In this document: in pieces, positions 1-64,000 of the stretch | Layout: every line of letters begins with the position of its first letter | Numbering within the stretch: the stretch's first letter is position 1 | Source: Bacteroidota bacterium | GTDB taxonomy: Bacteria; Bacteroidota; Bacteroidia; B-17B0; Aurantibacillaceae | Assembly (NCBI GenBank): GCA_018267825.1 | Contig: JAFDXR010000018.1 | Location: 1-64,000 of the forward strand | Direction: 5' to 3' | Length of the DNA: 64,000 bases | Translations under genes and position numbers: made by a program | The notes under the pieces: model-generated | Database searches by the model: none | What the model was told of the DNA's origin: nothing | Seen by the model: only the letters and a program-made list of their open reading frames with translations

Positions 1-23
1 CTAGCCAGCTGAGCTAATCCCCC
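1..23 (-). tRNA. Partial tRNA, probably tRNA-Ala (5' end only)
   Basis: Read on the minus strand, these 23 bases begin GGGGGATTAGCTCAGCTGG, which is the acceptor 5' strand and D-arm of a bacterial tRNA; the rest lies beyond the left edge. The run of five G followed by ATTAGCTCAG fits tRNA-Ala best, but the anticodon is not in the window, so the identity is inferred. It lies about 130 bp downstream of infB on the same strand. Confidence 0.75.
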
Positions 24-118
24 ATTTACTCACCGTAGCTTTAGCGAAGGTGAGTGTACATTTTCCTCTTTCGCCGGGGCTTCAGAGGATATTAAAAGAA
101 CGTTGCAAAAGTAACAGT

Positions 119-141
119 AGTTTTTTGATTTGCAAAAAACT
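119..141 (-). terminator. AT-rich hairpin after infB
   Basis: A perfect 9-bp inverted repeat (AGTTTTTTG / CAAAAAACT, 5-nt loop) sits 15 bases past the infB stop codon. It is AT-rich and lacks a long T-run beyond the stem, so it could be a weak terminator or processing signal between infB and the downstream tRNA. Confidence 0.35.
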
Positions 142-155
142 CTGCACGATTTACG

Positions 156-2969
156 TTATAATTTTGCTTTGATCTCGATCATTTCGTAACCCTCAATAAT
201 ATCGCCTACTTTGATATCATTAAAGCCATCGATGTTCAGACCGCACTCATAACCTGCTGCCACTTCTTTCACATCGTCTTTGAAACGTTTCAGTGAACCG
301 AGGCCGCCGCTATGAATCACAATACCATCGCGGATCACACGTACTTTGGTGTTACGTGATACTTTTCCGTCGAGCACATAACAACCGGCAATTGTTCCCA
401 CTTTGGTGATATTGAACACCTCACGGATTTCAATATTACACACCACTTTCTCTTCGTACTCAGGCGATAACATACCTTCCATCGCTGCTTTGATCTCGTC
501 GATAGCCTGGTAAATAATCGAGTAGAGGCGGATATCGATTTCTTCTACCTCAGCCAGTTTACGGGCATTGGTGGTAGGTCGTACCTGGAAGCCCACAATG
601 ATGGCGTTGGAAGCAGAGGCGAGCATAACGTCGCTTTCGCTGATAGCACCCACGGATTTATGAATGATGTTCACCGCAATTTTTTCGGTAGAGAGTTTCA
701 GTAACGAATCCGATAAGGCTTCGATAGAACCGTCCACGTCACCTTTCACGATTACATTGAGCTCTTTGAAGTCGCCAATCGCCAAACGACGACCGATCTC
801 ATCGAGTGTAATGTGTTTCTGGGTGCGGATACCCTGTTCGCGTTGTAACTGTAAACGCTTGTTGGCCAGTTCACGGGCTTCGCGTTCGTCGGTCATCACG
901 TTGAATTTATCACCCGCTGTTGGCGAACCGTTTAAACCCAGTAACTGCACCGGAATCGAAGGCCCGGCTTCTTTGATCGGTAAACCGCGTTCGTTGGTCA
1001 TCGCTTTTACGCGACCGCTGTATCCGCCGGCTACCACAATGTCGCCCACTTTCAGAGTTCCTTTTTGTACAATGATATCGGCCACGTGTCCACGACCTTT
1101 ATCCAGTTTGGCTTCGATCACCGAACCGGAAGCACGTACTTTCGGATTGGCTTTCAGATCAAGAATTTCAGCTTCCAGTAATATTTTTTCGAGTAAGAGG
1201 TCGATGTTGAGACCCTGCTTCGCCGAAATCTCCTGCGATTGGTATTTACCACCCCATTCTTCCACCAGGATATTGAGGTTGGCTAAGTCTTCACGGATCT
1301 TATTCGGGTTGGCACCCGGTTTATCAATTTTGTTGATCGCAATGATCATCGGTACACCGGCTGCCTGTGCGTGGTTAATAGCCTCTTTGGTTTGAGGCAT
1401 CACACTGTCGTCGGCCGCTACCACAATAATAACGATGTCGGTTACTTTGGCACCACGGGCACGCATCGCCGTAAAGGCCTCGTGACCAGGTGTATCAAGG
1501 AATGTAATGGATTTACCACCATCCAGTTTCACATTGTAACTACCAATGTGCTGCGTGATACCACCGGCTTCACCGGCTACCACGTTGGCTTTACGGATGT
1601 AGTCGAGGAGCGATGTTTTACCGTGGTCAACGTGACCCATGATGGTCACAATCGGCGGACGTGAAACAATATCCTCTTCTTTTTCTTCTTCTTTTTCTTC
1701 AATAGCTTCTACAGCTTCCACCGTTACGAATTCGGTTTTGAATCCAAACTCTTCAGCCACAATGGCAATGGTTTCGGCATCCAGACGCTGGTTAATGGAT
1801 ACGAACAGGCCTAAGCTCATGCAGGTTGAAATAACCTGTGTTACCGGCACATTCATCATCGATGCCAGCTGGTTGGCCGATACGAACTCAGTTACCTTCA
1901 GTACGCTTTTTTCTGCTTCGAGCTGTTCCTGCTCTTCAGCCATACGCTCACGTACCACATCACGTTTATCACGACGGTTTTTCGATGTTTTCGATTTGGC
2001 ACCTTTGGCACTGAGACGTGCCAGGGTTTCCTTGATCTGTGCCTGAATTTCTTCATCCGTCAGAGCCGGGCGGCTTTCACGTTTGTCGGTTTTCTTGGCA
2101 CGCGGATCACCGTATTTTTCTTTGGCGCGGTCTTTTGCAATCTGGGCCTGCTCTTTACCTACTTTCTTGATTTCCTCTTCACTGAGCCCGCCTTTGCGGA
2201 TCCGCTTACGTTTCTTTTTATCGGCGGCACTACCCGGACCGTTAGAAGAAGCTACAGGCTTTTTATTATCTTTTACTACAGGTAATTCAATTTTACCCAT
2301 AATCTTAGGCCCCTCCAGTTTCTGGTACTGGGTTTCCATGAACTCTTCTTTTTTCTCTTCCACTTCCGGAACCACAGGTTCTACCGGAGTTTCAGCCACC
2401 GGTTCTGCCACCGGCACTTCTTCCTCTTTCTTTTTCTTGCCTTTTGCAGCTTTGCCGTCTTTAGACTCTTCGGTATCAACCGGCTCCTTTTTCGATTTTT
2501 TATCGGGTTTTGTTTTCTGGTTCAGCGACGCGAGGTCTACTTTTCCCAGAACCTTAGGCCCATCGAGGGTAGGAGAGGGTGTCTCTTTTTTAACCTCTTC
2601 TGTTTTTTCAACCTGAACTTCCGGTGCTTTTTCTTCGGTGACGGTTTTCGGAACAGACAGGTCTTTGATAATGATCTCTTCCTGCTGCTTGGCTTTTTCC
2701 TCTTTCTGTTTAGCCTTCACATCTTCAAGCACGATGGTTTCGCGCTTTATTTTGTTGATGTTCAGGGTTACATTCTGAGCTTCTTCTTTTGCGGACTTAT
2801 CGCTCGAAAATTCCCGCGACAGCAAGGCATACTCTTCAGCGCCTATCTTAGCGTTGGGGTTATTTTCTACGGGGCGACCTTTAGAGGCCAGGAATTCAAC
2901 AATCTTGGTTAAAGACTGGTTAAACTCTTTGGCCGCTTTGCTTAATCGCATTTGTGTTGCGTCTGACAT
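156..2969 (-). CDS. infB: Translation initiation factor IF-2
   Basis: GTPase that delivers initiator fMet-tRNA to the 30S subunit and promotes subunit joining. The protein has 937 residues. The first ~350 are low-complexity, rich in Lys and Glu, as usual for the variable IF-2 N-terminus and longer than in many phyla. A short IF2_N-like segment precedes the G domain, where G1 ([13 protein letters not shown]), G3 (DTPGHEAF) and G4 (NKID) are all present, followed by the beta-barrel and C-terminal domains. Bacteroidota IF-2 proteins are typically of about this size. It is the last gene of the leftward rimP-nusA-infB operon; the nusA-infB gap is about 90 bp. No sign of damage. Confidence 0.98.
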
Positions 2970-3061
2970 ATTTATAAATTCCTCTCGGTCTTTTTTGTTT
3001 CCTGTTTCAAATATGCCTTTTTCGCAAAGAAGGCTAACTTTTTCCTACACAGCACATGATC

Positions 3062-4321
3062 TTAATCTTCAAACTCGGCCTGCAGAACACCGCGTACCTG
3101 GGCGATAACATCTTCGCTCAGACCTGTACGACGGATCAGTTCATCGGGTTTCAGTTCCAGTACAGAACGTGCTGTATCGCAACCAATGGATTTGAGTTCG
3201 TCAATGATAGCCTCATCGATTTCATCAGAGAATTCATCCAGGTCAACGTCATCCACGCTGTCAACTTCGTCGGTATCGCGGAACACATCGATGTCGTAAC
3301 CGGTTAATTTACCGGCCAGTTTAATATTAAATCCACCCTTACCAATGGCCAGTGAAATCTGGTCTGGTTTCAGGAACACCTCTGCACGTTTGGTTTCATC
3401 ATCAATTTTGATCGATGTGATTTTAGCCGGGCTCAGGGAACGCTGAATCAACAGGGATGGATTGGCTGTATAGTTGATAACGTCAATGTTTTCATTTTTA
3501 AGCTCGCGCACGATACCATGAATACGGGAACCCTTCATACCTACGCAGGCTCCAACCGGATCAATACGGTCGTCGTAAGATTCAACGGCTACTTTGGCAC
3601 GCTCACCCGGTTCGCGAACAATTTTCTTGATGGTGATCAGCCCGTCAAATACTTCAGGCACTTCCATTTCGAATAAACGCTCAAGGAATGAAGGGGATGT
3701 ACGCGACACGATAATAGACGGCGTACCGTTTTTCATGTCTACTTTATATACTACGGCTTTTACAGTATCGCCTTTTTTGAAGAAATCGGTCGGGATCTGT
3801 TCTGTTTTTGGCAACAACAGTTCATTGCCTTCGTCGTCCAGGAGCATGATTTCTTTTTTCCATACCTGGTAAACTTCGGCGTTGATAATGTCGCCCACTT
3901 TTTCTTTATACTTGTTGTAAATCTCGTTCTTTTCGAGTTCCAGTACTTTCTGAACCAGGTTCTGGCGTACCGATAATACGTTACGGCGGCCAATTTCTTC
4001 CAGTTTCACCAGTTCCGATACGTCTTCGCCGATCTCGAAATCAGGCTCCACTTTACGGGCTTCTGTTAAACTGATGTGTTTATTAGGGTCGTAATCAAAT
4101 GAATCTTCAGCAAACTCGTCGTCTACAATACGGCGGTTTTTCCAGATTTCAATATCCCCTTTATCCGGGTTTACGATAATATCGAAGTTTTTATCCGAAC
4201 CATATTTTTTGGTGAGCATGGTGCGGAACACGTCCTCAATAATGCTCATCAAGGTTGCTTTATCAACATTCTTGATCTCTTTAAATTCCGAGAATGATTC
4301 GATTAAATTTACACTTTCCAT
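3062..4321 (-). CDS. nusA: Transcription termination/antitermination factor NusA
   Basis: RNA polymerase-binding factor controlling pausing, intrinsic termination and antitermination. The 419 residues contain the N-terminal RNAP-binding domain, an S1 domain (about 135-200) and two KH domains; the NusA signature GACVGMKGSRI lies in the first KH and IAIGKGGFNIKLA in the second. The C-terminus is acidic and ends with a helix-hairpin-helix-like tail (LIRRTGLSEDVIAQVRG). The protein is shorter than E. coli NusA because the two C-terminal acidic repeats are missing, as expected outside Proteobacteria. It follows rimP by 17 bp. NusA is known in E. coli to control its own operon, which makes the leader hairpin upstream of rimP notable. 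Confidence 0.97.
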   Translation of the reverse strand: MESVNLIESFSEFKEIKNVDKATLMSIIEDVFRTMLTKKYGSDKNFDIIVNPDKGDIEIWKNRRIVDDEFAEDSFDYDPNKHISLTEARKVEPDFEIGEDVSELVKLEEIGRRNVLSVRQNLVQKVLELEKNEIYNKYKEKVGDIINAEVYQVWKKEIMLLDDEGNELLLPKTEQIPTDFFKKGDTVKAVVYKVDMKNGTPSIIVSRTSPSFLERLFEMEVPEVFDGLITIKKIVREPGERAKVAVESYDDRIDPVGACVGMKGSRIHGIVRELKNENIDVINYTANPSLLIQRSLSPAKITSIKIDDETKRAEVFLKPDQISLAIGKGGFNIKLAGKLTGYDIDVFRDTDEVDSVDDVDLDEFSDEIDEAIIDELKSIGCDTARSVLELKPDELIRRTGLSEDVIAQVRGVLQAEFED

Positions 4322-4338
4322 TGTATTTACTTTTTGAA

Positions 4339-4803
4339 TTAAAACGGTAAAACTGATTTTGTTTCTTTAAGTTGTTTGTATGTTAAGGTTATGTTTTCAA
4401 TAACTGTTTGTTTTCCTTTGCCTACCGCTTTATTTTCGCGGCGGCTGGTTTCGATGGTAATGCCGTCATCGTCGGCCGCCAGCAGCTTGCCCTTATAGCT
4501 TTGCCCGTCGAGGGTATGTGCTTCGACCTGGCTGCCGGTATATTTTTTGAACTGCCCGATCACCTTAAAGGGTTCGGTAGCCCCCGGCGAAGACACCTCC
4601 AGCGAAAAATCTTCCTGGTCGCGGTCGAGGCTTCCTTCAATATGGCGGCTCAGGTTCACGCAATCGGCAATCGACAGGCCGCCACTCGCATCGATAAACA
4701 CCTCAATTTTATTGCCAGGCAATACATTTACGTCGACAATAAACTTATCTGAATCTTTCAGAAAGTCTTCGGCCAGGCTTATTATGTGTTGTTTGGTAAT
4801 CAT
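4339..4803 (-). CDS. rimP: Ribosome maturation factor RimP
   Basis: Cytoplasmic factor for 30S subunit maturation. The 154-residue product has the N-terminal alpha/beta domain with the conserved SRHIEGSLDRD and LEVSSPG segments and the C-terminal SH3-like barrel (YTGSQVEAHTLDGQSYKGKL). The ATG at 4803 is preferred over a TTG three codons upstream because it gives the normal MITKQ-like start. It is the first gene of rimP-nusA-infB, the order conserved across bacteria. Confidence 0.95.
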   Translation of the reverse strand: MITKQHIISLAEDFLKDSDKFIVDVNVLPGNKIEVFIDASGGLSIADCVNLSRHIEGSLDRDQEDFSLEVSSPGATEPFKVIGQFKKYTGSQVEAHTLDGQSYKGKLLAADDDGITIETSRRENKAVGKGKQTVIENITLTYKQLKETKSVLPF

Positions 4804-4817
4804 TTTTGCCAATAAAA

Positions 4818-4837
4818 AAGGGACTTCTTAGTCCCTT
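4818..4837 (-). terminator. Terminator-like hairpin in the rimP leader (possible attenuator)
   Basis: On the minus strand AAGGGACT-AAGA-AGTCCCTT forms a perfect 8-bp stem with a 4-nt loop followed directly by TTTTATT. It lies 14 bases upstream of the rimP ATG and downstream of the predicted promoter, so it sits inside the leader of the operon it precedes. No minus-strand gene upstream needs it as a terminator. Attenuation is inferred from position. Confidence 0.7.
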
Positions 4838-4865
4838 CATTTTTCTATCATCAAATTTGCGGTTA

Positions 4866-4897
4866 CAAATATATAACATTCTTTTTTAAAAACCAAA
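4866..4897 (-). promoter_or_regulatory. Promoter of rimP-nusA-infB
   Basis: On the minus strand a -33 TTTG (4897-4894) is followed after 20 bases by the -7 element TATATTTG (4873-4866), matching the Bacteroidota consensus TTTG-N(19-23)-TAnnTTTG. Transcription would start near 4860, giving a leader of about 55 nt that contains the 4818-4837 hairpin. Confidence 0.7.
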
Positions 4898-4947
4898 AGA
4901 AATTTGTGCAACAAAAGCCCCCTGCAGTCGTTTAATATAACAGACTC

Positions 4948-5018
4948 CCCGCAACTTGTTCTAAGTTAAACCAGCGGGTTTTTAGCTCTTCTCTTCCCCC
5001 CGGAGATCTCCTAAGAGC
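4948..5018 (+). promoter_or_regulatory. Structured leader upstream of the His-rich small protein
   Basis: Two inverted repeats lie in the 100 bases before the gene at 5039. The first pairs CCCGC with GCGGG (4948-4952 / 4974-4978), with an inner AACTT/AAGTT pair, and is followed by TTTTT. The second pairs GCTCTT with AAGAGC (4985-4990 / 5013-5018) and encloses the palindrome GGAGATCTCC. The first resembles an intrinsic terminator although no plus-strand gene lies upstream. Function unknown. Confidence 0.4.
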
Positions 5019-5038
5019 CCGCATAAATTGAAATACAT

Positions 5039-5359
5039 ATGAAAACGATGCAAAAATCAGGGACTCAGGGTGGCAAATTACTTCTTTTAGCTGCTTTTAT
5101 GTTGATGGGATTTCACTCGGTAGCAGCCGATGGAAAAATCTCGAAGGCCTTTTTTAATGACTTTATGGGTAGTGGCAGTGTAGGATTCTATATTATCGGT
5201 GGAATCCTGGTTGGTGGAATCGTCCTCCACATCATTGTAAACCACATGATCAAGCCCAAAGACGAGGAGTCAAAACGCAGCCAAATGCCAGCTTCTCATC
5301 AGAATCATCATCACCGGCATCACCATCATCCCCACCGCGTAGTTAAAAAAACCTCCTGA
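5039..5359 (+). CDS. Small membrane protein with His-rich tail, unknown function
   Basis: The 106-residue product is not assigned to a family. It has an N-terminal signal-like hydrophobic segment (about 13-30, ending near SVAADG), a second hydrophobic, glycine-rich helix (about 48-68, GFYIIGGILVGGIVLHIIV), and a charged tail ending in a cluster of about ten histidines (HQNHHHRHHHHPHR). This predicts an inner-membrane protein with a soluble metal-binding-type tail. It stands alone, is preceded by a structured leader, and is followed by a strong terminator, so it is probably transcribed monocistronically. Coding confidence rests on the organised hydrophobic/charged layout and clean flanking signals. 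Confidence 0.75.
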   Translation: MKTMQKSGTQGGKLLLLAAFMLMGFHSVAADGKISKAFFNDFMGSGSVGFYIIGGILVGGIVLHIIVNHMIKPKDEESKRSQMPASHQNHHHRHHHHPHRVVKKTS

Positions 5360-5407
5360 AATGAGGGTTTTAACCACCGGCAAACCGGGGCTTCTATGAT
5401 ACGACAG

Positions 5408-5464
5408 TCCTTTTGTAAATTAATTTGTTGAAAAGCAATTAATTACAAAAGGGCTTTTTTTTTT
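5408..5464 (+). terminator. Strong intrinsic terminator
   Basis: CCTTTTGTAAATTAATT pairs with AATTAATTACAAAAGG (one bulge) around a loop of about 11 nt, followed by C and a run of ten T. It ends the transcript of the 5039-5359 gene and separates it from the acpP promoter. Confidence 0.88.
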
Positions 5465-5491
5465 GTTTTTTAGCTCATAAACTTATCTTTG
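5463..5491 (+). promoter_or_regulatory. acpP-fabF-rnc promoter
   Basis: The -7 element TATCTTTG (5484-5491) matches TAnnTTTG, with TTG at 5463-5465 about 18 bases upstream as the -33 element. It predicts a leader of about 20 nt before the acpP ATG at 5518. Confidence 0.65.
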
Positions 5492-5517
5492 TCCCGAATT
5501 TTAAAAACATAAACACA

Positions 5518-5757
5518 ATGTCAGACATTACAACAAAAGTGAAATCTATTATTGTAGATAAATTAGGTGTTGAAGAAAAAGAAGTGACTCCAACTGCCAG
5601 CTTTACCAACGACTTAGGCGCGGATTCATTAGATACAGTAGAACTCATCATGGAATTCGAAAAAGAGTTTAACATCGCGATCCCTGATGATCAGGCTGAA
5701 AAAATTGCTACAGTAGGTGATGCTATCGCTTACATTGAAGCAAACGCTAAAAACTAA
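5518..5757 (+). CDS. acpP: Acyl carrier protein (fatty acid synthesis)
   Basis: The 79-residue carrier shuttles acyl intermediates on a 4'-phosphopantetheine arm. The attachment motif [10 protein letters not shown] is present with Ser37 as the modified residue, inside the usual acidic four-helix fold. It is followed 30 bp later by fabF, the classic acpP-fabF arrangement, and has its own promoter and upstream terminator. It is the housekeeping carrier, distinct from the second ACP at 21042-21299. Confidence 0.97.
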
Positions 5758-5787
5758 TCAAGGTACTCTTTTCTTAAAAAATCGATC

Positions 5788-7041
5788 ATGCAATTTAAGC
5801 GCGTAGTAGTTACGGGACTTGGAGCTGTTACTCCATTGGGCAATAACGTTAATGATTATTGGACTAATCTGGTAGCAGGTAAAAGCGGTGCCGCACCTAT
5901 TACGCGTTTTGACGCAACTAAATTTAAAACCCGTTTTGCCTGCGAGGTAAAGGGATTTAAACTGGAAGATTATTTCGATCGCAAAGAAGCTCAGCGTCTC
6001 GATGCATTCAGTCATTACGGTATTGCCGCCTCTGTGCAGGCTGTTGCCGATGCTGGTCTCGAAGCCGAAGGCATCGACCGCAACGAAATAGGCGTGATCT
6101 GGGGTTCCGGTATCGGTGGATTAGACACATTTCAGGCGGAAACATTCAATTTTGGCCGCGGCGATGGAACACCACGTTTCAACCCGTTCTTTATCCCGAA
6201 AATGATCGCTGATATATGCTCCGGGCATATCTCCATGCGTTTCGGATTCAGGGGGCCAAACTTCACAACCGTTTCTGCGTGTGCCTCATCAACTTCTGCC
6301 CTCATCGATGCATTTACCTATATCCGACTGGGTAAGGCCAATGCCATTGTAACGGGTGGTTCCGAAGCAGCCATTAATGAAAGCGGTATCGGTGGATTTA
6401 ACGCCTGCCAGGCGATGAGTCTCCGTAACGACAGCCCTGAAACAGCTTCGCGTCCGTACGATAAAGATCGTGATGGATTTGTACTGGGTGAAGGTGGCGT
6501 TGCCCTTGTACTCGAAGAACTTGACCACGCCCTCGCGAGAGGTGCAAAAATTTATGCCGAGGTAATCGGCGGTGGCATGAGTGGTGATGCCTACCATATT
6601 ACCGCTCCGCATCCCGAAGGACTCGGCGCCACACTCGTGATGAAGCGTGCCCTCAAAGATGCCGGCATTTCAGCGGATGCCGTGGATTACATCAACACAC
6701 ACGGAACAAGTACTCCTCTCGGCGACCTGGCCGAACTAAAAGCCATTACCAACGTATTTGGCGATCAGGCTTACAAAATGAATATCAGTTCCACCAAATC
6801 GATGACCGGCCACTTACTCGGTGCTGCCGGCGCTATCGAGGCCATGGCAACGGTACTGACTGTTCAGAACGATATCGTTCCTCCCACCATCAACAACTTT
6901 ACACCGGATCCTGAACTGGACCCGAACCTGAACCTGACTTTCAACAAAGCTCAGAAACGCACGGTAAATGTAGCCATCAGCAATACCTTCGGGTTTGGAG
7001 GGCACAATGCCGCTGTGGTGGTGAGAAAATATAAAGCCTAA
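5788..7041 (+). CDS. fabF: 3-oxoacyl-ACP synthase II
   Basis: Elongating condensing enzyme of type II fatty acid synthesis. The 417-residue sequence has the full Cys-His-His triad: Cys165 (VSACASSTS), His305 (NTHGTSTP) and His342 (SMTGHLLGAAG), plus the late-domain glycine-rich FGFGGHNA. Length is normal for FabF. It lies between acpP and rnc, an order common in Bacteroidota. It serves as the reference for judging the divergent ketosynthases at 18.8-23.1 kb. Confidence 0.97.
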   Translation: MQFKRVVVTGLGAVTPLGNNVNDYWTNLVAGKSGAAPITRFDATKFKTRFACEVKGFKLEDYFDRKEAQRLDAFSHYGIAASVQAVADAGLEAEGIDRNEIGVIWGSGIGGLDTFQAETFNFGRGDGTPRFNPFFIPKMIADICSGHISMRFGFRGPNFTTVSACASSTSALIDAFTYIRLGKANAIVTGGSEAAINESGIGGFNACQAMSLRNDSPETASRPYDKDRDGFVLGEGGVALVLEELDHALARGAKIYAEVIGGGMSGDAYHITAPHPEGLGATLVMKRALKDAGISADAVDYINTHGTSTPLGDLAELKAITNVFGDQAYKMNISSTKSMTGHLLGAAGAIEAMATVLTVQNDIVPPTINNFTPDPELDPNLNLTFNKAQKRTVNVAISNTFGFGGHNAAVVVRKYKA

Positions 7042-7052
7042 AAAGAAGTGTA

Positions 7053-7787
7053 TTGATAAAAATTTTATCATCCTTTCAATTTACCGACAAAGAAAACAAA
7101 GCCTTTAAACAAGGGCTCAAACAACTATTGGGCTTTAGTCCTAAAAATCTTTCACTTTACCACCAGGCATTCAGGCACAGCAGCTCCAAAAACATCCGGC
7201 AGAATCATCTTAAAAGCAACGAGCGCCTCGAGTTTCTGGGCGACGCCGTATTGGGGGTGGTGATTGCCGATTACCTGTTTAAGCTATACCCATACGAAGA
7301 TGAAGGTTTCCTGACCCAACTGCGCTCGCGGATTGTAAACGGACAGGTGATCACCTCACTGGCACAGAAATTCGGGCTCGATACCTATCTGCAAAGCGAT
7401 CTGAGCAAAAAAGAAAAAGTAAAGTCCTCAGCCTATGGCGATGCCTTTGAAGCATTGGTGGGTGCTATATACCTCGACAAGGGATTTGAAACCACCAGGA
7501 AATTCCTGATCGAGCGGGTGATTTCGATTCATGTGGATGTGAAGAAACTGCAAGCCGTGGATACCGATTATAAAAGCCAGTTGCAGATCATGATGCAGCG
7601 TCAGCGCCGTAAATTTGAATACAGGCTGGTAAGCGAAGTGCACAACGGCAAAGAAAAAATATATAAGATCCAGGTGTTTATTGAAAACAAACCATTTGCA
7701 GAGTTTCAGCATTATTCGAAACGCGTGGCCGAACAAAAGGCCGCACAGCTTACCCTCGAAATGCTGGAGCAAACGGAGAAACCATGA
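7053..7787 (+). CDS. rnc: Ribonuclease III
   Basis: Endonuclease for double-stranded RNA in rRNA and mRNA processing. The 244-residue product has the RNase III signature NERLEFLGDAVL and the second catalytic cluster (AYGDAFEALVGAIYLDKG), followed by a C-terminal dsRNA-binding domain from about residue 168. The only in-frame start near fabF is TTG at 7053, 11 bp after the fabF stop; an ATG start would remove the conserved N-terminal helix. The next gene overlaps by 4 bp (ATGA), suggesting translational coupling. Confidence 0.96.
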   Translation: MIKILSSFQFTDKENKAFKQGLKQLLGFSPKNLSLYHQAFRHSSSKNIRQNHLKSNERLEFLGDAVLGVVIADYLFKLYPYEDEGFLTQLRSRIVNGQVITSLAQKFGLDTYLQSDLSKKEKVKSSAYGDAFEALVGAIYLDKGFETTRKFLIERVISIHVDVKKLQAVDTDYKSQLQIMMQRQRRKFEYRLVSEVHNGKEKIYKIQVFIENKPFAEFQHYSKRVAEQKAAQLTLEMLEQTEKP

Positions 7788-8281
7788 AACGCTATACCCT
7801 CGATACTCCGGGCGAAGAGGTGTTCGATTTTGACATCATTGGCATATCATGTCCCGAAAGTCATTACAAGGTTATATACGAAATCAATACGCTGCTGAGC
7901 ATCGACCTGAGTCTTGAAACCTACCTCGAATACACGCATAAGGAAGGCAACGAATTTTTGTTTCCGCTCTACCAGTTTATCGACGAAGCCCTGTGCGTGG
8001 AATATAACCTTATTCCGAACCTCACCTCCTATCAGCCGCCCCGGCTGCGCAACAAACAGGTAAGCCAGGACCTCTTTATGGGTGAAGTAGAGGAGTCGGC
8101 ACGCCTGTTGCCGGAACTCGACAATACCGATTATTTCTTTATGCTCAAGGGCCAGAACCGTTATATGTATTATCATGCGGTATATGAGCAAATGCGCAAG
8201 AGTCGCGTATTTACAGCCATTCAGGAGATTTATGTGGAAGATATCCGCGACAAGAAAGCGCGCGGGAACCTGTTGTTTTAA
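7784..8281 (+). CDS. IPExxxVDY-like small protein, unknown function
   Basis: The 165-residue product has no recognisable catalytic motif. Position directly after rnc, size and the C-terminal segment IQEIYVEDI resemble the Bacteroidota-specific IPExxxVDY family, which is commonly found next to rnc; the motif is degenerate here, so the assignment is tentative. No signal peptide or membrane helix is seen, so it is probably cytosolic. It overlaps rnc by 4 bp and is probably cotranslated with it. Confidence 0.8.
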   Translation: MKRYTLDTPGEEVFDFDIIGISCPESHYKVIYEINTLLSIDLSLETYLEYTHKEGNEFLFPLYQFIDEALCVEYNLIPNLTSYQPPRLRNKQVSQDLFMGEVEESARLLPELDNTDYFFMLKGQNRYMYYHAVYEQMRKSRVFTAIQEIYVEDIRDKKARGNLLF

Positions 8282-8800
8282 AGCGGAATAGGGGGAAACA
8301 GAAAGGCTATATAAATTATAAAGGCAAGCACAATAATGGAGCTTTGTCATGTCGAGCCTGTCGAGACATCTCTGTTGGTATGGGTGTTATTAGATTCCTC
8401 CGCTCCGCGTGTCGCTGAGGCTTATGCTTGCGCTGAAGCTTCAGCATAGGCGCTACGGTCGGAATGATAAAACTGCGTTGTTCCTTTGGTTGTGAAGGCA
8501 AACGCAGTGATGGAAGGTTCTGATCTGCGTGAATCTGCGCGTCCCCAACCAGCGATTATCTGTGTGCAAAGTTTCTCGCTGATTTTCGCTCAAGGAGACA
8601 TTCTCTTCACCTGAGGGAAGTAATTCTGCATCGTTTGTTGTATTCGGCTAGCCGGGGAATATACCCTGAAGAACATTCCCTTAAGGAAAAAAGGATGAAG
8701 TAAAAATGAAAAGTAAAGAGTTCTGATGAGCACAGATTTGGGCGATACATTGTCTGGTAGAATCAGCGAAATCTGTGGTTAAACACGACTTACAAAAAAC
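8282..8800. repeat. Non-coding gap with degenerate intergenic repeats
   Basis: About 520 bp between two convergent genes with no credible gene. It contains ATGTCGAGCCTGTCGAGACAT (8347-8367 region), a hairpin made of TATGCT/AGCATA around the 14-bp palindrome GCTGAAGCTTCAGC (8432-8445), and decayed copies of the phrase 'gatctgcgtgaatctgcg' (about 8520-8540) that builds the arrays at 23.6 kb and 34.5 kb. It looks like remnants of dispersed intergenic repeat families. Confidence 0.6.
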
Positions 8801-9658
8801 TTAGAACTTATAATCCTTGTAGGTAGTGGTAAACTCCTCGTCTTCAATTTTTGGGTTTACCTGCAGGAAGAAGTAATTGTATTCTTCAAACAAGCCTTTG
8901 TCGTCATTGATTTTGACGCCGATAGGCAGGAAGTAAAACTGATCAATATACATGGTTACATCTTTGGCATAAGCCGTAGGAACCTTTATTTTCTGGCCCA
9001 CTTCCAGGATATCGAAATAGTCTTTGAGTTTGGGATTGTTTTCTACGATCATATACTCGGCCACATGGAGTTTGCGGGCAATACTGGTAATACTCTCATT
9101 ATTACCAACAGTATAAGTTACAAAAGCAAAATCTTTATTGGTGATGGTGACTTTGTAACAAGCGCGGTTATTATAACGTTCCTCGCCTTCGAGTTTGAAG
9201 TATTGATCAAACTTGTCGCCTACCTTTATATCGGTATATTCAATAATACTTCCGAAGTAGTCGAAACCCATTTCACTGAGCGTATGATGCTGATCCTGGC
9301 GCATCAGCGAGCCATGAGGGTCGAGGTTGAGGTTGACATACGGAAATGAGTTTGGCTTCACATAGGCTTTCCCGTTATTCCAGCCTTGTTTCCAGATCAG
9401 TTCAATTCCTTTGATGTAAACGTATATTTTGCGGGGTTTGCGGTTCAGCTTTACCGCCGATTCATAATGGTTGTATCCTTTTTTACCGCGCTCGGTAATT
9501 TTCAGGTTATATTTCAGTCGCTCTACTTCACCGATCGATTTGATCATTTTATGAACGATCTCTTTGCATGTCATGGCTGGTTTTTGCGAAAAAGCCCTGG
9601 AGGCCGGCAAAACAAGGAGAAGAGCAAGGAGGCAGGTATAAAAACGGCTTTTAAACAT
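8801..9658 (-). CDS. DUF1571-type secreted protein with an internal LysM domain
   Basis: The 285-residue product starts with a signal peptide (cleavage near ASRAFSQ). The first ~165 residues match the DUF1571 layout (MTCKEIVHKMIKSIGEVERLKYN start, repeated Tyr/Lys-rich strands, a lipoprotein-carrier-like beta fold). A LysM-like segment (about 175-225, with NNESITSIARKLHV and VGQKIKVP) is followed by a return to DUF1571-like sequence (MYIDQFYFLP, KDYKF end). The LysM thus appears inserted within the host domain and would tether it to peptidoglycan. ATG 9658 is chosen over a TTG three codons upstream because it gives a clean signal peptide. Function unknown. Confidence 0.85.
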   Translation of the reverse strand: MFKSRFYTCLLALLLVLPASRAFSQKPAMTCKEIVHKMIKSIGEVERLKYNLKITERGKKGYNHYESAVKLNRKPRKIYVYIKGIELIWKQGWNNGKAYVKPNSFPYVNLNLDPHGSLMRQDQHHTLSEMGFDYFGSIIEYTDIKVGDKFDQYFKLEGEERYNNRACYKVTITNKDFAFVTYTVGNNESITSIARKLHVAEYMIVENNPKLKDYFDILEVGQKIKVPTAYAKDVTMYIDQFYFLPIGVKINDDKGLFEEYNYFFLQVNPKIEDEEFTTTYKDYKF

Positions 9659-9664
9659 GGGTTG

Positions 9665-9672
9665 CAAATGTA
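9665..9672 (-). promoter_or_regulatory. -7 element for the DUF1571/LysM gene
   Basis: TACATTTG on the minus strand fits TAnnTTTG and ends 6 bases before the ATG at 9658, implying a nearly leaderless transcript. No -33 TTG is visible at the usual distance. Confidence 0.4.
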
Positions 9673-9802
9673 CAATAAAGTTTAAAATATACAGGTTTTG
9701 TCTGTATATAATTGATAATAAAAGCGGTAGGAATTGTGGTCCTATTTTTCTATTTTTATAGGAAGGAATGACGGAAAAAGTGATAAATTCGTAACCCCTG
9801 AA

Positions 9803-10885
9803 ATGTTAGCCTATACGCACATAACCAAGACCATTGCAGAGCTGCTGTACAAACACGATTGTGTGATCGTACCTGGCTTTGGTGGCTATGTAGCCCGCAG
9901 GCATTCGGCGGTTTTTTCCAAATCACAGTCAACCCTGTTACCACCGGCCAAAACCATTTTATTTAACAAGAACCTCATGCACAACGATGGCCTGCTGGCC
10001 TCGGCTATGATGGAGCAACAGGCACTGACCTTTGATGCTGCCAACAAGCAGCTCGAAGATTATGTGTCGTATTGCCAGGCGATGCTTCGCGCCAAAAACA
10101 GGCTGGAGTTAAAACACCTGGGCTTGTTTTACATGGATGCGGAACAAACCCTGCGCTTTGAACCGGAAACAGATGTGAACTTTTTGATCGAGTCGTTTGG
10201 CCTGGCGCCATTGGCCGTACATGAGCTTGCCATTGAAACTGTTCCTGAAAGCCGCATGGTATTTGAGGATCGCCGTATTGCTACGGAAACCATACCACAG
10301 CCAAAACGCAAGCGCAATTATACACGCATGGCTACGCTGGCCGTGGGTATTCCTGTAGCGCTGGCCCTGGTTTTATTTGCAGCAACTTCCAAGCCCTTGA
10401 AACCGGTGATGGAGTCGTCTTTCAACCCGTTTTACAGTCCCGAAAAAACATACACGCCTGTTAAATATGTGCATGCACCGCTCGATATGCAGACCTCAGA
10501 GGCTTCGCCTTTACTGGCAGATGCCAATGGATATGCTTCATTTTCGCTGGGCAACCACGTAATTGTAGCGAATATATCCGATACGATTACCCGCACCGAT
10601 AAAACCGCAGTGAAACCTGTAAAAGCCGTACACCTGGCGAGCAACAACAGCTCGGCCTTTGATGGTAAATACCAGGTGGTGGTTGGTTGTTTTGGTGTAG
10701 AAGCCAATGCAGAGCGCCTGGTACATGAGTTGCGCTCTAAAAACATCACTGCAGGTATCAGTGGTGTTAATGCCAAAGGTCTGCATGTAGTGAGCTGCGG
10801 TGGTTTCCAAACCAAGGATGACGCCTCGGCGATGCTCAACAGCATTCGCGCCTCTTACCCGAATGCCTGGGTGATGGCAAAGTGA
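9803..10885 (+). CDS. HU-CCDC81-type / SPOR domain membrane protein
   Basis: The 360-residue product has an N-terminal pair of HU-like domains of the bacterial CCDC81 type (ITKTIAELLYKHDCVIVPGFGGYV, then the FNKNLMHNDGLL and LGLFYMD segments), a single transmembrane helix at about 176-195 preceded by Lys/Arg, a low-complexity linker and a C-terminal SPOR domain (last ~75 residues). SPOR domains bind denuded peptidoglycan at division sites. The topology puts the HU part in the cytoplasm and SPOR in the periplasm, so it may link the cell wall to a cytoplasmic partner. ATG 9803 is preferred to an upstream TTG because the conserved domain starts right after it. Confidence 0.88.
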   Translation: MLAYTHITKTIAELLYKHDCVIVPGFGGYVARRHSAVFSKSQSTLLPPAKTILFNKNLMHNDGLLASAMMEQQALTFDAANKQLEDYVSYCQAMLRAKNRLELKHLGLFYMDAEQTLRFEPETDVNFLIESFGLAPLAVHELAIETVPESRMVFEDRRIATETIPQPKRKRNYTRMATLAVGIPVALALVLFAATSKPLKPVMESSFNPFYSPEKTYTPVKYVHAPLDMQTSEASPLLADANGYASFSLGNHVIVANISDTITRTDKTAVKPVKAVHLASNNSSAFDGKYQVVVGCFGVEANAERLVHELRSKNITAGISGVNAKGLHVVSCGGFQTKDDASAMLNSIRASYPNAWVMAK

Positions 10886-10931
10886 TTCTTTGAACGAAGC
10901 CACATTTCGATTTTAAAAACAGCACAGTAAT

Positions 10932-12005
10932 TTATTCTTTCACAAACCGGTACTGATAGCTCCTGTTTTGGTGCGCAGTAGTCACTGATAGGAAGTATAT
11001 GCCAGGTGGAATTCCGGATAGAGATAGTGCGTAGCCGTTTTTAATATATACTGCAGGCGTTGAACGAATAATCTGCCCCAGACTGTTGGTAACGATTATA
11101 TTTAAAGGTTCATCTCCAAAATCTGTGTTATTATATGTTATTGAAATGTGATCTGTGGCGGGGTTTGGCCGGCAAGACAAGGCCAATGTGTGCGTGTACT
11201 CATTTACCCCTCCGAGGAGAACAAAATAGCGGCATGAGTCGATATATTGAAGTCCGTTTGTATGTTGTACCACATAATAGTCGTAGGCACAGGAGTCAAA
11301 GTAATATCGCTGGTTGTCAGAATATTTGCATGTAATGAAGGTGCGATCTTGATGATGCATGCAGCCCTGACCCGCTATATCAAAACTCAGATTCGAATAG
11401 TTTGAGGCGAAGAGGTTCAGCGGAAAATGAACAGCTCCGATAGACTCAATCCATTCGAGGTAATATTTCCGGCCGGTATTATAATCTATAGGCGCTATTT
11501 GGTTACTTAAATAATAATGATTTCTGTAGCCGATCCTTTCATGCTTTGCAACTATAGAATCCAATTTGTAATAACCACGAGGCATATTGTATAATGCATA
11601 CATGCCCGGTGGATAAAACGGCATGAAAATACTGTCACCCACATTCATACTGAAATCGTAAGCCAGGATTTCATGGGTGGAGTCTTTGGAGATAATGTAA
11701 ATCTTACGCGTAACAGTGTCTTCTCTTACCAACGAAGAATCGTTTTGATTTCCAAAGCATATGGCATAAAGTGAGAGTTGGTCTAATTTGAATACTTTAT
11801 ATAGTTTTCCACCATAACTGGAATCTCTGTTGGCAATATAGTTGGATATACATGGTGCCTGCCACAATGATCCATCAGGAGATTTTACACCTATAATTGT
11901 AGCAGAAACAAACCAATCGTTGGTATTACCCAACATTTTGTGGTAAGGTGCCTGTGCCGACATGGTTGTCGCCAGGGCAACCAAGAGAACCAATAGTTTT
12001 TTCAT
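10932..12005 (-). CDS. Secreted T9SS cargo protein, type A sorting domain, unknown function
   Basis: The 357-residue product has a signal peptide (ends near TTMSAQ) and a C-terminal type A sorting domain: PNPATDHISI, a central strand with VTNSLGQII, and a final GIYFLSV followed by a basic end (RFVKE). The middle ~250 residues have no family I recognise and are rich in Tyr, Asp and Ser, as in many surface proteins. T9SS cargo are exported to the periplasm by Sec and then moved across the outer membrane. A TATTTTTG -7 element lies at 12027-12020. It converges with the HU/SPOR gene. Confidence 0.85.
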   Translation of the reverse strand: MKKLLVLLVALATTMSAQAPYHKMLGNTNDWFVSATIIGVKSPDGSLWQAPCISNYIANRDSSYGGKLYKVFKLDQLSLYAICFGNQNDSSLVREDTVTRKIYIISKDSTHEILAYDFSMNVGDSIFMPFYPPGMYALYNMPRGYYKLDSIVAKHERIGYRNHYYLSNQIAPIDYNTGRKYYLEWIESIGAVHFPLNLFASNYSNLSFDIAGQGCMHHQDRTFITCKYSDNQRYYFDSCAYDYYVVQHTNGLQYIDSCRYFVLLGGVNEYTHTLALSCRPNPATDHISITYNNTDFGDEPLNIIVTNSLGQIIRSTPAVYIKNGYALSLSGIPPGIYFLSVTTAHQNRSYQYRFVKE

Positions 12006-12056
12006 AACAGCGATTTATTCAAAAATAAAAAAACGCGATGACTAAAAACTGAAGAA

Positions 12057-14162
12057 CTAATAATCAACCCCCAGGTTATAAAACACAAAACTCCACATGT
12101 CGGTAAACTCTTCGATCTGTTTGGCTGTTGGTTTTCCGGCGCCATGCCCGGCATTGGTGTCAATACGAATCAGTGTCGGATTGGAACCCGTATTGTTTTT
12201 TTGCAGAGCTGCTGCAAATTTAAAAGAGTGTGCCGGTACCACGCGGTCGTCATGATCGCCCGTCAATACAAGGGTTGCAGGATAGGCCGCTGGTTTCACA
12301 TGGTGGAGCGGCGAATATTTATACAGGCATTCAAACTCTTCTTTATTTTCGCTACAGCCATAATCGACGGTCCAGGCACGGCCAATGGTAAATAAATGAA
12401 AACGCAGCATGTCGAGTACACCCACTGTTGGAATTGCTACTTTGGCAATGTCGGGCCTTTGGGTCATTACGGCACCAATCAGTAGTCCGCCATTGCTTCG
12501 CCCGTGAATGGCGAGTTTGTCGCGCGAGGTGTATTTGTTATCAACCAGGTAATCGCAGGCCGCTATAAAATCGTCGAACACATTTTGTTTTTTGCATTTG
12601 GTGCCTGCCATGTGCCATTCTTCACCAAACTCGCCACCACCACGCAGATTCGGCACACAGTATATGCCCCCGGCTTCGAGAAATACGGCACGGTCGATGC
12701 GGAACTCCGGCGTATATGAAATATTAAAGCCTCCATAGCCAAATACAAAGCAGGGATTTTTGCCATTGAGCAATAATCCTTTTTTATGTGTGATGAACAT
12801 AGGGATCTGAGTGCCGTCTTTACTGGTGTAGAACACCTGCTCTGTGACATAGGCCGATGAATTGAAATCGATGTTCGGTTTGAAAATGCGTTTGCTGGTA
12901 CCCACCATGGCGTCGTAGAAATACACTTCTTCGGGCGCTGTAAACGATACAACAGAGTAGCACACAAAATTCTGATCGCGTCCCGAATTGAGTGCATTCA
13001 CTTTGCAAATGCCGGGGAGAACGATTTCTTTTTCCTGTTTACCGCTGAGGTTATGAATATAGACCTTAGACGACACCTTGTGCAGGTAATTCGATACAAG
13101 TTTGTTCTGGCAGAATGTAACCCCTTCGAGAAGATCTTCTTTTTCGGGCAACACATCTTCCCAGTCTTCAGGCTTCGGATGATTCAGGCTTATTTTAATG
13201 AGCTTATAGCGTGAGGCTTTGTAATTGGTGTATACATACAACTGATTGCCGATATTGTCTACCAGGCTGTATTCATAGTCAAAGTTATCGGCCAGTGTAA
13301 GCCATGTCCCTTTGGGATTGCTGAGGTCTTTCACCATCAGGCTTTGGCCGCTGGTGGTTTCGCTGCCATAGATAAGCAGGTAGTTTTCATCGTGAGTGAC
13401 CTGTGCTGAAAAATTCCGGTTGGGATGTTGTTTATCTTCATAAATCAATACATCTTCTTTTTGCGCTGTGCCGAGTTTGTGGTAATACACTTTATGAAAT
13501 TCGTTTTTCTGCGTATAGGCTTTATCGCTGGCCGGGGCATCATAGCGGCTATAATAGAAACCATCGCCTTTCCAGGAGATGTTCGAGAATTTTACCCATT
13601 GAATGATGTCTGGCATATCCTGACCGGTCTCAATGTTGCGGACCCGGATTTCCATCCAGTCGCTGCCGGCTTTTGAGATGCCGTAAGCCAGGTATTTGGC
13701 ATCTTTCGAGATGTCGTAACCACCCAGGGAGGCCGTACCATCGCCGGCCAGCAGGTTAGGATCGAGGATAATTTTCGGATCGTCCATCAGAGACTTCTGG
13801 GTGCAGAGTACGGCCTGGTTCTGGAGGCCATCGTTGCGGAACGAAAAAAACAAATTCCCTTTCTTGTAGGGCGCGCTCATTTTGGTATAATTCCAAAGGG
13901 CTGTCAGACGGTCTTTTACCTTACTCCGGAAGGGGATTTGCTGGAGGTAAGTGGCTGTGATTTTGTTTTCGGCCTCGATCCATTGGCGGGTATTTGGTGA
14001 GTTTTCCTCTTCCAGCCAGCGATAGGGGTCTTCTACTTTTACACCATGGTATATGTCTGTCTGAACCATGCTGCGGGTTTTCGGATAAACGATCTGGGCC
14101 GCCAGGTTTAAACAAAGCCCTGTGAACATCAGGGCAAAACAGGTTCTGTAAGATTGACGCAT
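12057..14162 (-). CDS. Prolyl oligopeptidase (S9A family serine peptidase)
   Basis: Peptidase that cleaves short peptides after proline. The 701-residue product has a signal peptide (ends near LNLAAQ), the conserved N-terminal start (DPYRWLEEENSP), a seven-bladed propeller domain and a C-terminal alpha/beta hydrolase domain with the triad Ser (GRSNGGLL), Asp (GDHDDRV) and His (AGHGAGKP). Length is normal for S9A enzymes. The signal peptide predicts a periplasmic or exported enzyme. It is divergent from the AlkD-like gene, with only 23 bp between the two starts. Confidence 0.95.
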   Translation of the reverse strand: MRQSYRTCFALMFTGLCLNLAAQIVYPKTRSMVQTDIYHGVKVEDPYRWLEEENSPNTRQWIEAENKITATYLQQIPFRSKVKDRLTALWNYTKMSAPYKKGNLFFSFRNDGLQNQAVLCTQKSLMDDPKIILDPNLLAGDGTASLGGYDISKDAKYLAYGISKAGSDWMEIRVRNIETGQDMPDIIQWVKFSNISWKGDGFYYSRYDAPASDKAYTQKNEFHKVYYHKLGTAQKEDVLIYEDKQHPNRNFSAQVTHDENYLLIYGSETTSGQSLMVKDLSNPKGTWLTLADNFDYEYSLVDNIGNQLYVYTNYKASRYKLIKISLNHPKPEDWEDVLPEKEDLLEGVTFCQNKLVSNYLHKVSSKVYIHNLSGKQEKEIVLPGICKVNALNSGRDQNFVCYSVVSFTAPEEVYFYDAMVGTSKRIFKPNIDFNSSAYVTEQVFYTSKDGTQIPMFITHKKGLLLNGKNPCFVFGYGGFNISYTPEFRIDRAVFLEAGGIYCVPNLRGGGEFGEEWHMAGTKCKKQNVFDDFIAACDYLVDNKYTSRDKLAIHGRSNGGLLIGAVMTQRPDIAKVAIPTVGVLDMLRFHLFTIGRAWTVDYGCSENKEEFECLYKYSPLHHVKPAAYPATLVLTGDHDDRVVPAHSFKFAAALQKNNTGSNPTLIRIDTNAGHGAGKPTAKQIEEFTDMWSFVFYNLGVDY

Positions 14163-14185
14163 AAGCTGTATTTTTGGATGTCGGT

Positions 14186-14935
14186 ATGACTCCTAACAAA
14201 TATATTAAAGAAGTCGAAGAAACCCTGAGCCGTTTATCAACCAGTACAGCCGCTGAACGCGAACAGATCCGGCGCTATATTGGAACGGAGTTTTCTGTAT
14301 TGGGCCTTTCGTCGCAGGTTCAGAAACAGGCCTGTAAAACCGGCTTTTCATTTTATCATACCGACAAGGAAATGACCTTCCGCACCTTCGACGGAATCTA
14401 CAGGCTGGGCAAAACCCACGAGGCCAAAAACCAGGCGTTTATTTTCCTGGACCAGAATTACAGGCACGTTGCCGCCACCACACAAATGAGTGTATTGCCA
14501 TCATGGGTCAAAGGTGTCGACAACTGGGCACATTCCGATTACCTGTCAAAATTTTTGAGCAGGCTGCTGGAGCATCCCGATACAGGGTCGGCTATGATGA
14601 AGCAGCTGAAAGCCTGGAACAGCTCTGCAAATCCTTGGGAGCGTCGCCAGTCGCTGGTTTCACTGTATTATTATGCCCGCACTAAAACCAACCACGTTGA
14701 TTTTAAAACCACGACGAAGCTTGTAAGCCCCTTGCTGGAAGATAAGGCCTACTATGTGCAGAAAGCTGTGGGCTGGACCCTTCGCGAATGTTACAATGTA
14801 TATAAACGGGAAGCGTTTGATTTTATGGAAGCGCAACACCGTAGAATAAGTTCGGTGGCATTTACGGCAGCCATCGAAAAAATGAGCGACAAAGAAAAAA
14901 ATCATTTGAAACAACTCCGCAGAAAACGTGCGTAA
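14186..14935 (+). CDS. DNA alkylation repeat protein (AlkD-like)
   Basis: Predicted HEAT-like-repeat DNA glycosylase or DNA-binding protein. The 249-residue product has family hallmarks: VDNWAHSDYLS, NPWERRQSLVSL and YYVQKAVGWTLREC, all in the order seen in AlkD-type proteins. Whether it has glycosylase activity cannot be read from sequence. ATG 14186 is preferred to TTG 14174. A TATTTTTG -7 element (14169-14176) lies only 9 bp upstream. It overlaps the next gene by 8 bp. Confidence 0.88.
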   Translation: MTPNKYIKEVEETLSRLSTSTAAEREQIRRYIGTEFSVLGLSSQVQKQACKTGFSFYHTDKEMTFRTFDGIYRLGKTHEAKNQAFIFLDQNYRHVAATTQMSVLPSWVKGVDNWAHSDYLSKFLSRLLEHPDTGSAMMKQLKAWNSSANPWERRQSLVSLYYYARTKTNHVDFKTTTKLVSPLLEDKAYYVQKAVGWTLRECYNVYKREAFDFMEAQHRRISSVAFTAAIEKMSDKEKNHLKQLRRKRA

Positions 14936-15839
14936 CTATATATTCCTCATAGCCTGTTTTACAACGCTCGTGCTGAGTGCTCAAAAGCTCATGACACCGG
15001 AGGAGTACATTGAAAAATTCAAGGAAGATGCCATCAAGGAAATGTACATTCATAAAATTCCGGCCTGCATCACACTGGCACAGGGCATGCTCGAAAGCGG
15101 TAACGGTAACAGTGATCTGGCCCGCAATGCCAATAATCATTTCGGCATCAAGTGTCATAAGGAGTGGGGCGGCGATACGTATATTATGGACGATGATGAG
15201 AAGAACGAGTGCTTCCGGAAATATGAAGATGTGCTCGACTCATACGATGACCACAGTTTATTTCTCTTGTCGCGCTCGCGCTATGCATCGTTGTTTGAGC
15301 TGCCTTTAACAGACTATAAAGGCTGGTGCTATGGCCTGAAAGATGCCGGTTATGCCACAGATCCGAAGTATCCGCAGCGCCTGCTCGAGATTATTGAAAA
15401 ATATAAGCTGTACGAATTATACAAGCCGGAAGTAGCACCCAAACAGAATTTCCCGACACACGATGAAGTAAAACCACAGCTGGTGATCCGCGATGTATAC
15501 CGCTTTAACCACATCCGGTTTATCATTTCAAAACCCGGAGATTCGTTTTATAAGATCGCCAGCGATTTTAACCTCGAGCTCGATAAATTGCTTGAATACA
15601 ATGATCTGAAACCCGGTGATAAATTGCAGGCAGGCCAGAAAATATATATTGAACGGAAACGACGTCGAGCGCTGGAACCCTATCATGTGGTGCAGAAAAA
15701 CGAGACGCTTCGTTCCATATCGCAACTCCATGGTATCCGGCTGAGCTCACTCTGCAAGAAAAACAGGCTGAAGCCGGACGATACCCTGAAAGTAGGTGAT
15801 GTGATCTATCTGCGGGCGCGTAAGAATAAGGAAAATTAA
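14928..15839 (+). CDS. Secreted glucosaminidase with two LysM domains
   Basis: Predicted peptidoglycan N-acetylglucosaminidase. The 303-residue product starts at GTG, overlapping the AlkD stop by 8 bp, and has a signal peptide (ends near VLSAQ). Residues ~20-165 form the glucosaminidase domain (CITLAQGMLESGNGNSDLA with the catalytic Glu, FGIKCHKEW, YDDHSLFL, GYATDPKYPQRLL). Two C-terminal LysM domains (about 203-245 and 253-298) bind peptidoglycan. It would act in the periplasm in wall turnover or daughter-cell separation. Being co-transcribed with a DNA repair-like gene is probably chance. Confidence 0.93.
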   Translation: MRNYIFLIACFTTLVLSAQKLMTPEEYIEKFKEDAIKEMYIHKIPACITLAQGMLESGNGNSDLARNANNHFGIKCHKEWGGDTYIMDDDEKNECFRKYEDVLDSYDDHSLFLLSRSRYASLFELPLTDYKGWCYGLKDAGYATDPKYPQRLLEIIEKYKLYELYKPEVAPKQNFPTHDEVKPQLVIRDVYRFNHIRFIISKPGDSFYKIASDFNLELDKLLEYNDLKPGDKLQAGQKIYIERKRRRALEPYHVVQKNETLRSISQLHGIRLSSLCKKNRLKPDDTLKVGDVIYLRARKNKEN

Positions 15840-15861
15840 GAATACACGGACAGCAAAAAAA

Positions 15862-16338
15862 TCAGTTTACACGAAGAATTTTAAACTCCACCCGTCGGTT
15901 CTTTGCATGCAGCGCTTCTTTCTCTTCTTTGGTTTTTGCTTTCAGAATCTCTGCATCGGAGATGAGCAGCTTTTTATCGCCATATCCCATAGTCGATAAG
16001 CGTTCCATGGCAATGCCTTTCTGCACCAGGTAAATGCGGATACTCTCTGCCCGGTTCAGCGTTGGATGGTCGCAGCACCTTGGATTGGCCCGGTTATCTG
16101 AATGAACGCCGATTTCTAAAGACACGCCGGGATGTTGCTGCAGAAATGCAGTCAGCGAATCGAGAAAAGGAGTGCTTTCAGGCTTCAGCGGAGCTTTACC
16201 AAGCACAAAGAAAATACGGTAAGTTGTTAGTGTTTGGCCCACGTGCACGGAGTCACTGTTCAGGTTGAATGTGTTTTTTTGAGCACACATCGCATACTGC
16301 ATGCAAATCAACAGCCATGTCATTAGGAGTGGTTTCAT
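15862..16338 (-). CDS. Small OmpA-like peptidoglycan-binding protein
   Basis: The 158-residue product has a signal peptide (ends near QYAMCAQ) followed by an OmpA C-terminal domain only: SLEIGVHSDNRAN, LNRAESIRIYLVQKGI, GYGDKKLL and KNRRVEFKIL. There is no beta-barrel, so it should be a periplasmic peptidoglycan-binding protein. It is the last gene of the ten-gene leftward run starting at 23487 and overlaps the ABC ATPase gene by 4 bp (ATGA). Confidence 0.88.
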   Translation of the reverse strand: MKPLLMTWLLICMQYAMCAQKNTFNLNSDSVHVGQTLTTYRIFFVLGKAPLKPESTPFLDSLTAFLQQHPGVSLEIGVHSDNRANPRCCDHPTLNRAESIRIYLVQKGIAMERLSTMGYGDKKLLISDAEILKAKTKEEKEALHAKNRRVEFKILRVN

Positions 16339-17036
16339 GGCAGAAGGGTTTTAGGTTTCACGACAGAAGGGCTGTCGAATGTGAATTGGTGATCAGGTTC
16401 CAGGAGCAACACACGGTCGGCATAAGCAAACACAAGATCCAGGTCGTGCGAGGAAACCAGCACAAGCTTGTTTTGTTCACCGCAGAGTTTTTTCAGAATA
16501 TCAAAGAGCTGGTGTTTCGAGCGATAGTCGAGAAATGCGGTAGGCTCATCCAGTATAATAACCGGTGTTTGCTGAGCCAGCGATTTGGCGATCATCACTT
16601 TCTGCCGTTGCCCGTCGCTCAGTTCTTCCATGAGCTTGTGCTTCAGGGCACTGATACCGATCGTTTCCATGCTTTCTTCTGCAATACGCGCATCCTCCGG
16701 GCTGAGGGTGCTGAATGTGTTGATATAAGGAATGCGCCCTGCGGCCACTACATCGTATGCCCTGAGATTAAAGCCTGTTATTTTTTCGGGCAATACAATA
16801 GAGATCAGTGTCGAGAGTTTCTGTATGGTATAACGGTCCGACGATTGCTGCTCAATCAGGTATTCGCCTTTGAGCGGGGAGAGGTAACCACAGAGCGTTT
16901 TAATGAGTGTGGATTTTCCGACACCGTTGTTGCCGATCAGGCCAATGAGCCGACCAGCCGGGAAGTGAGCGCTGAGATCGCTGAAAACAACATTCCCTGC
17001 GGAGTAACCAATGCTGATATGTTTGAGCTCGATCAT
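16335..17036 (-). CDS. Iron/cobalamin-type ABC transporter ATP-binding protein
   Basis: The 233-residue ATPase partners with the FecCD permease upstream. It has Walker A (GNNGVGKSTLIKTL), the signature LSDGQRQKVMIAKSL and Walker B (VIILDEPTAFLD), plus the H-loop (SSHD). The start at 17036 is supported by the 4-bp ATGA overlap with the permease gene; longer in-frame extensions run through permease code. The usual family substrates are Fe-siderophore, heme or vitamin B12; the substrate cannot be chosen because no binding protein or TonB receptor lies in the window. Confidence 0.93.
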   Translation of the reverse strand: MIELKHISIGYSAGNVVFSDLSAHFPAGRLIGLIGNNGVGKSTLIKTLCGYLSPLKGEYLIEQQSSDRYTIQKLSTLISIVLPEKITGFNLRAYDVVAAGRIPYINTFSTLSPEDARIAEESMETIGISALKHKLMEELSDGQRQKVMIAKSLAQQTPVIILDEPTAFLDYRSKHQLFDILKKLCGEQNKLVLVSSHDLDLVFAYADRVLLLEPDHQFTFDSPSVVKPKTLLP

Positions 17037-18031
17037 GACTGTGCAAAACGGGTTTTGAAAATGAGCCAGATAACAATCGGCGACCCTACGATGGTGGTAA
17101 TGGTATTGATAGGAACCGTAAATGCACTGCTGATAACCTGCGTGATAACATCGCAGCCAAGAAGCACCACAGCGCCCATCAGAATGCAATAGGTAATCTG
17201 GTGCAGGTGATTGGGTGTTTTGAAAAGCAGGCGGCACATGATCGGCACCGATATACCTACAAAAGCGATGGGTCCGCAGAATGCAGTAATCACGCCGGTA
17301 AGAATGGCTGTAACGAGAATAATGCGGATGCGTGTTTTGTCAACGTTAACCCCCAGGTTGCGGGCGTATTGCTCGTTGAGGAGCAGGGCATTGAGCGGAC
17401 GGGCCATGGTGAAGGCCACAGCAAAAACAGCCAGGCACAGGGGCATAATAAGCCAGAGATCCTTAAAGCTGGTATTACCGACGCTTCCCATACTCCAAAC
17501 CACAAAACTTTTCAGGCTTTCGGCACTGGCAATAAACTCAATAAGCCCCTGCAGGGCGCCGAGAATCTGTGCAAGCATAATACCTACCAGTAGCACCGTA
17601 ATGTTGTTACGGCTCCGGTTGGCAACATAGGTAATAACCGCAGTAACCACCAAAGCCCCGCCGATAGAAGAAAGTGTGATCAGGCTTTTACCCAGGTAAT
17701 AAAAGCTGCTGAGTCCTGCCAGGTTTAATGCTATAATGGCAATAGATACAAAGAGGCTGGCCCCGCTGCTGATACCCAGTACATAAGGCCCGGCCAGCGG
17801 GTTGCGGAAAAGACTTTGCATGAGCAGACCGCACAGCGCCAACGCGGAACCGGCAAATAAAGAGGTGAGCGCTTTGGGCAGGCGGATGTCGAACAGGATG
17901 GTATGCTGCATGACGGAATCCTTGAAAGAAAACAGGTTTACCGACCCGAACACAAGATCGCAGGCAAAAGCCAGGGCCACAAGCACACCAAGCAGCAATG
18001 TGTTTTTTATATAGGGATGCTTATTCAACAC
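17033..18031 (-). CDS. FecCD-family ABC transporter permease
   Basis: The 332-residue inner-membrane protein has the nine to ten hydrophobic segments and conserved motifs of the FecCD family: RLPKALTSLFAGSALALCG, GISSGASLF, and the ATPase contact region ending in CGPIAFVGISVPIMCRLLF. It would import an iron chelate, heme or cobalamin. It is followed by its ATPase with a 4-bp overlap and preceded by the polysaccharide deacetylase gene with a 6-bp gap, so it appears to be cotranscribed with the ketosynthase genes. Confidence 0.93.
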   Translation of the reverse strand: MLNKHPYIKNTLLLGVLVALAFACDLVFGSVNLFSFKDSVMQHTILFDIRLPKALTSLFAGSALALCGLLMQSLFRNPLAGPYVLGISSGASLFVSIAIIALNLAGLSSFYYLGKSLITLSSIGGALVVTAVITYVANRSRNNITVLLVGIMLAQILGALQGLIEFIASAESLKSFVVWSMGSVGNTSFKDLWLIMPLCLAVFAVAFTMARPLNALLLNEQYARNLGVNVDKTRIRIILVTAILTGVITAFCGPIAFVGISVPIMCRLLFKTPNHLHQITYCILMGAVVLLGCDVITQVISSAFTVPINTITTIVGSPIVIWLIFKTRFAQS

Positions 18032-18037
18032 CCAAAA

Positions 18038-18781
18038 TTAAGAAATCAAATGGAAGTTGTAACCCCGGGCTTTGACCTCTGGAATCAGTTTTTCGAGGAG
18101 GTCCGGCATAAAGTCGAGCCGGTCGTGCAATAGAATAATAGCGCCGGGTTTGAGCCTGCTCAGGATGCGCTGATTGATTTTCGATACATCTTTTATGGAG
18201 GTGTCATAGCTCCGGATGTTCCAGCCGATGGACCGTAAACCGAGTGTTCTGACAGCACGGGCAATGTTGGGGTTGGTAACGCCGTAGGGTGGGCGAAAGA
18301 GATTTTTGAAAGGTTGAAATATTTCGATGCTTTGCGTGCAGTTTGCCAGGTCGGTTTTCACTCTGGAAGTAGGCCACAGGTCGAACCAGAAGGCGTGTGA
18401 GTAGCTGTGATTGCCGATCAGGTGGCCTTCACGTACAATCCGTTCCATCAGCGATTCCTGGCCGGCAATGTTTTTACCGATCACAAAGAAAACAGCCTTC
18501 ACCTCGTGTTTTTTCAAAACATCCAGCACTTTTCCGGTGTATTCCGGGTCCGGGCCATCATCGAAGGTGAGCATCACTTGTTTTTGATTTCCCGGAAGGG
18601 CATTCATGGAGCGCAGGTGAAAATTGAGACCAATGAAATAGGATCCGATAAACTGCACCAGTAAAAATAAATGTACCCACGCCAGGAGCCACCAGCAACT
18701 CAGCTGATGCTCGGTTTTGAAAATGAAAAAAAGAATGAACCCGGTTAGAAAAAGAATATTGGTCAACCAGAATTTTAACAT
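18038..18781 (-). CDS. Polysaccharide deacetylase (NodB-like)
   Basis: The 247-residue product has two N-terminal hydrophobic segments (about 5-22 and 31-52), so it is probably membrane-anchored, and a NodB homology domain: MLTFDDGPDP (catalytic Asp-Asp), IGNHSYSH (metal His pair), FRPPYGVTN and a late ILLHDR. It overlaps the cysteine-less ketosynthase-like gene by 7 bp. As far as I recall, deacetylase genes occur beside ketosynthases in flexirubin-type clusters, where their role is not clear to me. Confidence 0.92.
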   Translation of the reverse strand: MLKFWLTNILFLTGFILFFIFKTEHQLSCWWLLAWVHLFLLVQFIGSYFIGLNFHLRSMNALPGNQKQVMLTFDDGPDPEYTGKVLDVLKKHEVKAVFFVIGKNIAGQESLMERIVREGHLIGNHSYSHAFWFDLWPTSRVKTDLANCTQSIEIFQPFKNLFRPPYGVTNPNIARAVRTLGLRSIGWNIRSYDTSIKDVSKINQRILSRLKPGAIILLHDRLDFMPDLLEKLIPEVKARGYNFHLIS

Positions 18782-19833
18782 TGGCCTACAAGAATAAACG
18801 AATAGTTGATGTCGAGGTACTGATTGATGATGAGAATATGTTTAACGCCTTCGCCCGGCTTATGATTAATTTTTACAATCTCCGGGATCTCCTGTTTTTC
18901 GATCATGCGGTTGGCCGCGAAAGTAGCAAAGGCAGACGCCGTGTGATACTCGCCGCACAGATGTTTGTAATGGCCTACCTGGTTAGTTTCGCAAAGGTCG
19001 GGGAGGATCTCCTGTAGTTTTTTATCGTGCAGGCTGTGTCCGCTGAATCCCATGAGAACCAGGCTGATGTCCTGAAGTGCGAGTGCATGTCTTTCGAGAA
19101 AAGCATGCATTTTTTTCATGATGTCGCCGGGTGTTTCCGGTTTATAAAGCGTATTTACACCTTCGATCACCGACCTGGAATGGATTGTTTTGTGCTGTGA
19201 AACAGCAAAGAAAGCACCACCTTCACCAATCTGGTAGCCGGTGGTGTGTTGTTTCCACAAAGGAATGTTTCCGGGATTTTTGAGTTTACCCGCGTTGCGG
19301 TTCAGTTCCACGTAGCAGGGTGTATGTTCTTCTATGCCACCGATGAGTATGGTTTCTTTTCCTTCGCTGAACCACATCATGGCATCCATCAGGGCGCTTT
19401 CAAACGAAAACCCACGGTGTACATAAGTAAAATTATAGTCGTGGCATTTCAGGATCAGGGCAATCTGTGAGCCAACGGTATTGTGTGTCGACTGAATAAA
19501 AGAAGTTGGAGTCAGGAATTGCTCTTCGTTGTTGAGCATGGCCATCAGGAAACGCTCGCTGTCTTCAAAGCATCCAAGCCCGGTACCTGTGGCAATAGCA
19601 TCAACAGCGGTTAACTGCGCCTGCTGCAGGGCCATGTTGGCCGAAGCAACCCCCATTTTAATGGCGCGCCCCATACGCCTGAGCAGATTTGGCGAAATGT
19701 ATTCCTTATAGGATGGTTCAATGGCTTGCATGAAATCAGTATCCGGCGCCACAATGCGGTCAAAAAACCAGGCATCGTCTGCTGTGTGTTGCGGTGAGAT
19801 GCAACCTGTACCGTTTATGTATGCTTTATTCAA
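18775..19833 (-). CDS. Cysteine-less ketosynthase-like protein (chain-length-factor type)
   Basis: The 352-residue product has the thiolase fold of beta-ketoacyl synthases (start MNKAYINGTGCISPQ; VGSQIALILK before the nucleophile position), but the active-site position carries Gly141 (YVHRGFSFESAL) in place of Cys. The two histidines are also lost: FSGHSLHDKK replaces HGTGTP and GEYHTASAF replaces GHTLAAA. It therefore resembles chain-length factors and other non-catalytic partners of type II polyketide ketosynthases, and would pair with the active enzyme encoded just upstream (5-bp gap). The alignment was made by eye. Confidence 0.85.
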   Translation of the reverse strand: MNKAYINGTGCISPQHTADDAWFFDRIVAPDTDFMQAIEPSYKEYISPNLLRRMGRAIKMGVASANMALQQAQLTAVDAIATGTGLGCFEDSERFLMAMLNNEEQFLTPTSFIQSTHNTVGSQIALILKCHDYNFTYVHRGFSFESALMDAMMWFSEGKETILIGGIEEHTPCYVELNRNAGKLKNPGNIPLWKQHTTGYQIGEGGAFFAVSQHKTIHSRSVIEGVNTLYKPETPGDIMKKMHAFLERHALALQDISLVLMGFSGHSLHDKKLQEILPDLCETNQVGHYKHLCGEYHTASAFATFAANRMIEKQEIPEIVKINHKPGEGVKHILIINQYLDINYSFILVGQC

Positions 19834-19838
19834 TCTGC

Positions 19839-21032
19839 TTAGGCTTTTTTAAAGATCAGTGAGGAACAGTTTCCGCCAAATCCAAAGGAATTGGAAAGCA
19901 CTGTGTTTATAGGTGTTTGCACAAGCGTAGTTTCCGGTACCAGGTTAAACTCTTTCATGGGCGTTTTAAAATTCAGGTTCGGAAATATGAGGTTGTGCTG
20001 CAATGACAATACCGAAAATACGGCTTCTACGCTGGCAGCTGCGGCCAGTGTATGCCCTGTAAATGCTTTGGTAGAACTGAATCGTGGCACCTTGTCACCA
20101 AACACAGCGATGGTCGCTGTCCCTTCGGAGAGGTCGTTGTTGGGGGTGCCGGTACCGTGCATGTTGATGTAATCGATCTGCGAAGGCTGCAATCCACTCA
20201 TGGCCAGCGCCTGCTTAATGGCGAGTGTAGCACCGAATCCTTCGGGCGAAGAGGCCGTCTGGTGATAGGCATCATTGGTGTTGGCATAACCGACAATTTC
20301 AGCGAGTGCTTTTCCACCACGTTTGCGAAGCGCTTCTTCACCTTCAATAACAAGGAAAGCAGCGGCCTCGCCCAGGTTGAGCCCCGTACGTGTATCGTCG
20401 AACGGACGGCACCACTCCCGATCCAGGATCATGAGGGTGTTGAAACCATTGAATGTAAATTTGGAAAGGGCATCTACACCGCCTACAACCGCACGGTCGA
20501 GCAGTCCCTGTTTGATCATGCGGCAACCCAGCATAATGGCATTGGCTGCAGAAGAGCATGCTGTGGAAATGGTAGTGATATAATCCACATGCCCGAGATA
20601 ATCAGCAATGCGTTCTGTGCTATCGCCGCAATCGTGGGTGTCGAGTACTTCCAGATGTGTACCTTTCTCAACCATATCTTTGTAATACAGTTCGGTTTTA
20701 CCCATGCCTGCGACTGTGGTCGACGAGATAACGCCGGTACGCATGCCATCTTTCGGATCAATGCCTGCATTCACGAGCGCTTCCTTGGCGGCTTTCATAG
20801 CCAGGTAGGAGTTGCGGTTCAGTTGGGGGTTATGATCGTTTACAAGGTCTGCTAATTCAGCATTCGAGAGTTTTACTTCACCGGCCAGAAATTCATCCCT
20901 GTAGCGTGTGGTTAAATGATTGATTTTTCCGATCCCGCTTCTGGCTTGCGACAGGGAATGAAATGTTTCCTCCACATTGTTGCCAATGGCAGAAATGATT
21001 CCGAGCCCGGAAATATAAATACGTTGCGACAC
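19839..21032 (-). CDS. Beta-ketoacyl-ACP synthase (secondary metabolism type)
   Basis: The 397-residue enzyme keeps the complete triad: Cys159 (ISTACSSAA), His292 (NMHGTGTPNND) and His327 (FTGHTLAAAAS). It is FabF-like but belongs to an operon with a second ACP, a cysteine-less partner and a thioesterase, so it probably elongates a specialised acyl or polyene chain. Operon spacing is 9 bp after the ACP and 5 bp before the chain-length-factor-like gene. Confidence 0.92.
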   Translation of the reverse strand: MSQRIYISGLGIISAIGNNVEETFHSLSQARSGIGKINHLTTRYRDEFLAGEVKLSNAELADLVNDHNPQLNRNSYLAMKAAKEALVNAGIDPKDGMRTGVISSTTVAGMGKTELYYKDMVEKGTHLEVLDTHDCGDSTERIADYLGHVDYITTISTACSSAANAIMLGCRMIKQGLLDRAVVGGVDALSKFTFNGFNTLMILDREWCRPFDDTRTGLNLGEAAAFLVIEGEEALRKRGGKALAEIVGYANTNDAYHQTASSPEGFGATLAIKQALAMSGLQPSQIDYINMHGTGTPNNDLSEGTATIAVFGDKVPRFSSTKAFTGHTLAAAASVEAVFSVLSLQHNLIFPNLNFKTPMKEFNLVPETTLVQTPINTVLSNSFGFGGNCSSLIFKKA

Positions 21033-21041
21033 CTGTCTGAA

Positions 21042-21299
21042 TTAGGATTTTCCTTGCGACTTAATATATTCGGCCATGGTACGTACCGACTGGAAAATGG
21101 TTTTACCATCTTTCGGGTCCTGGATTTTAATACCATAGTGTTTTTCAAGCAATACGATCAGTTCAAGGGCATCAATAGAGTCGAGACCCAGACCATCACC
21201 AAATAAAGGAGCATCCGGGTTAATATCGGCTGGTTTTACTTCAGCCAGGTTTAATTGTTCAATGATCTGCGTTTTTAATTTTTCGATTAAAGCGTCCAT
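21042..21299 (-). CDS. Second acyl carrier protein
   Basis: The 85-residue carrier has a phosphopantetheine attachment motif LGLDSIDALEL with Ser41. The DSID form and longer N-terminus distinguish it from the housekeeping AcpP (5518-5757, DSLD). It sits between the half-ketosynthase and the active ketosynthase with 9-bp gaps on both sides, so it probably carries the intermediates of this operon. Confidence 0.94.
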   Translation of the reverse strand: MDALIEKLKTQIIEQLNLAEVKPADINPDAPLFGDGLGLDSIDALELIVLLEKHYGIKIQDPKDGKTIFQSVRTMAEYIKSQGKS

Positions 21300-21308
21300 A
21301 CGTATAGC

Positions 21309-21941
21309 TTATAAAGTATATAATTGATTAATTGTTTCGAAACTGTGAGGTTTAAAATTAGTGTTTTTATTTGAATCCGTTGACCTTTCCACCAAATAAA
21401 TTAGGGTGTCTGTAAGCCCCTGATCAACGTCTGTCCAGCCTGCCAGCACAGCATCTGTGTGCTCCGATTTTAAAAGGGTTTCAGCATAGTCGTGAAGCAA
21501 TGCCGCATCGAAATGTTCGCACACAAAAAAAGCGTTTTCACCTGTTATTTTGTATTTGATAGCGATCTCACCAATCACAATGTTGGGGAGTGTATATACA
21601 AACACGGCAGGCGATGGAAAGTAATTGGATTTATCGCTGATAGAGCGTTGGTGCTGGCGATCGGTTTCCAGGCTGGAGGCCCGGTTTGCCAGAACAATAG
21701 CAACGCGTGACATATCGAGGCTCTGAAATGATGCGTGATCCTTCAATGCTGTTTCTGTTGCCAGTAAACCTGCCTTACAGAGCAGATCCATTTTGTGAAA
21801 TTTAGGATAGGACAATTGCAGGTGCTTGTATGCATCGCCGGCAAATGTTGCTGCCTCACCGTTATGTTCATAAAACAGCTGATCATTGCTGAGGATGCCC
21901 TGTCGGCGAATGCGTGTATATGTTGTAATGGTTGTATCCAT
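21309..21941 (-). CDS. Half-length ketosynthase-like protein (N-terminal domain only)
   Basis: The 210-residue product aligns by eye with the N-terminal half of beta-ketoacyl synthases. It keeps a Cys at the nucleophile position (Cys141, ENAFFVCEHFDAALL) but ends before the region that carries the two catalytic histidines. The reading frame is clean and the stop is followed 9 bp later by the ACP gene, so it is a compact gene and not an obvious frameshift. The start at 21941 overlaps the upstream stop as TGATG; a start 11 codons upstream is possible. Its role may be as a partner or scaffold. Confidence 0.82.
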   Translation of the reverse strand: MDTTITTYTRIRRQGILSNDQLFYEHNGEAATFAGDAYKHLQLSYPKFHKMDLLCKAGLLATETALKDHASFQSLDMSRVAIVLANRASSLETDRQHQRSISDKSNYFPSPAVFVYTLPNIVIGEIAIKYKITGENAFFVCEHFDAALLHDYAETLLKSEHTDAVLAGWTDVDQGLTDTLIYLVERSTDSNKNTNFKPHSFETINQLYTL

Positions 21942-23074
21942 CAGGCTTTCATAAATAAGGCAGCTCCGTTGCATCCGCCGAAGCCCGAAGCGGTTTTGAG
22001 GAAAGAAGAAATAGTACCCGGACTGGTTTTGTCAATGAGTTGAATCTGCCCGCTGACACCTTTACTTTCGTATCCGGCAGATTTTATAAATGTTTGCCGG
22101 TGCAACGCCATCAATGAAATAACCGTTTCCAGAACGCCGGCAGCGCCGAGTGTATGCCCGTAATAGCCTTTGAGGCTGTTCACCGGCATCGTCGTTAACC
22201 CGGCCCGTTCAAAGGCAATGGATTCCATCTCATCGTTATAGGGTGTGGCTGTACCATGCGCCGAAATAAATCCCGGAAGAGTTTCTCCGGCCACAAGCGT
22301 TTGCTGTATCGCCTGCAATAAACCATCGCCTGTGCGCGAAGGCCCTGAAATATGGTTGGCATCATTGGCCGATGCGCCGCGAACCAATTGTGTTTTTTCA
22401 TGTCCCGCCAGTGTTTCATCGGCTGTGATCAAAATACTGGAAACAGCCTCCCCCAGGTTAATACCGGTCCGGTTGGCATCAAAGGGTTTGCAGGGCTCAG
22501 GACTCAGGGCATTGAACGATTTGAAGCCGCTGAGCGTAAATTCGGAAAGTATATCGCCACCGCATACAATGACATGCCTGCAACGTTTCTGTTCAATAAA
22601 GCGTTGCGCCATGATAATGCCAAGCAGTCCGGAGATGCAGGCATTGGACACCACCAGTGGTATATTGACAAGTCCAAGCTGTTGCTTCAGGTAATTGGCA
22701 AACACAGGTAAATAAACACGGTTAGGATCAATGCCCGGATGATCCCCTTCCAGTAAATCAATATTGCCTTTGGTGGTGGTATAGATCAGACCAAGGTCCT
22801 TATCGCCGGCGTTTATGCCGCTTTGCTGCAACACATCCTGTATCGACAGCAGGCTCAGTAATTCGAGACGCGTATGCTTTTCAGCATGTTTCACACAGGA
22901 TGTCGCCCTTGCAATCAGCGAATCGTCTATATGGGCTACGCAAAAAGGGTCTGCAGAAAACGAAAAGAGATGCTGTTTGATGGGACTCGTGCCGGAATGG
23001 ACCGCCTCATAATTTTCGTGACTGTTAAGGCCTAGCGGGCTGATAATATTGTGGTATGATGAAGCAAAGATCAT
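21941..23074 (-). CDS. Beta-ketoacyl-ACP synthase, second active copy
   Basis: The 377-residue enzyme has the triad Cys146 (VVSNACISG), His273 (SAHGTATPYND) and His307 (YGHTLGAAG). The N-terminus is shorter than in FabF (no VVVTG motif; MIFASSYHNIISPLG), typical of divergent ketosynthases in aryl polyene/flexirubin-like clusters. The start overlaps the thioesterase stop by 4 bp. Together with the gene at 19839 it gives two potentially active ketosynthases in one operon. Confidence 0.9.
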   Translation of the reverse strand: MIFASSYHNIISPLGLNSHENYEAVHSGTSPIKQHLFSFSADPFCVAHIDDSLIARATSCVKHAEKHTRLELLSLLSIQDVLQQSGINAGDKDLGLIYTTTKGNIDLLEGDHPGIDPNRVYLPVFANYLKQQLGLVNIPLVVSNACISGLLGIIMAQRFIEQKRCRHVIVCGGDILSEFTLSGFKSFNALSPEPCKPFDANRTGINLGEAVSSILITADETLAGHEKTQLVRGASANDANHISGPSRTGDGLLQAIQQTLVAGETLPGFISAHGTATPYNDEMESIAFERAGLTTMPVNSLKGYYGHTLGAAGVLETVISLMALHRQTFIKSAGYESKGVSGQIQLIDKTSPGTISSFLKTASGFGGCNGAALFMKA

Positions 23075-23487
23075 GAGAGATTTCTTTCTTTTTTCCAGGC
23101 TTCAAAAAATTCGGGAACAGTCAGTTGAAGTTCTTTGGTGTGGGGATTCATGAATACCTGTACGCTACGGCCGGTGCATACAATATGCCCGTGCATAGCG
23201 CTGCGAATGGTATATTCAAAAATCAGTTTGGCAGCCGGGCTAAGGATCAGTGTAGTTTCAATAACAGCCGAATCACCATATTCCAGGATACGTTTGTAGT
23301 TGACCTGGAGATCAACCAGCGGAACGGCCAAACCGTGTTTGTACATATCCAGGTAACCCAGTTGATGTTCTTTTCCAAAGGCTTCGCGGCCATCTTCGAA
23401 ATAGCGGACATAGTGGCCGTGCCATACAACACGCAGGGAATCAACCTCACTGAACTTAACGGGGTGCTCTATTCTGGAACTAAGCAT
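23071..23487 (-). CDS. Acyl-CoA/ACP thioesterase (4HBT, YbgC-like)
   Basis: The 138-residue hotdog-fold protein has the 4-hydroxybenzoyl-CoA thioesterase pattern: VKFSEVDSLRVVWHGHYVRYFEDGREAF with the catalytic Asp region, and a central RILEYGDSAVIE segment. It would release or edit acyl chains made by the downstream ketosynthases. It is the first gene of the leftward ten-gene run; no consensus TAnnTTTG element was seen immediately upstream. Confidence 0.9.
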   Translation of the reverse strand: MLSSRIEHPVKFSEVDSLRVVWHGHYVRYFEDGREAFGKEHQLGYLDMYKHGLAVPLVDLQVNYKRILEYGDSAVIETTLILSPAAKLIFEYTIRSAMHGHIVCTGRSVQVFMNPHTKELQLTVPEFFEAWKKERNLS

Positions 23488-23589
23488 AAATGAGTTTAAA
23501 GATATTTACAAATGGGGGCAATTACAAATTTTGTTATGCTCTGCTTTCGTCGAAGAAGGTTGAACAAAAAAGGAAATGGATTCCGATCC

Positions 23590-24200
23590 GGATGTTTATA
23601 TCTCCGTGAATCTGCGTGTTCTTAATCTGCGCACATCTGCGTGAAACACAGGACAGGGATTGCTTCGCCTCGCTCGCAATGACGGGGTGGTGCTGATCTG
23701 CGTGAATCTGCGAGTTCTTAATTTGCGCACATCAGCGTGAAACACAGGACAGGGATTGCTTCGCCTCGCTCGCAATGACGGGGAGTGGTGATCTGCGTGA
23801 ATCTACGTGTACTTCATCTGCGCACATCTGCGTGAAACACAGGACAGGGATTGCTTCGCCTCGCTCGCAATGACGGGGTTGTGCTGATCTGCGTGAATCT
23901 GCGTGGTACTTCATCTGCGCTCATCCGCGTGAAACACAGGGCAGAGATTGCTTAGCCTTGCTCGCAATGACGGGGTGGTGCTGATCTGCGTGAATCTGCG
24001 AGTTCTTAATTTGCGCACATCAGCGTGAAACACAGGACAGGGATTGCTTCGCCTCGCTCGCAATGACGGGGTGGTGCTGATCTGCGTGAATCTGCGAGTT
24101 CTTAATTTGCGCTCATCCGCGTGAAACACAGGGCAGAGATTGCTTCGCTCCGCTCGCAATGACGGGGAGTGGCGATCTGCGGGAATCTGAGGAGTCTGTA
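23590..24200. repeat. Tandem array of about six 96-bp repeats
   Basis: The phrase AATGACGGGG starts at 23678, 23774, 23869, 23966, 24062 and 24158, giving periods of 96, 95, 97, 96 and 96 bp. Each unit reads roughly 'gatctgcgtgaatctgcg', a variable stretch, 'tgcgcacatctgcgtgaaac', 'acaggacagggattgcttcg' and 'cctcgctcgcaatgacgggg'. ATTGC/GCAAT can pair across the second half. Open frames across it encode only translated repeats and are not genes. The 723-bp gap 23488-24210 holds nothing else that I can identify. Confidence 0.93.
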
Positions 24201-24210
24201 GCTTTGAAGT

Positions 24211-25779
24211 TCAAATAATAGATTCTCTTTTCCGCGCATCACCCAGCCACAGGAAAAAGGCATTGAAGAAAATAAAAAAGGTCACACCCGATTGTGTTTC
24301 GAGTGTGTCTTCGGTGACAAAAGATAATAATGAGATGATAAAAAAAGGCCAGTATAACACATGTACATATTTGCGGAGCACGAAAGCAGGATAGGTGAGG
24401 TAAAACAGGAACAGCAGTAAGCCGGTCAGCCCAAAAGCCACAGCAATAGCAAGGTACTGATTATGATTTCGCAAGCGCCAGTTTGCATCCAGCGCGGTAC
24501 CGGTTTCTACATAAGCTGCATTGAATGCATCCTGCACATCGCCCGTGCCAACACCTATGAGTGGGTGTTTTCCGACAATATAGAGCGCTGTCCGCCAGAA
24601 TTCGATGCGCATGGCAAACGTATGGCCGGATGGATTTTTGCCGCGCTTCTGGTTATTGTATTCCCACACCAGTTCGCGCCAGCGCGCTTCAATGCCTGAT
24701 GTAATGGGATATTTGTAATTGGTTACCCCCAGTTCGATGTTGTGAATGTCATTGTTTGTAAGGTGACTCAGTCCAACCGAATCTCTTGTAAACCCTTTAC
24801 TGGCCAGGTAGCGCAGAATGGTGTAGCGCAACACGTTCTTTTTACTATCGCAGCTATCGTAAGAAATACGACTCCTGGTATTCCAGTCTTTACGAAGTTC
24901 ATTGTCATTGATGTTGATCGTGATCAGGTTGCCGTTTTCTGCCAGGCCAAATAAAGTATCCTGCAGATACGGATTGCCATTGTATGTCCTTTTGAGCAGC
25001 CGATTAGCCGGTGAAGCCGGGTTTGATGTAAAATAGGAGCTGGAGCGGTAAAGCATGGTGCCCGCAAATACAAGCACGGCGGCCAGTGAAAGCAATATAC
25101 CAAGGCTCACAAAACGATTGGCATGCCTGTAACTGTATACCAACACGAGTACACAAACCGTTATGCACAGGCAAACAAAACCTGTAGCCATTTCGAGTTT
25201 ATAGAGGTAGAAAAGCAGCCAGGCAATCAGCAGACCCAGGATCCATTTAATCTGCTTCGATTCTTTTGTGAAAAAGTAAGCAGCACACATAATCGCAAAA
25301 GCAATAAAGAGTGAAAAGCGAATATGCGACATAAACACGGAGGCATCGCGTACATCATGTATCACTTTTTTGGTATAACCCAGGTAAACAATAAAGCAAC
25401 ATACACTGCTTACAAAAACGCTCAGCAGGAAAAATCCGAACAATAGTCGGAACTCTTCGGCAGAGATCGCTTTGGTTGAAAAGAACACCAATGGAAGGGC
25501 CTCCAGTGGGAGTTTATTGCGAAGGTCTTTAATGCCCTGTGCCGCATTGCTTGTATACAGCATTCCCACAGCGTGCAAAATAAACAGCAGGCTGAGTGCC
25601 CAGAAAATCCGGTTGTTTTTCAGCAGTTGCCATTTTTCGCGGAAGCGACCCTCGAGCAGCCAGTTACCAAATAAAATAAGTTCGGGAATACTCGTAGGCA
25701 CTGTGCCGAAAAGCATGCCGGCCGCCAACCCGATCAGGCCTAACAAAAAGATATATCTATGCCATTGTGCGGGTAGCAT
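24211..25779 (-). CDS. O-antigen ligase-like membrane protein
   Basis: The 522-residue product has about eleven to twelve hydrophobic segments and a large periplasmic loop before the Wzy_C/O-antigen ligase core: HPLIGVGTGDVQDAF and RNHNQYLAIAVAFGLTGLLLF. The HNQYL motif is typical of bacterial O-antigen ligases and related polymerases. It would transfer or polymerise undecaprenyl-linked glycans at the inner membrane. No other glycan gene is adjacent. It is the last gene of the dxs-led leftward group, with about 80 bp to its upstream neighbour. Confidence 0.88.
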   Translation of the reverse strand: MLPAQWHRYIFLLGLIGLAAGMLFGTVPTSIPELILFGNWLLEGRFREKWQLLKNNRIFWALSLLFILHAVGMLYTSNAAQGIKDLRNKLPLEALPLVFFSTKAISAEEFRLLFGFFLLSVFVSSVCCFIVYLGYTKKVIHDVRDASVFMSHIRFSLFIAFAIMCAAYFFTKESKQIKWILGLLIAWLLFYLYKLEMATGFVCLCITVCVLVLVYSYRHANRFVSLGILLSLAAVLVFAGTMLYRSSSYFTSNPASPANRLLKRTYNGNPYLQDTLFGLAENGNLITININDNELRKDWNTRSRISYDSCDSKKNVLRYTILRYLASKGFTRDSVGLSHLTNNDIHNIELGVTNYKYPITSGIEARWRELVWEYNNQKRGKNPSGHTFAMRIEFWRTALYIVGKHPLIGVGTGDVQDAFNAAYVETGTALDANWRLRNHNQYLAIAVAFGLTGLLLFLFYLTYPAFVLRKYVHVLYWPFFIISLLSFVTEDTLETQSGVTFFIFFNAFFLWLGDARKRESII

Positions 25780-25861
25780 GGGTTTGGAAAGATAACGGTT
25801 TTAGCTTAGAAATAGTATGTGCTCCGGCTAAATTATGCCATAGTCGCCGGTGGCAGTGTGC

Positions 25862-26665
25862 TCAAAAAGAAGGACCGATAAGTACCGAATCGCTGTAGAT
25901 ATAGAAAACACGATCTTTCTGCCAGTATACATTTTGGATCAGGGTGTCGCTCATGGCTTTTTCGGCGGTGTTGAATGTCAGTGGCTGGTATTGCTGCAGC
26001 TTATGATCCTTGAAAAATACTATGGTTTCGTTCATGATGTTGAACTCCTTCAGCTGGCGTAAGGGATAGGTTTTATAGAACGTACCGTAGATGTCAAACA
26101 CAAGGATGCCTTCGTCAGGGCAATTCATATACAGATAGCCGTTCGACTCCTTGATCATGTTCGGGGTCAGGTCGACCTGTAGCACCGGCTTGAGATTTCC
26201 GGTTTTCACAATGGGTTGCAGCTGCGCGTTAAAACGAACAAGTTCATTATTCTGTTTGCTGTAAATCCAGAAACTGTTGTTGGCAGAGGTGCAGATCAGG
26301 TCGGTTTGTTCATAGCCCAGATCTTCAAGAGAAATCACTTCACTGTTGGCAGTCAGCTGATCATCGAGAAACACCAGCTGCTGGAAGTCCTTATAATACA
26401 CCAGGATTTTTAGCGGGTTTGTGCAATCAAAAATACTGATGGCTCCGAGGCGCTTATTGCTGTAGCGTTTCAGGAAAGTGCCGGCAGCATTGTATTTCAG
26501 AATTTCTTCTTTATTAATAATGTAAGTGTTGCCGATCTCATCGGCTTTCACTACACACGCGTTGTTCGGGAAACGAATTACCACCCCGGGCACATCGCGT
26601 TGAAAGGCCATGCAAAGCATCATGGCAAAGGTCACCACCACCACATATTTAAAAGCCTTTCGCAT
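25862..26665 (-). CDS. Secreted beta-propeller-like protein, unknown function
   Basis: The 267-residue product has a signal peptide (MRKAFKYVVVVTFAMMLCMAF) and repeated short beta-strand segments (ILKYNAAGTFLKRY, LVRFNAQLQPIV, ILVFDIYGTFYKTY) like the 6-bladed propeller family of Bacteroidota; about four to five blades are visible. ATG 26665 is preferred because the signal peptide begins there; an upstream start adds seven residues. It lies between the predicted PH-like membrane protein and the O-antigen-ligase-like gene. Confidence 0.75.
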   Translation of the reverse strand: MRKAFKYVVVVTFAMMLCMAFQRDVPGVVIRFPNNACVVKADEIGNTYIINKEEILKYNAAGTFLKRYSNKRLGAISIFDCTNPLKILVYYKDFQQLVFLDDQLTANSEVISLEDLGYEQTDLICTSANNSFWIYSKQNNELVRFNAQLQPIVKTGNLKPVLQVDLTPNMIKESNGYLYMNCPDEGILVFDIYGTFYKTYPLRQLKEFNIMNETIVFFKDHKLQQYQPLTFNTAEKAMSDTLIQNVYWQKDRVFYIYSDSVLIGPSF

Positions 26666-26713
26666 GTTATTAGGTTGAAGATACAATTTTTGAGCCGATC
26701 CTGAAAACAGGCC

Positions 26714-27283
26714 CTAATGTTTCTGTCGCTTCAGCCATAAACGGCGTTTTGCCTCCCGTTGTTGCCTGGCAGGTATAGGATTGTTTTTGATGAGGCCGTG
26801 TTTGGCTGCATAATTCAGCATATAGGCCCTTAGCTCATATAAATTTTCATATTGCTTGTTTGTATAAGTCAGGCTGTTCCTGCCTTTAAAATAGAGTGTC
26901 ATTTCCTGTTTGCTGCTGCTGTGTCCTGGCATATATAATTTGCCAATCATTTGACCTGCGGAATTAATGTTGAGGTCGCCCCAGGTTATATCTTCAAGGT
27001 CGGTTAACAGATAAGAACGTGATTTGCCAAATAAGAAAGGTTTAACAATGAGTTCTTTTGTTGTAATAGTGATAAACTCCTGTTGCGAATAATAGATTAA
27101 ACCCAGCACGGTGCAACAAAGCATAAAGACAAACTCGCAGGCAACGAAACGGCTGGCATCAAACGACTCGAATTGTTCCTTATCATTCATGGTCGTGCAA
27201 TTTGAACCTGCAATTAAACTTGCAAGAAGGAAAACCAAGGCCAGCAAAGCAATAGGCTGACGATTCAACCTGGATTTGATCAT
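26714..27283 (-). CDS. Membrane protein with PH-like domain, unknown function
   Basis: The 189-residue product has two N-terminal transmembrane segments (about 9-27 and 47-67), a soluble beta-rich part that resembles a bacterial PH-like domain (FITITTKELIVKPFLFGKSR, DLEDITWG), and a strongly basic tail (ARQQREAKRRLWLKRQKH). I do not recognise a named family with confidence. It starts 8 bp after the dxs stop, so it is probably cotranscribed with dxs. Confidence 0.7.
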   Translation of the reverse strand: MIKSRLNRQPIALLALVFLLASLIAGSNCTTMNDKEQFESFDASRFVACEFVFMLCCTVLGLIYYSQQEFITITTKELIVKPFLFGKSRSYLLTDLEDITWGDLNINSAGQMIGKLYMPGHSSSKQEMTLYFKGRNSLTYTNKQYENLYELRAYMLNYAAKHGLIKNNPIPARQQREAKRRLWLKRQKH

Positions 27284-27291
27284 GGAAAAAA

Positions 27292-29241
27292 CTATACAGC
27301 CATTTCATCCTGCTTCTCCAGCAGCATCTCACGCACGGTTTGCGCAATTTGTTTCGGAGAGAAACCACATTCTTCATAGAGTTCGGCGGGTTCACCATGC
27401 TCTATAAATTTATCAGGAATGCCAAGGCGTTTCACCTGGGCAGTATATCCGTGATCGGCCATAAATTCAAGTACAGCACTGCCAATACCCCCAATAATGC
27501 AGGCATCTTCGAGGGTGATTACTTTCTTATAACGGCTGAAAACTTCATGCAGAAGTGTTTCGTCGATCGGTTTGGCAAAACGCATGTCGTAATGCGCTAC
27601 GCTCACGCCCTCTGCTTCCAGTGCTTTGATCGCAATGGTAGCCAGGTTTCCGGCGGTACCCAGGCTCACAATGGCAATATCCTTACCATCCCTGATTTTA
27701 CGGCCTTTACCGATCTCCAGTTTTTTGAAAGGTGTTTTCCACTCTGCCATCACGCCATTACCGCGGGGGTAACGGATGCTGAACGGGCCTTGTATCTCAT
27801 CGAGTTGCGCCGTATACATGAGGTTGCGAAGTTCTTCCTCATTCATAGGAGCACTCACAATCATATTTGGTACACAACGGAAATAGGCAATATCAAAAGC
27901 GCCGTGGTGAGTAGGGCCATCGGCTCCTGCAAGGCCACCACGATCGAGGCATAATACCACTTTCAGATTCTGTAAAGCCACATCGTGCAATACCTGGTCG
28001 TAGGCACGCTGCATGAACGATGAATAAATATTACAGAAAGGCACTAATCCCTGGGTGGCTAAACCGGCACTGAACGTAACGGCATGCTGTTCGGCAATAC
28101 CCACGTCAAAAGCACGATCGGGCATAGCTTTCATCATGATGTTGAGTGAGCAGCCTGTTGGCATAGCCGGGGTAATACCCATGATCTTCGGGTTTTTTTC
28201 GGCCAGTTCCACAATGGTATGCCCGAAAACATCCTGGTATTTGGGTGGCTGTGGTTCTTTCGGAATTACCTTGATGATCTCTCCGGTGTCTTTGTTAAAG
28301 AGGCCCGGGGCATGCCATACGGTTTCATTTCCCTCTTCCGAAAACTTGTAGCCCTTTCCTTTTTTGGTAAGCACATGCAATAGTTTCGGGCCGGGAATAT
28401 CTTTCAGGTCGTTCAATACTTTGGTGAGGCGCACTACATCGTGGCCGTCAACCGGGCCGAAGTAGCGGAACTTGAATGATTCAAACAGGTTACTTTGTTT
28501 CAGGAGCGATGTCTTCACGGCATTCTCCATCTTACTGGCAATCTCCTGGGCATTCGGACCAAACTTGCTGATCTTGCCGAGCAGTTCCCAGATCTTATCC
28601 TTCGCTTTGTTGTACGTGTGCGACGTTGTTATGTCGGTGAGGTATTCTTTGAGTGCCCCTACATTGGGGTCAATACTCATACAATTGTCGTTGAGCACAA
28701 CCAGGAGGTTGGCATTTTCGACACCGGCGTGATTCAGCGCTTCAAAAGCCATACCGGCTGTCATGGCACCATCGCCAATAACAGCAATATGGTGCTTGTC
28801 TTTAAGGCCTTTGTATTTACTGGCAACGGCCATTCCCAAAGCACCACCGATAGAGGTAGAGGAGTGGCCCACGCCAAACGTGTCGTATTCGCTTTCGCTG
28901 CGTTTCGGAAAACCGCTGATGCCTTTGTAAATACGGTTGGTATGAAATACATCGCGGCGGCCGGTAATGATCTTATGACCATAAGCCTGGTGGCCAACAT
29001 CCCATACAAGCTGATCGTAGGGGGTGTTAAATACATAATGCAAAGCTGTGGTTAGTTCTACAACACCCAGGGAAGCCCCGAAGTGTCCACCTTTCACAGA
29101 TACAATATCGATGATAAACTGGCGTAATTCCTTGCAGAACTGTTCCAACTGATCTTCGTGCAATTTTTTGAGGTCAGCAGGACTATTAACTTTTGCGAGG
29201 AGTTCGCCTGCAACCACACCAGAGCCTTTCACAATTTCCAT
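27292..29241 (-). CDS. dxs: 1-deoxy-D-xylulose-5-phosphate synthase
   Basis: Thiamine-diphosphate enzyme that condenses pyruvate and glyceraldehyde-3-phosphate in the first step of the MEP isoprenoid pathway. The 649-residue product has the transketolase features VGHQAYGHKI, the TPP-binding motif GDGAMTAGMAFEAL...NDNCMS, and the C-terminal domain with GIAEQHAVTFSAGLA and RYPRGNG. Length is normal. A TATCTTTG -7 element ends 5 bases before the ATG. It heads a group of four leftward genes. Confidence 0.97.
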   Translation of the reverse strand: MEIVKGSGVVAGELLAKVNSPADLKKLHEDQLEQFCKELRQFIIDIVSVKGGHFGASLGVVELTTALHYVFNTPYDQLVWDVGHQAYGHKIITGRRDVFHTNRIYKGISGFPKRSESEYDTFGVGHSSTSIGGALGMAVASKYKGLKDKHHIAVIGDGAMTAGMAFEALNHAGVENANLLVVLNDNCMSIDPNVGALKEYLTDITTSHTYNKAKDKIWELLGKISKFGPNAQEIASKMENAVKTSLLKQSNLFESFKFRYFGPVDGHDVVRLTKVLNDLKDIPGPKLLHVLTKKGKGYKFSEEGNETVWHAPGLFNKDTGEIIKVIPKEPQPPKYQDVFGHTIVELAEKNPKIMGITPAMPTGCSLNIMMKAMPDRAFDVGIAEQHAVTFSAGLATQGLVPFCNIYSSFMQRAYDQVLHDVALQNLKVVLCLDRGGLAGADGPTHHGAFDIAYFRCVPNMIVSAPMNEEELRNLMYTAQLDEIQGPFSIRYPRGNGVMAEWKTPFKKLEIGKGRKIRDGKDIAIVSLGTAGNLATIAIKALEAEGVSVAHYDMRFAKPIDETLLHEVFSRYKKVITLEDACIIGGIGSAVLEFMADHGYTAQVKRLGIPDKFIEHGEPAELYEECGFSPKQIAQTVREMLLEKQDEMAV

Positions 29242-29246
29242 TGATA

Positions 29247-29254
29247 CAAAGATA
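29247..29254 (-). promoter_or_regulatory. -7 element for dxs
   Basis: TATCTTTG on the minus strand matches TAnnTTTG and is followed by TATCA and the dxs ATG, predicting a leaderless or nearly leaderless transcript. No clear -33 TTG at 19-23 bp. Confidence 0.45.
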
Positions 29255-29351
29255 AAATAAATTCCTGTGCGTAAAAACGTGCTTTTGAGGGAGTTATTAC
29301 GTACATTTCGTTAATCAAAGTTAATGTTTTTAACTCCAAAGACTTCTCCTC

Positions 29352-30272
29352 ATGCGTCTCTTTTTGACCTGCACCCTGTTGATTTTTACCTTGTTGGCTG
29401 GCGCACAACCCGCCAACCGCATCGATAAGCATGGCCGGAGGCAGGGTCGCTGGATCACCTATTACGACGATGCGAAGACAATTCCCTGTTTCAGGGGTCG
29501 GTTCCGCAACGACCGCCAGGTGGGAAGGGCATATCACTATCTGAGTGATGGTACCCTGGAACGCCGTGAAACGGAGCATTTCGGCCGGATAAAAACACGG
29601 TTTTATTACCCGGATGGCCGCTTGCGCAAAAAGGGAAATGCCCGCATCGTGGTTTTACCTGAAAAGATTCACTATTATTTTTATGGCCGCTGGAAAACCT
29701 ACGATGAAGCCGGGAAGCTTATCAAAACCGAAACATACAGCAATGGGGAACTTGTAAAAACGGAATACAACAAACGCCTGTATAAATTGAATGATAAACT
29801 CCGCGACACCCTCGTGGCCATTGACCGGGAGTTTGCCAAATGGAACAATAGCCTGGCCGACAGCCTGAACCACTACCGGAAAGATGCCTTGAAATGTGTG
29901 CAATTTAAACGGGAACTGGCTTTGCGCGACAGTGTATGTTTTGTGGAGCTGTTTCAGATCCTGGTAAGGCATGGCTATCCCACGGTTCAGGAAGTAGCCG
30001 ATGCCAGCCCGGTTCCCTTTTATATCCTGGGCTTTGCACCGGTGCCTATAAAGGAATTGTGCCTGCCTTATTTTATCAAGGCGGCCGATCATGGCGATAT
30101 TGAATGGAAATCGCTGGCCTTTTTTATAGATAAACTCCGCGTGGCTAAAGGCGAAAAACAGGTATATGGTACCCAGTTTTATTACGACAAAAACGAGAAA
30201 GAAGTGATCTACCCGGTGGAAGATCCCGACAACCTGCCACTGCGAAGGCAACAGGCAGGGTTTGTTGATTAA
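29352..30272 (+). CDS. MORN-like / DUF6624-like secreted protein
   Basis: The 306-residue product has a signal peptide (ends near LLAGAQPA). Residues ~25-120 carry MORN/YwqK-type repeats (KHGRRQGRWITYYDD, YHYLSDGTLERRE, YYPDGRLRKKGN, WKTYDEAGKLIKTE). The C-terminal ~150 residues resemble DUF6624 (DHGDIEWKSLAFFIDKLRV, YGTQFYYD, and an end LRRQQAGF). Both parts are common in Bacteroidota hypothetical proteins, but no biochemical role is known to me. It is divergent from dxs and is followed by a G/C-rich hairpin. Confidence 0.8.
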   Translation: MRLFLTCTLLIFTLLAGAQPANRIDKHGRRQGRWITYYDDAKTIPCFRGRFRNDRQVGRAYHYLSDGTLERRETEHFGRIKTRFYYPDGRLRKKGNARIVVLPEKIHYYFYGRWKTYDEAGKLIKTETYSNGELVKTEYNKRLYKLNDKLRDTLVAIDREFAKWNNSLADSLNHYRKDALKCVQFKRELALRDSVCFVELFQILVRHGYPTVQEVADASPVPFYILGFAPVPIKELCLPYFIKAADHGDIEWKSLAFFIDKLRVAKGEKQVYGTQFYYDKNEKEVIYPVEDPDNLPLRRQQAGFVD

Positions 30273-30334
30273 TCCCAGTGAAGCACAGCTGAAGGAGTGT
30301 TTGATAGTAATGACGCAGAGGGTTATAATCAGGG

Positions 30335-30357
30335 GCCTGGGGGGTTGCCCCCTCAAT
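30335..30357 (+). terminator. Possible terminator after the MORN/DUF6624 gene
   Basis: A run of six G (30339-30344) pairs with five C (30348-30352) around TTG, followed by TCAATTTAT. It lies about 65 bp after the stop codon. The T-tract is interrupted, so efficiency is uncertain. Confidence 0.45.
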
Positions 30358-30402
30358 TTATACGAATGAGCGAACAGTACTTTCCGGATCAGAAAAATCC
30401 TT

Positions 30403-30410
30403 TATATTTG
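30403..30410 (+). promoter_or_regulatory. -7 element for the lipoprotein/phosphatase operon
   Basis: TATATTTG fits TAnnTTTG and is followed by GTATCAG and the ATG at 30418. The spacing predicts a transcript starting at or beside the start codon. Confidence 0.5.
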
Positions 30411-30417
30411 GTATCAG

Positions 30418-31287
30418 ATGAGTCGTAATATAGTATACGCCTTTGCTTTTATCCTGGTTGTTCTGGCCTCCTGTAAAAAAACAGAAGAGGTTATTGTTCC
30501 CAATAATACAGCTCCACCGGATAACACAATTTCAAACGAGTCAATAGAGTCTTATTACAACCGCTTATATATTACCTTGCTTGGGCGCAAGCCCACGCCC
30601 ACAGAGGCTGATTCGGTAAAGACTCTTCTCACCGCAGCGCAGTTAAGCCTTAGTTCGAGGCAAAATCTGATACAGGGGCTACAAAATAAACCTGAATACC
30701 TGGCCAGCCTATACACCATTGCCCGTGCCGATTTGCTGAATGCCCTCGACACGAGTCAAATTACACTGTTCATTGCCATTTTTAATCAGCAGATTGCCGT
30801 GCCAAGTTATTCGAATGTTGCGGCCCTGCTGCAGGTGGAAGTAAACCGCTTAGTGGCCCTGCGCAATATACCTGCCGATCTGGCCAATCATAGCCTCACT
30901 CCCGAAGGCATGGAACGTCGTTGTATTGATAATTATTTTTACGATCAGCTGAACATGGGAACCGAAAACTTTGTCGTATCCTCGTTCCAGCATTTTCTGT
31001 TGAGGTATCCTTCTGCCGAGGAGCTCAGCAATGGAAAGCTAATGGTCGACGGCTTTGCATCCAACCTCTTTTATCAATCGGGCACTACCAAGAACGATTA
31101 CATGAATATCTTTTTTGCTTCGGATAATTTTAAAGAAGGCACCGCGCGCGAACTCTATAAACGTTACCTCTTTAAAGAACCAAGTACCACAAGGCTTTAC
31201 GACCTGACACAGTATTACAAACAACATCCGAATTACCAGGATTTGCAACGCGAAATTTTAAGTTCCGATGAATACACGTTTTATTAG
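30418..31287 (+). CDS. Lipoprotein with LGR-type repeats, unknown function
   Basis: The 289-residue product has a lipoprotein signal ending LVVLASC (Cys18 region). After a short linker, YYNRLYITLLGRKPTPTEAD resembles the start of DUF1549/DUF4214-like modules, and the C-terminus closes with ELYKRYLFKEP ... SSDEYTFY. This last module is similar to the end of the next protein (TSNEYRYY). It is the first gene of a five-gene operon ending at 34491 and overlaps the second gene by 20 bp. Confidence 0.78.
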   Translation: MSRNIVYAFAFILVVLASCKKTEEVIVPNNTAPPDNTISNESIESYYNRLYITLLGRKPTPTEADSVKTLLTAAQLSLSSRQNLIQGLQNKPEYLASLYTIARADLLNALDTSQITLFIAIFNQQIAVPSYSNVAALLQVEVNRLVALRNIPADLANHSLTPEGMERRCIDNYFYDQLNMGTENFVVSSFQHFLLRYPSAEELSNGKLMVDGFASNLFYQSGTTKNDYMNIFFASDNFKEGTARELYKRYLFKEPSTTRLYDLTQYYKQHPNYQDLQREILSSDEYTFY

Positions 31288-31774
31288 AGCAGGCCGCTAT
31301 GCATCTATAGCACTTCTTAGCCTGGTGTTGATTTTTACGGCCTGCCGCAAAAAGGAATACACCTATGAAGTGAATGGTGAGGAAGTGGTGAAGGATGGGG
31401 TAACAAAAACCAATCTTAAAACGGATGTGGAATTTATTTCCATTGCTTACTCCGATTTATTTGGCACAACCATTACCAACGATAAGCTGGTGAAACTGAA
31501 TATAGAGTATGATGCTTTCGGTGATAAGAAACTGATCGAAGACCTGATCGTTCGTAATTTCCTGAATGATCCTGCTGTACAACTGCCCACCAAGTCATAC
31601 ATGGATGCTAACCTGGATGCTTTTATCAGCGATACCTACAAAAAGTTTTTCAACCGCCTTCCGAATGAAATGGAGGCCTGGAACCTCAAAAAAATTATCT
31701 CGGCCGATAATACCATTACACCGGAGCTGGTGTATTATTCATTTATGACAAGCAACGAGTACCGTTATTATTAA
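31268..31774 (+). CDS. Small lipoprotein, paired with its neighbour
   Basis: The 168-residue product has a lipoprotein signal (LVLIFTAC, then basic residues RKKEY). The body contains YKKFFNRLPNEMEAWNLKKII and ends SNEYRYY, resembling the terminal module of the upstream lipoprotein. No catalytic motif is visible. It overlaps the upstream gene by 20 bp and is followed 4 bp later by the Tat-signal gene, so translation is likely coupled across the operon. Confidence 0.75.
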   Translation: MNTRFIRAGRYASIALLSLVLIFTACRKKEYTYEVNGEEVVKDGVTKTNLKTDVEFISIAYSDLFGTTITNDKLVKLNIEYDAFGDKKLIEDLIVRNFLNDPAVQLPTKSYMDANLDAFISDTYKKFFNRLPNEMEAWNLKKIISADNTITPELVYYSFMTSNEYRYY

Positions 31775-31778
31775 GTGC

Positions 31779-33101
31779 ATGGACAGGAGAAAATTCATTA
31801 AACGACTCGGACTGGCTGGCGCAGGTGTGCTGGCAAGCCCCTATATACTGCCGGCAAACCGCCTGTTTGCACAAACGGGTACACGTAAGGTGAATCACGT
31901 GGTTTTTTGCCTGTTTGCAGGCGGTGTCCGTAACTTTGAGTCGATGCAGAAAGCCGAAGGGAACCTGATGCCGAACATGTTGTCAGGCACCGAAAGTATT
32001 TCGGCCGATATTGCCGGGGCGATGGAAATACTGCCATCGCCGGCAGGACTGCCATTACAGAATTACGGCACACTCTTCAAGGAGTTTCGTTATGCCAGCG
32101 GACCAACCGGGCATTTCAACGGGCATACCACGGCCATGACCGGAGTATACACCACAACGGATCTCAACATCAAAGAACGCCCGGCCACGCCTACTATTTT
32201 TGAGTTTTACAGAAAACACAATACCACGTCCCAATCAGCGCTCAACAGCTGGTGGATTTCAGATGCCCTGGGAGCATACCCGGCATTGAATTACAGCAAG
32301 GACCTGAACTACGGACCAAAATACGGAGCCAATTTTTTGCAGCCTCTGTCGTTACTCAATTACAATGGCGCTACCTCCGAAGGCTATGTAACCCTGGCCC
32401 ATCCGCGGGAGTTCAATGTCGGTGAAAAACAATCGGCAGTGAAAATGCGCGAACATTTCGATGGGTTTTTCGGCGGGCAATACAACAGCCTCGATGCAGG
32501 CATTGTAAATACCGATGCAGATGCGGATCACATCAACCTGTTCATCAAAAATATCCTGACCCAGGCCAATGCAGGAGCTTACACCAATCCCTGGAACCTG
32601 ACAGCTTCCATGAGCAGCGATTTATACAATATGTATTTTGCCGAGCAGGTTATCCAGGAATTTAAACCGGAACTGCTGGTGGTAAATATGCAAGGCATTG
32701 ATATCTGTCACAGCAATTTCACCCAATATTGCAATAATATCCGCAAGGCCGATTATGCGCTGGCAACACTTTGGAACACTATACAATCAACGCCAGGTAT
32801 GGCCAATGATACGGTACTGATTGTGGCACCGGAACATGGACGTAACCTGAACTCAAACAGCATTGTAGATGCCTACGGACGATATGCGCTCGATCATACC
32901 AGCGACGCCACATCGCGCGAAATATTCTGCATGATGCTTGGTCCTGCGGGGGTGATCAAACAGAACCAGGTTATCAGTACGATAACGGGTGAGAGCGTTG
33001 ACATTATTCCAACTATTGCCGATCTGCTCGGATTCTATGATGATATACCGATGCAATATAAAGCACAAATGGGTCGTGTATTAACAGAAGCCTATGTATA
33101 A
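31779..33101 (+). CDS. Tat-exported DUF1501/alkaline-phosphatase-fold-like protein
   Basis: The 440-residue product starts with a twin-arginine signal (MDRRKFIKRLGLAGAGVLAS, then an LFA-type cleavage region). The mature part has the layout of DUF1501/sulfatase-like proteins: VNHVVFCLFAGGVRN near the start, GHFNGHTTAMTGVY, VVNMQGIDICHSNF, and near the end VLIVAPEHGRN with a late DIIPTIADLLG. The His/Asp positions could bind metal, but the exact family is inferred by eye. Known DUF1501 genes usually sit beside large cytochrome/DUF1800 or DUF1553 partners; here the partners are small lipoproteins. Confidence 0.78.
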   Translation: MDRRKFIKRLGLAGAGVLASPYILPANRLFAQTGTRKVNHVVFCLFAGGVRNFESMQKAEGNLMPNMLSGTESISADIAGAMEILPSPAGLPLQNYGTLFKEFRYASGPTGHFNGHTTAMTGVYTTTDLNIKERPATPTIFEFYRKHNTTSQSALNSWWISDALGAYPALNYSKDLNYGPKYGANFLQPLSLLNYNGATSEGYVTLAHPREFNVGEKQSAVKMREHFDGFFGGQYNSLDAGIVNTDADADHINLFIKNILTQANAGAYTNPWNLTASMSSDLYNMYFAEQVIQEFKPELLVVNMQGIDICHSNFTQYCNNIRKADYALATLWNTIQSTPGMANDTVLIVAPEHGRNLNSNSIVDAYGRYALDHTSDATSREIFCMMLGPAGVIKQNQVISTITGESVDIIPTIADLLGFYDDIPMQYKAQMGRVLTEAYV

Positions 33102-34026
33102 AAAACTGCTGCGATATAGTGTTTTACCGCTCACCATGTTTGTGGCTGTGTTGTGTCTCGATGCCTGCAAGAAAGAAAAGGCCCCGGCAAATCCTTACGA
33201 TTCGGTCGACTACAGCAATCATAGTCCGGCCGAGACCAGCCTCGATCCGAACAGTATACAGGGCATTCACAAAAACATACTGTCTGTAAAATGTGCCAAT
33301 CCCGGTTGCCACGACGGTCATTTCGAGCCTGATTTCAGAACCATTCAATCGTCGTATGCCACCATGGTATGGGCCAAACTGAAAAAGAACGACTCCCTCG
33401 GGACCTTTAAATACAGGGTTATCCCGGGTAATTACACCGCCTCCTGGTTTCACGAACGCCTCGTTACCACCAACCAGACACTGGGCCGCATGCCATTGTA
33501 TGCAAACCCCTTAAGCAGCAGTGAACTTCAGAACATCGAAACATGGATCAGCAATGGCGCGCGCGATATGTTTGGCAACAGTCCTGCATTTCCAAATAAC
33601 GAACCGCTGGTAAATGGCTATATTGCACTTAACAGTACGTATACGGTGCGTTTCGATACCACCCGCGAAAGCAATGTGTATTATAATTCGTTCCTGGTTC
33701 AGAACGGACAAACGGTTAATATCGTGGTTGGTGTTACCGACGATAGCACTGCCACCGGAAACCTCATTCACAACAAACTGAAACTATCGCTCGATAAGAA
33801 TGATTTTACGACGGCTCCGCTGGGCACCTATAATGGTACCGCCATTACGGCCAGTGGAGTCACCTATTGGATGTTTACATTCAGTACATCGGCTTTGCCG
33901 CAAAACCAGATTATTTTCATGCGCTATTATACGAATGATGGCAGCCATAGTAACGATACGCAGTTTCCGACCGACAATCTTCAATACGAATACAAAACCT
34001 ACTGGAGTTTTAAAGTCACACCATAA
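33094..34026 (+). CDS. Cytochrome c-like lipoprotein with CX4CH motif
   Basis: The 310-residue product has a lipoprotein signal (AVLCLDACKKEK). Residues ~60-155 resemble a cytochrome c domain: the heme-type motif is CANPGCH (CX4CH, not the usual CX2CH), and a possible axial Met follows in LGRMPLYANPLSSSELQNIETWISNGA, the pattern seen before the last helix of c-type domains. The remaining half (to 310) is beta-rich with no clear family. It overlaps the upstream stop by 8 bp. Heme binding is an inference; the spacing is unusual. Confidence 0.75.
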   Translation: MYKKLLRYSVLPLTMFVAVLCLDACKKEKAPANPYDSVDYSNHSPAETSLDPNSIQGIHKNILSVKCANPGCHDGHFEPDFRTIQSSYATMVWAKLKKNDSLGTFKYRVIPGNYTASWFHERLVTTNQTLGRMPLYANPLSSSELQNIETWISNGARDMFGNSPAFPNNEPLVNGYIALNSTYTVRFDTTRESNVYYNSFLVQNGQTVNIVVGVTDDSTATGNLIHNKLKLSLDKNDFTTAPLGTYNGTAITASGVTYWMFTFSTSALPQNQIIFMRYYTNDGSHSNDTQFPTDNLQYEYKTYWSFKVTP

Positions 34027-34032
34027 TATCAG

Positions 34033-34491
34033 ATGCGGAGAAAGACTATTAAAATATATACTGTTGTGTTGGCGCTCCTGGTGCTGGTTTCGGGCTGCAA
34101 GAAAAAGAAAAGCACGCTCAATACGGATGGTACACCCACCATTACCTTCGAGAGTATTTCGCCGGGTTCTGTCAAACAATTTCAGGATGCCATTACCATT
34201 CGCTTTTCCTATGCCGACTACGACGGCGATGTGGGGGAAAATGATCCCAATAAAACCAACCTCGTGGTAACTGATAGTCGTAATGGGGTAGCGTATAAGT
34301 ATCGTGTGAAACAGCTGGCTCCGAGTGGTTCATCCATTACCATAAAAGGAGAGCTCTATGTGCGGATCGATAATACCCTGATCACAAACGGATCGTCGAG
34401 TGAGAATGTGCATTATACATTGAAACTCGAAGACCGTGCCGGGCACTGGAGTAATGAAATAGAGACTTCGGAAATTACCGTTACCCAATAG
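34033..34491 (+). CDS. Small lipoprotein, beta-rich, unknown function
   Basis: The 152-residue product has a lipoprotein signal (LVLVSGCKKKKS) followed by a beta-sandwich-like sequence (ITIRFSYADYDGDVGENDPN, IETSEITVTQ). The DYDGDVGEND segment resembles a calcium-binding loop of Ig-like domains. Last gene of the five-gene operon, 6 bp after the cytochrome-like gene. Confidence 0.72.
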   Translation: MRRKTIKIYTVVLALLVLVSGCKKKKSTLNTDGTPTITFESISPGSVKQFQDAITIRFSYADYDGDVGENDPNKTNLVVTDSRNGVAYKYRVKQLAPSGSSITIKGELYVRIDNTLITNGSSSENVHYTLKLEDRAGHWSNEIETSEITVTQ

Positions 34492-34529
34492 AGAACATCC
34501 ATTCTTATTTTATTACAGTATCAATCTGT

Positions 34530-34815
34530 GAATGTTCTGATCTGTGTGAAAGAAAAAGAACTGGGATTGTGCGCTACGCTCGCAATGACGGGTTGAGTTG
34601 ATCTGCGTAAATCTGCGTAAATCTGCGTGATCTCAATAATCTGGAATTTTCTGTGTGAAAGAAATAGTACCGAGATTGCGCGCTACGCTTGCAATGACGG
34701 GTTGAGCGGATCTGTGTAAATCTGCGTGATCTCAATCTGCGATTTTCTGCGTGAAAGAAAAAGAACTGGGATTGCGCGCTACGCTCGCAATGACGGGTTG
34801 AGCGGATCTGCAACT
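34530..34815. repeat. Second patch of the 96-bp repeat family (about three units)
   Basis: AATGACGGGT starts at 34584, 34693 and 34789 (periods 109 and 96). Units share 'gatctgcgtgaatctgcgt'-type phrases, 'gtgaaagaaaaagaactggg' and 'attgcgcgctacgctcgcaa' with the array at 23.6 kb, but with a variant centre. The frame 34574-34813 is a translated repeat, not a gene. It fills most of the gap 34492-34820. Confidence 0.85.
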
Positions 34816-34820
34816 TCCGC

Positions 34821-35249
34821 TTAATCTACAGGATAGCCTTTTCCCTGCCAGTCTTCCACATAGCCATGTTCGATCTCAAGTACGCGGATATGCTTAAAAC
34901 CCTTTTCCTTTAAGGACTGGAAAGCAGGTCGTATATTGGGGCAGTTCTGGGAGGTGCAGCAACCGCAATATACCACGATGGCTTTGTTTTTGTCGCTGAT
35001 ACCGGCAATGGCCTCATTGAATTTCTGCAATCCCTTCGGATCACTGACGGCACCAATTTTTACAGCGCCTTTAATTTGTCCCATGGGGCCTACGTTATAA
35101 ACCAGTGGTTTATTGGCATTTGAAGGTTTTAATTCCTCTGCCAGTTGTTCGGGTTTCACGAGCTGTTCCTTTTTCCAGGGATCAACAGGTGTTTGCGCCA
35201 GGGCAATGGCTGCCGCAAAGAACAGTATACATGTATACAGGTGTTTCAT
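34821..35249 (-). CDS. Secreted rhodanese-like protein
   Basis: The 142-residue product has a signal peptide (ends near AIALAQ) and a single rhodanese-type domain with the active-site loop YCGCCTSQNCPNI, carrying several cysteines. The region LVYNVGPMGQIKGAVKIG fits the family's entry strand. The sulfurtransferase substrate is unknown, and the extra cysteines are notable. It starts 2 bp after the EVE gene stop, so the two are probably cotranscribed. Confidence 0.85.
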   Translation of the reverse strand: MKHLYTCILFFAAAIALAQTPVDPWKKEQLVKPEQLAEELKPSNANKPLVYNVGPMGQIKGAVKIGAVSDPKGLQKFNEAIAGISDKNKAIVVYCGCCTSQNCPNIRPAFQSLKEKGFKHIRVLEIEHGYVEDWQGKGYPVD

Positions 35250-35251
35250 GA

Positions 35252-35659
35252 TCAGAGTCCTCCAAGCATACAGATCCGGTCAAACTCTTCGGGTTTCACT
35301 TTTGATACCGAAAGGCGTTGAAGCCTTACCAGTTCCATATCTTTAAACTGCGGATCGGCTTTGATCTGTTCGAGTGTTACCGGTTTTTTCAGGGCCTTGT
35401 GAGGCGCTACATCTACTGCTACCCAGGCTTCTTCCTTGGTTGTAGGATCCTGGTAAAATTCTTTGGCCACCTTGGCAATACCAACCACACACACGCCTTC
35501 ATTGCTGTGATAAAATAAGCAGAGATCCCCTTTTTTCATGGCTTTCAGGTTATTGCGTGCGGCATAATTACGCACACCGTCCCAGCATGCTTTTTTATCT
35601 TTCTGGAGTTGTTCCCAGCTGTATTTGAATGGTTCAGATTTTATGAGCCAGTAATTCAT
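35252..35659 (-). CDS. EVE domain protein
   Basis: The 135-residue product is a single EVE domain: start MNYWLIKSEPFKYSWEQL, WDGVRNYAARNNLKAMKKGD, and LCLFYHSNEG. EVE domains belong to the PUA-like superfamily, proposed to bind modified bases in RNA or DNA. The ATG at 35659 gives the family's standard N-terminus; a TTG nine codons upstream is less likely. Confidence 0.93.
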   Translation of the reverse strand: MNYWLIKSEPFKYSWEQLQKDKKACWDGVRNYAARNNLKAMKKGDLCLFYHSNEGVCVVGIAKVAKEFYQDPTTKEEAWVAVDVAPHKALKKPVTLEQIKADPQFKDMELVRLQRLSVSKVKPEEFDRICMLGGL

Positions 35660-35746
35660 GATCTTAGTGTTTTTCAGACCTTCCAAATTAACAAAAAAAC
35701 AGCAGATTAAAATTGATAAAAAAGTATAAAATAGCTCTCAAATGAG

Positions 35747-35754
35747 TAGATTTG
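35747..35754 (+). promoter_or_regulatory. Candidate -7 element for the aminotransferase gene
   Basis: TAGATTTG fits TAnnTTTG and gives a leader of about 50 nt. No good -33 TTG at 19-23 bp. Confidence 0.45.
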
Positions 35755-35812
35755 TTGCGCCTCTCTCAGGAGCTAAGCTCACGGGAAACACATTTATTTT
35801 AGAAACATACTT

Positions 35813-37006
35813 ATGGCTCATTTATCAGACAGGATTAATCAGATATCCGAATCTCAAACCATAGCGATGGCGCGCAAGAGTCGCGACCTGAAAGCTGCCG
35901 GTGTTGATGTTATCAGTTTAAGTTTAGGCGAACCTGATTTTGCTACACCGGAGGTGGTGAAACAGGCTGCCATTAAAGCAATACAGGAAAACTTCAGTTA
36001 CTACACGCACGTGTCGGGGTACCTGGAACTGAGACAAGCCATTTGCCATAAATTCAAACGCGATAATAACCTGGACTACGGACCAGATGATATAGTGGTT
36101 TCTACGGGAGCCAAACAAAGTATTGCCAATGCCGTGCTTTGTCTCATTAACCCGGGTGATGAGGTCATTGTGCCTGCACCATACTGGGTAAGCTATCTCG
36201 AAATCCTGAAACTGGCCGGTGGTGTTCCGGTGATCATCAATACAACGCTGGATACCGATTTCAAAGTAACGGCGGAGCAGCTTGAGAAACACATCACCCC
36301 GAAAACACGCATGATGATTTTCAGCACGCCATGCAACCCTACAGGATCGGTATACAGTAAAGCGGAATTACGCGCTATAGCCGATGTGGTAAAAAAATAC
36401 GATGAGCTCTATATCATCAGCGATGAGATTTACGAACACATCAATTTTGTTGGCGGACACGAAAGTATGGCGCAGTTTGCCGACATCAAAGACCGCGTGA
36501 TCACCATCAATGGTGTTTCCAAAGGCTTTGCAATGACCGGCTGGCGTGGCGGTATACTGGCAGCACCGAAATGGATTGCACAGGCCTGCGACAAAATGCA
36601 GGGGCAGTTTACATCGGCTACCAGCAGCATTACCCAGAAAGCCATGCATGCGGCCATGGAACTTCCCAAAGAAGAAACCTTCGGCATGCGCGATGCATTT
36701 TTGAGTCGCCGCGACCTCGTACTCGGCCTCATGAAAGATATTCCGGGATTCAAAACCAATAAACCGCAGGGCGCATTTTATGTATATCCTGAAGTATCGG
36801 CGCTTTTTGGAAAATCCTATAACGGAAAAACCATTCAGAATGCCACAGACCTTTCGATGTACCTGCTCGAAGAAGCCCATGTGGCGCTTGTTCCGGGAGC
36901 AGCATTTGGCGACGACGCATACATTCGTTTCTCCTACGCAACATCCGAAGATAAATTAACCGAAGCTTTACGAAGAATTAAATCAGCTGTAGAAAAATTA
37001 AGCTAA
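35813..37006 (+). CDS. Aspartate aminotransferase family protein (class I, PLP)
   Basis: The 397-residue enzyme has the class I/II aminotransferase signature: SLSLGEPDFATP, the FSTPCNPTGSVYSK motif, ISDEIYEHI, and the PLP lysine in NGVSKGFAMTGWRGG. It would transfer the amino group of aspartate (or related amino acids) to 2-oxoglutarate. The N-terminus MAHLSDRINQISESQT matches the thermophilic-type aspartate aminotransferases. It is followed 24 bp later by the HldE-like gene. Confidence 0.95.
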   Translation: MAHLSDRINQISESQTIAMARKSRDLKAAGVDVISLSLGEPDFATPEVVKQAAIKAIQENFSYYTHVSGYLELRQAICHKFKRDNNLDYGPDDIVVSTGAKQSIANAVLCLINPGDEVIVPAPYWVSYLEILKLAGGVPVIINTTLDTDFKVTAEQLEKHITPKTRMMIFSTPCNPTGSVYSKAELRAIADVVKKYDELYIISDEIYEHINFVGGHESMAQFADIKDRVITINGVSKGFAMTGWRGGILAAPKWIAQACDKMQGQFTSATSSITQKAMHAAMELPKEETFGMRDAFLSRRDLVLGLMKDIPGFKTNKPQGAFYVYPEVSALFGKSYNGKTIQNATDLSMYLLEEAHVALVPGAAFGDDAYIRFSYATSEDKLTEALRRIKSAVEKLS

Positions 37007-37030
37007 CATCAGCTTGTTTTATTTAAAGAC

Positions 37031-38047
37031 ATGAAAAGATTATCCGTAAAAAAAGAACATATCCGCGAAATGTTTCGATCGTTCAACAACCTGAACGTGC
37101 TTATTATCGGGGATGTGATGATCGATAGTTACATGTGGGGCAAAGTGAACCGCATTTCCCCGGAAGCTCCTGTGCCTATTGTGGCGGTTCATAAGAAAGA
37201 AAAGCGCCTGGGTGGTGCGGCCAACGTCGCCCTTAATATACAGGCATTGGGCGCTAATCCTATTTTGTGTTCGGTGATTGGTGTAGACTATGAAGGGCAG
37301 AACTTCATGGACCTCCTCAAAGCCCAGAAACTAAGTCAGAAAGGTATCCTGAAATCACGCACACGCATTACAACGGAGAAAACACGCGTGATCGGAAATA
37401 ATCACCAGCTGATCCGCATTGATGAAGAGTCCGAAGAAGATATTACATCCTCGGAAACTCAGCAACTGATCACCCTGATTTCCTACATCATTCAGCATGA
37501 TAAGATCGACGTGATCATATTCGAGGATTATAACAAAGGCCTCATCACACCAAAACTCATTTCGAAAGTGGTGGAACTGGCCCGCGATAAAGACATTCCG
37601 ACCTGCGTAGATCCGAAGAAAAAGAATTTCAACTCTTACAAAGGTGTCACGCTTTTCAAACCGAATATGAAAGAATTGCGCGAGGGATTGAAAATGGAGA
37701 TCAGTGCCGATAACATCAACGAATTGCAGCGCGCCATCAGCAGCTACCGCGTCAAACAGAAATTTGATACGGCGCTGGTTACACTGGCCGAAAAAGGCAT
37801 TCTTACGAATTCGCGTAGCGTGAAGGAGCATATTCCTGCTCATATCCGAACTATTGCCGATGTTTCAGGTGCCGGTGATACAGTGATCAGTGTAGCATCA
37901 TTGCTCACGGCACTGAAAGCCAACCCGGTTGTTACAGCCGCTATTGCAAATCTTTCGGGTGGGCTCGTCTGCGAACAGATTGGCGTTGTACCGATCAATA
38001 AAGATCTTCTCCTGGAAGAATCGCTTAAACTCGATTTTGTGAAATAA
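37031..38047 (+). CDS. Heptose-7-phosphate kinase-like PfkB protein
   Basis: The 338-residue product is a PfkB-family carbohydrate kinase resembling the kinase half of HldE/RfaE: the opening LIIGDVMIDSYMWGKVNRISPEAP, GGAANVALNIQALG, and the ATP-binding DVSGAGDTVISV. It is a kinase domain only, with no nucleotidyltransferase half. It would phosphorylate D-glycero-D-manno-heptose-7-phosphate for LPS core, but the family also includes other sugar kinases, so the specificity is inferred. It lies between the aminotransferase and ubiE. Confidence 0.88.
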   Translation: MKRLSVKKEHIREMFRSFNNLNVLIIGDVMIDSYMWGKVNRISPEAPVPIVAVHKKEKRLGGAANVALNIQALGANPILCSVIGVDYEGQNFMDLLKAQKLSQKGILKSRTRITTEKTRVIGNNHQLIRIDEESEEDITSSETQQLITLISYIIQHDKIDVIIFEDYNKGLITPKLISKVVELARDKDIPTCVDPKKKNFNSYKGVTLFKPNMKELREGLKMEISADNINELQRAISSYRVKQKFDTALVTLAEKGILTNSRSVKEHIPAHIRTIADVSGAGDTVISVASLLTALKANPVVTAAIANLSGGLVCEQIGVVPINKDLLLEESLKLDFVK

Positions 38048-38148
38048 CAAACAAGGCCGGGTGATGAATTGTGCACCATGGCCCAAAGTAATACACACCA
38101 CGGTTCCCTGACACAGCAGTTTTCTGTGAGGCACCATAAACTAAAGCA

Positions 38149-38883
38149 GTGGATTCAAAACACGATACCATTACCCCTTATCAAACAGCGGAAGCAAAGA
38201 AACAACAGGTTGCGCAGATGTTTGATAATATTGCATTCCGTTACGATTTTTTAAACTCACTTCTCTCATTAGGTATTCACAAAGGCTGGCGTCGCAAATG
38301 CGTGAAGCTGATTGCGGCCGATCATCCCAAACGCATTCTGGATGTGGCTACCGGAACGGCTGATTTTGCAATTGAATGCGCTAAACTGAAACCGGAGCAG
38401 ATCATCGGGATCGATATATCAGAAGGCATGATGCAGTTTGGACGGGAAAAACTCAAAAAGCTGAAACTCGATTCGCTCATTACGCTTCAAAGCGGCGATG
38501 CGGAAACCGTTAGTTTCCCCGATAATACTTTTGATGCCATTGTTGTGGGCTTCGGGGTACGGAATTTTGAGAACCTCGAAAAAGGCCTGGCCAATATGCT
38601 CCGTGTTCTCAAACCCGGCGGAACCCTTTGTGTGCTGGAATTTTCGTACCCACGGAAGTTTCCTGTAAAGCAATTTTATCATTTTTATTTCAGTTATGTG
38701 ACACCGGTGATCGGGAAGATCTTTTCCAAAGATAACAGAGCGTATACGTATCTGCCCGAGTCGGTAAAAGCATTTCCGGATAATGAGCGGTTCACCGCCA
38801 TCCTTGAAAAACTGGGATATAAAAAGGCCACATTCAAACCTTTGAGCCTGGGTATTGCCGCGATTTACACGGCCCGAAAATAA
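38149..38883 (+). CDS. ubiE: Demethylmenaquinone methyltransferase
   Basis: SAM-dependent methyltransferase making menaquinone from demethylmenaquinone. The 244-residue product has the family start (VAQMFDNIAFRYDFLNSLLSLG), the SAM motif LDVATGTADFA, and the signature GFGVRNFENLEKGL. The start codon is GTG. In many Bacteroidota ubiE is followed by porT; here a large T9SS cargo gene lies between them on the opposite strand. An intrinsic terminator follows. Confidence 0.96.
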   Translation: MDSKHDTITPYQTAEAKKQQVAQMFDNIAFRYDFLNSLLSLGIHKGWRRKCVKLIAADHPKRILDVATGTADFAIECAKLKPEQIIGIDISEGMMQFGREKLKKLKLDSLITLQSGDAETVSFPDNTFDAIVVGFGVRNFENLEKGLANMLRVLKPGGTLCVLEFSYPRKFPVKQFYHFYFSYVTPVIGKIFSKDNRAYTYLPESVKAFPDNERFTAILEKLGYKKATFKPLSLGIAAIYTARK

Positions 38884-38913
38884 AAACCCCGACCATCCGA
38901 TCGGGGCTTTCAC
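38884..38913. terminator. Bidirectional terminator between ubiE and the SprB-repeat gene
   Basis: CCCCGA (38887-38892) pairs with TCGGGG (38901-38906) around CCATCCGA. On the minus strand the stem is followed by TTTTTA, and on the plus strand by CTTTC. It serves two convergent genes. Confidence 0.85.
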
Positions 38914-38934
38914 ATATAGAACAAAACAAGATCT

Positions 38935-41793
38935 TTATTCTTTTATCATCTTAACCTGGTATTGTGTGCCATGCTGGCCCAGGGTATGGATAAAATAAAT
39001 TCCATTGGAAAGGTTTTCCAGCTGCAATGCGTGAGAGCCGGCTTCAAACGAAGTATCCATGAGTATTTCACCGAAAATAGTAGTTATCCACACATGACTG
39101 GTTTCTGATACTTCCAGTGTAAATGAACCATGATTTGGATTCGGATATACACGCATTGAAGTAGCCTGTGCCTGTAATGCATCAATGCCAGTACATACCG
39201 ATACCGATTGTGTCACCGTGGTGTAATTGCTGCAGTTGGCTGCACTGGTTCCTATTACCGTGTAGCTTGTTGTTGTTGTTGGATTCACAACCAGGTTTGC
39301 ACCCGTTGCACTGGTGTTCCAGGTATAAGTCGCTGCGCCGCCTGCTGTCAGTGTGGCCGATTGCCCGGCACAAATCATGGTGTTTGAAGAAACAGCGGTG
39401 ACCGTTGGTAATGGATTTACAGTAATGGTTTTCACGGCATAACCCACACAACCGTTTGAACCTGCTACACTGTAACTGGTGGTTACAGAAGGATTCACAC
39501 TGATGGAAGCAGTTGTAGCTCCTGTACTCCAGCTGTATGTTGTGGCTCCAGTTGCTGTAAGCGATACACTCTGGCCATTACAGATGCTGTTACTGCTACT
39601 GCTTATACTGACTACTGGCGCGGCTGTACTGGAGCTGATGCTGAATGTTTGTGTTTTTGTACAGCTGTTTGCATCGGTAATGGTGCAGGTATAATTGGAT
39701 GCGCTTAAACCGGAAGCAGTTGATGCACTGCCGCCCGATGGAGTCCAGTTGTAGGCATAAGGGCTTGTTCCGCCTGTTACAGCCACCTGGGCCTGACCCG
39801 TAGGATTGGCACATGTAATATTGGTTTGGCTTGGGATTGAGGCCAGTGCCGCAGGTTGTGTAATGGTCACCACCTGCGTTTTAGAGCAGTTATTGGCATC
39901 TTTTATTGTACAGGTATAGGTGCCGGCAGATAAACCGGTCGCTGCTGCAGATGTTCCCCCCGCAGGAGTCCAGCTATAACTTAAGGCGCCGGTACCGCCA
40001 CTGGCTGATACGGAAGCCGTAGCGTTCGACAAGCCATTGCAGCTTACATTGGTTTGTGAAGCAATAGACGATGTAATATTGTTGGATGGTTGTGTGATGG
40101 TAACTGTTTGTGTTTTTGTACAACTGTTGGCATCCGTGATCGTACATGTATATGTACCTGCCGAAAGACCGGTTGCAGTTGAAGCTGTGCCACCTGATGG
40201 GGCCCAGTTATAGGAATATGGACTCGTTCCACCGCTGGCGCTGATACTGGCAGCACCATTATTGGTCACTGTGCAGGAAGTAATATTGGTTTGTGAACTT
40301 ATGCTTGAAACGATCGCTGTGGGTTGTGTGAGCGTTACCGATTGTGTTTGTGTACAACCGTGCGCATCTGTTACGGTGCAGGTATACGATCCTGCAGTAA
40401 GTCCGCTGGCTGTTGAAGCGGTTCCGCCGGCAGGACTCCAGTTGTATGTATAGGGGATTGTTCCACCCGTAGCCCCGATGCTTGCAGAGCCGTTGGCACC
40501 GCCGTTGCAGCCCACATTTGTTTTCGACGATACGGTGGTTGTTACGGCTGTAGGTTGTGTAATGGTAATGCTTTGCGTTTTGCTGCAGTTATTGGCATCT
40601 TTTACGGTGCAGGTATAATTGCCCGCTGCGAGTCCTGTAGCAGCAGCCGATGTTCCGCCGGATGGAGTCCAGCTGTATGTAAAGGCTCCCGTGCCACCGC
40701 TTGCAGCTATGCTTGCGGCGCCATTCGATAATCCGTTGCAACTGATGTTGGTTTGCGAGGGCGTGGCTGTAATAGCGCCTGGTTGTGTAATGGTAAATGT
40801 TTTGGTGCTTGTACAGCTGTTGGCGTCTTTAATGGTACAGGTGTAGTTTCCTGCCGCTAAGCCGGCAGCTGTTGCAGCTGTGCCTCCCGATGGGGTCCAG
40901 CTGTAAGTCAGTGCGCCCGTTCCGCCGGTGGCTGCAACGGATGCTGCGCCATTGGTTCCGGCATTACAGGTCGTGTTGGTTTGCGATGAAGTAGCAGTAA
41001 TGGCTGTAGGTTGGGTAATGGTAATTGTTTTGGAAGTTGCACAGTTGTTGGCGTCCTTTACGGTGCAGGTATAGGCTCCTGCACTTAAACCGCTGGCTGT
41101 AGCCGATGTTCCGCCCGATGGCACCCAGCTGTAGGTAAGTGTACCTGTTCCGCCACCGGCAGCAATGGTAGCGGCGCCATTGGTTCCGGCATTACAGCTT
41201 ACATTGGTCTGCGACGTGATGGTGCTCGTCATGGCGCATGGTGTGCCACTGCTGAGCGTATAAGTCTTCGTTGTATTTTTTGTAGCATCACCACTGGTAC
41301 TGCCGTTATTGTTACCCACAAGAAAAGCAGCGTAGAATGTAACTGTTGTAGGTGTACTTGTGGCCGGAGCTGTCCATGAGAATGTCCAGCTTTTGCTGGT
41401 GCCGGTTCCCGGAGTGGAATGTGTTACAAAGTGACTGGTGGTAATCAGCTTGGCACCTGTTCCAGGAGCAGAGAGTGTTCCAAGAAATGCACCTGCTGTA
41501 TTTTCACAGGCCACCTCAAAACCGTAGTTATTGGAGGAGCTTCCGGAAATGGAAACGGTAAAATTATACGTTGTTCCGGCTACATAGCCACTGGCTGGTA
41601 TGTTGGAAGTAATGGTTCCGCCGCTGGCGGCTGTACCACTGTGGCAATCTGTACAGTTACCACCATCTCCGGGCGAACCTGTAGAATAGGAGGGCGCACC
41701 GTTAGAGCTGGCATGCCCGTCGTTGCCGGTTGTAAACAGCACGGCACTTCCGATAACAGTTATTACAGCAACAAGTGAAAGAATTTTTTTCAT
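38935..41793 (-). CDS. Large SprB-repeat T9SS cargo protein with N-terminal CxxCH domain
   Basis: The 952-residue product has a signal peptide, then a Reelin-like/choice-of-anchor-V domain (about 30-180) with a heme-type motif NCTDCHSG. Next come seven repeats of about 70 residues (roughly 190-680), each with a TNxxCxxxxNG start, GGTxxYxYxWxPSGG and a closing TxTQP, typical of SprB repeats in adhesins. Two Ig-like units follow (about 690-850). The C-terminus is a type A T9SS sorting domain (MRVYPNPNHGSFTLEV to VKMIKE). It should be a cell-surface adhesin or motility-associated protein. Confidence 0.92.
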   Translation of the reverse strand: MKKILSLVAVITVIGSAVLFTTGNDGHASSNGAPSYSTGSPGDGGNCTDCHSGTAASGGTITSNIPASGYVAGTTYNFTVSISGSSSNNYGFEVACENTAGAFLGTLSAPGTGAKLITTSHFVTHSTPGTGTSKSWTFSWTAPATSTPTTVTFYAAFLVGNNNGSTSGDATKNTTKTYTLSSGTPCAMTSTITSQTNVSCNAGTNGAATIAAGGGTGTLTYSWVPSGGTSATASGLSAGAYTCTVKDANNCATSKTITITQPTAITATSSQTNTTCNAGTNGAASVAATGGTGALTYSWTPSGGTAATAAGLAAGNYTCTIKDANSCTSTKTFTITQPGAITATPSQTNISCNGLSNGAASIAASGGTGAFTYSWTPSGGTSAAATGLAAGNYTCTVKDANNCSKTQSITITQPTAVTTTVSSKTNVGCNGGANGSASIGATGGTIPYTYNWSPAGGTASTASGLTAGSYTCTVTDAHGCTQTQSVTLTQPTAIVSSISSQTNITSCTVTNNGAASISASGGTSPYSYNWAPSGGTASTATGLSAGTYTCTITDANSCTKTQTVTITQPSNNITSSIASQTNVSCNGLSNATASVSASGGTGALSYSWTPAGGTSAAATGLSAGTYTCTIKDANNCSKTQVVTITQPAALASIPSQTNITCANPTGQAQVAVTGGTSPYAYNWTPSGGSASTASGLSASNYTCTITDANSCTKTQTFSISSSTAAPVVSISSSSNSICNGQSVSLTATGATTYSWSTGATTASISVNPSVTTSYSVAGSNGCVGYAVKTITVNPLPTVTAVSSNTMICAGQSATLTAGGAATYTWNTSATGANLVVNPTTTTSYTVIGTSAANCSNYTTVTQSVSVCTGIDALQAQATSMRVYPNPNHGSFTLEVSETSHVWITTIFGEILMDTSFEAGSHALQLENLSNGIYFIHTLGQHGTQYQVKMIKE
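39700..41200 (-). repeat. Seven SprB-type coding repeats
   Basis: Inside the cargo gene, seven ~70-codon units repeat with related but non-identical DNA (e.g. 'gcatctttt' and 'gtgcaggtata' recur). Closely matching neighbours (units 2, 3 and 6) suggest recent duplication or conversion. Boundaries are approximate. Confidence 0.75.
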
Positions 41794-42300
41794 GGTGTTT
41801 AGTCTTGGTGTATGTGTGTCAGTTAAAAAATGTGGATCGTTTCTGATGCTGTTTCATCACTTTTCCCGATGCCATAAACTGCCGGTGGATCAGTGACAGA
41901 TAAGAACATGTAGGAAAGGTTTTTTGAAATAGCAGGGCAAAACTAGGAGATTATAATCTCAGTTTCTGAAGAGTTGCGCCATTGCCGGCTTCAGGATTCT
42001 TTCAGTATTTCCGGCTGCTTTGAATGGTGTGCTTTCTGTGAAATTGTTAGAATGGTTCTAAATTGAAATTTGTTCAAAAATAATTTTATGCCGGGTGGCT
42101 GAAAGGCTTTAGTTATGTGGGTTTCGGGCTCAGAATTGCTTCAGAATCAATAGGCGGTGTACATGGAAAAACAGGAGGCTGCGTCACGTCCGCCAGCATG
42201 TCGGTGAAATAGGGTTTATTGCCGGTTTTTAGGACTACAATGCTTCGGGTGGGAAGACATAGGTAAAGTAATAAATTACGTATATTTACGTTCCTGTTAA
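41794..42300. other. 507-bp intergenic gap, nothing clear
   Basis: The gap lies between the divergent starts of the cargo gene and porT. It contains one CAAAACTA (41938-41945), which is TAGTTTTG on the minus strand and could be a -7 element giving a leader of about 135 nt. No gene, RNA or repeat was recognised. Confidence 0.5.
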
Positions 42301-43062
42301 GTGATCAAAAAGCTCCTCACATATTGCTTTGTTATACTTTTTGGTAAATTCTCTTTTGCACAGCAAAGTGAGGGAAGCAGCGCCAATTTACCCAAGTTCT
42401 ATAAGAATAAACTTCATTTCGGATTTTCGATTGCCTATAACAATACCGATTTCCGCGTGCATACAGTCAAAAACTCTGCTTTCCCCGATACACTTATCGG
42501 TGGTGTGAAGTATGGTATAAAAAGTATTTACACCAAGTCGGATCCGGGTTTTGCATTGGGTATTATATGCGATGTCCGCCTGCATGAATACATCCGCTTA
42601 CGGTTTACACCCAATATCAGCTTTGCGTCACGCAGCCTTCAGTATACGCTCGAAAACGATAAACGCGACAGTGTGAAGAAATTTGCAAAAAGCGTGGAGT
42701 CTACGTTCCTGATCTTTCCGCTGGAAGCAAAACTACAATCCAAGCGTCTTGGCAATTTCGGCGCCTATGTGATCGGTGGCGGTGGTTATACCCTCGATCT
42801 CGCGTCACGCAAAAAAGGACAGCCTTCGGGCGGAAGCGGTGCCAATGAAATTGAAGATGCCGTGCGATTGAAACGCGACGACTTTTTCTATAGCGGCGGT
42901 GCCGGAACCGATTTTTACCTGAAATATTTTAAACTCGGACTTGAACTGAAACTGCTCATGGGTACGCGCAACCTCTTGCAGAGCGGGAACAATATTTTTT
43001 CAAACAGTTTGCAGAAAGTAAACTCACGAATGGTGATTTTTTCAATCACATTCGAAGGTTAA
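42301..43062 (+). CDS. porT: PorT-like T9SS outer-membrane beta-barrel protein
   Basis: The 253-residue product starts at GTG with a signal peptide (ends near KFSFAQQ). The mature protein has alternating amphipathic strands, a conserved KLHFGFSIAYNNTDFRV start, YKGxxxFAL-like YTKSDPGFALGIICDVRL and a C-terminal strand with VNSRMVIFSITFEG, fitting the PorT family of the type IX secretion system. PorT is required for T9SS function in Porphyromonas and SprT in Flavobacterium. Its vicinity to ubiE supports the call. Confidence 0.88.
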   Translation: MIKKLLTYCFVILFGKFSFAQQSEGSSANLPKFYKNKLHFGFSIAYNNTDFRVHTVKNSAFPDTLIGGVKYGIKSIYTKSDPGFALGIICDVRLHEYIRLRFTPNISFASRSLQYTLENDKRDSVKKFAKSVESTFLIFPLEAKLQSKRLGNFGAYVIGGGGYTLDLASRKKGQPSGGSGANEIEDAVRLKRDDFFYSGGAGTDFYLKYFKLGLELKLLMGTRNLLQSGNNIFSNSLQKVNSRMVIFSITFEG

Positions 43063-43098
43063 TAGTAATCGAAGGATAAACACCTTCCGTAAGGCACT

Positions 43099-44685
43099 AT
43101 GATCAAAGAACTACAATTGGTGGTATCACCACAGACAGCCTTCACGGAGGCATTGCTCAAGTCGCATGTTTTAAACGAACTGGGACTTTCCACTCACGAT
43201 ACCTTTACCATCGAAACACTGAGGCGCAGTATTGATGCCCGTGGCCGCAATATTAAAATCAATGTAAAGGTCAGGGCCTATATCAATGAGTTGCCACAGG
43301 AACAAACGTATGAACCACCATACAAAACAACAGGACCACATTCAAAAACAGTGACCATCATCGGTGCAGGTCCTGCGGGACTTTTCGCTGCGCTGCAATG
43401 CCTCGAACTCGGCTACAAGCCTGTTGTGTTTGAACGTGGCAAGGATGTACAGGCCCGCCGCCGCGACCTGGCCGCCATTAACAAGGAACATATTGTGAAT
43501 CCCGAAAGTAATTATTGCTTCGGTGAAGGTGGTGCAGGCACATACAGTGACGGCAAGCTATACACGCGATCCAATAAACGCGGTGATATTGAGCATGTAC
43601 TCAGGACGTTTGTGTATCACGGCGCATCCGGTGAGATTCTGGTTGACGCGCATCCGCATATCGGCACCAATAAGCTACCCAACATCATCGTGAATATGCG
43701 TGAAACGATCCGGCAATATGGCGGTGAAATTCACTTCGGACATAGGCTCGCAGACCTGGTGCAGAAAAAAGGTAAGATAACAGCTGTATTGGTTCAGAAC
43801 CAGGAAACGGGCCATATGACAGAGCATGCCTGCGAGCAATTGATTCTGGCTACAGGACATTCAGCACGCGACATTTACGAATTACTGCATCGCAAAAATA
43901 TCCTCGTTGAGGCAAAACCGTTTGCCATGGGCGTGCGTGCAGAGCATCCGCAAAGCATCATCGACAGCATTCAGTATCATTGCGGCAGTCTGCAGGAGCT
44001 AACCGAGAAACGTCAGTATCTGCCGGCGGCTTCGTACTCGCTGGTGCACCAGGTCAATGGCTATGGTGTCTATTCATTCTGCATGTGTCCGGGAGGCATT
44101 ATTGCACCATGCGCTACAGGCCCCGAGCAGGTAGTCACCAATGGCTGGTCGCCCTCCAAACGTAATAACCCTTATGCCAACAGTGGTATTGTGGTCGGGC
44201 TCGAACTTCGCGACTTTGAGATGTATAAACAATTCGGACCACTGGCCGGTCTGGAATTTCAGAAGCAACTCGAGAAACAGGCCTGGCTGATGGGCGGGCA
44301 AACACAAACTGCTCCGGCGCAGCGTCTGCAGGATTTCGTAAACAATAAAACAAGCAATGACCTGCCCGATTGTTCATATCAGCCCGGATTGAAACCGGTA
44401 GCCATGAACCAGGTACTCGGTAAACTTATAGGACAGTCGTTACAACAGGGTTTCAAAGCCTTCGGGCAGAAAATGCGTGGTTATCTCACCAACGAGGCCT
44501 TGATTGTGGGCGTTGAAAGCCGCACCTCTACGCCGGTCCGTATTCCCCGCGATAAAGACACGCTGCTGCATCCGGAGCTATCGAATCTATACCCCTGTGC
44601 TGAAGGAGCCGGTTATGCCGGTGGTATCATGAGTGCAGCCATGGACGGTATTAATTGTGTAAAAGCGATTCACAAGGGTGGCTAA
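43099..44685 (+). CDS. NAD(P)/FAD-dependent oxidoreductase (COG2509 type)
   Basis: The 528-residue product has an N-terminal ~80-residue domain, a Rossmann FAD motif GAGPAGLFAAL, and the family signatures GEGGAGTYSDGKLYTR, ATGHSARDIYELL and EGAGYAGGIMSAAMDG. COG2509 proteins are uncharacterised FAD-dependent dehydrogenases; no substrate is known to me. It follows porT by 36 bp and may be cotranscribed. A hairpin follows the gene. Confidence 0.92.
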   Translation: MIKELQLVVSPQTAFTEALLKSHVLNELGLSTHDTFTIETLRRSIDARGRNIKINVKVRAYINELPQEQTYEPPYKTTGPHSKTVTIIGAGPAGLFAALQCLELGYKPVVFERGKDVQARRRDLAAINKEHIVNPESNYCFGEGGAGTYSDGKLYTRSNKRGDIEHVLRTFVYHGASGEILVDAHPHIGTNKLPNIIVNMRETIRQYGGEIHFGHRLADLVQKKGKITAVLVQNQETGHMTEHACEQLILATGHSARDIYELLHRKNILVEAKPFAMGVRAEHPQSIIDSIQYHCGSLQELTEKRQYLPAASYSLVHQVNGYGVYSFCMCPGGIIAPCATGPEQVVTNGWSPSKRNNPYANSGIVVGLELRDFEMYKQFGPLAGLEFQKQLEKQAWLMGGQTQTAPAQRLQDFVNNKTSNDLPDCSYQPGLKPVAMNQVLGKLIGQSLQQGFKAFGQKMRGYLTNEALIVGVESRTSTPVRIPRDKDTLLHPELSNLYPCAEGAGYAGGIMSAAMDGINCVKAIHKGG

Positions 44686-44709
44686 TAGGCTAAATTTCAG
44701 TTATTAGCC
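44680..44709 (+). terminator. Possible terminator after the FAD oxidoreductase
   Basis: GGCTAATA (44680-44687) pairs with TATTAGCC (44702-44709), overlapping the stop codon, followed by TTAATTCTT. The stem is AT-rich and the T-tract is broken. It marks the left border of the AT-rich defence-like pair. Confidence 0.45.
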
Positions 44710-44765
44710 TTAATTCTTCCGATATAGGAAACAATTTGGTTATTTTTACTTAAATAAACATAAAG

Positions 44766-46175
44766 ATGATCACAAAAATAGAAATAGATGGATTTAAGAC
44801 ATTTAGTGATTTCAAAATGGAATTTGCGCCACTTACTGTTATTGCTGGGGCAAATGCTTCAGGAAAAAGTAACCTGTTTGATGCGATGCTTTTGCTTTCA
44901 AGAATAGTTGAAGTTGATCTAAAAACTGCATTTAGTGAGCAGAGAGGCGAGGCAAATGAGTTATTCACTCAGTTTTCCCAAAAGGAGAATGCAGAAGAGA
45001 TATTTTTTGGAGTAGAATTATTAATTGATAAAAGTATCAAAGATAAGTTTGGTGGGGAAACTCGACTAAAATATACTAGGCTTAGATATGAAGTTAAAAT
45101 CCAAAAAATAACTAATGAGAGGAACGTAGATGATCTAGTCATTGTTCATGAGAGTCTTAATCCAATAAGACATAATGATGATATATGGATAAGAACATAT
45201 GTGCCAAGTAACTGTATAGAATATTGGAGACCTAAAGTTAAAAGTGGGAAAAGGGGGGTTGCATATATTGATACTGACAATAATAGAGCTATTAGTCTAA
45301 GACAAGATGGTACAGGTGGTGTAAAGAAGGAGTATCCATTAAATAAAATTCATCAAGCAATTATAAGCGTTGTTAATTCTATTGATTTCCCACATGCCTT
45401 AGCTGCAAAAGAAGAGATTAAGGGGTGGAAATTCCTACAACTTAATCCAGAGGAATTAAGAAAGCCAAGTTCATATTTGGCAAAAGACTATTTAACCCAT
45501 ACGGGGCAAAATCTTGCTGCTACACTACATCGAATAAAGACAGAAGATCCACTATTTATAAAGGACATCTCCAGAAGACTAAACTCTTTATTGCCAAGTA
45601 TTAATGATGTTGATGTTATTGATGACAAGGTTGGAAAACAATTTGTAATACAAATAAAGACAACCGATGGTCGGGAATTTACATCTAGGGTATTATCAGA
45701 AGGGACACTTAGATTACTGACTTTGTGTGTATTTCTATTTGACCCCCAACATAGGGGACTGATTTGTTTTGAAGAACCAGAGAATGGAATACACCCTGCG
45801 CGATTGAAAATGATGACAGAACTTCTACGGGACCTGGTTTCTGAATTTACGGATCCAAACTCCGAATTAAGACAAGTTATAGTAAATACACACTCTCCAG
45901 TACTTGTAGGTGATATATTTAATCACGAAAGCAATGCTCTTTCTCAGATTTGGTTTTCGGAATTGGTAACGCAAATCAAGCCGTATAATAACAAAAGGTT
46001 AAAAATTCAAACCACAAAAATTATTCCTGTGGTCTATAGTGGCGGAAGTCAAATGACAATCGATTTTTCCGAGAACGAAAAAAAACTTACTGTTGCAAAA
46101 GTTGTGTCATTTTTGCAAACAGGAGACTTTGAAAAAACAATCCTGGAGATTCAGAAGCAAATAGATAATGAGTAA
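44766..46175 (+). CDS. AAA ATPase of the OLD/SMC-like class (probable defence protein)
   Basis: The 469-residue product is an AAA_21-type ATPase: Walker A at 28-36 (GANASGKSN), an ABC-signature-like LSEGTLRLL (310-318), Walker B LICFEE (332-337) with EPENGIHP, and a final VNTHSPVLV (373-381). The layout resembles the ATPase of OLD, AbiL/RloA and PARIS defence systems. The next gene overlaps by 8 bp and encodes a TOPRIM-like protein, as in split OLD-type systems. The DNA is AT-rich compared with its neighbours, suggesting horizontal transfer. An antiviral role is inferred from this architecture. Confidence 0.88.
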   Translation: MITKIEIDGFKTFSDFKMEFAPLTVIAGANASGKSNLFDAMLLLSRIVEVDLKTAFSEQRGEANELFTQFSQKENAEEIFFGVELLIDKSIKDKFGGETRLKYTRLRYEVKIQKITNERNVDDLVIVHESLNPIRHNDDIWIRTYVPSNCIEYWRPKVKSGKRGVAYIDTDNNRAISLRQDGTGGVKKEYPLNKIHQAIISVVNSIDFPHALAAKEEIKGWKFLQLNPEELRKPSSYLAKDYLTHTGQNLAATLHRIKTEDPLFIKDISRRLNSLLPSINDVDVIDDKVGKQFVIQIKTTDGREFTSRVLSEGTLRLLTLCVFLFDPQHRGLICFEEPENGIHPARLKMMTELLRDLVSEFTDPNSELRQVIVNTHSPVLVGDIFNHESNALSQIWFSELVTQIKPYNNKRLKIQTTKIIPVVYSGGSQMTIDFSENEKKLTVAKVVSFLQTGDFEKTILEIQKQIDNE

Positions 46176-46830
46176 TATTATTACAATAGGGTATTCTACA
46201 GAAGGCACAACTGACAGGAGATTTCTTGAGAACGTCATTAAGAATACGTTTGAAGATGTAGCTTTTGACTCTTTAGGAGCCGTTGAGGTTTATGCTCCAA
46301 TTTATATTGATTTTCCAAGGGGAAACTTTAATGAAGCTGTTTTAAAGCTATCTAAAACAGCGGCAGACATTGGCGTATATGTTTTATGTATTCATGTTGA
46401 TGCTGATTCGCAATCAGATCATGAAGTATTCACAAATAAAATAAATCCGGCTATGAAAACAATAGAGCAAGCAATGGGAGATAACTTATGTGATAACATT
46501 GTTGCAATAGTACCAATTCAAATGACAGAATCATGGTTGTTAGCAGATAAGGAGTTGTTTAAAAGAGAAATTGGTACAGGCATGTCTGATAATGATTTGA
46601 AGATTAATAAAGACCCGGAAAGTATTGCAGATCCAAAACAGGTCATAGAGGAAGCATTGAGAATTGCTCAGAATCATCTTCCAAGTAGGAGAAAGAAAAT
46701 TAAAATCGGTGATATATACCAGCCTATTGGACAAAATCTGACAGCTGACAAATTAGGGGCAATGGAGTCATACCGAAAATTTAAAAATGCCGTCATAGAA
46801 GCATTCAGAAGGCTTAACTATTTAACCTAA
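46168..46830 (+). CDS. TOPRIM/DUF4276-like protein (probable nuclease partner)
   Basis: The 220-residue product starts within the ATPase gene (ATGAGTAA overlap). It has TOPRIM-like acidic residues: Glu12 (YSTEGTTDRRFLENVI) and Asp78/Asp80 (CIHVDADS). The later MTESWLLADKELFK segment (Glu121, Trp123) recalls the DUF4276 family. TOPRIM partners in OLD-like systems cut DNA or RNA when activated by the ATPase. The split-gene arrangement predicts the two act together. Family assignment is by eye. Confidence 0.78.
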   Translation: MSNIITIGYSTEGTTDRRFLENVIKNTFEDVAFDSLGAVEVYAPIYIDFPRGNFNEAVLKLSKTAADIGVYVLCIHVDADSQSDHEVFTNKINPAMKTIEQAMGDNLCDNIVAIVPIQMTESWLLADKELFKREIGTGMSDNDLKINKDPESIADPKQVIEEALRIAQNHLPSRRKKIKIGDIYQPIGQNLTADKLGAMESYRKFKNAVIEAFRRLNYLT

Positions 46831-46861
46831 ATAATTTTTCAAAATTTTAATGTTTTCAGTC

Positions 46862-48751
46862 ATGAAAAATAAAATCTTAACAGCTTTCATTTTCGTTATG
46901 TTCTTATACGGAACACTTTTTTCTCAAACCGTTAATGAATCCTGGATCCGGGAACATTATACCAAAAAGGAATACCAGATTCCGATGCGCGACGGCGCTA
47001 AATTATTCACGGCGGTCTATATGCCCAAAGACCAGAGCGGGAAGCATCCGTTTATCATGACACGCACGCCTTATGCCTGTGCGCCCTATGGCGAAGATAA
47101 AATAAACCCACGCTTCTGGCTTACCTATTGGGGCGAGTACCTCAAACGTGGCTATATATTTGTGATCCAGGATGTGCGTGGTCGTTTCATGAGCGAAGGC
47201 ACTTACATGGATGTAAGACCGTTTAATGCGGCCAAGAAAAAGAAAACGGATATTGACGAAGCCAGCGATACATATGATGCCGTTGACTGGCTTGTGAAAA
47301 ATATTCCCGACAACAATGGTAATGTCGGTGTATTCGGCATTTCTTACCCCGGCTTTTATTCAACCATGGCTGCCTTGAGCGGACACCCTGCTATAAAAGC
47401 GGTAAGTCCGCAAGCCCCGGTAACAGAGTGGTTCATGGGCGACGACTTTCATCACAACGGTGTATTTATGCTGAACGATGCATTTAATTTTTACACCTTG
47501 TTTGGTCAGCCGCGTCACAAACCCACCACCGAATGGCCTAAAGAATTTAAATACTACACACACGATAATTATAAATTCTACCTGGAAACAGGTGCCCTCA
47601 AAAATTTTTCAGCGCTCATGGGCGATAGTATAGCCTTCTGGACCGACCTCATGAATCACCCGAACTACGACGACTGGTGGAAGGCCCGCGACGCACGCCG
47701 GGCCTGCTTAAATGTAAAACCGGCTATGTTGGTAGTAGGTGGTTTATTTGATGCTGAAGATTGTTTTGGTGCCTGGAACCTTTACAAGGCTATTGAAAAA
47801 CAAAGTCCGCAAACCAATAATAAACTGGTCATGGGGCCATGGTTTCATGGTGGCTGGGCTAAGAGCGATGGCAGTTTCCTGGGCAACGTACGTTTCGGAA
47901 GCAAAACGGCGGAATATTACCAGCAGAACCTGGAGCTTCCGTTTTTTGAATACTACCTGCGCGGCAAAGGAACAGCTGATAATATTCATGAAGCCAATAT
48001 ATTCTTTACAGGTGAAGATACCTGGCATTCGCTTGCGGCATGGCCTCCGGCAGAGACAGTAGCCACACCCTTGTATTTACAGGCCGGCGGAAAACTTGAT
48101 TTCACAGTACCTTCATCTGCCAATGCCTTTACGCAGTACACTTCCGACCCGGCACACCCGGTGCCGTATACCGAAAATGTGCAGGAGCATCGTACCCGCG
48201 AATACATGTGCGACGACCAACGGTTTGCGTCACGCCGCACAGACGTACTCACATTTCAGACAAACGTACTGAGCGAGGACCTAACCCTGGCAGGTGTTCT
48301 GACTGCCGACCTTAAAGTGGCTATTTCAACCACCGATGCAGATTTTGTTGTGAAACTCATTGATGTATTTCCGGATGGCTTTTCGTATGATACTACTGTA
48401 TACAAACTCAGCAACGGAAAAGCTTACCTCATGGATGGCTACCAGATGCTGGTACGCGGCGAGATTATGCGCGGCCGTTTCCGCAACAGTTATGAAAAAC
48501 CCGAAGCTTTTGAGCCGGGAAAAGTCACAACGGTTAAATTTAATTTGCCCGATGTAGCGCATACATTCAAAAAGGGCCACCGCCTCATGGTGCAGATTCA
48601 GAGCACATGGTTCCCGCTGGCAGACCGTAACCCTCAACAGTTTGTAGATATTTACCATTGCAGCGACAGTGATTTCAAAACCGCGGATATAAAGATTTTC
48701 CACCAGGCATCCGATGCCAGTTCTATTGTATTACCAGTACTCAAAAAATAA
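46862..48751 (+). CDS. CocE/NonD family hydrolase (X-Pro dipeptidyl-peptidase S15-like)
   Basis: The 629-residue product has a signal peptide (MKNKILTAFIFVMFLYG, cleavage near LFSQ) and the alpha/beta-hydrolase core of the S15/CocE family: DVRGRFMSEG, the nucleophile GVFGISYPGFYS, SPQAPVTEW, and MGPWFHGGWAK carrying the His. A C-terminal jelly-roll domain (about 420-620) follows. The family includes X-Pro peptidases, cocaine esterase and beta-lactam acylases, so the substrate is not determined. ATG 46862 gives the signal peptide; a start 4 codons upstream is possible. Confidence 0.92.
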   Translation: MKNKILTAFIFVMFLYGTLFSQTVNESWIREHYTKKEYQIPMRDGAKLFTAVYMPKDQSGKHPFIMTRTPYACAPYGEDKINPRFWLTYWGEYLKRGYIFVIQDVRGRFMSEGTYMDVRPFNAAKKKKTDIDEASDTYDAVDWLVKNIPDNNGNVGVFGISYPGFYSTMAALSGHPAIKAVSPQAPVTEWFMGDDFHHNGVFMLNDAFNFYTLFGQPRHKPTTEWPKEFKYYTHDNYKFYLETGALKNFSALMGDSIAFWTDLMNHPNYDDWWKARDARRACLNVKPAMLVVGGLFDAEDCFGAWNLYKAIEKQSPQTNNKLVMGPWFHGGWAKSDGSFLGNVRFGSKTAEYYQQNLELPFFEYYLRGKGTADNIHEANIFFTGEDTWHSLAAWPPAETVATPLYLQAGGKLDFTVPSSANAFTQYTSDPAHPVPYTENVQEHRTREYMCDDQRFASRRTDVLTFQTNVLSEDLTLAGVLTADLKVAISTTDADFVVKLIDVFPDGFSYDTTVYKLSNGKAYLMDGYQMLVRGEIMRGRFRNSYEKPEAFEPGKVTTVKFNLPDVAHTFKKGHRLMVQIQSTWFPLADRNPQQFVDIYHCSDSDFKTADIKIFHQASDASSIVLPVLKK

Positions 48752-48752
48752 C

Positions 48753-49391
48753 ATGATCCACATCCATCATTTCACATTCGGTCCTTTCCAGGAAAACACT
48801 TATCTGCTTTGGGATGATACCAAAGAAGCGGTTATTATTGATCCCGGAAACACCAATAATACCGAAGATCAGCAGCTTCGGCAGTTTATCGAAAAACAAG
48901 GACTCAGTCTGAAACGCTTATTGCTTACACATGCACACATCGATCATATTAATGGCAACCGCTTTGTGCTCGACACCTACGGACTTTTACCCGAAGTACA
49001 CAAAAACGATATTCCTTTGCTGGAGCGCCACACGGCGGTAGCGGCAATGTATGGACTGCCCTGCAACCCAAGCCCCATGGCCGAGAAATTCATTGCAGAT
49101 GGCGACACCATTCGTTTTGGTCAATCGGAACTGCATGTGGTATTTACTCCCGGTCATGCACCCGGCCATGTTACATTTTACAACAAGGCACAGAAGTTTA
49201 TGATCAGTGGCGATGTACTTTTCAGAGGTAGCATAGGTCGTACCGATCTGCCGGGTGGAGATATGCAAACCCTGCTGAAATCTATTTTCGAAAAACTGGT
49301 TCCCCTGGGCGATGACATGACCGTGTATAGCGGTCACGGACCCAAAACAACGATAGGTCTTGAGAAACAAACCAACCCTTTCCTGCAATAA
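48753..49391 (+). CDS. MBL-fold metallo-hydrolase (glyoxalase II-like)
   Basis: The 212-residue product has the metallo-beta-lactamase metal motif [12 protein letters not shown], the later [13 protein letters not shown] and [19 protein letters not shown]. It fits the glyoxalase II-like or persulfide-dioxygenase-like group; the exact substrate is unknown. It starts 1 bp after the CocE-like stop, so the genes are probably cotranscribed. Confidence 0.92.
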
Positions 49392-49411
49392 ACTGTGCAA
49401 ACGCCGACACC

Positions 49412-51433
49412 ATGAAAACTCCCCGATACACCAATGCACTCATCCACGAAAGCAGTCCTTACCTGCTTCAGCATGCCCATAACCCGGTGAACTGGTATCC
49501 GTGGAATGAAGACGTATTGGCCAGGGCGCAACAGGAAGATAAACTCATCCTGGTGAGTATTGGTTACAGTGCCTGCCATTGGTGCCATGTCATGGAGCAT
49601 GAAAGCTTTGAGAGTGAGCAGGTGGCGGAGCTGATGAATAAACATTTCATCAACATCAAAATTGATCGTGAGGAACGCCCGGATATCGATATGGTATATA
49701 TGTCGGCGGTTCAACTGATGACCGGGCAGGGCGGATGGCCCCTGAACTGCTTCCTGCTCCCCGATGGGCGACCTGTTTACGGAGGAACTTATTTTCAGAA
49801 AGCCCAGTGGATGGAGATTCTGCAAAGCCTGGCGGATGTATATAAGAACGATAAACCACGGACCCTGGAATATGCGGCTAAACTCACGGGAGGCATGCTT
49901 CAGAGCGAACTGATTGAAAAGCCGAAAGAGGAAATGCTATGGGATGAAGAAACGCTTCATCATTGCGTGCGCCAATGGAAACCCCGTATGGATGCTGCAG
50001 ATGGCGGACCGGCACGTGCGCCCAAATTCCCCTTACCCAATAACTACCTCTTCTTATTACGTTATGCGCATCAGTACCACGATGAGATTTTAATGAACCA
50101 TGTGCATGTCACACTTTCAAAAATGGCACGTGGCGGCATATACGATCAGCTTGGCGGTGGATTTGCCCGTTACAGCACCGATATGCAATGGAAGGTGCCG
50201 CATTTCGAAAAAATGCTTTACGACAATGCACAACTGGTAAGCCTTTATTGTGAGGCGTACAAACAGAGTCACAACAATCTGTATAAAGAAGTGGTTGAAC
50301 AAACCCTGGCATTTGTAGAACGTGAACTATGTTCGCCGGAAACAGCTTTTTATTCGGCGCTTGATGCCGATAGCGAAGGAGTAGAAGGAAAGTACTATGT
50401 GTGGCAGAAAGAAGAGCTGGAAGATCTTCTCCAGGACGATTTCCCGGTCTTTGCCGATTATTATTCTGTGAACGATACAGGCTATTGGGAGCACGAGAAC
50501 TACATCCTGATGCGCTGTGAAAACGAAAATGAGGTGGCCCTTAGTCATGATATGTCTATTGAAAGCCTGCGCCGGAAAATGCAGCACTGCCGCGAACGGT
50601 TACTTACAGAGAGGAACAAGAGAGTACGCCCGGAACTTGATGATAAAACACTGACCAGCTGGAATGCCCTGATGTGTAAGGCATTTGCGGACGCTTACCT
50701 GGTTTTTGGAAATACACATTACCGCGATATAGCTCTGCGTAATGCGGCATTTCTCAGGAAAAATGTGGTTCAGCCGGATGGTTCGCTCTATCATGCCTGG
50801 AAAAACGGTAAAGCAACGATCCAGGGTTTCCTGGAAGACTATGCGTTTATGACAGACACCTGGCTCATGTTGTATGTAATCACACACGATGAACAATGGT
50901 TGCAGGAAGCGCGGAAGTGGACCGACTATTCCATAGAACATTTCTATGACGAAAAAAGCGGACTGTTTTATTTCACCGGAAATACCGGTCAGTCGCTGGT
51001 AGTGCGTAAAAAAGAACTGAGCGACAATGTGATTCCGGCATCCAATTCGCAGACAGCACTCAATCTTTTCCGCCTGGCAGTACATACCTACGAAAAATCA
51101 TATTTTGATATGGCGGCCAATATGCTGGCAACACAGGCTGCAGAAATAAAAAATTATGGATCGGGGTATAGCAACTGGGCTCTGCTGATGCTCGACATGA
51201 CAGGCCCTCACTATGAGCTGGCCATTGTTGGTAAGTCTGTTAATGAAAAACTCCTGGAGCTCGGTCGGCACTACCTTCCAAACGTGATCTTTGCTTTAAG
51301 TGAAACGGCATCGGAATGGCCTTTACTCAGAAACAGGTTTGTAGACGGAGAAACACTTATTTATGTGTGTAAGAATAACACCTGTATGCTTCCGGTAAAA
51401 GATGTTCCCGACGCATTAAAGCAAATGAGTTGA
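49412..51433 (+). CDS. YyaL-like thioredoxin/six-hairpin domain protein (DUF255)
   Basis: The 673-residue product resembles YyaL/spermatogenesis-associated protein 20: a thioredoxin-like N-terminal domain with [27 protein letters not shown] and [12 protein letters not shown], then an alpha/alpha-barrel domain ([42 protein letters not shown]). The molecular function is not known. It follows the MBL hydrolase by 20 bp and overlaps the next gene by 4 bp. Confidence 0.95.
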
Positions 51434-52419
51434 TACGGCCTCTGGGTATACTTTTTAGTTTGTGGTTTAGTATTTTGGTCATGCGCGGCATGGCACAAAC
51501 ACTTATTCCCAGCCCCGAATCAGCCTTCGATAAACAGCTGAGTTTTAACCGCGAGTATATCCGTTCCTTCAAAATTAAAACGATTACATTCGACATCATT
51601 GACAAAAAAGATTTTCAGGTAGCCGAAGACAAAAACCTTGTGCACTATTACGAGTTCGATAGCGAGGGCCGCCTGAAACGTTTTTATTATACCATCATCA
51701 ATAAAGTCATTCAGAAAGAATACCACAGCGGTCCGGTATACCATCACCGCCGCAAAGTGAGTAATGGCTATACCTATACAAAGAACGAATATACCTACGA
51801 TACGGTTTCTACGGTTTATTTTTATAATACCAGCGGCGATCTGTCTATGAAACGCTACAACGACGGGACCTATTACGAAAGCTATTATTACGAGTATGAT
51901 GCCAGCCATCGCGTTACCCGCGAAAAACGCTGCAAAGAAACCAATGCCAGCCTTTCAAAAACCGAATTTCAGTTGGGAGTGCAGTATGTGATCAGCGACG
52001 AAACCTATGTGTACCAGGAAACCGGCAAAAAGCAGTACAAGAAAATCTGCAAAAACGATGAAGGGCTTACCTACAAGGAAATTATTGTAAACCTCAACGA
52101 TGCAGGCCAGCCTGTGTCGTGGAATGAACAGTATACGGCCACCTGGATTGTGCAAAGCACCAGTTTCGGCTATAACAAAAAAGGACAATTGGCCGAAGTG
52201 TCTTTTAAGGGAAATGCCAACGGCGAACTGGTTTTGGAACGTATTTACGAATACGATGAAAGAGACTGTGTGTACACCGAAAAGCAACTCAAGAATAATC
52301 AACTGCAAATGGAAGTCAGCTATGTGACTGATGAGACCAAACGACTTAGTTCATTTATCATGCGCAACCCGGCTGAAAAAACCATGCGTATTGTGAAGCT
52401 GATTTACGCCTATCAGTAA
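51430..52419 (+). CDS. YD-repeat-like secreted protein, unknown function
   Basis: The 329-residue product starts at TTG overlapping the previous stop (TTGA) and has a signal peptide (ends near RGMAQTL). It contains at least four YD-like units ([52 protein letters not shown]) similar to RHS/YD or DUF4595-type repeats. It is probably periplasmic or surface-exposed. The start is inferred from the signal peptide. Confidence 0.75.
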
Positions 52420-52495
52420 ACAGATGTTCACGCTCTCTTCTTTATACTGGTACCAGAATGAGTAGAAATTCAGCGGGTTCCGCAACAAGGCGGCA

Positions 52496-53986
52496 CTAGA
52501 TGCCCTTACGTAAACGGGCTACCGGAATATCAAGCTGTTCGCGGTATTTGGCTACAGTGCGGCGGGCAATATTATACCCTTTTTCTTTCAGGATTTCGCA
52601 GAGCGCATCGTCGGTAAGTGGTTTTTTCTTGTCTTCGTTGCTGATGCAGTCCTGCAGAATTTTTTTCACTTCACGTGTACTTACTTCTTCACCTGCATCG
52701 GTACTGAGTGATTCAGAAAAGAACGTCTTCAGCAGAAAGGTGCCATAAGGTGTCTGCACATATTTGCTATTAGCCACCCGCGATACGGTAGAGATATCAA
52801 GACCCACCTTATCGGCAATGTCTTTCAGGATCATGGGGTGCAGTTTGGTATCATCGCCACTGGCAAAGTACTCAAACTGGTATTCCATAATAGCATGCAT
52901 GGTAACCAGCAGGGTTTGATGTCTTTGCTGTAAAGCTTCAATAAACCATTGGGCCGATTCAATTTTATTTTTGACAAAGGAGGTGGCTTCTTTCCCGGAT
53001 TTTTCCTTCATTTTGGAATACTCCTGGAGCATTTCAATATATTCCTTGCTGATCTTCAGCTCAGGCATATTCCGTTGATTAATGCTCAGTTCGGGCTTTC
53101 CGTCGTTTACCGATATGGAGAAATCAGGTACAATTTCGGATACCTGGTTTTTATTGTCGTTGCCCGAATTTCCGGGACGCGGGTTCAGGTGCGTAATTTC
53201 CGCAATGATGTCTTTCAGGTCATCGCCGTCTACGTTCAGGCGGCGCGAAATTTTTTCGTAGTGCTTTTTCGAAAACTCATCCATCATGGTTTTCACCACT
53301 TCAATGGCGAGTTGTGTTTCGCGTGGTTTCACCTGTTTACGATCCAGCTGAATAAGCAGGCACTCCTGCAGGTTGCGGGCACCCACACCAGCCGGATCAA
53401 ACTCCTGGATCACTTTCAGAATTTTCTCAAGTTCTTCCTGCGTGGTTTGTATGTTCTGCGAAAAGGCCAGGTCATCCACAATGAGGTCAAGCTCACGGCG
53501 TATATAACCGTCTTCGTCAATGCACCCGATCAGGTACAGGCCAATGGTGTATTCCTTGTCACTCAGGTCGCGCAGGCCGAGCTGCTGCTCAAGCTGGGCA
53601 TGAAAATCAGGACCCTCAACCACCACAGATTGGTATTCTTCATCATCGGCGCTGCGGTTCGAGACTTCATACTTGTATGAGTCCATTTCCTCGTCGCCCA
53701 TGTAATCTTCCATCTGAACATCGTCCTCAATCTTGGTTTCCTCTTCACTGTCTTCGTAATCCGATGCCTCATCTGATTCCGCATCCTCATCACCAATCTC
53801 TTCATCCTGCGACTCTTCCTGCTCAAAATCCTCATCCCCTTCTTCCAGGGCAGGGTTCAATTCCAGCTCCTCCTTAATGCGCTGTTCAAGGGCAACGGTT
53901 GGTAACTGCAGCAGTTTCATAAGCTGAATCTGCTGAGGCGACAACTTTTGTAAAAGCCGGAGTTGTTGAGTTTGTTTAAGGGCCAT
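52496..53986 (-). CDS. rpoN: RNA polymerase sigma-54 factor
   Basis: Alternative sigma factor needing AAA+ activators. The 496-residue product has region I (LKQTQQLRLLQKLSPQQIQLMKLLQLP), an acidic region II (about 55-110), the core-binding domain (FDPAGVGARNLQECLLIQ) and the RpoN box ARRTVAKYREQL near the C-terminus. Length is normal. A TATATTTG -7 element ends 10 bases before the ATG. No sigma-54 activator is in the window. Confidence 0.97.
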   Translation of the reverse strand: MALKQTQQLRLLQKLSPQQIQLMKLLQLPTVALEQRIKEELELNPALEEGDEDFEQEESQDEEIGDEDAESDEASDYEDSEEETKIEDDVQMEDYMGDEEMDSYKYEVSNRSADDEEYQSVVVEGPDFHAQLEQQLGLRDLSDKEYTIGLYLIGCIDEDGYIRRELDLIVDDLAFSQNIQTTQEELEKILKVIQEFDPAGVGARNLQECLLIQLDRKQVKPRETQLAIEVVKTMMDEFSKKHYEKISRRLNVDGDDLKDIIAEITHLNPRPGNSGNDNKNQVSEIVPDFSISVNDGKPELSINQRNMPELKISKEYIEMLQEYSKMKEKSGKEATSFVKNKIESAQWFIEALQQRHQTLLVTMHAIMEYQFEYFASGDDTKLHPMILKDIADKVGLDISTVSRVANSKYVQTPYGTFLLKTFFSESLSTDAGEEVSTREVKKILQDCISNEDKKKPLTDDALCEILKEKGYNIARRTVAKYREQLDIPVARLRKGI

Positions 53987-53996
53987 AATGTATCGG

Positions 53997-54004
53997 CAAA
54001 TATA
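53997..54004 (-). promoter_or_regulatory. -7 element for rpoN
   Basis: TATATTTG on the minus strand fits TAnnTTTG and lies 10 bp upstream of the ATG at 53986. The predicted leader is only a few bases. Confidence 0.45.
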
Positions 54005-54078
54005 GCAAAAGCCGCCAAAATACCAGACATTTTAGCAAATTGGGGTCCCGCAAAAGAGTGACATGGCTTAGAAAAACT

Positions 54079-54279
54079 TTACTCGATTTTACAGCTTACA
54101 CCGCTGCTTTCGTAGCCATGACAGGTTTTATCGGCCTGTTTTTTGGAATATACGATGCCGCTCAGATCTATCATATTGCTTTCGCCGGTGCTTGTATTGG
54201 TACACACACAATGGTATTTCTTAACGCATGAGGCGAAGAAAAAACAAGCAATGAAAAGTGCCGGAATAAAACGGCGCAT
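54079..54279 (-). CDS. Small lipoprotein, unknown function
   Basis: The 66-residue product has a lipoprotein signal (RRFIPALFIACFFFASC). The mature part is short and Cys-rich (YHCVCTNTSTGE, TCHGYESSGVSCKIE) with four cysteines that could form two disulfides. ATG 54279 is preferred over a longer frame, which runs through the upstream terminator. A TACCTTTG -7 element (54310-54303) with TTG about 22 bp upstream supports it. Confidence 0.65.
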   Translation of the reverse strand: MRRFIPALFIACFFFASCVKKYHCVCTNTSTGESNMIDLSGIVYSKKQADKTCHGYESSGVSCKIE

Positions 54280-54302
54280 GATAAAGGAAAGTTGATTGGG
54301 AG

Positions 54303-54335
54303 CAAAGGTACGAGTAAATGAAATACCCCATACAA
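54303..54335 (-). promoter_or_regulatory. Promoter of the small lipoprotein gene
   Basis: TACCTTTG (54310-54303, minus strand) fits TAnnTTTG with TTG at 54335-54333, 22 bp upstream, inside the asnS terminator loop. It predicts a leader of about 18 nt. Confidence 0.5.
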
Positions 54336-54351
54336 TCTGCATGGGGTATTT
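54321..54351 (-). terminator. asnS terminator hairpin
   Basis: AAATACCCCAT pairs perfectly with ATGGGGTATTT (11 bp, 9-nt loop) 24 bases beyond the asnS stop. The T-tract on the minus strand is short (ATTTCATTT). Confidence 0.75.
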
Positions 54352-54375
54352 TGGGTATACAGTATGAAACCGGGT

Positions 54376-55809
54376 TTAAAACTCGCAGTTGTTTGGTGTT
54401 CTCGGGAACGGAATCACGTCACGGATATTGGTCATGCCGGTTACGAAAAGTACCAGTCGCTCAAAACCCAGGCCAAATCCGGCATGCGGGCATGAACCGA
54501 AACGGCGTGTATCGAGGTACCAGTACATTTCCTCTGTCGGAATATGCATCTCTTTCATGCGGCCCTCCAGTTTTTCCAGGCGTTCTTCGCGTTGTGATCC
54601 GCCAATAATTTCACCGATACCCGGAAACAGAATATCCATAGCGCGTACGGTTTTGCCATCGTCATTCTGGCGCATATAAAACGCTTTGATGTCTTTCGGA
54701 TAGTCCGTAAGAACCACGGGCTTTTTAAAATGTTTCTCCACCAGGTAGCGTTCGTGTTCACTTTGCAGGTCAATACCCCATTCTACAGGGTACTGGAATT
54801 TTTTCTTTTTATAGTTCGGCGATTCTTTTAAAATATCGATCGCTTCGGTATAGGTGATTTTTGCAAATGCATTTTCAAGACAGAAATTCAATTTCTGCAT
54901 CAGGTCAAGCTCACTGCGCTCGTTCTGAGGTTTTTGTTTTTCCTCGTCGAGCAGGCGCTGCGTGAGGAATTCGATATCCTCGCGGTTATGTTCCAGGGCA
55001 TAGCCGATTACATACTTAAGCATTTCCTCGGCTAGGGCCATGTTATCGTTCAGATCGAAAAATGCCATCTCCGGTTCAATCATCCAGAACTCTGCCAGGT
55101 GGCGTGGCGTATTACTGTTTTCGGCACGGAATGTAGGGCCAAATGTATACACATCGCTGAATGCCATGGCGCCAAGTTCTCCCTCAAGCTGCCCGGATAC
55201 AGTAAGATTGGCGGCACGTCCGAAGAAGTCCTGTTTAAAATCAACAGCCCCGTTTTCATTCAGTGGCGGGTTTTTGGCATCGAGGGTTGTGACGCGGAAC
55301 ATTTCGCCCGCACCTTCGGCATCGCTTGCTGTAATAACCGGTGTGTGCAGGTATAAAAAGCCTTTATCATTGAAAAACTTGTGGATGGCATAAGCCAGGG
55401 TATGCCTTACACGGAAAACCGCTCCGAAGGTATTGGTGCGGAAACGCAGGTGAGCAATTTCGCGCAGATACTCCAGGCTCGGTTTATTTTTAAGTTGCAA
55501 AGGATATTTCTCAGGATCGCAGTCGCCCAGAATCTCTATGCTTTTGGCCTGAACCTCTACCTTCTGGCCCTTACCCTGCGAAGCAACCAGGGCACCATGC
55601 GCTGCAATAGAAGCTCCGGTTGTAATACGTTTGGCAATGTCTTCCGGGATCAGATTAAGATCAACAACCACCTGGAGATTATTATTGGTAGAACCATCGT
55701 TTAACGAAATAAACTGGTTATTGCGGAATGAACGAACCCATCCCTTCACAGTAACATCCTGTCCGGTGCCTTCACTTTGTAAAAGCTGTTTGATCTTAAT
55801 ACGTGTCAT
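54376..55809 (-). CDS. asnS: Asparaginyl-tRNA synthetase
   Basis: Class II aminoacyl-tRNA synthetase. The 477-residue product has an N-terminal OB-fold anticodon-binding domain ([22 protein letters not shown]), motif 2 ([22 protein letters not shown]) and motif 3 ([15 protein letters not shown]). ATG 55809 is chosen over a start 7 codons upstream because it gives the usual N-terminus. A promoter is visible at 55830-55863. Confidence 0.97.
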
Positions 55810-55829
55810 AGATTTAAAAAAATGAAACA

Positions 55830-55863
55830 CAAAAATAGTCGATTATCTTTAATTAGCGTCAAA
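55830..55863 (-). promoter_or_regulatory. asnS promoter
   Basis: TATTTTTG (55837-55830, minus) fits TAnnTTTG and TTTG at 55863-55860 lies 22 bp upstream. The predicted leader is about 15 nt. Confidence 0.6.
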
Positions 55864-55951
55864 TCAACATGGACTTTGAAGTGGAATGAATAAATTTTGG
55901 AGTTTTACGGGCAGGGAAGTGGTATTGTTTCCCACAGTCGAATGGACCTGA

Positions 55952-56377
55952 TTAACCGATTTTCATCGGCCTGATCTTGCTCTTGATGATAAAAGCATTC
56001 GGAAAATCGACTTGTATCTTCTTCAGCGTTTCAAAAGCTTCGAGTTTGGTTTTGAAATCACCCACCATAATCACGAAATTAGGTTGCAGATAATCGTCGT
56101 AAGCTGCTATATCACTGTATTTTGCAAGAAATTTGGTCTTTACCGCATTGGCCGCCGAACGGTCGGCGCTGAAGTGAATTTTGATCCTGTAACCCTCATA
56201 TTCGCCATTGGTCTTCTTGTGATAATCCGCTTTCTTTTCAACCAGCGCACGAACTTTTAATGCCGTTTGAATCTGCGAATTATCGCCTGTTTGCTGACAG
56301 AAACCAACATGCCCGGCACACAGCAGGATAAGCCAAAGGAGGTGTTTTTTCACAGTCCAAAAGTAGCCAAAATCCAT
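55952..56377 (-). CDS. Small SPOR-like secreted protein
   Basis: The 141-residue product has a signal-peptide-like N-terminus (KKHLLWLILLCAGHVGFCQ) and a C-terminal ~75-residue segment resembling SPOR domains (YRIKIHFSADRSAANAVKTKF and FVIMVGDFKTKLEAFETLKKI). A GTG at 56353 would give a more typical signal peptide. It is divergent from sucA with a 42-bp gap. Confidence 0.75.
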   Translation of the reverse strand: MDFGYFWTVKKHLLWLILLCAGHVGFCQQTGDNSQIQTALKVRALVEKKADYHKKTNGEYEGYRIKIHFSADRSAANAVKTKFLAKYSDIAAYDDYLQPNFVIMVGDFKTKLEAFETLKKIQVDFPNAFIIKSKIRPMKIG

Positions 56378-56387
56378 TATAAATACT

Positions 56388-56395
56388 TAAATTTG
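56388..56395 (+). promoter_or_regulatory. Candidate -7 element for sucA
   Basis: TAAATTTG fits TAnnTTTG and gives a leader of about 18 nt before the sucA ATG at 56420. No -33 TTG at the usual distance. Confidence 0.45.
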
Positions 56396-56419
56396 TAGCT
56401 TATTTTAACGAAAATTAAA

Positions 56420-59143
56420 ATGGACAAATTTTCTTACGTAGGGACCAGTGATGTAAATGCCATCGAAAGCTTATACCAGCAGTATTTACAGAACCCCGAA
56501 TCGGTTGACTCCACCTGGAAAGATTTCTTTAAAGGCTTTGAATTTGCACAAACAACATACGGCTCAGGTGATGCCGCCATCCCTGAAAATGTATCGAAAG
56601 AGTTTAAAGTTATCGGCCTCATCAATGGTTACCGTCAGCGCGGACACTTGTTTACCAAAACAAACCCGGTACGCCAGCGTCGTAAGTATGAGCCCACACT
56701 CGATCTCGAAAATTTCGGATTGAGCGAAAAAGACCTCGACACCGTGTTTCACGCCGGCAACGAAATCGGTATCGGTGCCGCGAAACTCAAAGATATTATT
56801 GAGCACCTCAAAAAAACCTATTGCGACAGCATTGGTGTGGAATACCTCTTCATGCGCGAACCGGCCGTGGTTAAATGGCTCCAGGAACGCATGGAGAAAT
56901 CAAAGAACACGCCTTCCTTTTCAAAAGAAGAGAAACGCACCATTCTGAAGAAACTCACACAGGCTGTTGTATTCGAAAACTTCCTCGCAACCAAATACGT
57001 AGGCCAGAAACGGTTCTCACTCGAAGGTGGTGAAGCACTTATTCCGGCTATGAATACCCTCATGGAATATGGCGCCAACACCGGCATTGCCGATTATGTG
57101 ATTGGTATGGCTCACCGTGGCCGCCTCAACGTGCTCACCAACATCATGAACAAAACCTATAAGGATGTGTTCACCGAGTTTGAAGGACGACCAAGCGAAG
57201 ATTCTTTATTCGACGGAGATGTGAAATACCACATGGGGTATTCATCAAACCAGACCAGTGATGGTGGTAAACAGGTTCACATGAGCCTCACGCCAAATCC
57301 GTCGCACCTCGAAACCGTTGACCCTATTGTAGAAGGAATTGCACGTGCCAAGATCGACAACCTCCACAATGGCGATAGCTCCAAAGTATGTCCTGTTCTG
57401 ATTCATGGTGATGCAGCTATTGCCGGACAGGGTATTGTATACGAAGTGGTTCAGATGAGCCAGCTCGATGGTTACAAAACCGGTGGTACCATTCACTTTG
57501 TGGTAAATAACCAGGTTGGATTTACCACCAATTTCATGGATGGCCGTTCATCTACCTATTGCACCGATGTGGCCAAAGTAGTGCTTTCCCCTGTATTCCA
57601 CGTCAATGGCGACGATGTTGAAGCACTCTGCTTCATTTCCAAACTGGCAATGGATTTCCGTCAGACATTCCACCGCGATGTATTCATCGATGTGCTTTGC
57701 TACCGTAAATACGGACATAACGAAGGCGATGAGCCACGTTTCACCCAACCTTTATTGTACAAGGAAATTGCCAAACACCCGAATCCAAAAGATATTTATG
57801 TAAGACGCCTGGAACTCGATGGCTCCGACCTGGCGGCTGAAGCAAAAAGCATTGAAGCGGCTTTCAAAGCAGAACTCGAAGAAAACCTCGATCAGGCTAA
57901 AAAAACAGAAACCGTAAAAATTACATCCTTCCTGCAGGGCAACTGGAATGGTATCCGCATGGCCAAGGACGATGATTTTGATGTGTCGCCGGATACAGCT
58001 GTTTCGGAAAAACTGTTTAAAGAACTGGCTGAAAAAACCACCACACTCCCGAAAGGAAAAACATTCTTCAACAAAATTCAGAAAGTATACGACGACCGTA
58101 AAGCCATGATCGCCAACGATAATTACGATTGGGCCATGGGCGAACTGCTGGCGTATGCATCCCTCATGAAAGAAGGACATCATGTGCGTTTCAGCGGACA
58201 GGATGTAGAGCGTGGTACTTTCTCACACCGTCATGCGGTAGTGAAAGTAGAAGACAGCGAAGAAGAATACACACCACTCAATAATATTGATGCGAAAGCT
58301 GAATTGCGTATTTACAATTCTCTCCTCAGCGAATATGGCGTACTTGGTTTTGAATACGGTTATGCTTTTGCCGCACCAAACATCCTCACCATCTGGGAAG
58401 CCCAGTTTGGCGATTTCTTTAATGGAGCGCAGATCATTATCGACCAATACCTCTCGGCTGCCGAATACAAATGGCGCCGTATGAATGGACTGGTAATGTT
58501 ATTGCCACACGGTTACGAAGGCCAGGGCCCTGAGCACTCTTCAGCCCGTATGGAGCGTTTCCTGCAGCTGTGTGCCGAAAACAACCTGCAGGTGGTCAAT
58601 ACAACCACACCGGCTCAGCAGTTCCACGTGATCCGCCGTCAGCTGAAACGTGATTTCCGCAAACCGCTCATCTGCTTCACGCCGAAAAAATTATTACGCT
58701 ACCCGAGCTGCGTAAGCAAGCTCACCGATTTCACCAAAGGCCGTTTCCAGGAAGTACTCGACGATCCGAATACCGATGTAAAACAGGTAAAACGCGTGGC
58801 ATTCTGCTCCGGTAAAGTATATTACGACCTCATCGAACGTCGCGAAAAAGAAGGCGTAAACGATATCGCCTTTGTGCGCCTGGAACAGCTATATCCGTTC
58901 CCGCACAAACAGGTGGCTGAGATTGTAGCAAAATATAAAAATGCCAAAGACTATCTCTGGATCCAGGAAGAACCTGAAAATGCAGGTGCATGGCGCCATG
59001 TAACACACACCATCAAAGATGTGAAACTGAAATATGTTGGTCGCGATGAAGCTGCAAGCCCGGCTACAGGCTATGCCAAACGACATAATGCTGAAACCGA
59101 AGACATCATGACAACCGTGTTTTCAAAAATACTTGTGAAATAA
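56420..59143 (+). CDS. sucA: 2-oxoglutarate dehydrogenase E1 component
   Basis: Thiamine-diphosphate-dependent E1 subunit of the 2-oxoglutarate dehydrogenase complex in the TCA cycle. The 907-residue product has the family N-terminus ([26 protein letters not shown]), the TPP domain ([25 protein letters not shown]), [18 protein letters not shown] and a C-terminal [13 protein letters not shown]. It is followed by the E2 gene sucB 31 bp downstream. Confidence 0.97.
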
Positions 59144-59174
59144 TAAATCAATAACAACATTCAATAAAACGTAT

Positions 59175-60434
59175 ATGGCCATTGTAGAATTAAAAGTACC
59201 AAGCCCCGGAGAATCAATCACCGAAGTAACCATTGCCCGATGGATCAGAAACACAGGCGATGTGGTTGAGAAAGATGAGGTATTGGCGGAGATCGACTCC
59301 GATAAGGCAACCCTGACCCTGAATGCCGAAGACTCAGGTAAAATTGAGGTACTGGCCGCTGAAGGCGACACGGTGAAAGTGGGCCAGGTTGTTGTAAAGA
59401 TCGACACATCTGTAAAACCGGAAGCCAAAAAAGAAGCACCAAAAGCAGAACCTAAAAAAGAGGAAGTAAAAGCCGAGGTGAAAAAAGAAACCGTTGCCGC
59501 TCCGACCACCGAAAAATCAACCGGCTATGCATCGGGCACTCCGAGCGTGGCAGCCGCCAAGCTCATGGCCGAAAACAACATTAAATCAGCCCAGGTAAAC
59601 GGTACCGGTAAAGACGGCCGTATTACCAAACAGGATATCCTAAATGCACTCTCTAACGGTTTACCTACTGCCGCACAGGTAGTAAGCAACAGCTGGCAGG
59701 GTGGCCGCGATAAAGACCGCAGCAAAATGACTGCGCTCCGCAAAACAGTGGCGAAACGCCTTGTAGCAGTGAAGAACGAAACCGCCATGCTCACCACATT
59801 CAATGAAGTGGACATGAGCGCTATTTATGCACTGCGCGCCAAATACAAAGACAAATTCAAGGAAGTATACGGCACCAATATCGGGTTCATGAGTTTCTTT
59901 ACCAAAGCCGTAACAGAAGCCCTGTTCCATTTCCCGGCTGTAAACGGTATGATCGATGGCGATGAAATTGTATACAACAAATATTGCGATATAGGGATTG
60001 CGGTGAGTGCACCTAAAGGATTAATGGTGCCTGTACTGCGCAATGCCGAACTTATGAGCCTGGCGCAAATCGAAGCAGGTATCAAGGATCTGGCCATCAA
60101 AGCCCGCGACGGGAAACTCACCATTCCTGAAATGGAAGGCGGAACCTTCACCATTACCAATGGCGGTGTGTTTGGCTCCATGATGAGTACACCGATCATT
60201 AACCCGCCGCAAAGCGCCATCCTCGGAATGCACAACGTGGTTGACCGCCCGATGGCGGTGAATGGTAAAGTGGAAATCCGCCCGATGATGTATGTAGCCC
60301 TGAGCTACGATCACCGCATTATCGACGGCCGCGAGAGCGTAGGCTTCCTCGTGAAAGTAAAAGAAATGCTCGAGAACCCAAGCCGTATGCTATTCGGTGG
60401 CAAAAACCCCGAAGAAGTTCTGCTCGGATTATAA
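59175..60434 (+). CDS. sucB: Dihydrolipoyl succinyltransferase (E2 of 2-oxoglutarate dehydrogenase)
   Basis: The 419-residue product has one N-terminal lipoyl domain with the modified Lys in [11 protein letters not shown] (about 36-46), an Ala/Lys/Glu-rich linker, a peripheral subunit-binding domain (about 123-160, [14 protein letters not shown]) and a catalytic domain with [16 protein letters not shown] (HxxxDG). The adjacent sucA and the catalytic domain support 2-oxoglutarate rather than pyruvate specificity. A strong terminator follows. Confidence 0.96.
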
Positions 60435-60452
60435 TTCTTTATATATCATGCG

Positions 60453-60479
60453 AAAAGCCCGGTTATGCCGGGCTTTTTT
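60453..60479. terminator. Strong bidirectional terminator after sucB
   Basis: AAAAGCCCGG pairs perfectly with CCGGGCTTTT (10 bp, loop TTATG), with T-tracts on the plus-strand side (TTTTTTA) and A-tracts on the other. It separates sucAB from the convergent T9SS cargo gene. Confidence 0.95.
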
Positions 60480-60501
60480 ATTTTTTCATAACAGCAGTTC
60501 G

Positions 60502-63312
60502 CTATTTGATCCGCGTCAGCAAAGTAATATGGCCTGTGCGGGTCTTACTTTTTCCATCGAGTGTCTTTATCAGAATGCTGTATACATACAATCCGGGCTC
60601 GCAAAGCTGTCCGCCAAACTTACCATCCCAGCCCTGCGTCATATCTGCACTGTGGAATATACGCTGCCCCCAGCGATTATAAATGTTTAATTCAAAACCG
60701 GCCAAACCATATCCCATCGGCAGAAACACTTCGTTGAGGTTATCGCCGGAGGGAGTAAAAGCATTCGGAATAAAAATATCCCAGTCTTTGGTGACTGTAA
60801 TACATACCTCATCGTGGTTCACACAGCCATGGCTATTGGTAGCCGTGAGCTGATAGCAGCTGTTGTTTTGAGGCGCCACTTCTACCACCGGACAATAATT
60901 ACACACCAGCGTGGAACCATCAACGGCACTCCAGCCCATCACGCCATTCCCCGTTCCGGTTAACACATAACTTTCGTCTATATTGATCGTTGTATCAGGT
61001 CCGCCGTTCACCATCGGTAAAGGATTTACAAAAAGGGTTACTGTTGCCGTTACCGGGCAAATGCCATTGTTGGACATAGTCACACTATAAGTCGTGGTAA
61101 CCTGTGGCGAAGCACTGGTGCCCGAAGCGCTGGTATTACCTAGTCCTGCAGCGGGTGTCCATGCATAGGTATTGCCACCGCCGGCCTGTAACATGGTAGA
61201 GTTGCCTATGCAAATGCTGTCGCTTGCCGAAATGGTGACATTTATTTTCGGAATCACCTGAACCTGCACAGTTGTGCTTGACAGGCAGCTGACAGATCCA
61301 ACCGTGTTGGCTCCGGTTAATGTGTATAAAGTGCTTACACTCGGGCTGGCCGTTACAACAGGTCCTGTGCTGCTGCTGAGTGTGGTGGCCGGACTCCAGG
61401 TGTAACCGGCTGCACCGCTGGCCGAAAGATTGGCTGATGCCCCCTCGCAAATGGAGGTGGGGGTACTGAGTGCCTGGAGTATAGGGTTGTTAACGACGAT
61501 CACCTGTGCGGTGCCTGTGCCGGTACAACCCAACGATGAAGTGCCCGTGATGGTATAGAAACTGGTATTGGCCGGCCCGGCTGTAACAGCAGCTCCGCTG
61601 CTGGCACTGAGCCCTGTGGCCGGACTCCATTGATAACTGGCTGCGCCGCTGGCACTAAGCAAGGTATTGGTGCCGGCACATAGTGTAGACGATGCCGGGC
61701 TGATACTGATCGTAGGTGTAGGGTTTACGGTAACGGCAACTGTATTCGTGCCTGTGCAGCCGCTGTTGTCGCCGGTGACAGTATAGGTTACACTGGCTGC
61801 CGGACTGGCTGTAACAGTGCCGCCCGAACCTGTATTGAGGCTTGTGGCCGGACTCCATGTATAGGATGTGGCACCGCTGGCACTTAGCGTGGCGCTTGCC
61901 CCGGGGCAAATACTGGCGCTTGCCGGGCTCACATTTAAAATAAAACCGGAGCTCACAACAACGGTGGAAGTCGCAGTAGCACTGCATCCGCCGGCATCGG
62001 TACCGGTTACGGTATATTGTGTGGTTGTGGCAGGGCTTGCCGATACATTGGCGCCGCTGCCGGAACTCAGGCCAGTGGCCGGATTCCAGGTATAACTCAG
62101 GGCACCGCTGGCAGTGAGACTGATGGAGCTGCCGGTGCAAATGGTTCCGGAGTTTACACTGATAGTAGGAGCTCCGCTTGATGTAATGGTTGCCTGGCTT
62201 GCTGATAAGCAGCCGGTATTGTCTTTTACCTGTACGGTATATACACCCGCGCCTAAAGACGTGAAGCTTGAATTCCCTGAAAAAGCACCGCCATTAATGG
62301 CAAAGGTATAAGGTGTATTTCCGCCGCTGGCAGAAGCGGTAATGCTGCCGTTACCTGCTCCGCAGCTGGCATTTGCAGGGGTGGTGGTGAGGGTTACACC
62401 CGAAGTCGGTTGCGAAATGCTCAGCGTCACAGTCGATATACAGCTTTTGGAATCGGTAATGGTGCAGGTGTAGTTGCCGGCTGTTAAATTGGAAGCAGTA
62501 GCAGTAGCCTGTACAGGCGCTGAATTCCACGAATAGGCAAAAGGAGCATTGCTGCCGGTAGCATTGGCCGTAGCTGTTCCGTTATTACCACCGAAGCAAC
62601 TCACGCTGGTGGATGTGGCGGTGAGGGTTTGTGTATAAGGAATTCCGGAGACAGCCATAATGAATCCGCCCCAACCGGATGTTGTATTGATGGTGATGCT
62701 TTGCAGTGTTTTCTTCATGTCGGCGCAACTCAGGGTCAGGTCGAGTGGGTAGAAGCGGGGATCGTTCGGGAAGCCATCAAATGTAGCGCCTGAGGTCTGG
62801 CGTGTACAGCGCCCGAAACAACAGTACTGCGCACCGGCCCCAAAAAACCAATCCTGGATATTGAAGCTGCCGAAACTGGTGCTGGTACCATTGGTATAGT
62901 TCAGTGTTACCGAAATATTGCTGGAGCCTTCGGTGGAGAAGAGTAATAAACTCAGGCCCGCGTATGAGGCCGGACTTACCAGGCTCAGCGTGCCGGTGTT
63001 TCCGCTTGGCAGGAAAAGACAATTGTTGCCCGTGAAGGGATTCAGCTGGTAGGTGCGGCTTCCGTTCACAATGGTACCGCTGTTTACAATACCACCGGAG
63101 AATCCGGCACCGGCGGCGAAGTTGGCGCTATACATCACGTGGTTGGTTCCATCGAGCGATTGGGTGGTTCCGGTCTGTGAATCGGGAGCGGTTTCGGCAA
63201 TAGCATCAATATTAAAGCCGGTAACGGTTATGGGCAAATAGGACTGTGCGGCGAGTTCCGCACCGGAGAAGAGCAATAGTATGCAGGAAATGTATCGAAG
63301 GATGCTGGCCAT
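60502..63312 (-). CDS. Large T9SS cargo protein with Ig-like repeats and type B sorting domain
   Basis: The 936-residue product has a signal peptide (ends near ELAAQS), an N-terminal beta-rich domain with a Cys cluster (YCCFGRCTRQ), one SprB-like repeat (SVSCFGGNNGTATANATGS), about five Ig-like repeats of ~80 residues sharing SGAxSYTWSPATxLxxxSG, and a C-terminal gliding-motility/type B sorting domain (FIPNAFTPSGDNLNEVF, LNIYNRWGQRIF, LDGKSKTRTGHITLL). It is likely a surface-exposed, secreted protein. Minus-strand TACATTTG lies at 63368-63361. Confidence 0.92.
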   Translation of the reverse strand: MASILRYISCILLLFSGAELAAQSYLPITVTGFNIDAIAETAPDSQTGTTQSLDGTNHVMYSANFAAGAGFSGGIVNSGTIVNGSRTYQLNPFTGNNCLFLPSGNTGTLSLVSPASYAGLSLLLFSTEGSSNISVTLNYTNGTSTSFGSFNIQDWFFGAGAQYCCFGRCTRQTSGATFDGFPNDPRFYPLDLTLSCADMKKTLQSITINTTSGWGGFIMAVSGIPYTQTLTATSTSVSCFGGNNGTATANATGSNAPFAYSWNSAPVQATATASNLTAGNYTCTITDSKSCISTVTLSISQPTSGVTLTTTPANASCGAGNGSITASASGGNTPYTFAINGGAFSGNSSFTSLGAGVYTVQVKDNTGCLSASQATITSSGAPTISVNSGTICTGSSISLTASGALSYTWNPATGLSSGSGANVSASPATTTQYTVTGTDAGGCSATATSTVVVSSGFILNVSPASASICPGASATLSASGATSYTWSPATSLNTGSGGTVTASPAASVTYTVTGDNSGCTGTNTVAVTVNPTPTISISPASSTLCAGTNTLLSASGAASYQWSPATGLSASSGAAVTAGPANTSFYTITGTSSLGCTGTGTAQVIVVNNPILQALSTPTSICEGASANLSASGAAGYTWSPATTLSSSTGPVVTASPSVSTLYTLTGANTVGSVSCLSSTTVQVQVIPKINVTISASDSICIGNSTMLQAGGGNTYAWTPAAGLGNTSASGTSASPQVTTTYSVTMSNNGICPVTATVTLFVNPLPMVNGGPDTTINIDESYVLTGTGNGVMGWSAVDGSTLVCNYCPVVEVAPQNNSCYQLTATNSHGCVNHDEVCITVTKDWDIFIPNAFTPSGDNLNEVFLPMGYGLAGFELNIYNRWGQRIFHSADMTQGWDGKFGGQLCEPGLYVYSILIKTLDGKSKTRTGHITLLTRIK

Positions 63313-63360
63313 TTCGTAGGATACATATAAAAATTAAATCGTTTTAGGTAATTGACATGA

Positions 63361-63368
63361 CAAATGTA
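63361..63368 (-). promoter_or_regulatory. Candidate -7 element for the type B cargo gene
   Basis: TACATTTG on the minus strand fits TAnnTTTG and gives a leader of about 45 nt. No -33 TTG was seen. Confidence 0.4.
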
Positions 63369-63412
63369 CGACGAAAGCAGGGGAAACAGGAATTCTTTAC
63401 TAATTGAGGGGA

Positions 63413-64000
63413 TTACTTCACTAATTTATAGTGATCATCAAAGAAGGGTTTGTAAGTGGCAACTTTCTTCTTTTTATAGAAAATAGGGAGGTTTCCGGCT
63501 GAAATAGCCATCAGGGTCACCAATTCGCGTTTTACCTTGCCGCTGAAGATTGTCTGATCGTTGCTGGCATTGGATAAATAATTCATGGCCTCTTCAGCGT
63601 TCTTAAAGGACTTTACAATGACCAGCTGATCACTGGCTCCGAAAAGACTGCTGCTTACGAGCAGGTTGGAGTTGGCATAGTACTTTGTGTCGAAATCGCT
63701 CAGGGATGTTTTAAACGGGTTGGCCACCGCCGGATCATCCGCCAGAACAGCAATCACAAAGTGTTCCGCCATCAGGTCTACATTGAATGTATCGGTAGCT
63801 ACCGGGTTTTTTTCGCCTGCTGTAGTATTTTCAGGATGTTTCATGTCGTAAATCAGCATCAGGATGGTCTGAGCTTCTTTCGATACAGGATCTGCCGGGT
63901 ACAGCACCTGCAATTGTTTCAGAGCGCTTTCCAGCGAATCAACACCTTTTGATTTGCCAATGCACATGGCTTTTATAAACGAAAATTTGGCTCCGAAATC
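63413..64000 (-). CDS. C-terminal part of a PorW/SprE-like T9SS lipoprotein (5' end outside window)
   Basis: The frame is open to the right edge and contains the end of a TPR-type protein: AKFSFIKAMCIGKSKGVDSLESALKQL, then a module with HFVIAVLADDPAVANPF, FDTKYYANSNLLV, VIVKSFKNAEEAMNYL and LPIFYKKKKVATYKPFF. This terminal module fits the C-terminus of PorW/SprE family proteins of the type IX secretion system. The full protein should be several hundred residues long; the start is not in the window. Confidence 0.75.
   Translation of the reverse strand, partial: DFGAKFSFIKAMCIGKSKGVDSLESALKQLQVLYPADPVSKEAQTILMLIYDMKHPENTTAGEKNPVATDTFNVDLMAEHFVIAVLADDPAVANPFKTSLSDFDTKYYANSNLLVSSSLFGASDQLVIVKSFKNAEEAMNYLSNASNDQTIFSGKVKRELVTLMAISAGNLPIFYKKKKVATYKPFFDDHYKLVK

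Follow-up and report, generated by a model that had tools for sequence, protein, structure and literature searches.

ATPase-TOPRIM modules are recurrent in bacterial immunity, and among their two-gene versions PARIS is, to our knowledge, the one understood in detail. In PARIS, a hexamer of AriA sequesters AriB, and a phage trigger frees an AriB dimer that cleaves host tRNA by two-metal chemistry (PMC12409363). AriA, an OLD-family ABC ATPase, and AriB, a TOPRIM protein of the DUF4435 type, are separate chains, whereas the OLD nucleases (classes 1-3) have ATPase and TOPRIM in one chain, and Gabija has a UvrD-like helicase, GajB, beside GajA. The pairing of separate nucleases with OLD-type ATPases is a known wider theme (PMC12839542), and one of the candidate systems of PADLOC-DB v2 is HEC-01 (HEC, Hma-embedded candidate; PMC12988326), in which an ATPase gene adjoins a DUF4276-type gene.

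The window analysed here, a stretch of 64,000 nucleotides from a Bacteroidota contig (JAFDXR010000018.1), contains two adjacent genes, A and B, that a first-pass annotation had proposed as a split OLD-type defence system. The features of the pair are:

44766..46175, + strand: gene A, OLD/AriA-type ABC ATPase of 469 aa (HEC-01A), putative sensor/regulator
46168..46830, + strand: gene B, DUF4276 TOPRIM-like probable nuclease of 220 aa (HEC-01B), putative effector
46168..46175, + strand: 8 bp shared by the two genes, where A ends and B begins
44847..44873, + strand: Walker A motif GANASGKSN (A residues 28-36), kept in homologs
46201..46203, + strand: codon for B Glu12, corresponding to TOPRIM motif 1
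46399..46407, + strand: codons for B Asp78-x-Asp80, corresponding to TOPRIM motif 2
44686..44765, + strand: AT-rich intergenic stretch upstream of A, with a weak possible hairpin after the upstream gene (z -1.85)

The two overlapping reading frames and the motifs previously read in them were all found in their places: in A, GANASGKS starts at residue 28, LSEGTLRLL at 310, LICFEEPENG at 332 and NTHSP at 374, and B has E12, D78 and D80, with MTESWLLAD from residue 119. The overlap suggests that the genes are translationally coupled. At least 10 further loci carry homologous pairs with the two genes in this order, which puts the reality of the pair far beyond chance; B directly follows A in every complete locus read, and the spacing across 11 loci ranges from -8 to +13 bp (-4 to +13 in the relatives). 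The neighbours of the pair are genes for a FAD protein and an S15 peptidase, and the 64-kb window shows no defence genes adjoining it. Elsewhere in the window, 38935-41793 on the - strand encodes a secreted protein that carries SprB repeats and a Por secretion tail.

Judged by profile matches, the pair is an intact member of HEC-01. Protein A matches PADLOC model PDLC04184 (HEC-01A) with an E-value of 1.6e-136 and 454 bits, over residues 1-453 of 469 and profile positions 1-460 of 464, and B matches PDLC04212 (HEC-01B) at 5e-59 and 198 bits, over profile positions 6-221 of 222. Since both matches are this long and strong, the earlier statement that the pair matches no known system exactly was wrong, and no difference from HEC-01 was seen; identity between the window proteins and those of the nearest complete pairs found is 41-54%. 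The literature searched yielded no experimental work on HEC-01, be it infection, toxicity or nuclease assays, and what the pair has is thus a catalogue name and not a tested mechanism; it is not a new kind of system.

By its sequence, protein A belongs to the OLD/AriA/GajA type of ABC ATPases. It matches Pfam AAA_21/AAA_15, its nearest structures by profile are OLD (6p74), AriA (8ux9) and GajA, and its N-terminus resembles the P-loops of SMC, RecF and Rad50. The PADLOC AriA model, PDLC02980, also matches it (1.1e-33), though HEC-01A fits much better, and the AriA model equals the generic AAA_21 model in length. A further match, to the AbiLi model of PADLOC (6.5e-23), has no counterpart in B, as AbiLii is absent from the 15 PADLOC families listed for B. 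The NCBIfam model of the Mad3 ATPase of MADS scores 170.9 bits, below its 420-bit cut-off, and no MADS operon adjoins the pair. An AlphaFold model of A built from 7 sequences had a pLDDT of 47 and was set aside.

Protein B is probably a TOPRIM protein, an assignment that is well supported though not proven. The earlier description of a DUF4276-like partner with TOPRIM-like residues is supported. B matches Pfam PF14103 (DUF4276) at 5.7e-10. Its AlphaFold (AF2) model, with a pLDDT of 88.5, places E12 after a strand at residues 3-11 and D78xD80 after a strand at 72-76, giving the order b1-E12-a1-b2-a2-b3-D78xD80-a3-b4, which is that of TOPRIM. In profile alignments (hhalign) with OLD-like TOPRIMs, E12 and D78/D80 fall in register, the score against the OLD TOPRIM being 31.5, compared with 19.8 for the best of 150 column shuffles and 31.8, about the same, for a DUF4435 control against the OLD profile. 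Among 11 B homologs, D78 is kept in all 11, E12 in 10 and D80 in 10 (E in one), and E121, W123, D127, P156 and K157 are invariant in all. The first-pass annotation had made its reading depend on a TOPRIM fold in B: the confident model has the TOPRIM order, and the fold search against the PDB was ambiguous. Foldseek against the PDB and viral models gave no match below 1e-3 and no prominent TOPRIM; the best VIA fold matches were PIWI MID domains (Z 9.9), and the OLD TOPRIM 6nk8 (Z 7.0, 172 residues aligned at 5.2 A) ranked below these unrelated domains. Sequence-profile matches of B in the PDB, to disulfide-isomerases, were at chance level and were rejected. The claim that the partner is not of the DUF4435 type held up: neither the Pfam nor the PADLOC library gave an AriB/DUF4435 match for B, and its score against the DUF4435 profile was at noise.

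As a description of layout, "split OLD" stands, whereas membership of OLD, Gabija, PARIS or AbiL either fails or was not shown. The type of ABC ATPase and the TOPRIM-type acidic site are common to the pair, the OLD nucleases and GajA, but the pair is encoded by two ORFs and has no helicase gene beside it. PARIS resembles it in anatomy, with the ATPase and the TOPRIM protein likewise in separate chains, and differs in having AriB/DUF4435 where the window pair has DUF4276. The same genome also has a frame in which a further ABC ATPase is joined to a DUF4435-like domain (C27:379564-379836) and, at C32:412932-413135, an OLD-like TOPRIM gene.

PARIS was taken as the model for the mechanism of the pair, whose anatomy fits the scheme, and the reading we favour, with a probability of roughly 0.6, is by analogy that of a two-gene anti-phage module of the HEC-01 type operating in the manner of PARIS. 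The parts that can be read from the sequence are an OLD-family ABC ATPase, A, and a separate protein, B, with a TOPRIM-type acidic site. An ATP-bound oligomer of A would keep B inactive; upon sensing a phage protein, or a nucleic-acid state made by the phage, A would release B or switch it on. B, as a putative two-metal nuclease, would then cleave nucleic acid of the host; RNA, for instance tRNA, is the most likely target (a substrate guessed from the PARIS precedent), and the cut would stop translation and lead to abortive infection.

The main rival is an OLD/Gabija-like DNA nuclease, that is, a permanent A-B complex that, once activated, would itself nick or cut the DNA of the phage directly, with no release of B and no host RNA target. 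The resemblance of the B profile to OLD-like TOPRIMs and the presence of OLD and GajA among the best structural relatives of A speak for it, as does the fact that OLD enzymes cleave DNA in vitro (PMC10568477), but the two genes are arranged as in PARIS rather than fused in one chain, and the helicase partner is absent; we consider this account unlikely, if the strongest of the competitors to a PARIS-like module.

The composition and distribution of the pair bear on how it came to be where it is. Its G+C, about 0.344-0.349, is that of the lowest 2-kb stretch in the window (the next-lowest elsewhere is 0.407), and against a background of 222 kb of the same genome outside the window, GC3 is 0.26 in A and 0.28 in B, compared with a mean of 0.47 in a sample of 210 genes (z about -2.9 and -2.7). 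The foreign composition claimed at first sight is thus upheld, and the counts given for it, 16 G+C of 60 at 45061-45120 and 33 of 60 at 43381-43440, are exact. No tRNA, integrase or terminal repeats were found at the window pair, and no transposition machinery is visible. The window module probably arrived by horizontal transfer, as a bare cassette of 2.1 kb set between housekeeping genes; these flanking genes lie apart in relatives, so no empty site was seen for this copy. Elsewhere in the genome, a 20-kb stretch (C12:1-20000) with only 35% G+C, several of its genes having a GC3 of 0.21-0.30, is likely a foreign island.

Within a set of 60 genomes, the host's own and 59 relatives, B is present in its own genome only, and a phylum sample of 395 genomes gave four others with a B-like match. 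One of these is a decayed copy, a C-terminal remnant of B at 1297-1857 of locus L010 in a one-contig genome, with no ATPase. B was found on seven genome-contig loci and one phage-collection record, with the ATPase upstream in each. Close relatives of B occur in 5 of 199 genomes of the genus of Flavobacterium filum, where dtd lies directly downstream in all loci read, and rsgA upstream wherever the flank was covered. The rsgA-dtd junction is a recurrent site of the pair (L005, 3591-7130; L007, 3008-6623; L008, 3428-7123; L002, 3610-7128), and rsgA sits beside dtd with no pair between them at 29 of the 30 dtd loci examined in this genus. The stop of B abuts or overlaps the start of dtd, and co-transcription of the pair with this D-aminoacyl-tRNA deacylase gene is therefore possible. 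Different surroundings are seen in other taxa, where the pair is flanked by a Fic-like gene and a toxin-antitoxin-like pair, or precedes a DEAD-box helicase gene or ruvB. The pair is thus a cassette that is often gained or lost. A fixed locus throughout the lineage, which the first-pass annotation had set against a defence role, was found in part: the pair is always beside dtd in Flavobacterium, yet most species of that genus lack it, and other taxa have it at other loci. The L002 contig, labelled Limnohabitans, has the Flavobacterium order DAHP synthase - rsgA - A - B - dtd over 1879-9023; it is probably mis-binned, and transfer across phyla is not claimed.

A simple toxin-antitoxin or addiction module, one that is retained because it secures its own persistence and for which phage defence is not the main role, would suit some of these features: in Pfam, AAA_21 bears the name of a putative AbiEii toxin, AriA is labelled an antitoxin in PDB entries, and the module stands alone, outside any defence island. 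We nevertheless regard it as improbable, given that the pair has no integrase or terminal repeats and that none is on plasmids or clear phage DNA. No relative of B was found in the plasmids or in the viral contigs searched, and the phage-collection record (L013, MT836135.1) was rejected as evidence of phage carriage, since it holds ruvB, flippase-like and thioredoxin-reductase-like genes and looks like Bacteroidota chromosomal DNA. A host DNA-repair or SMC/RecF-type housekeeping pair, which the P-loop resemblance of A might suggest, is very improbable in view of its absence from 59 of 60 genomes near the host and 194 of 199 Flavobacterium genomes, and of its foreign composition.

Substitution rates indicate that A and B are both under purifying selection, with B evolving two to three times faster. 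Among the flavobacterial pairs, identity is 78-91% for A and 62-74% for B, and dN about 0.06-0.16 and 0.16-0.30, with similar, nearly saturated dS; dN/dS in the relatives is roughly 0.04 for A and 0.15 for B, values to be read with dS near saturation in mind. In the L008 copy, B is split into two frames. The rsgA tree strongly supports one topology, and A and B prefer another without rejecting that of rsgA (AU p 0.43 and 0.077), so that descent at the rsgA-dtd site may have been vertical, with loss. Returning to the PARIS-like module, a tentative extension, which we hold at low confidence, is that DUF4276 forms a further family of TOPRIM effectors, beside the C-terminal TOPRIM of OLD and AriB/DUF4435, which an OLD-type ATPase would hold and release and which would cut a different host RNA; the faster nuclease and the conserved ATPase might then reflect an arms race on the side of the effector, with phage tRNAs or inhibitors as possible opponents.

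A compact, intact DUF4276 pair for which active-site residues have been assigned and homologs collected, and which has a chromosomal site in Flavobacterium that is occupied in some genomes and empty in others, offers a direct test case for HEC-01, and if HEC-01 uses the release-and-cut logic of PARIS, one mechanism would cover a catalogued candidate system.
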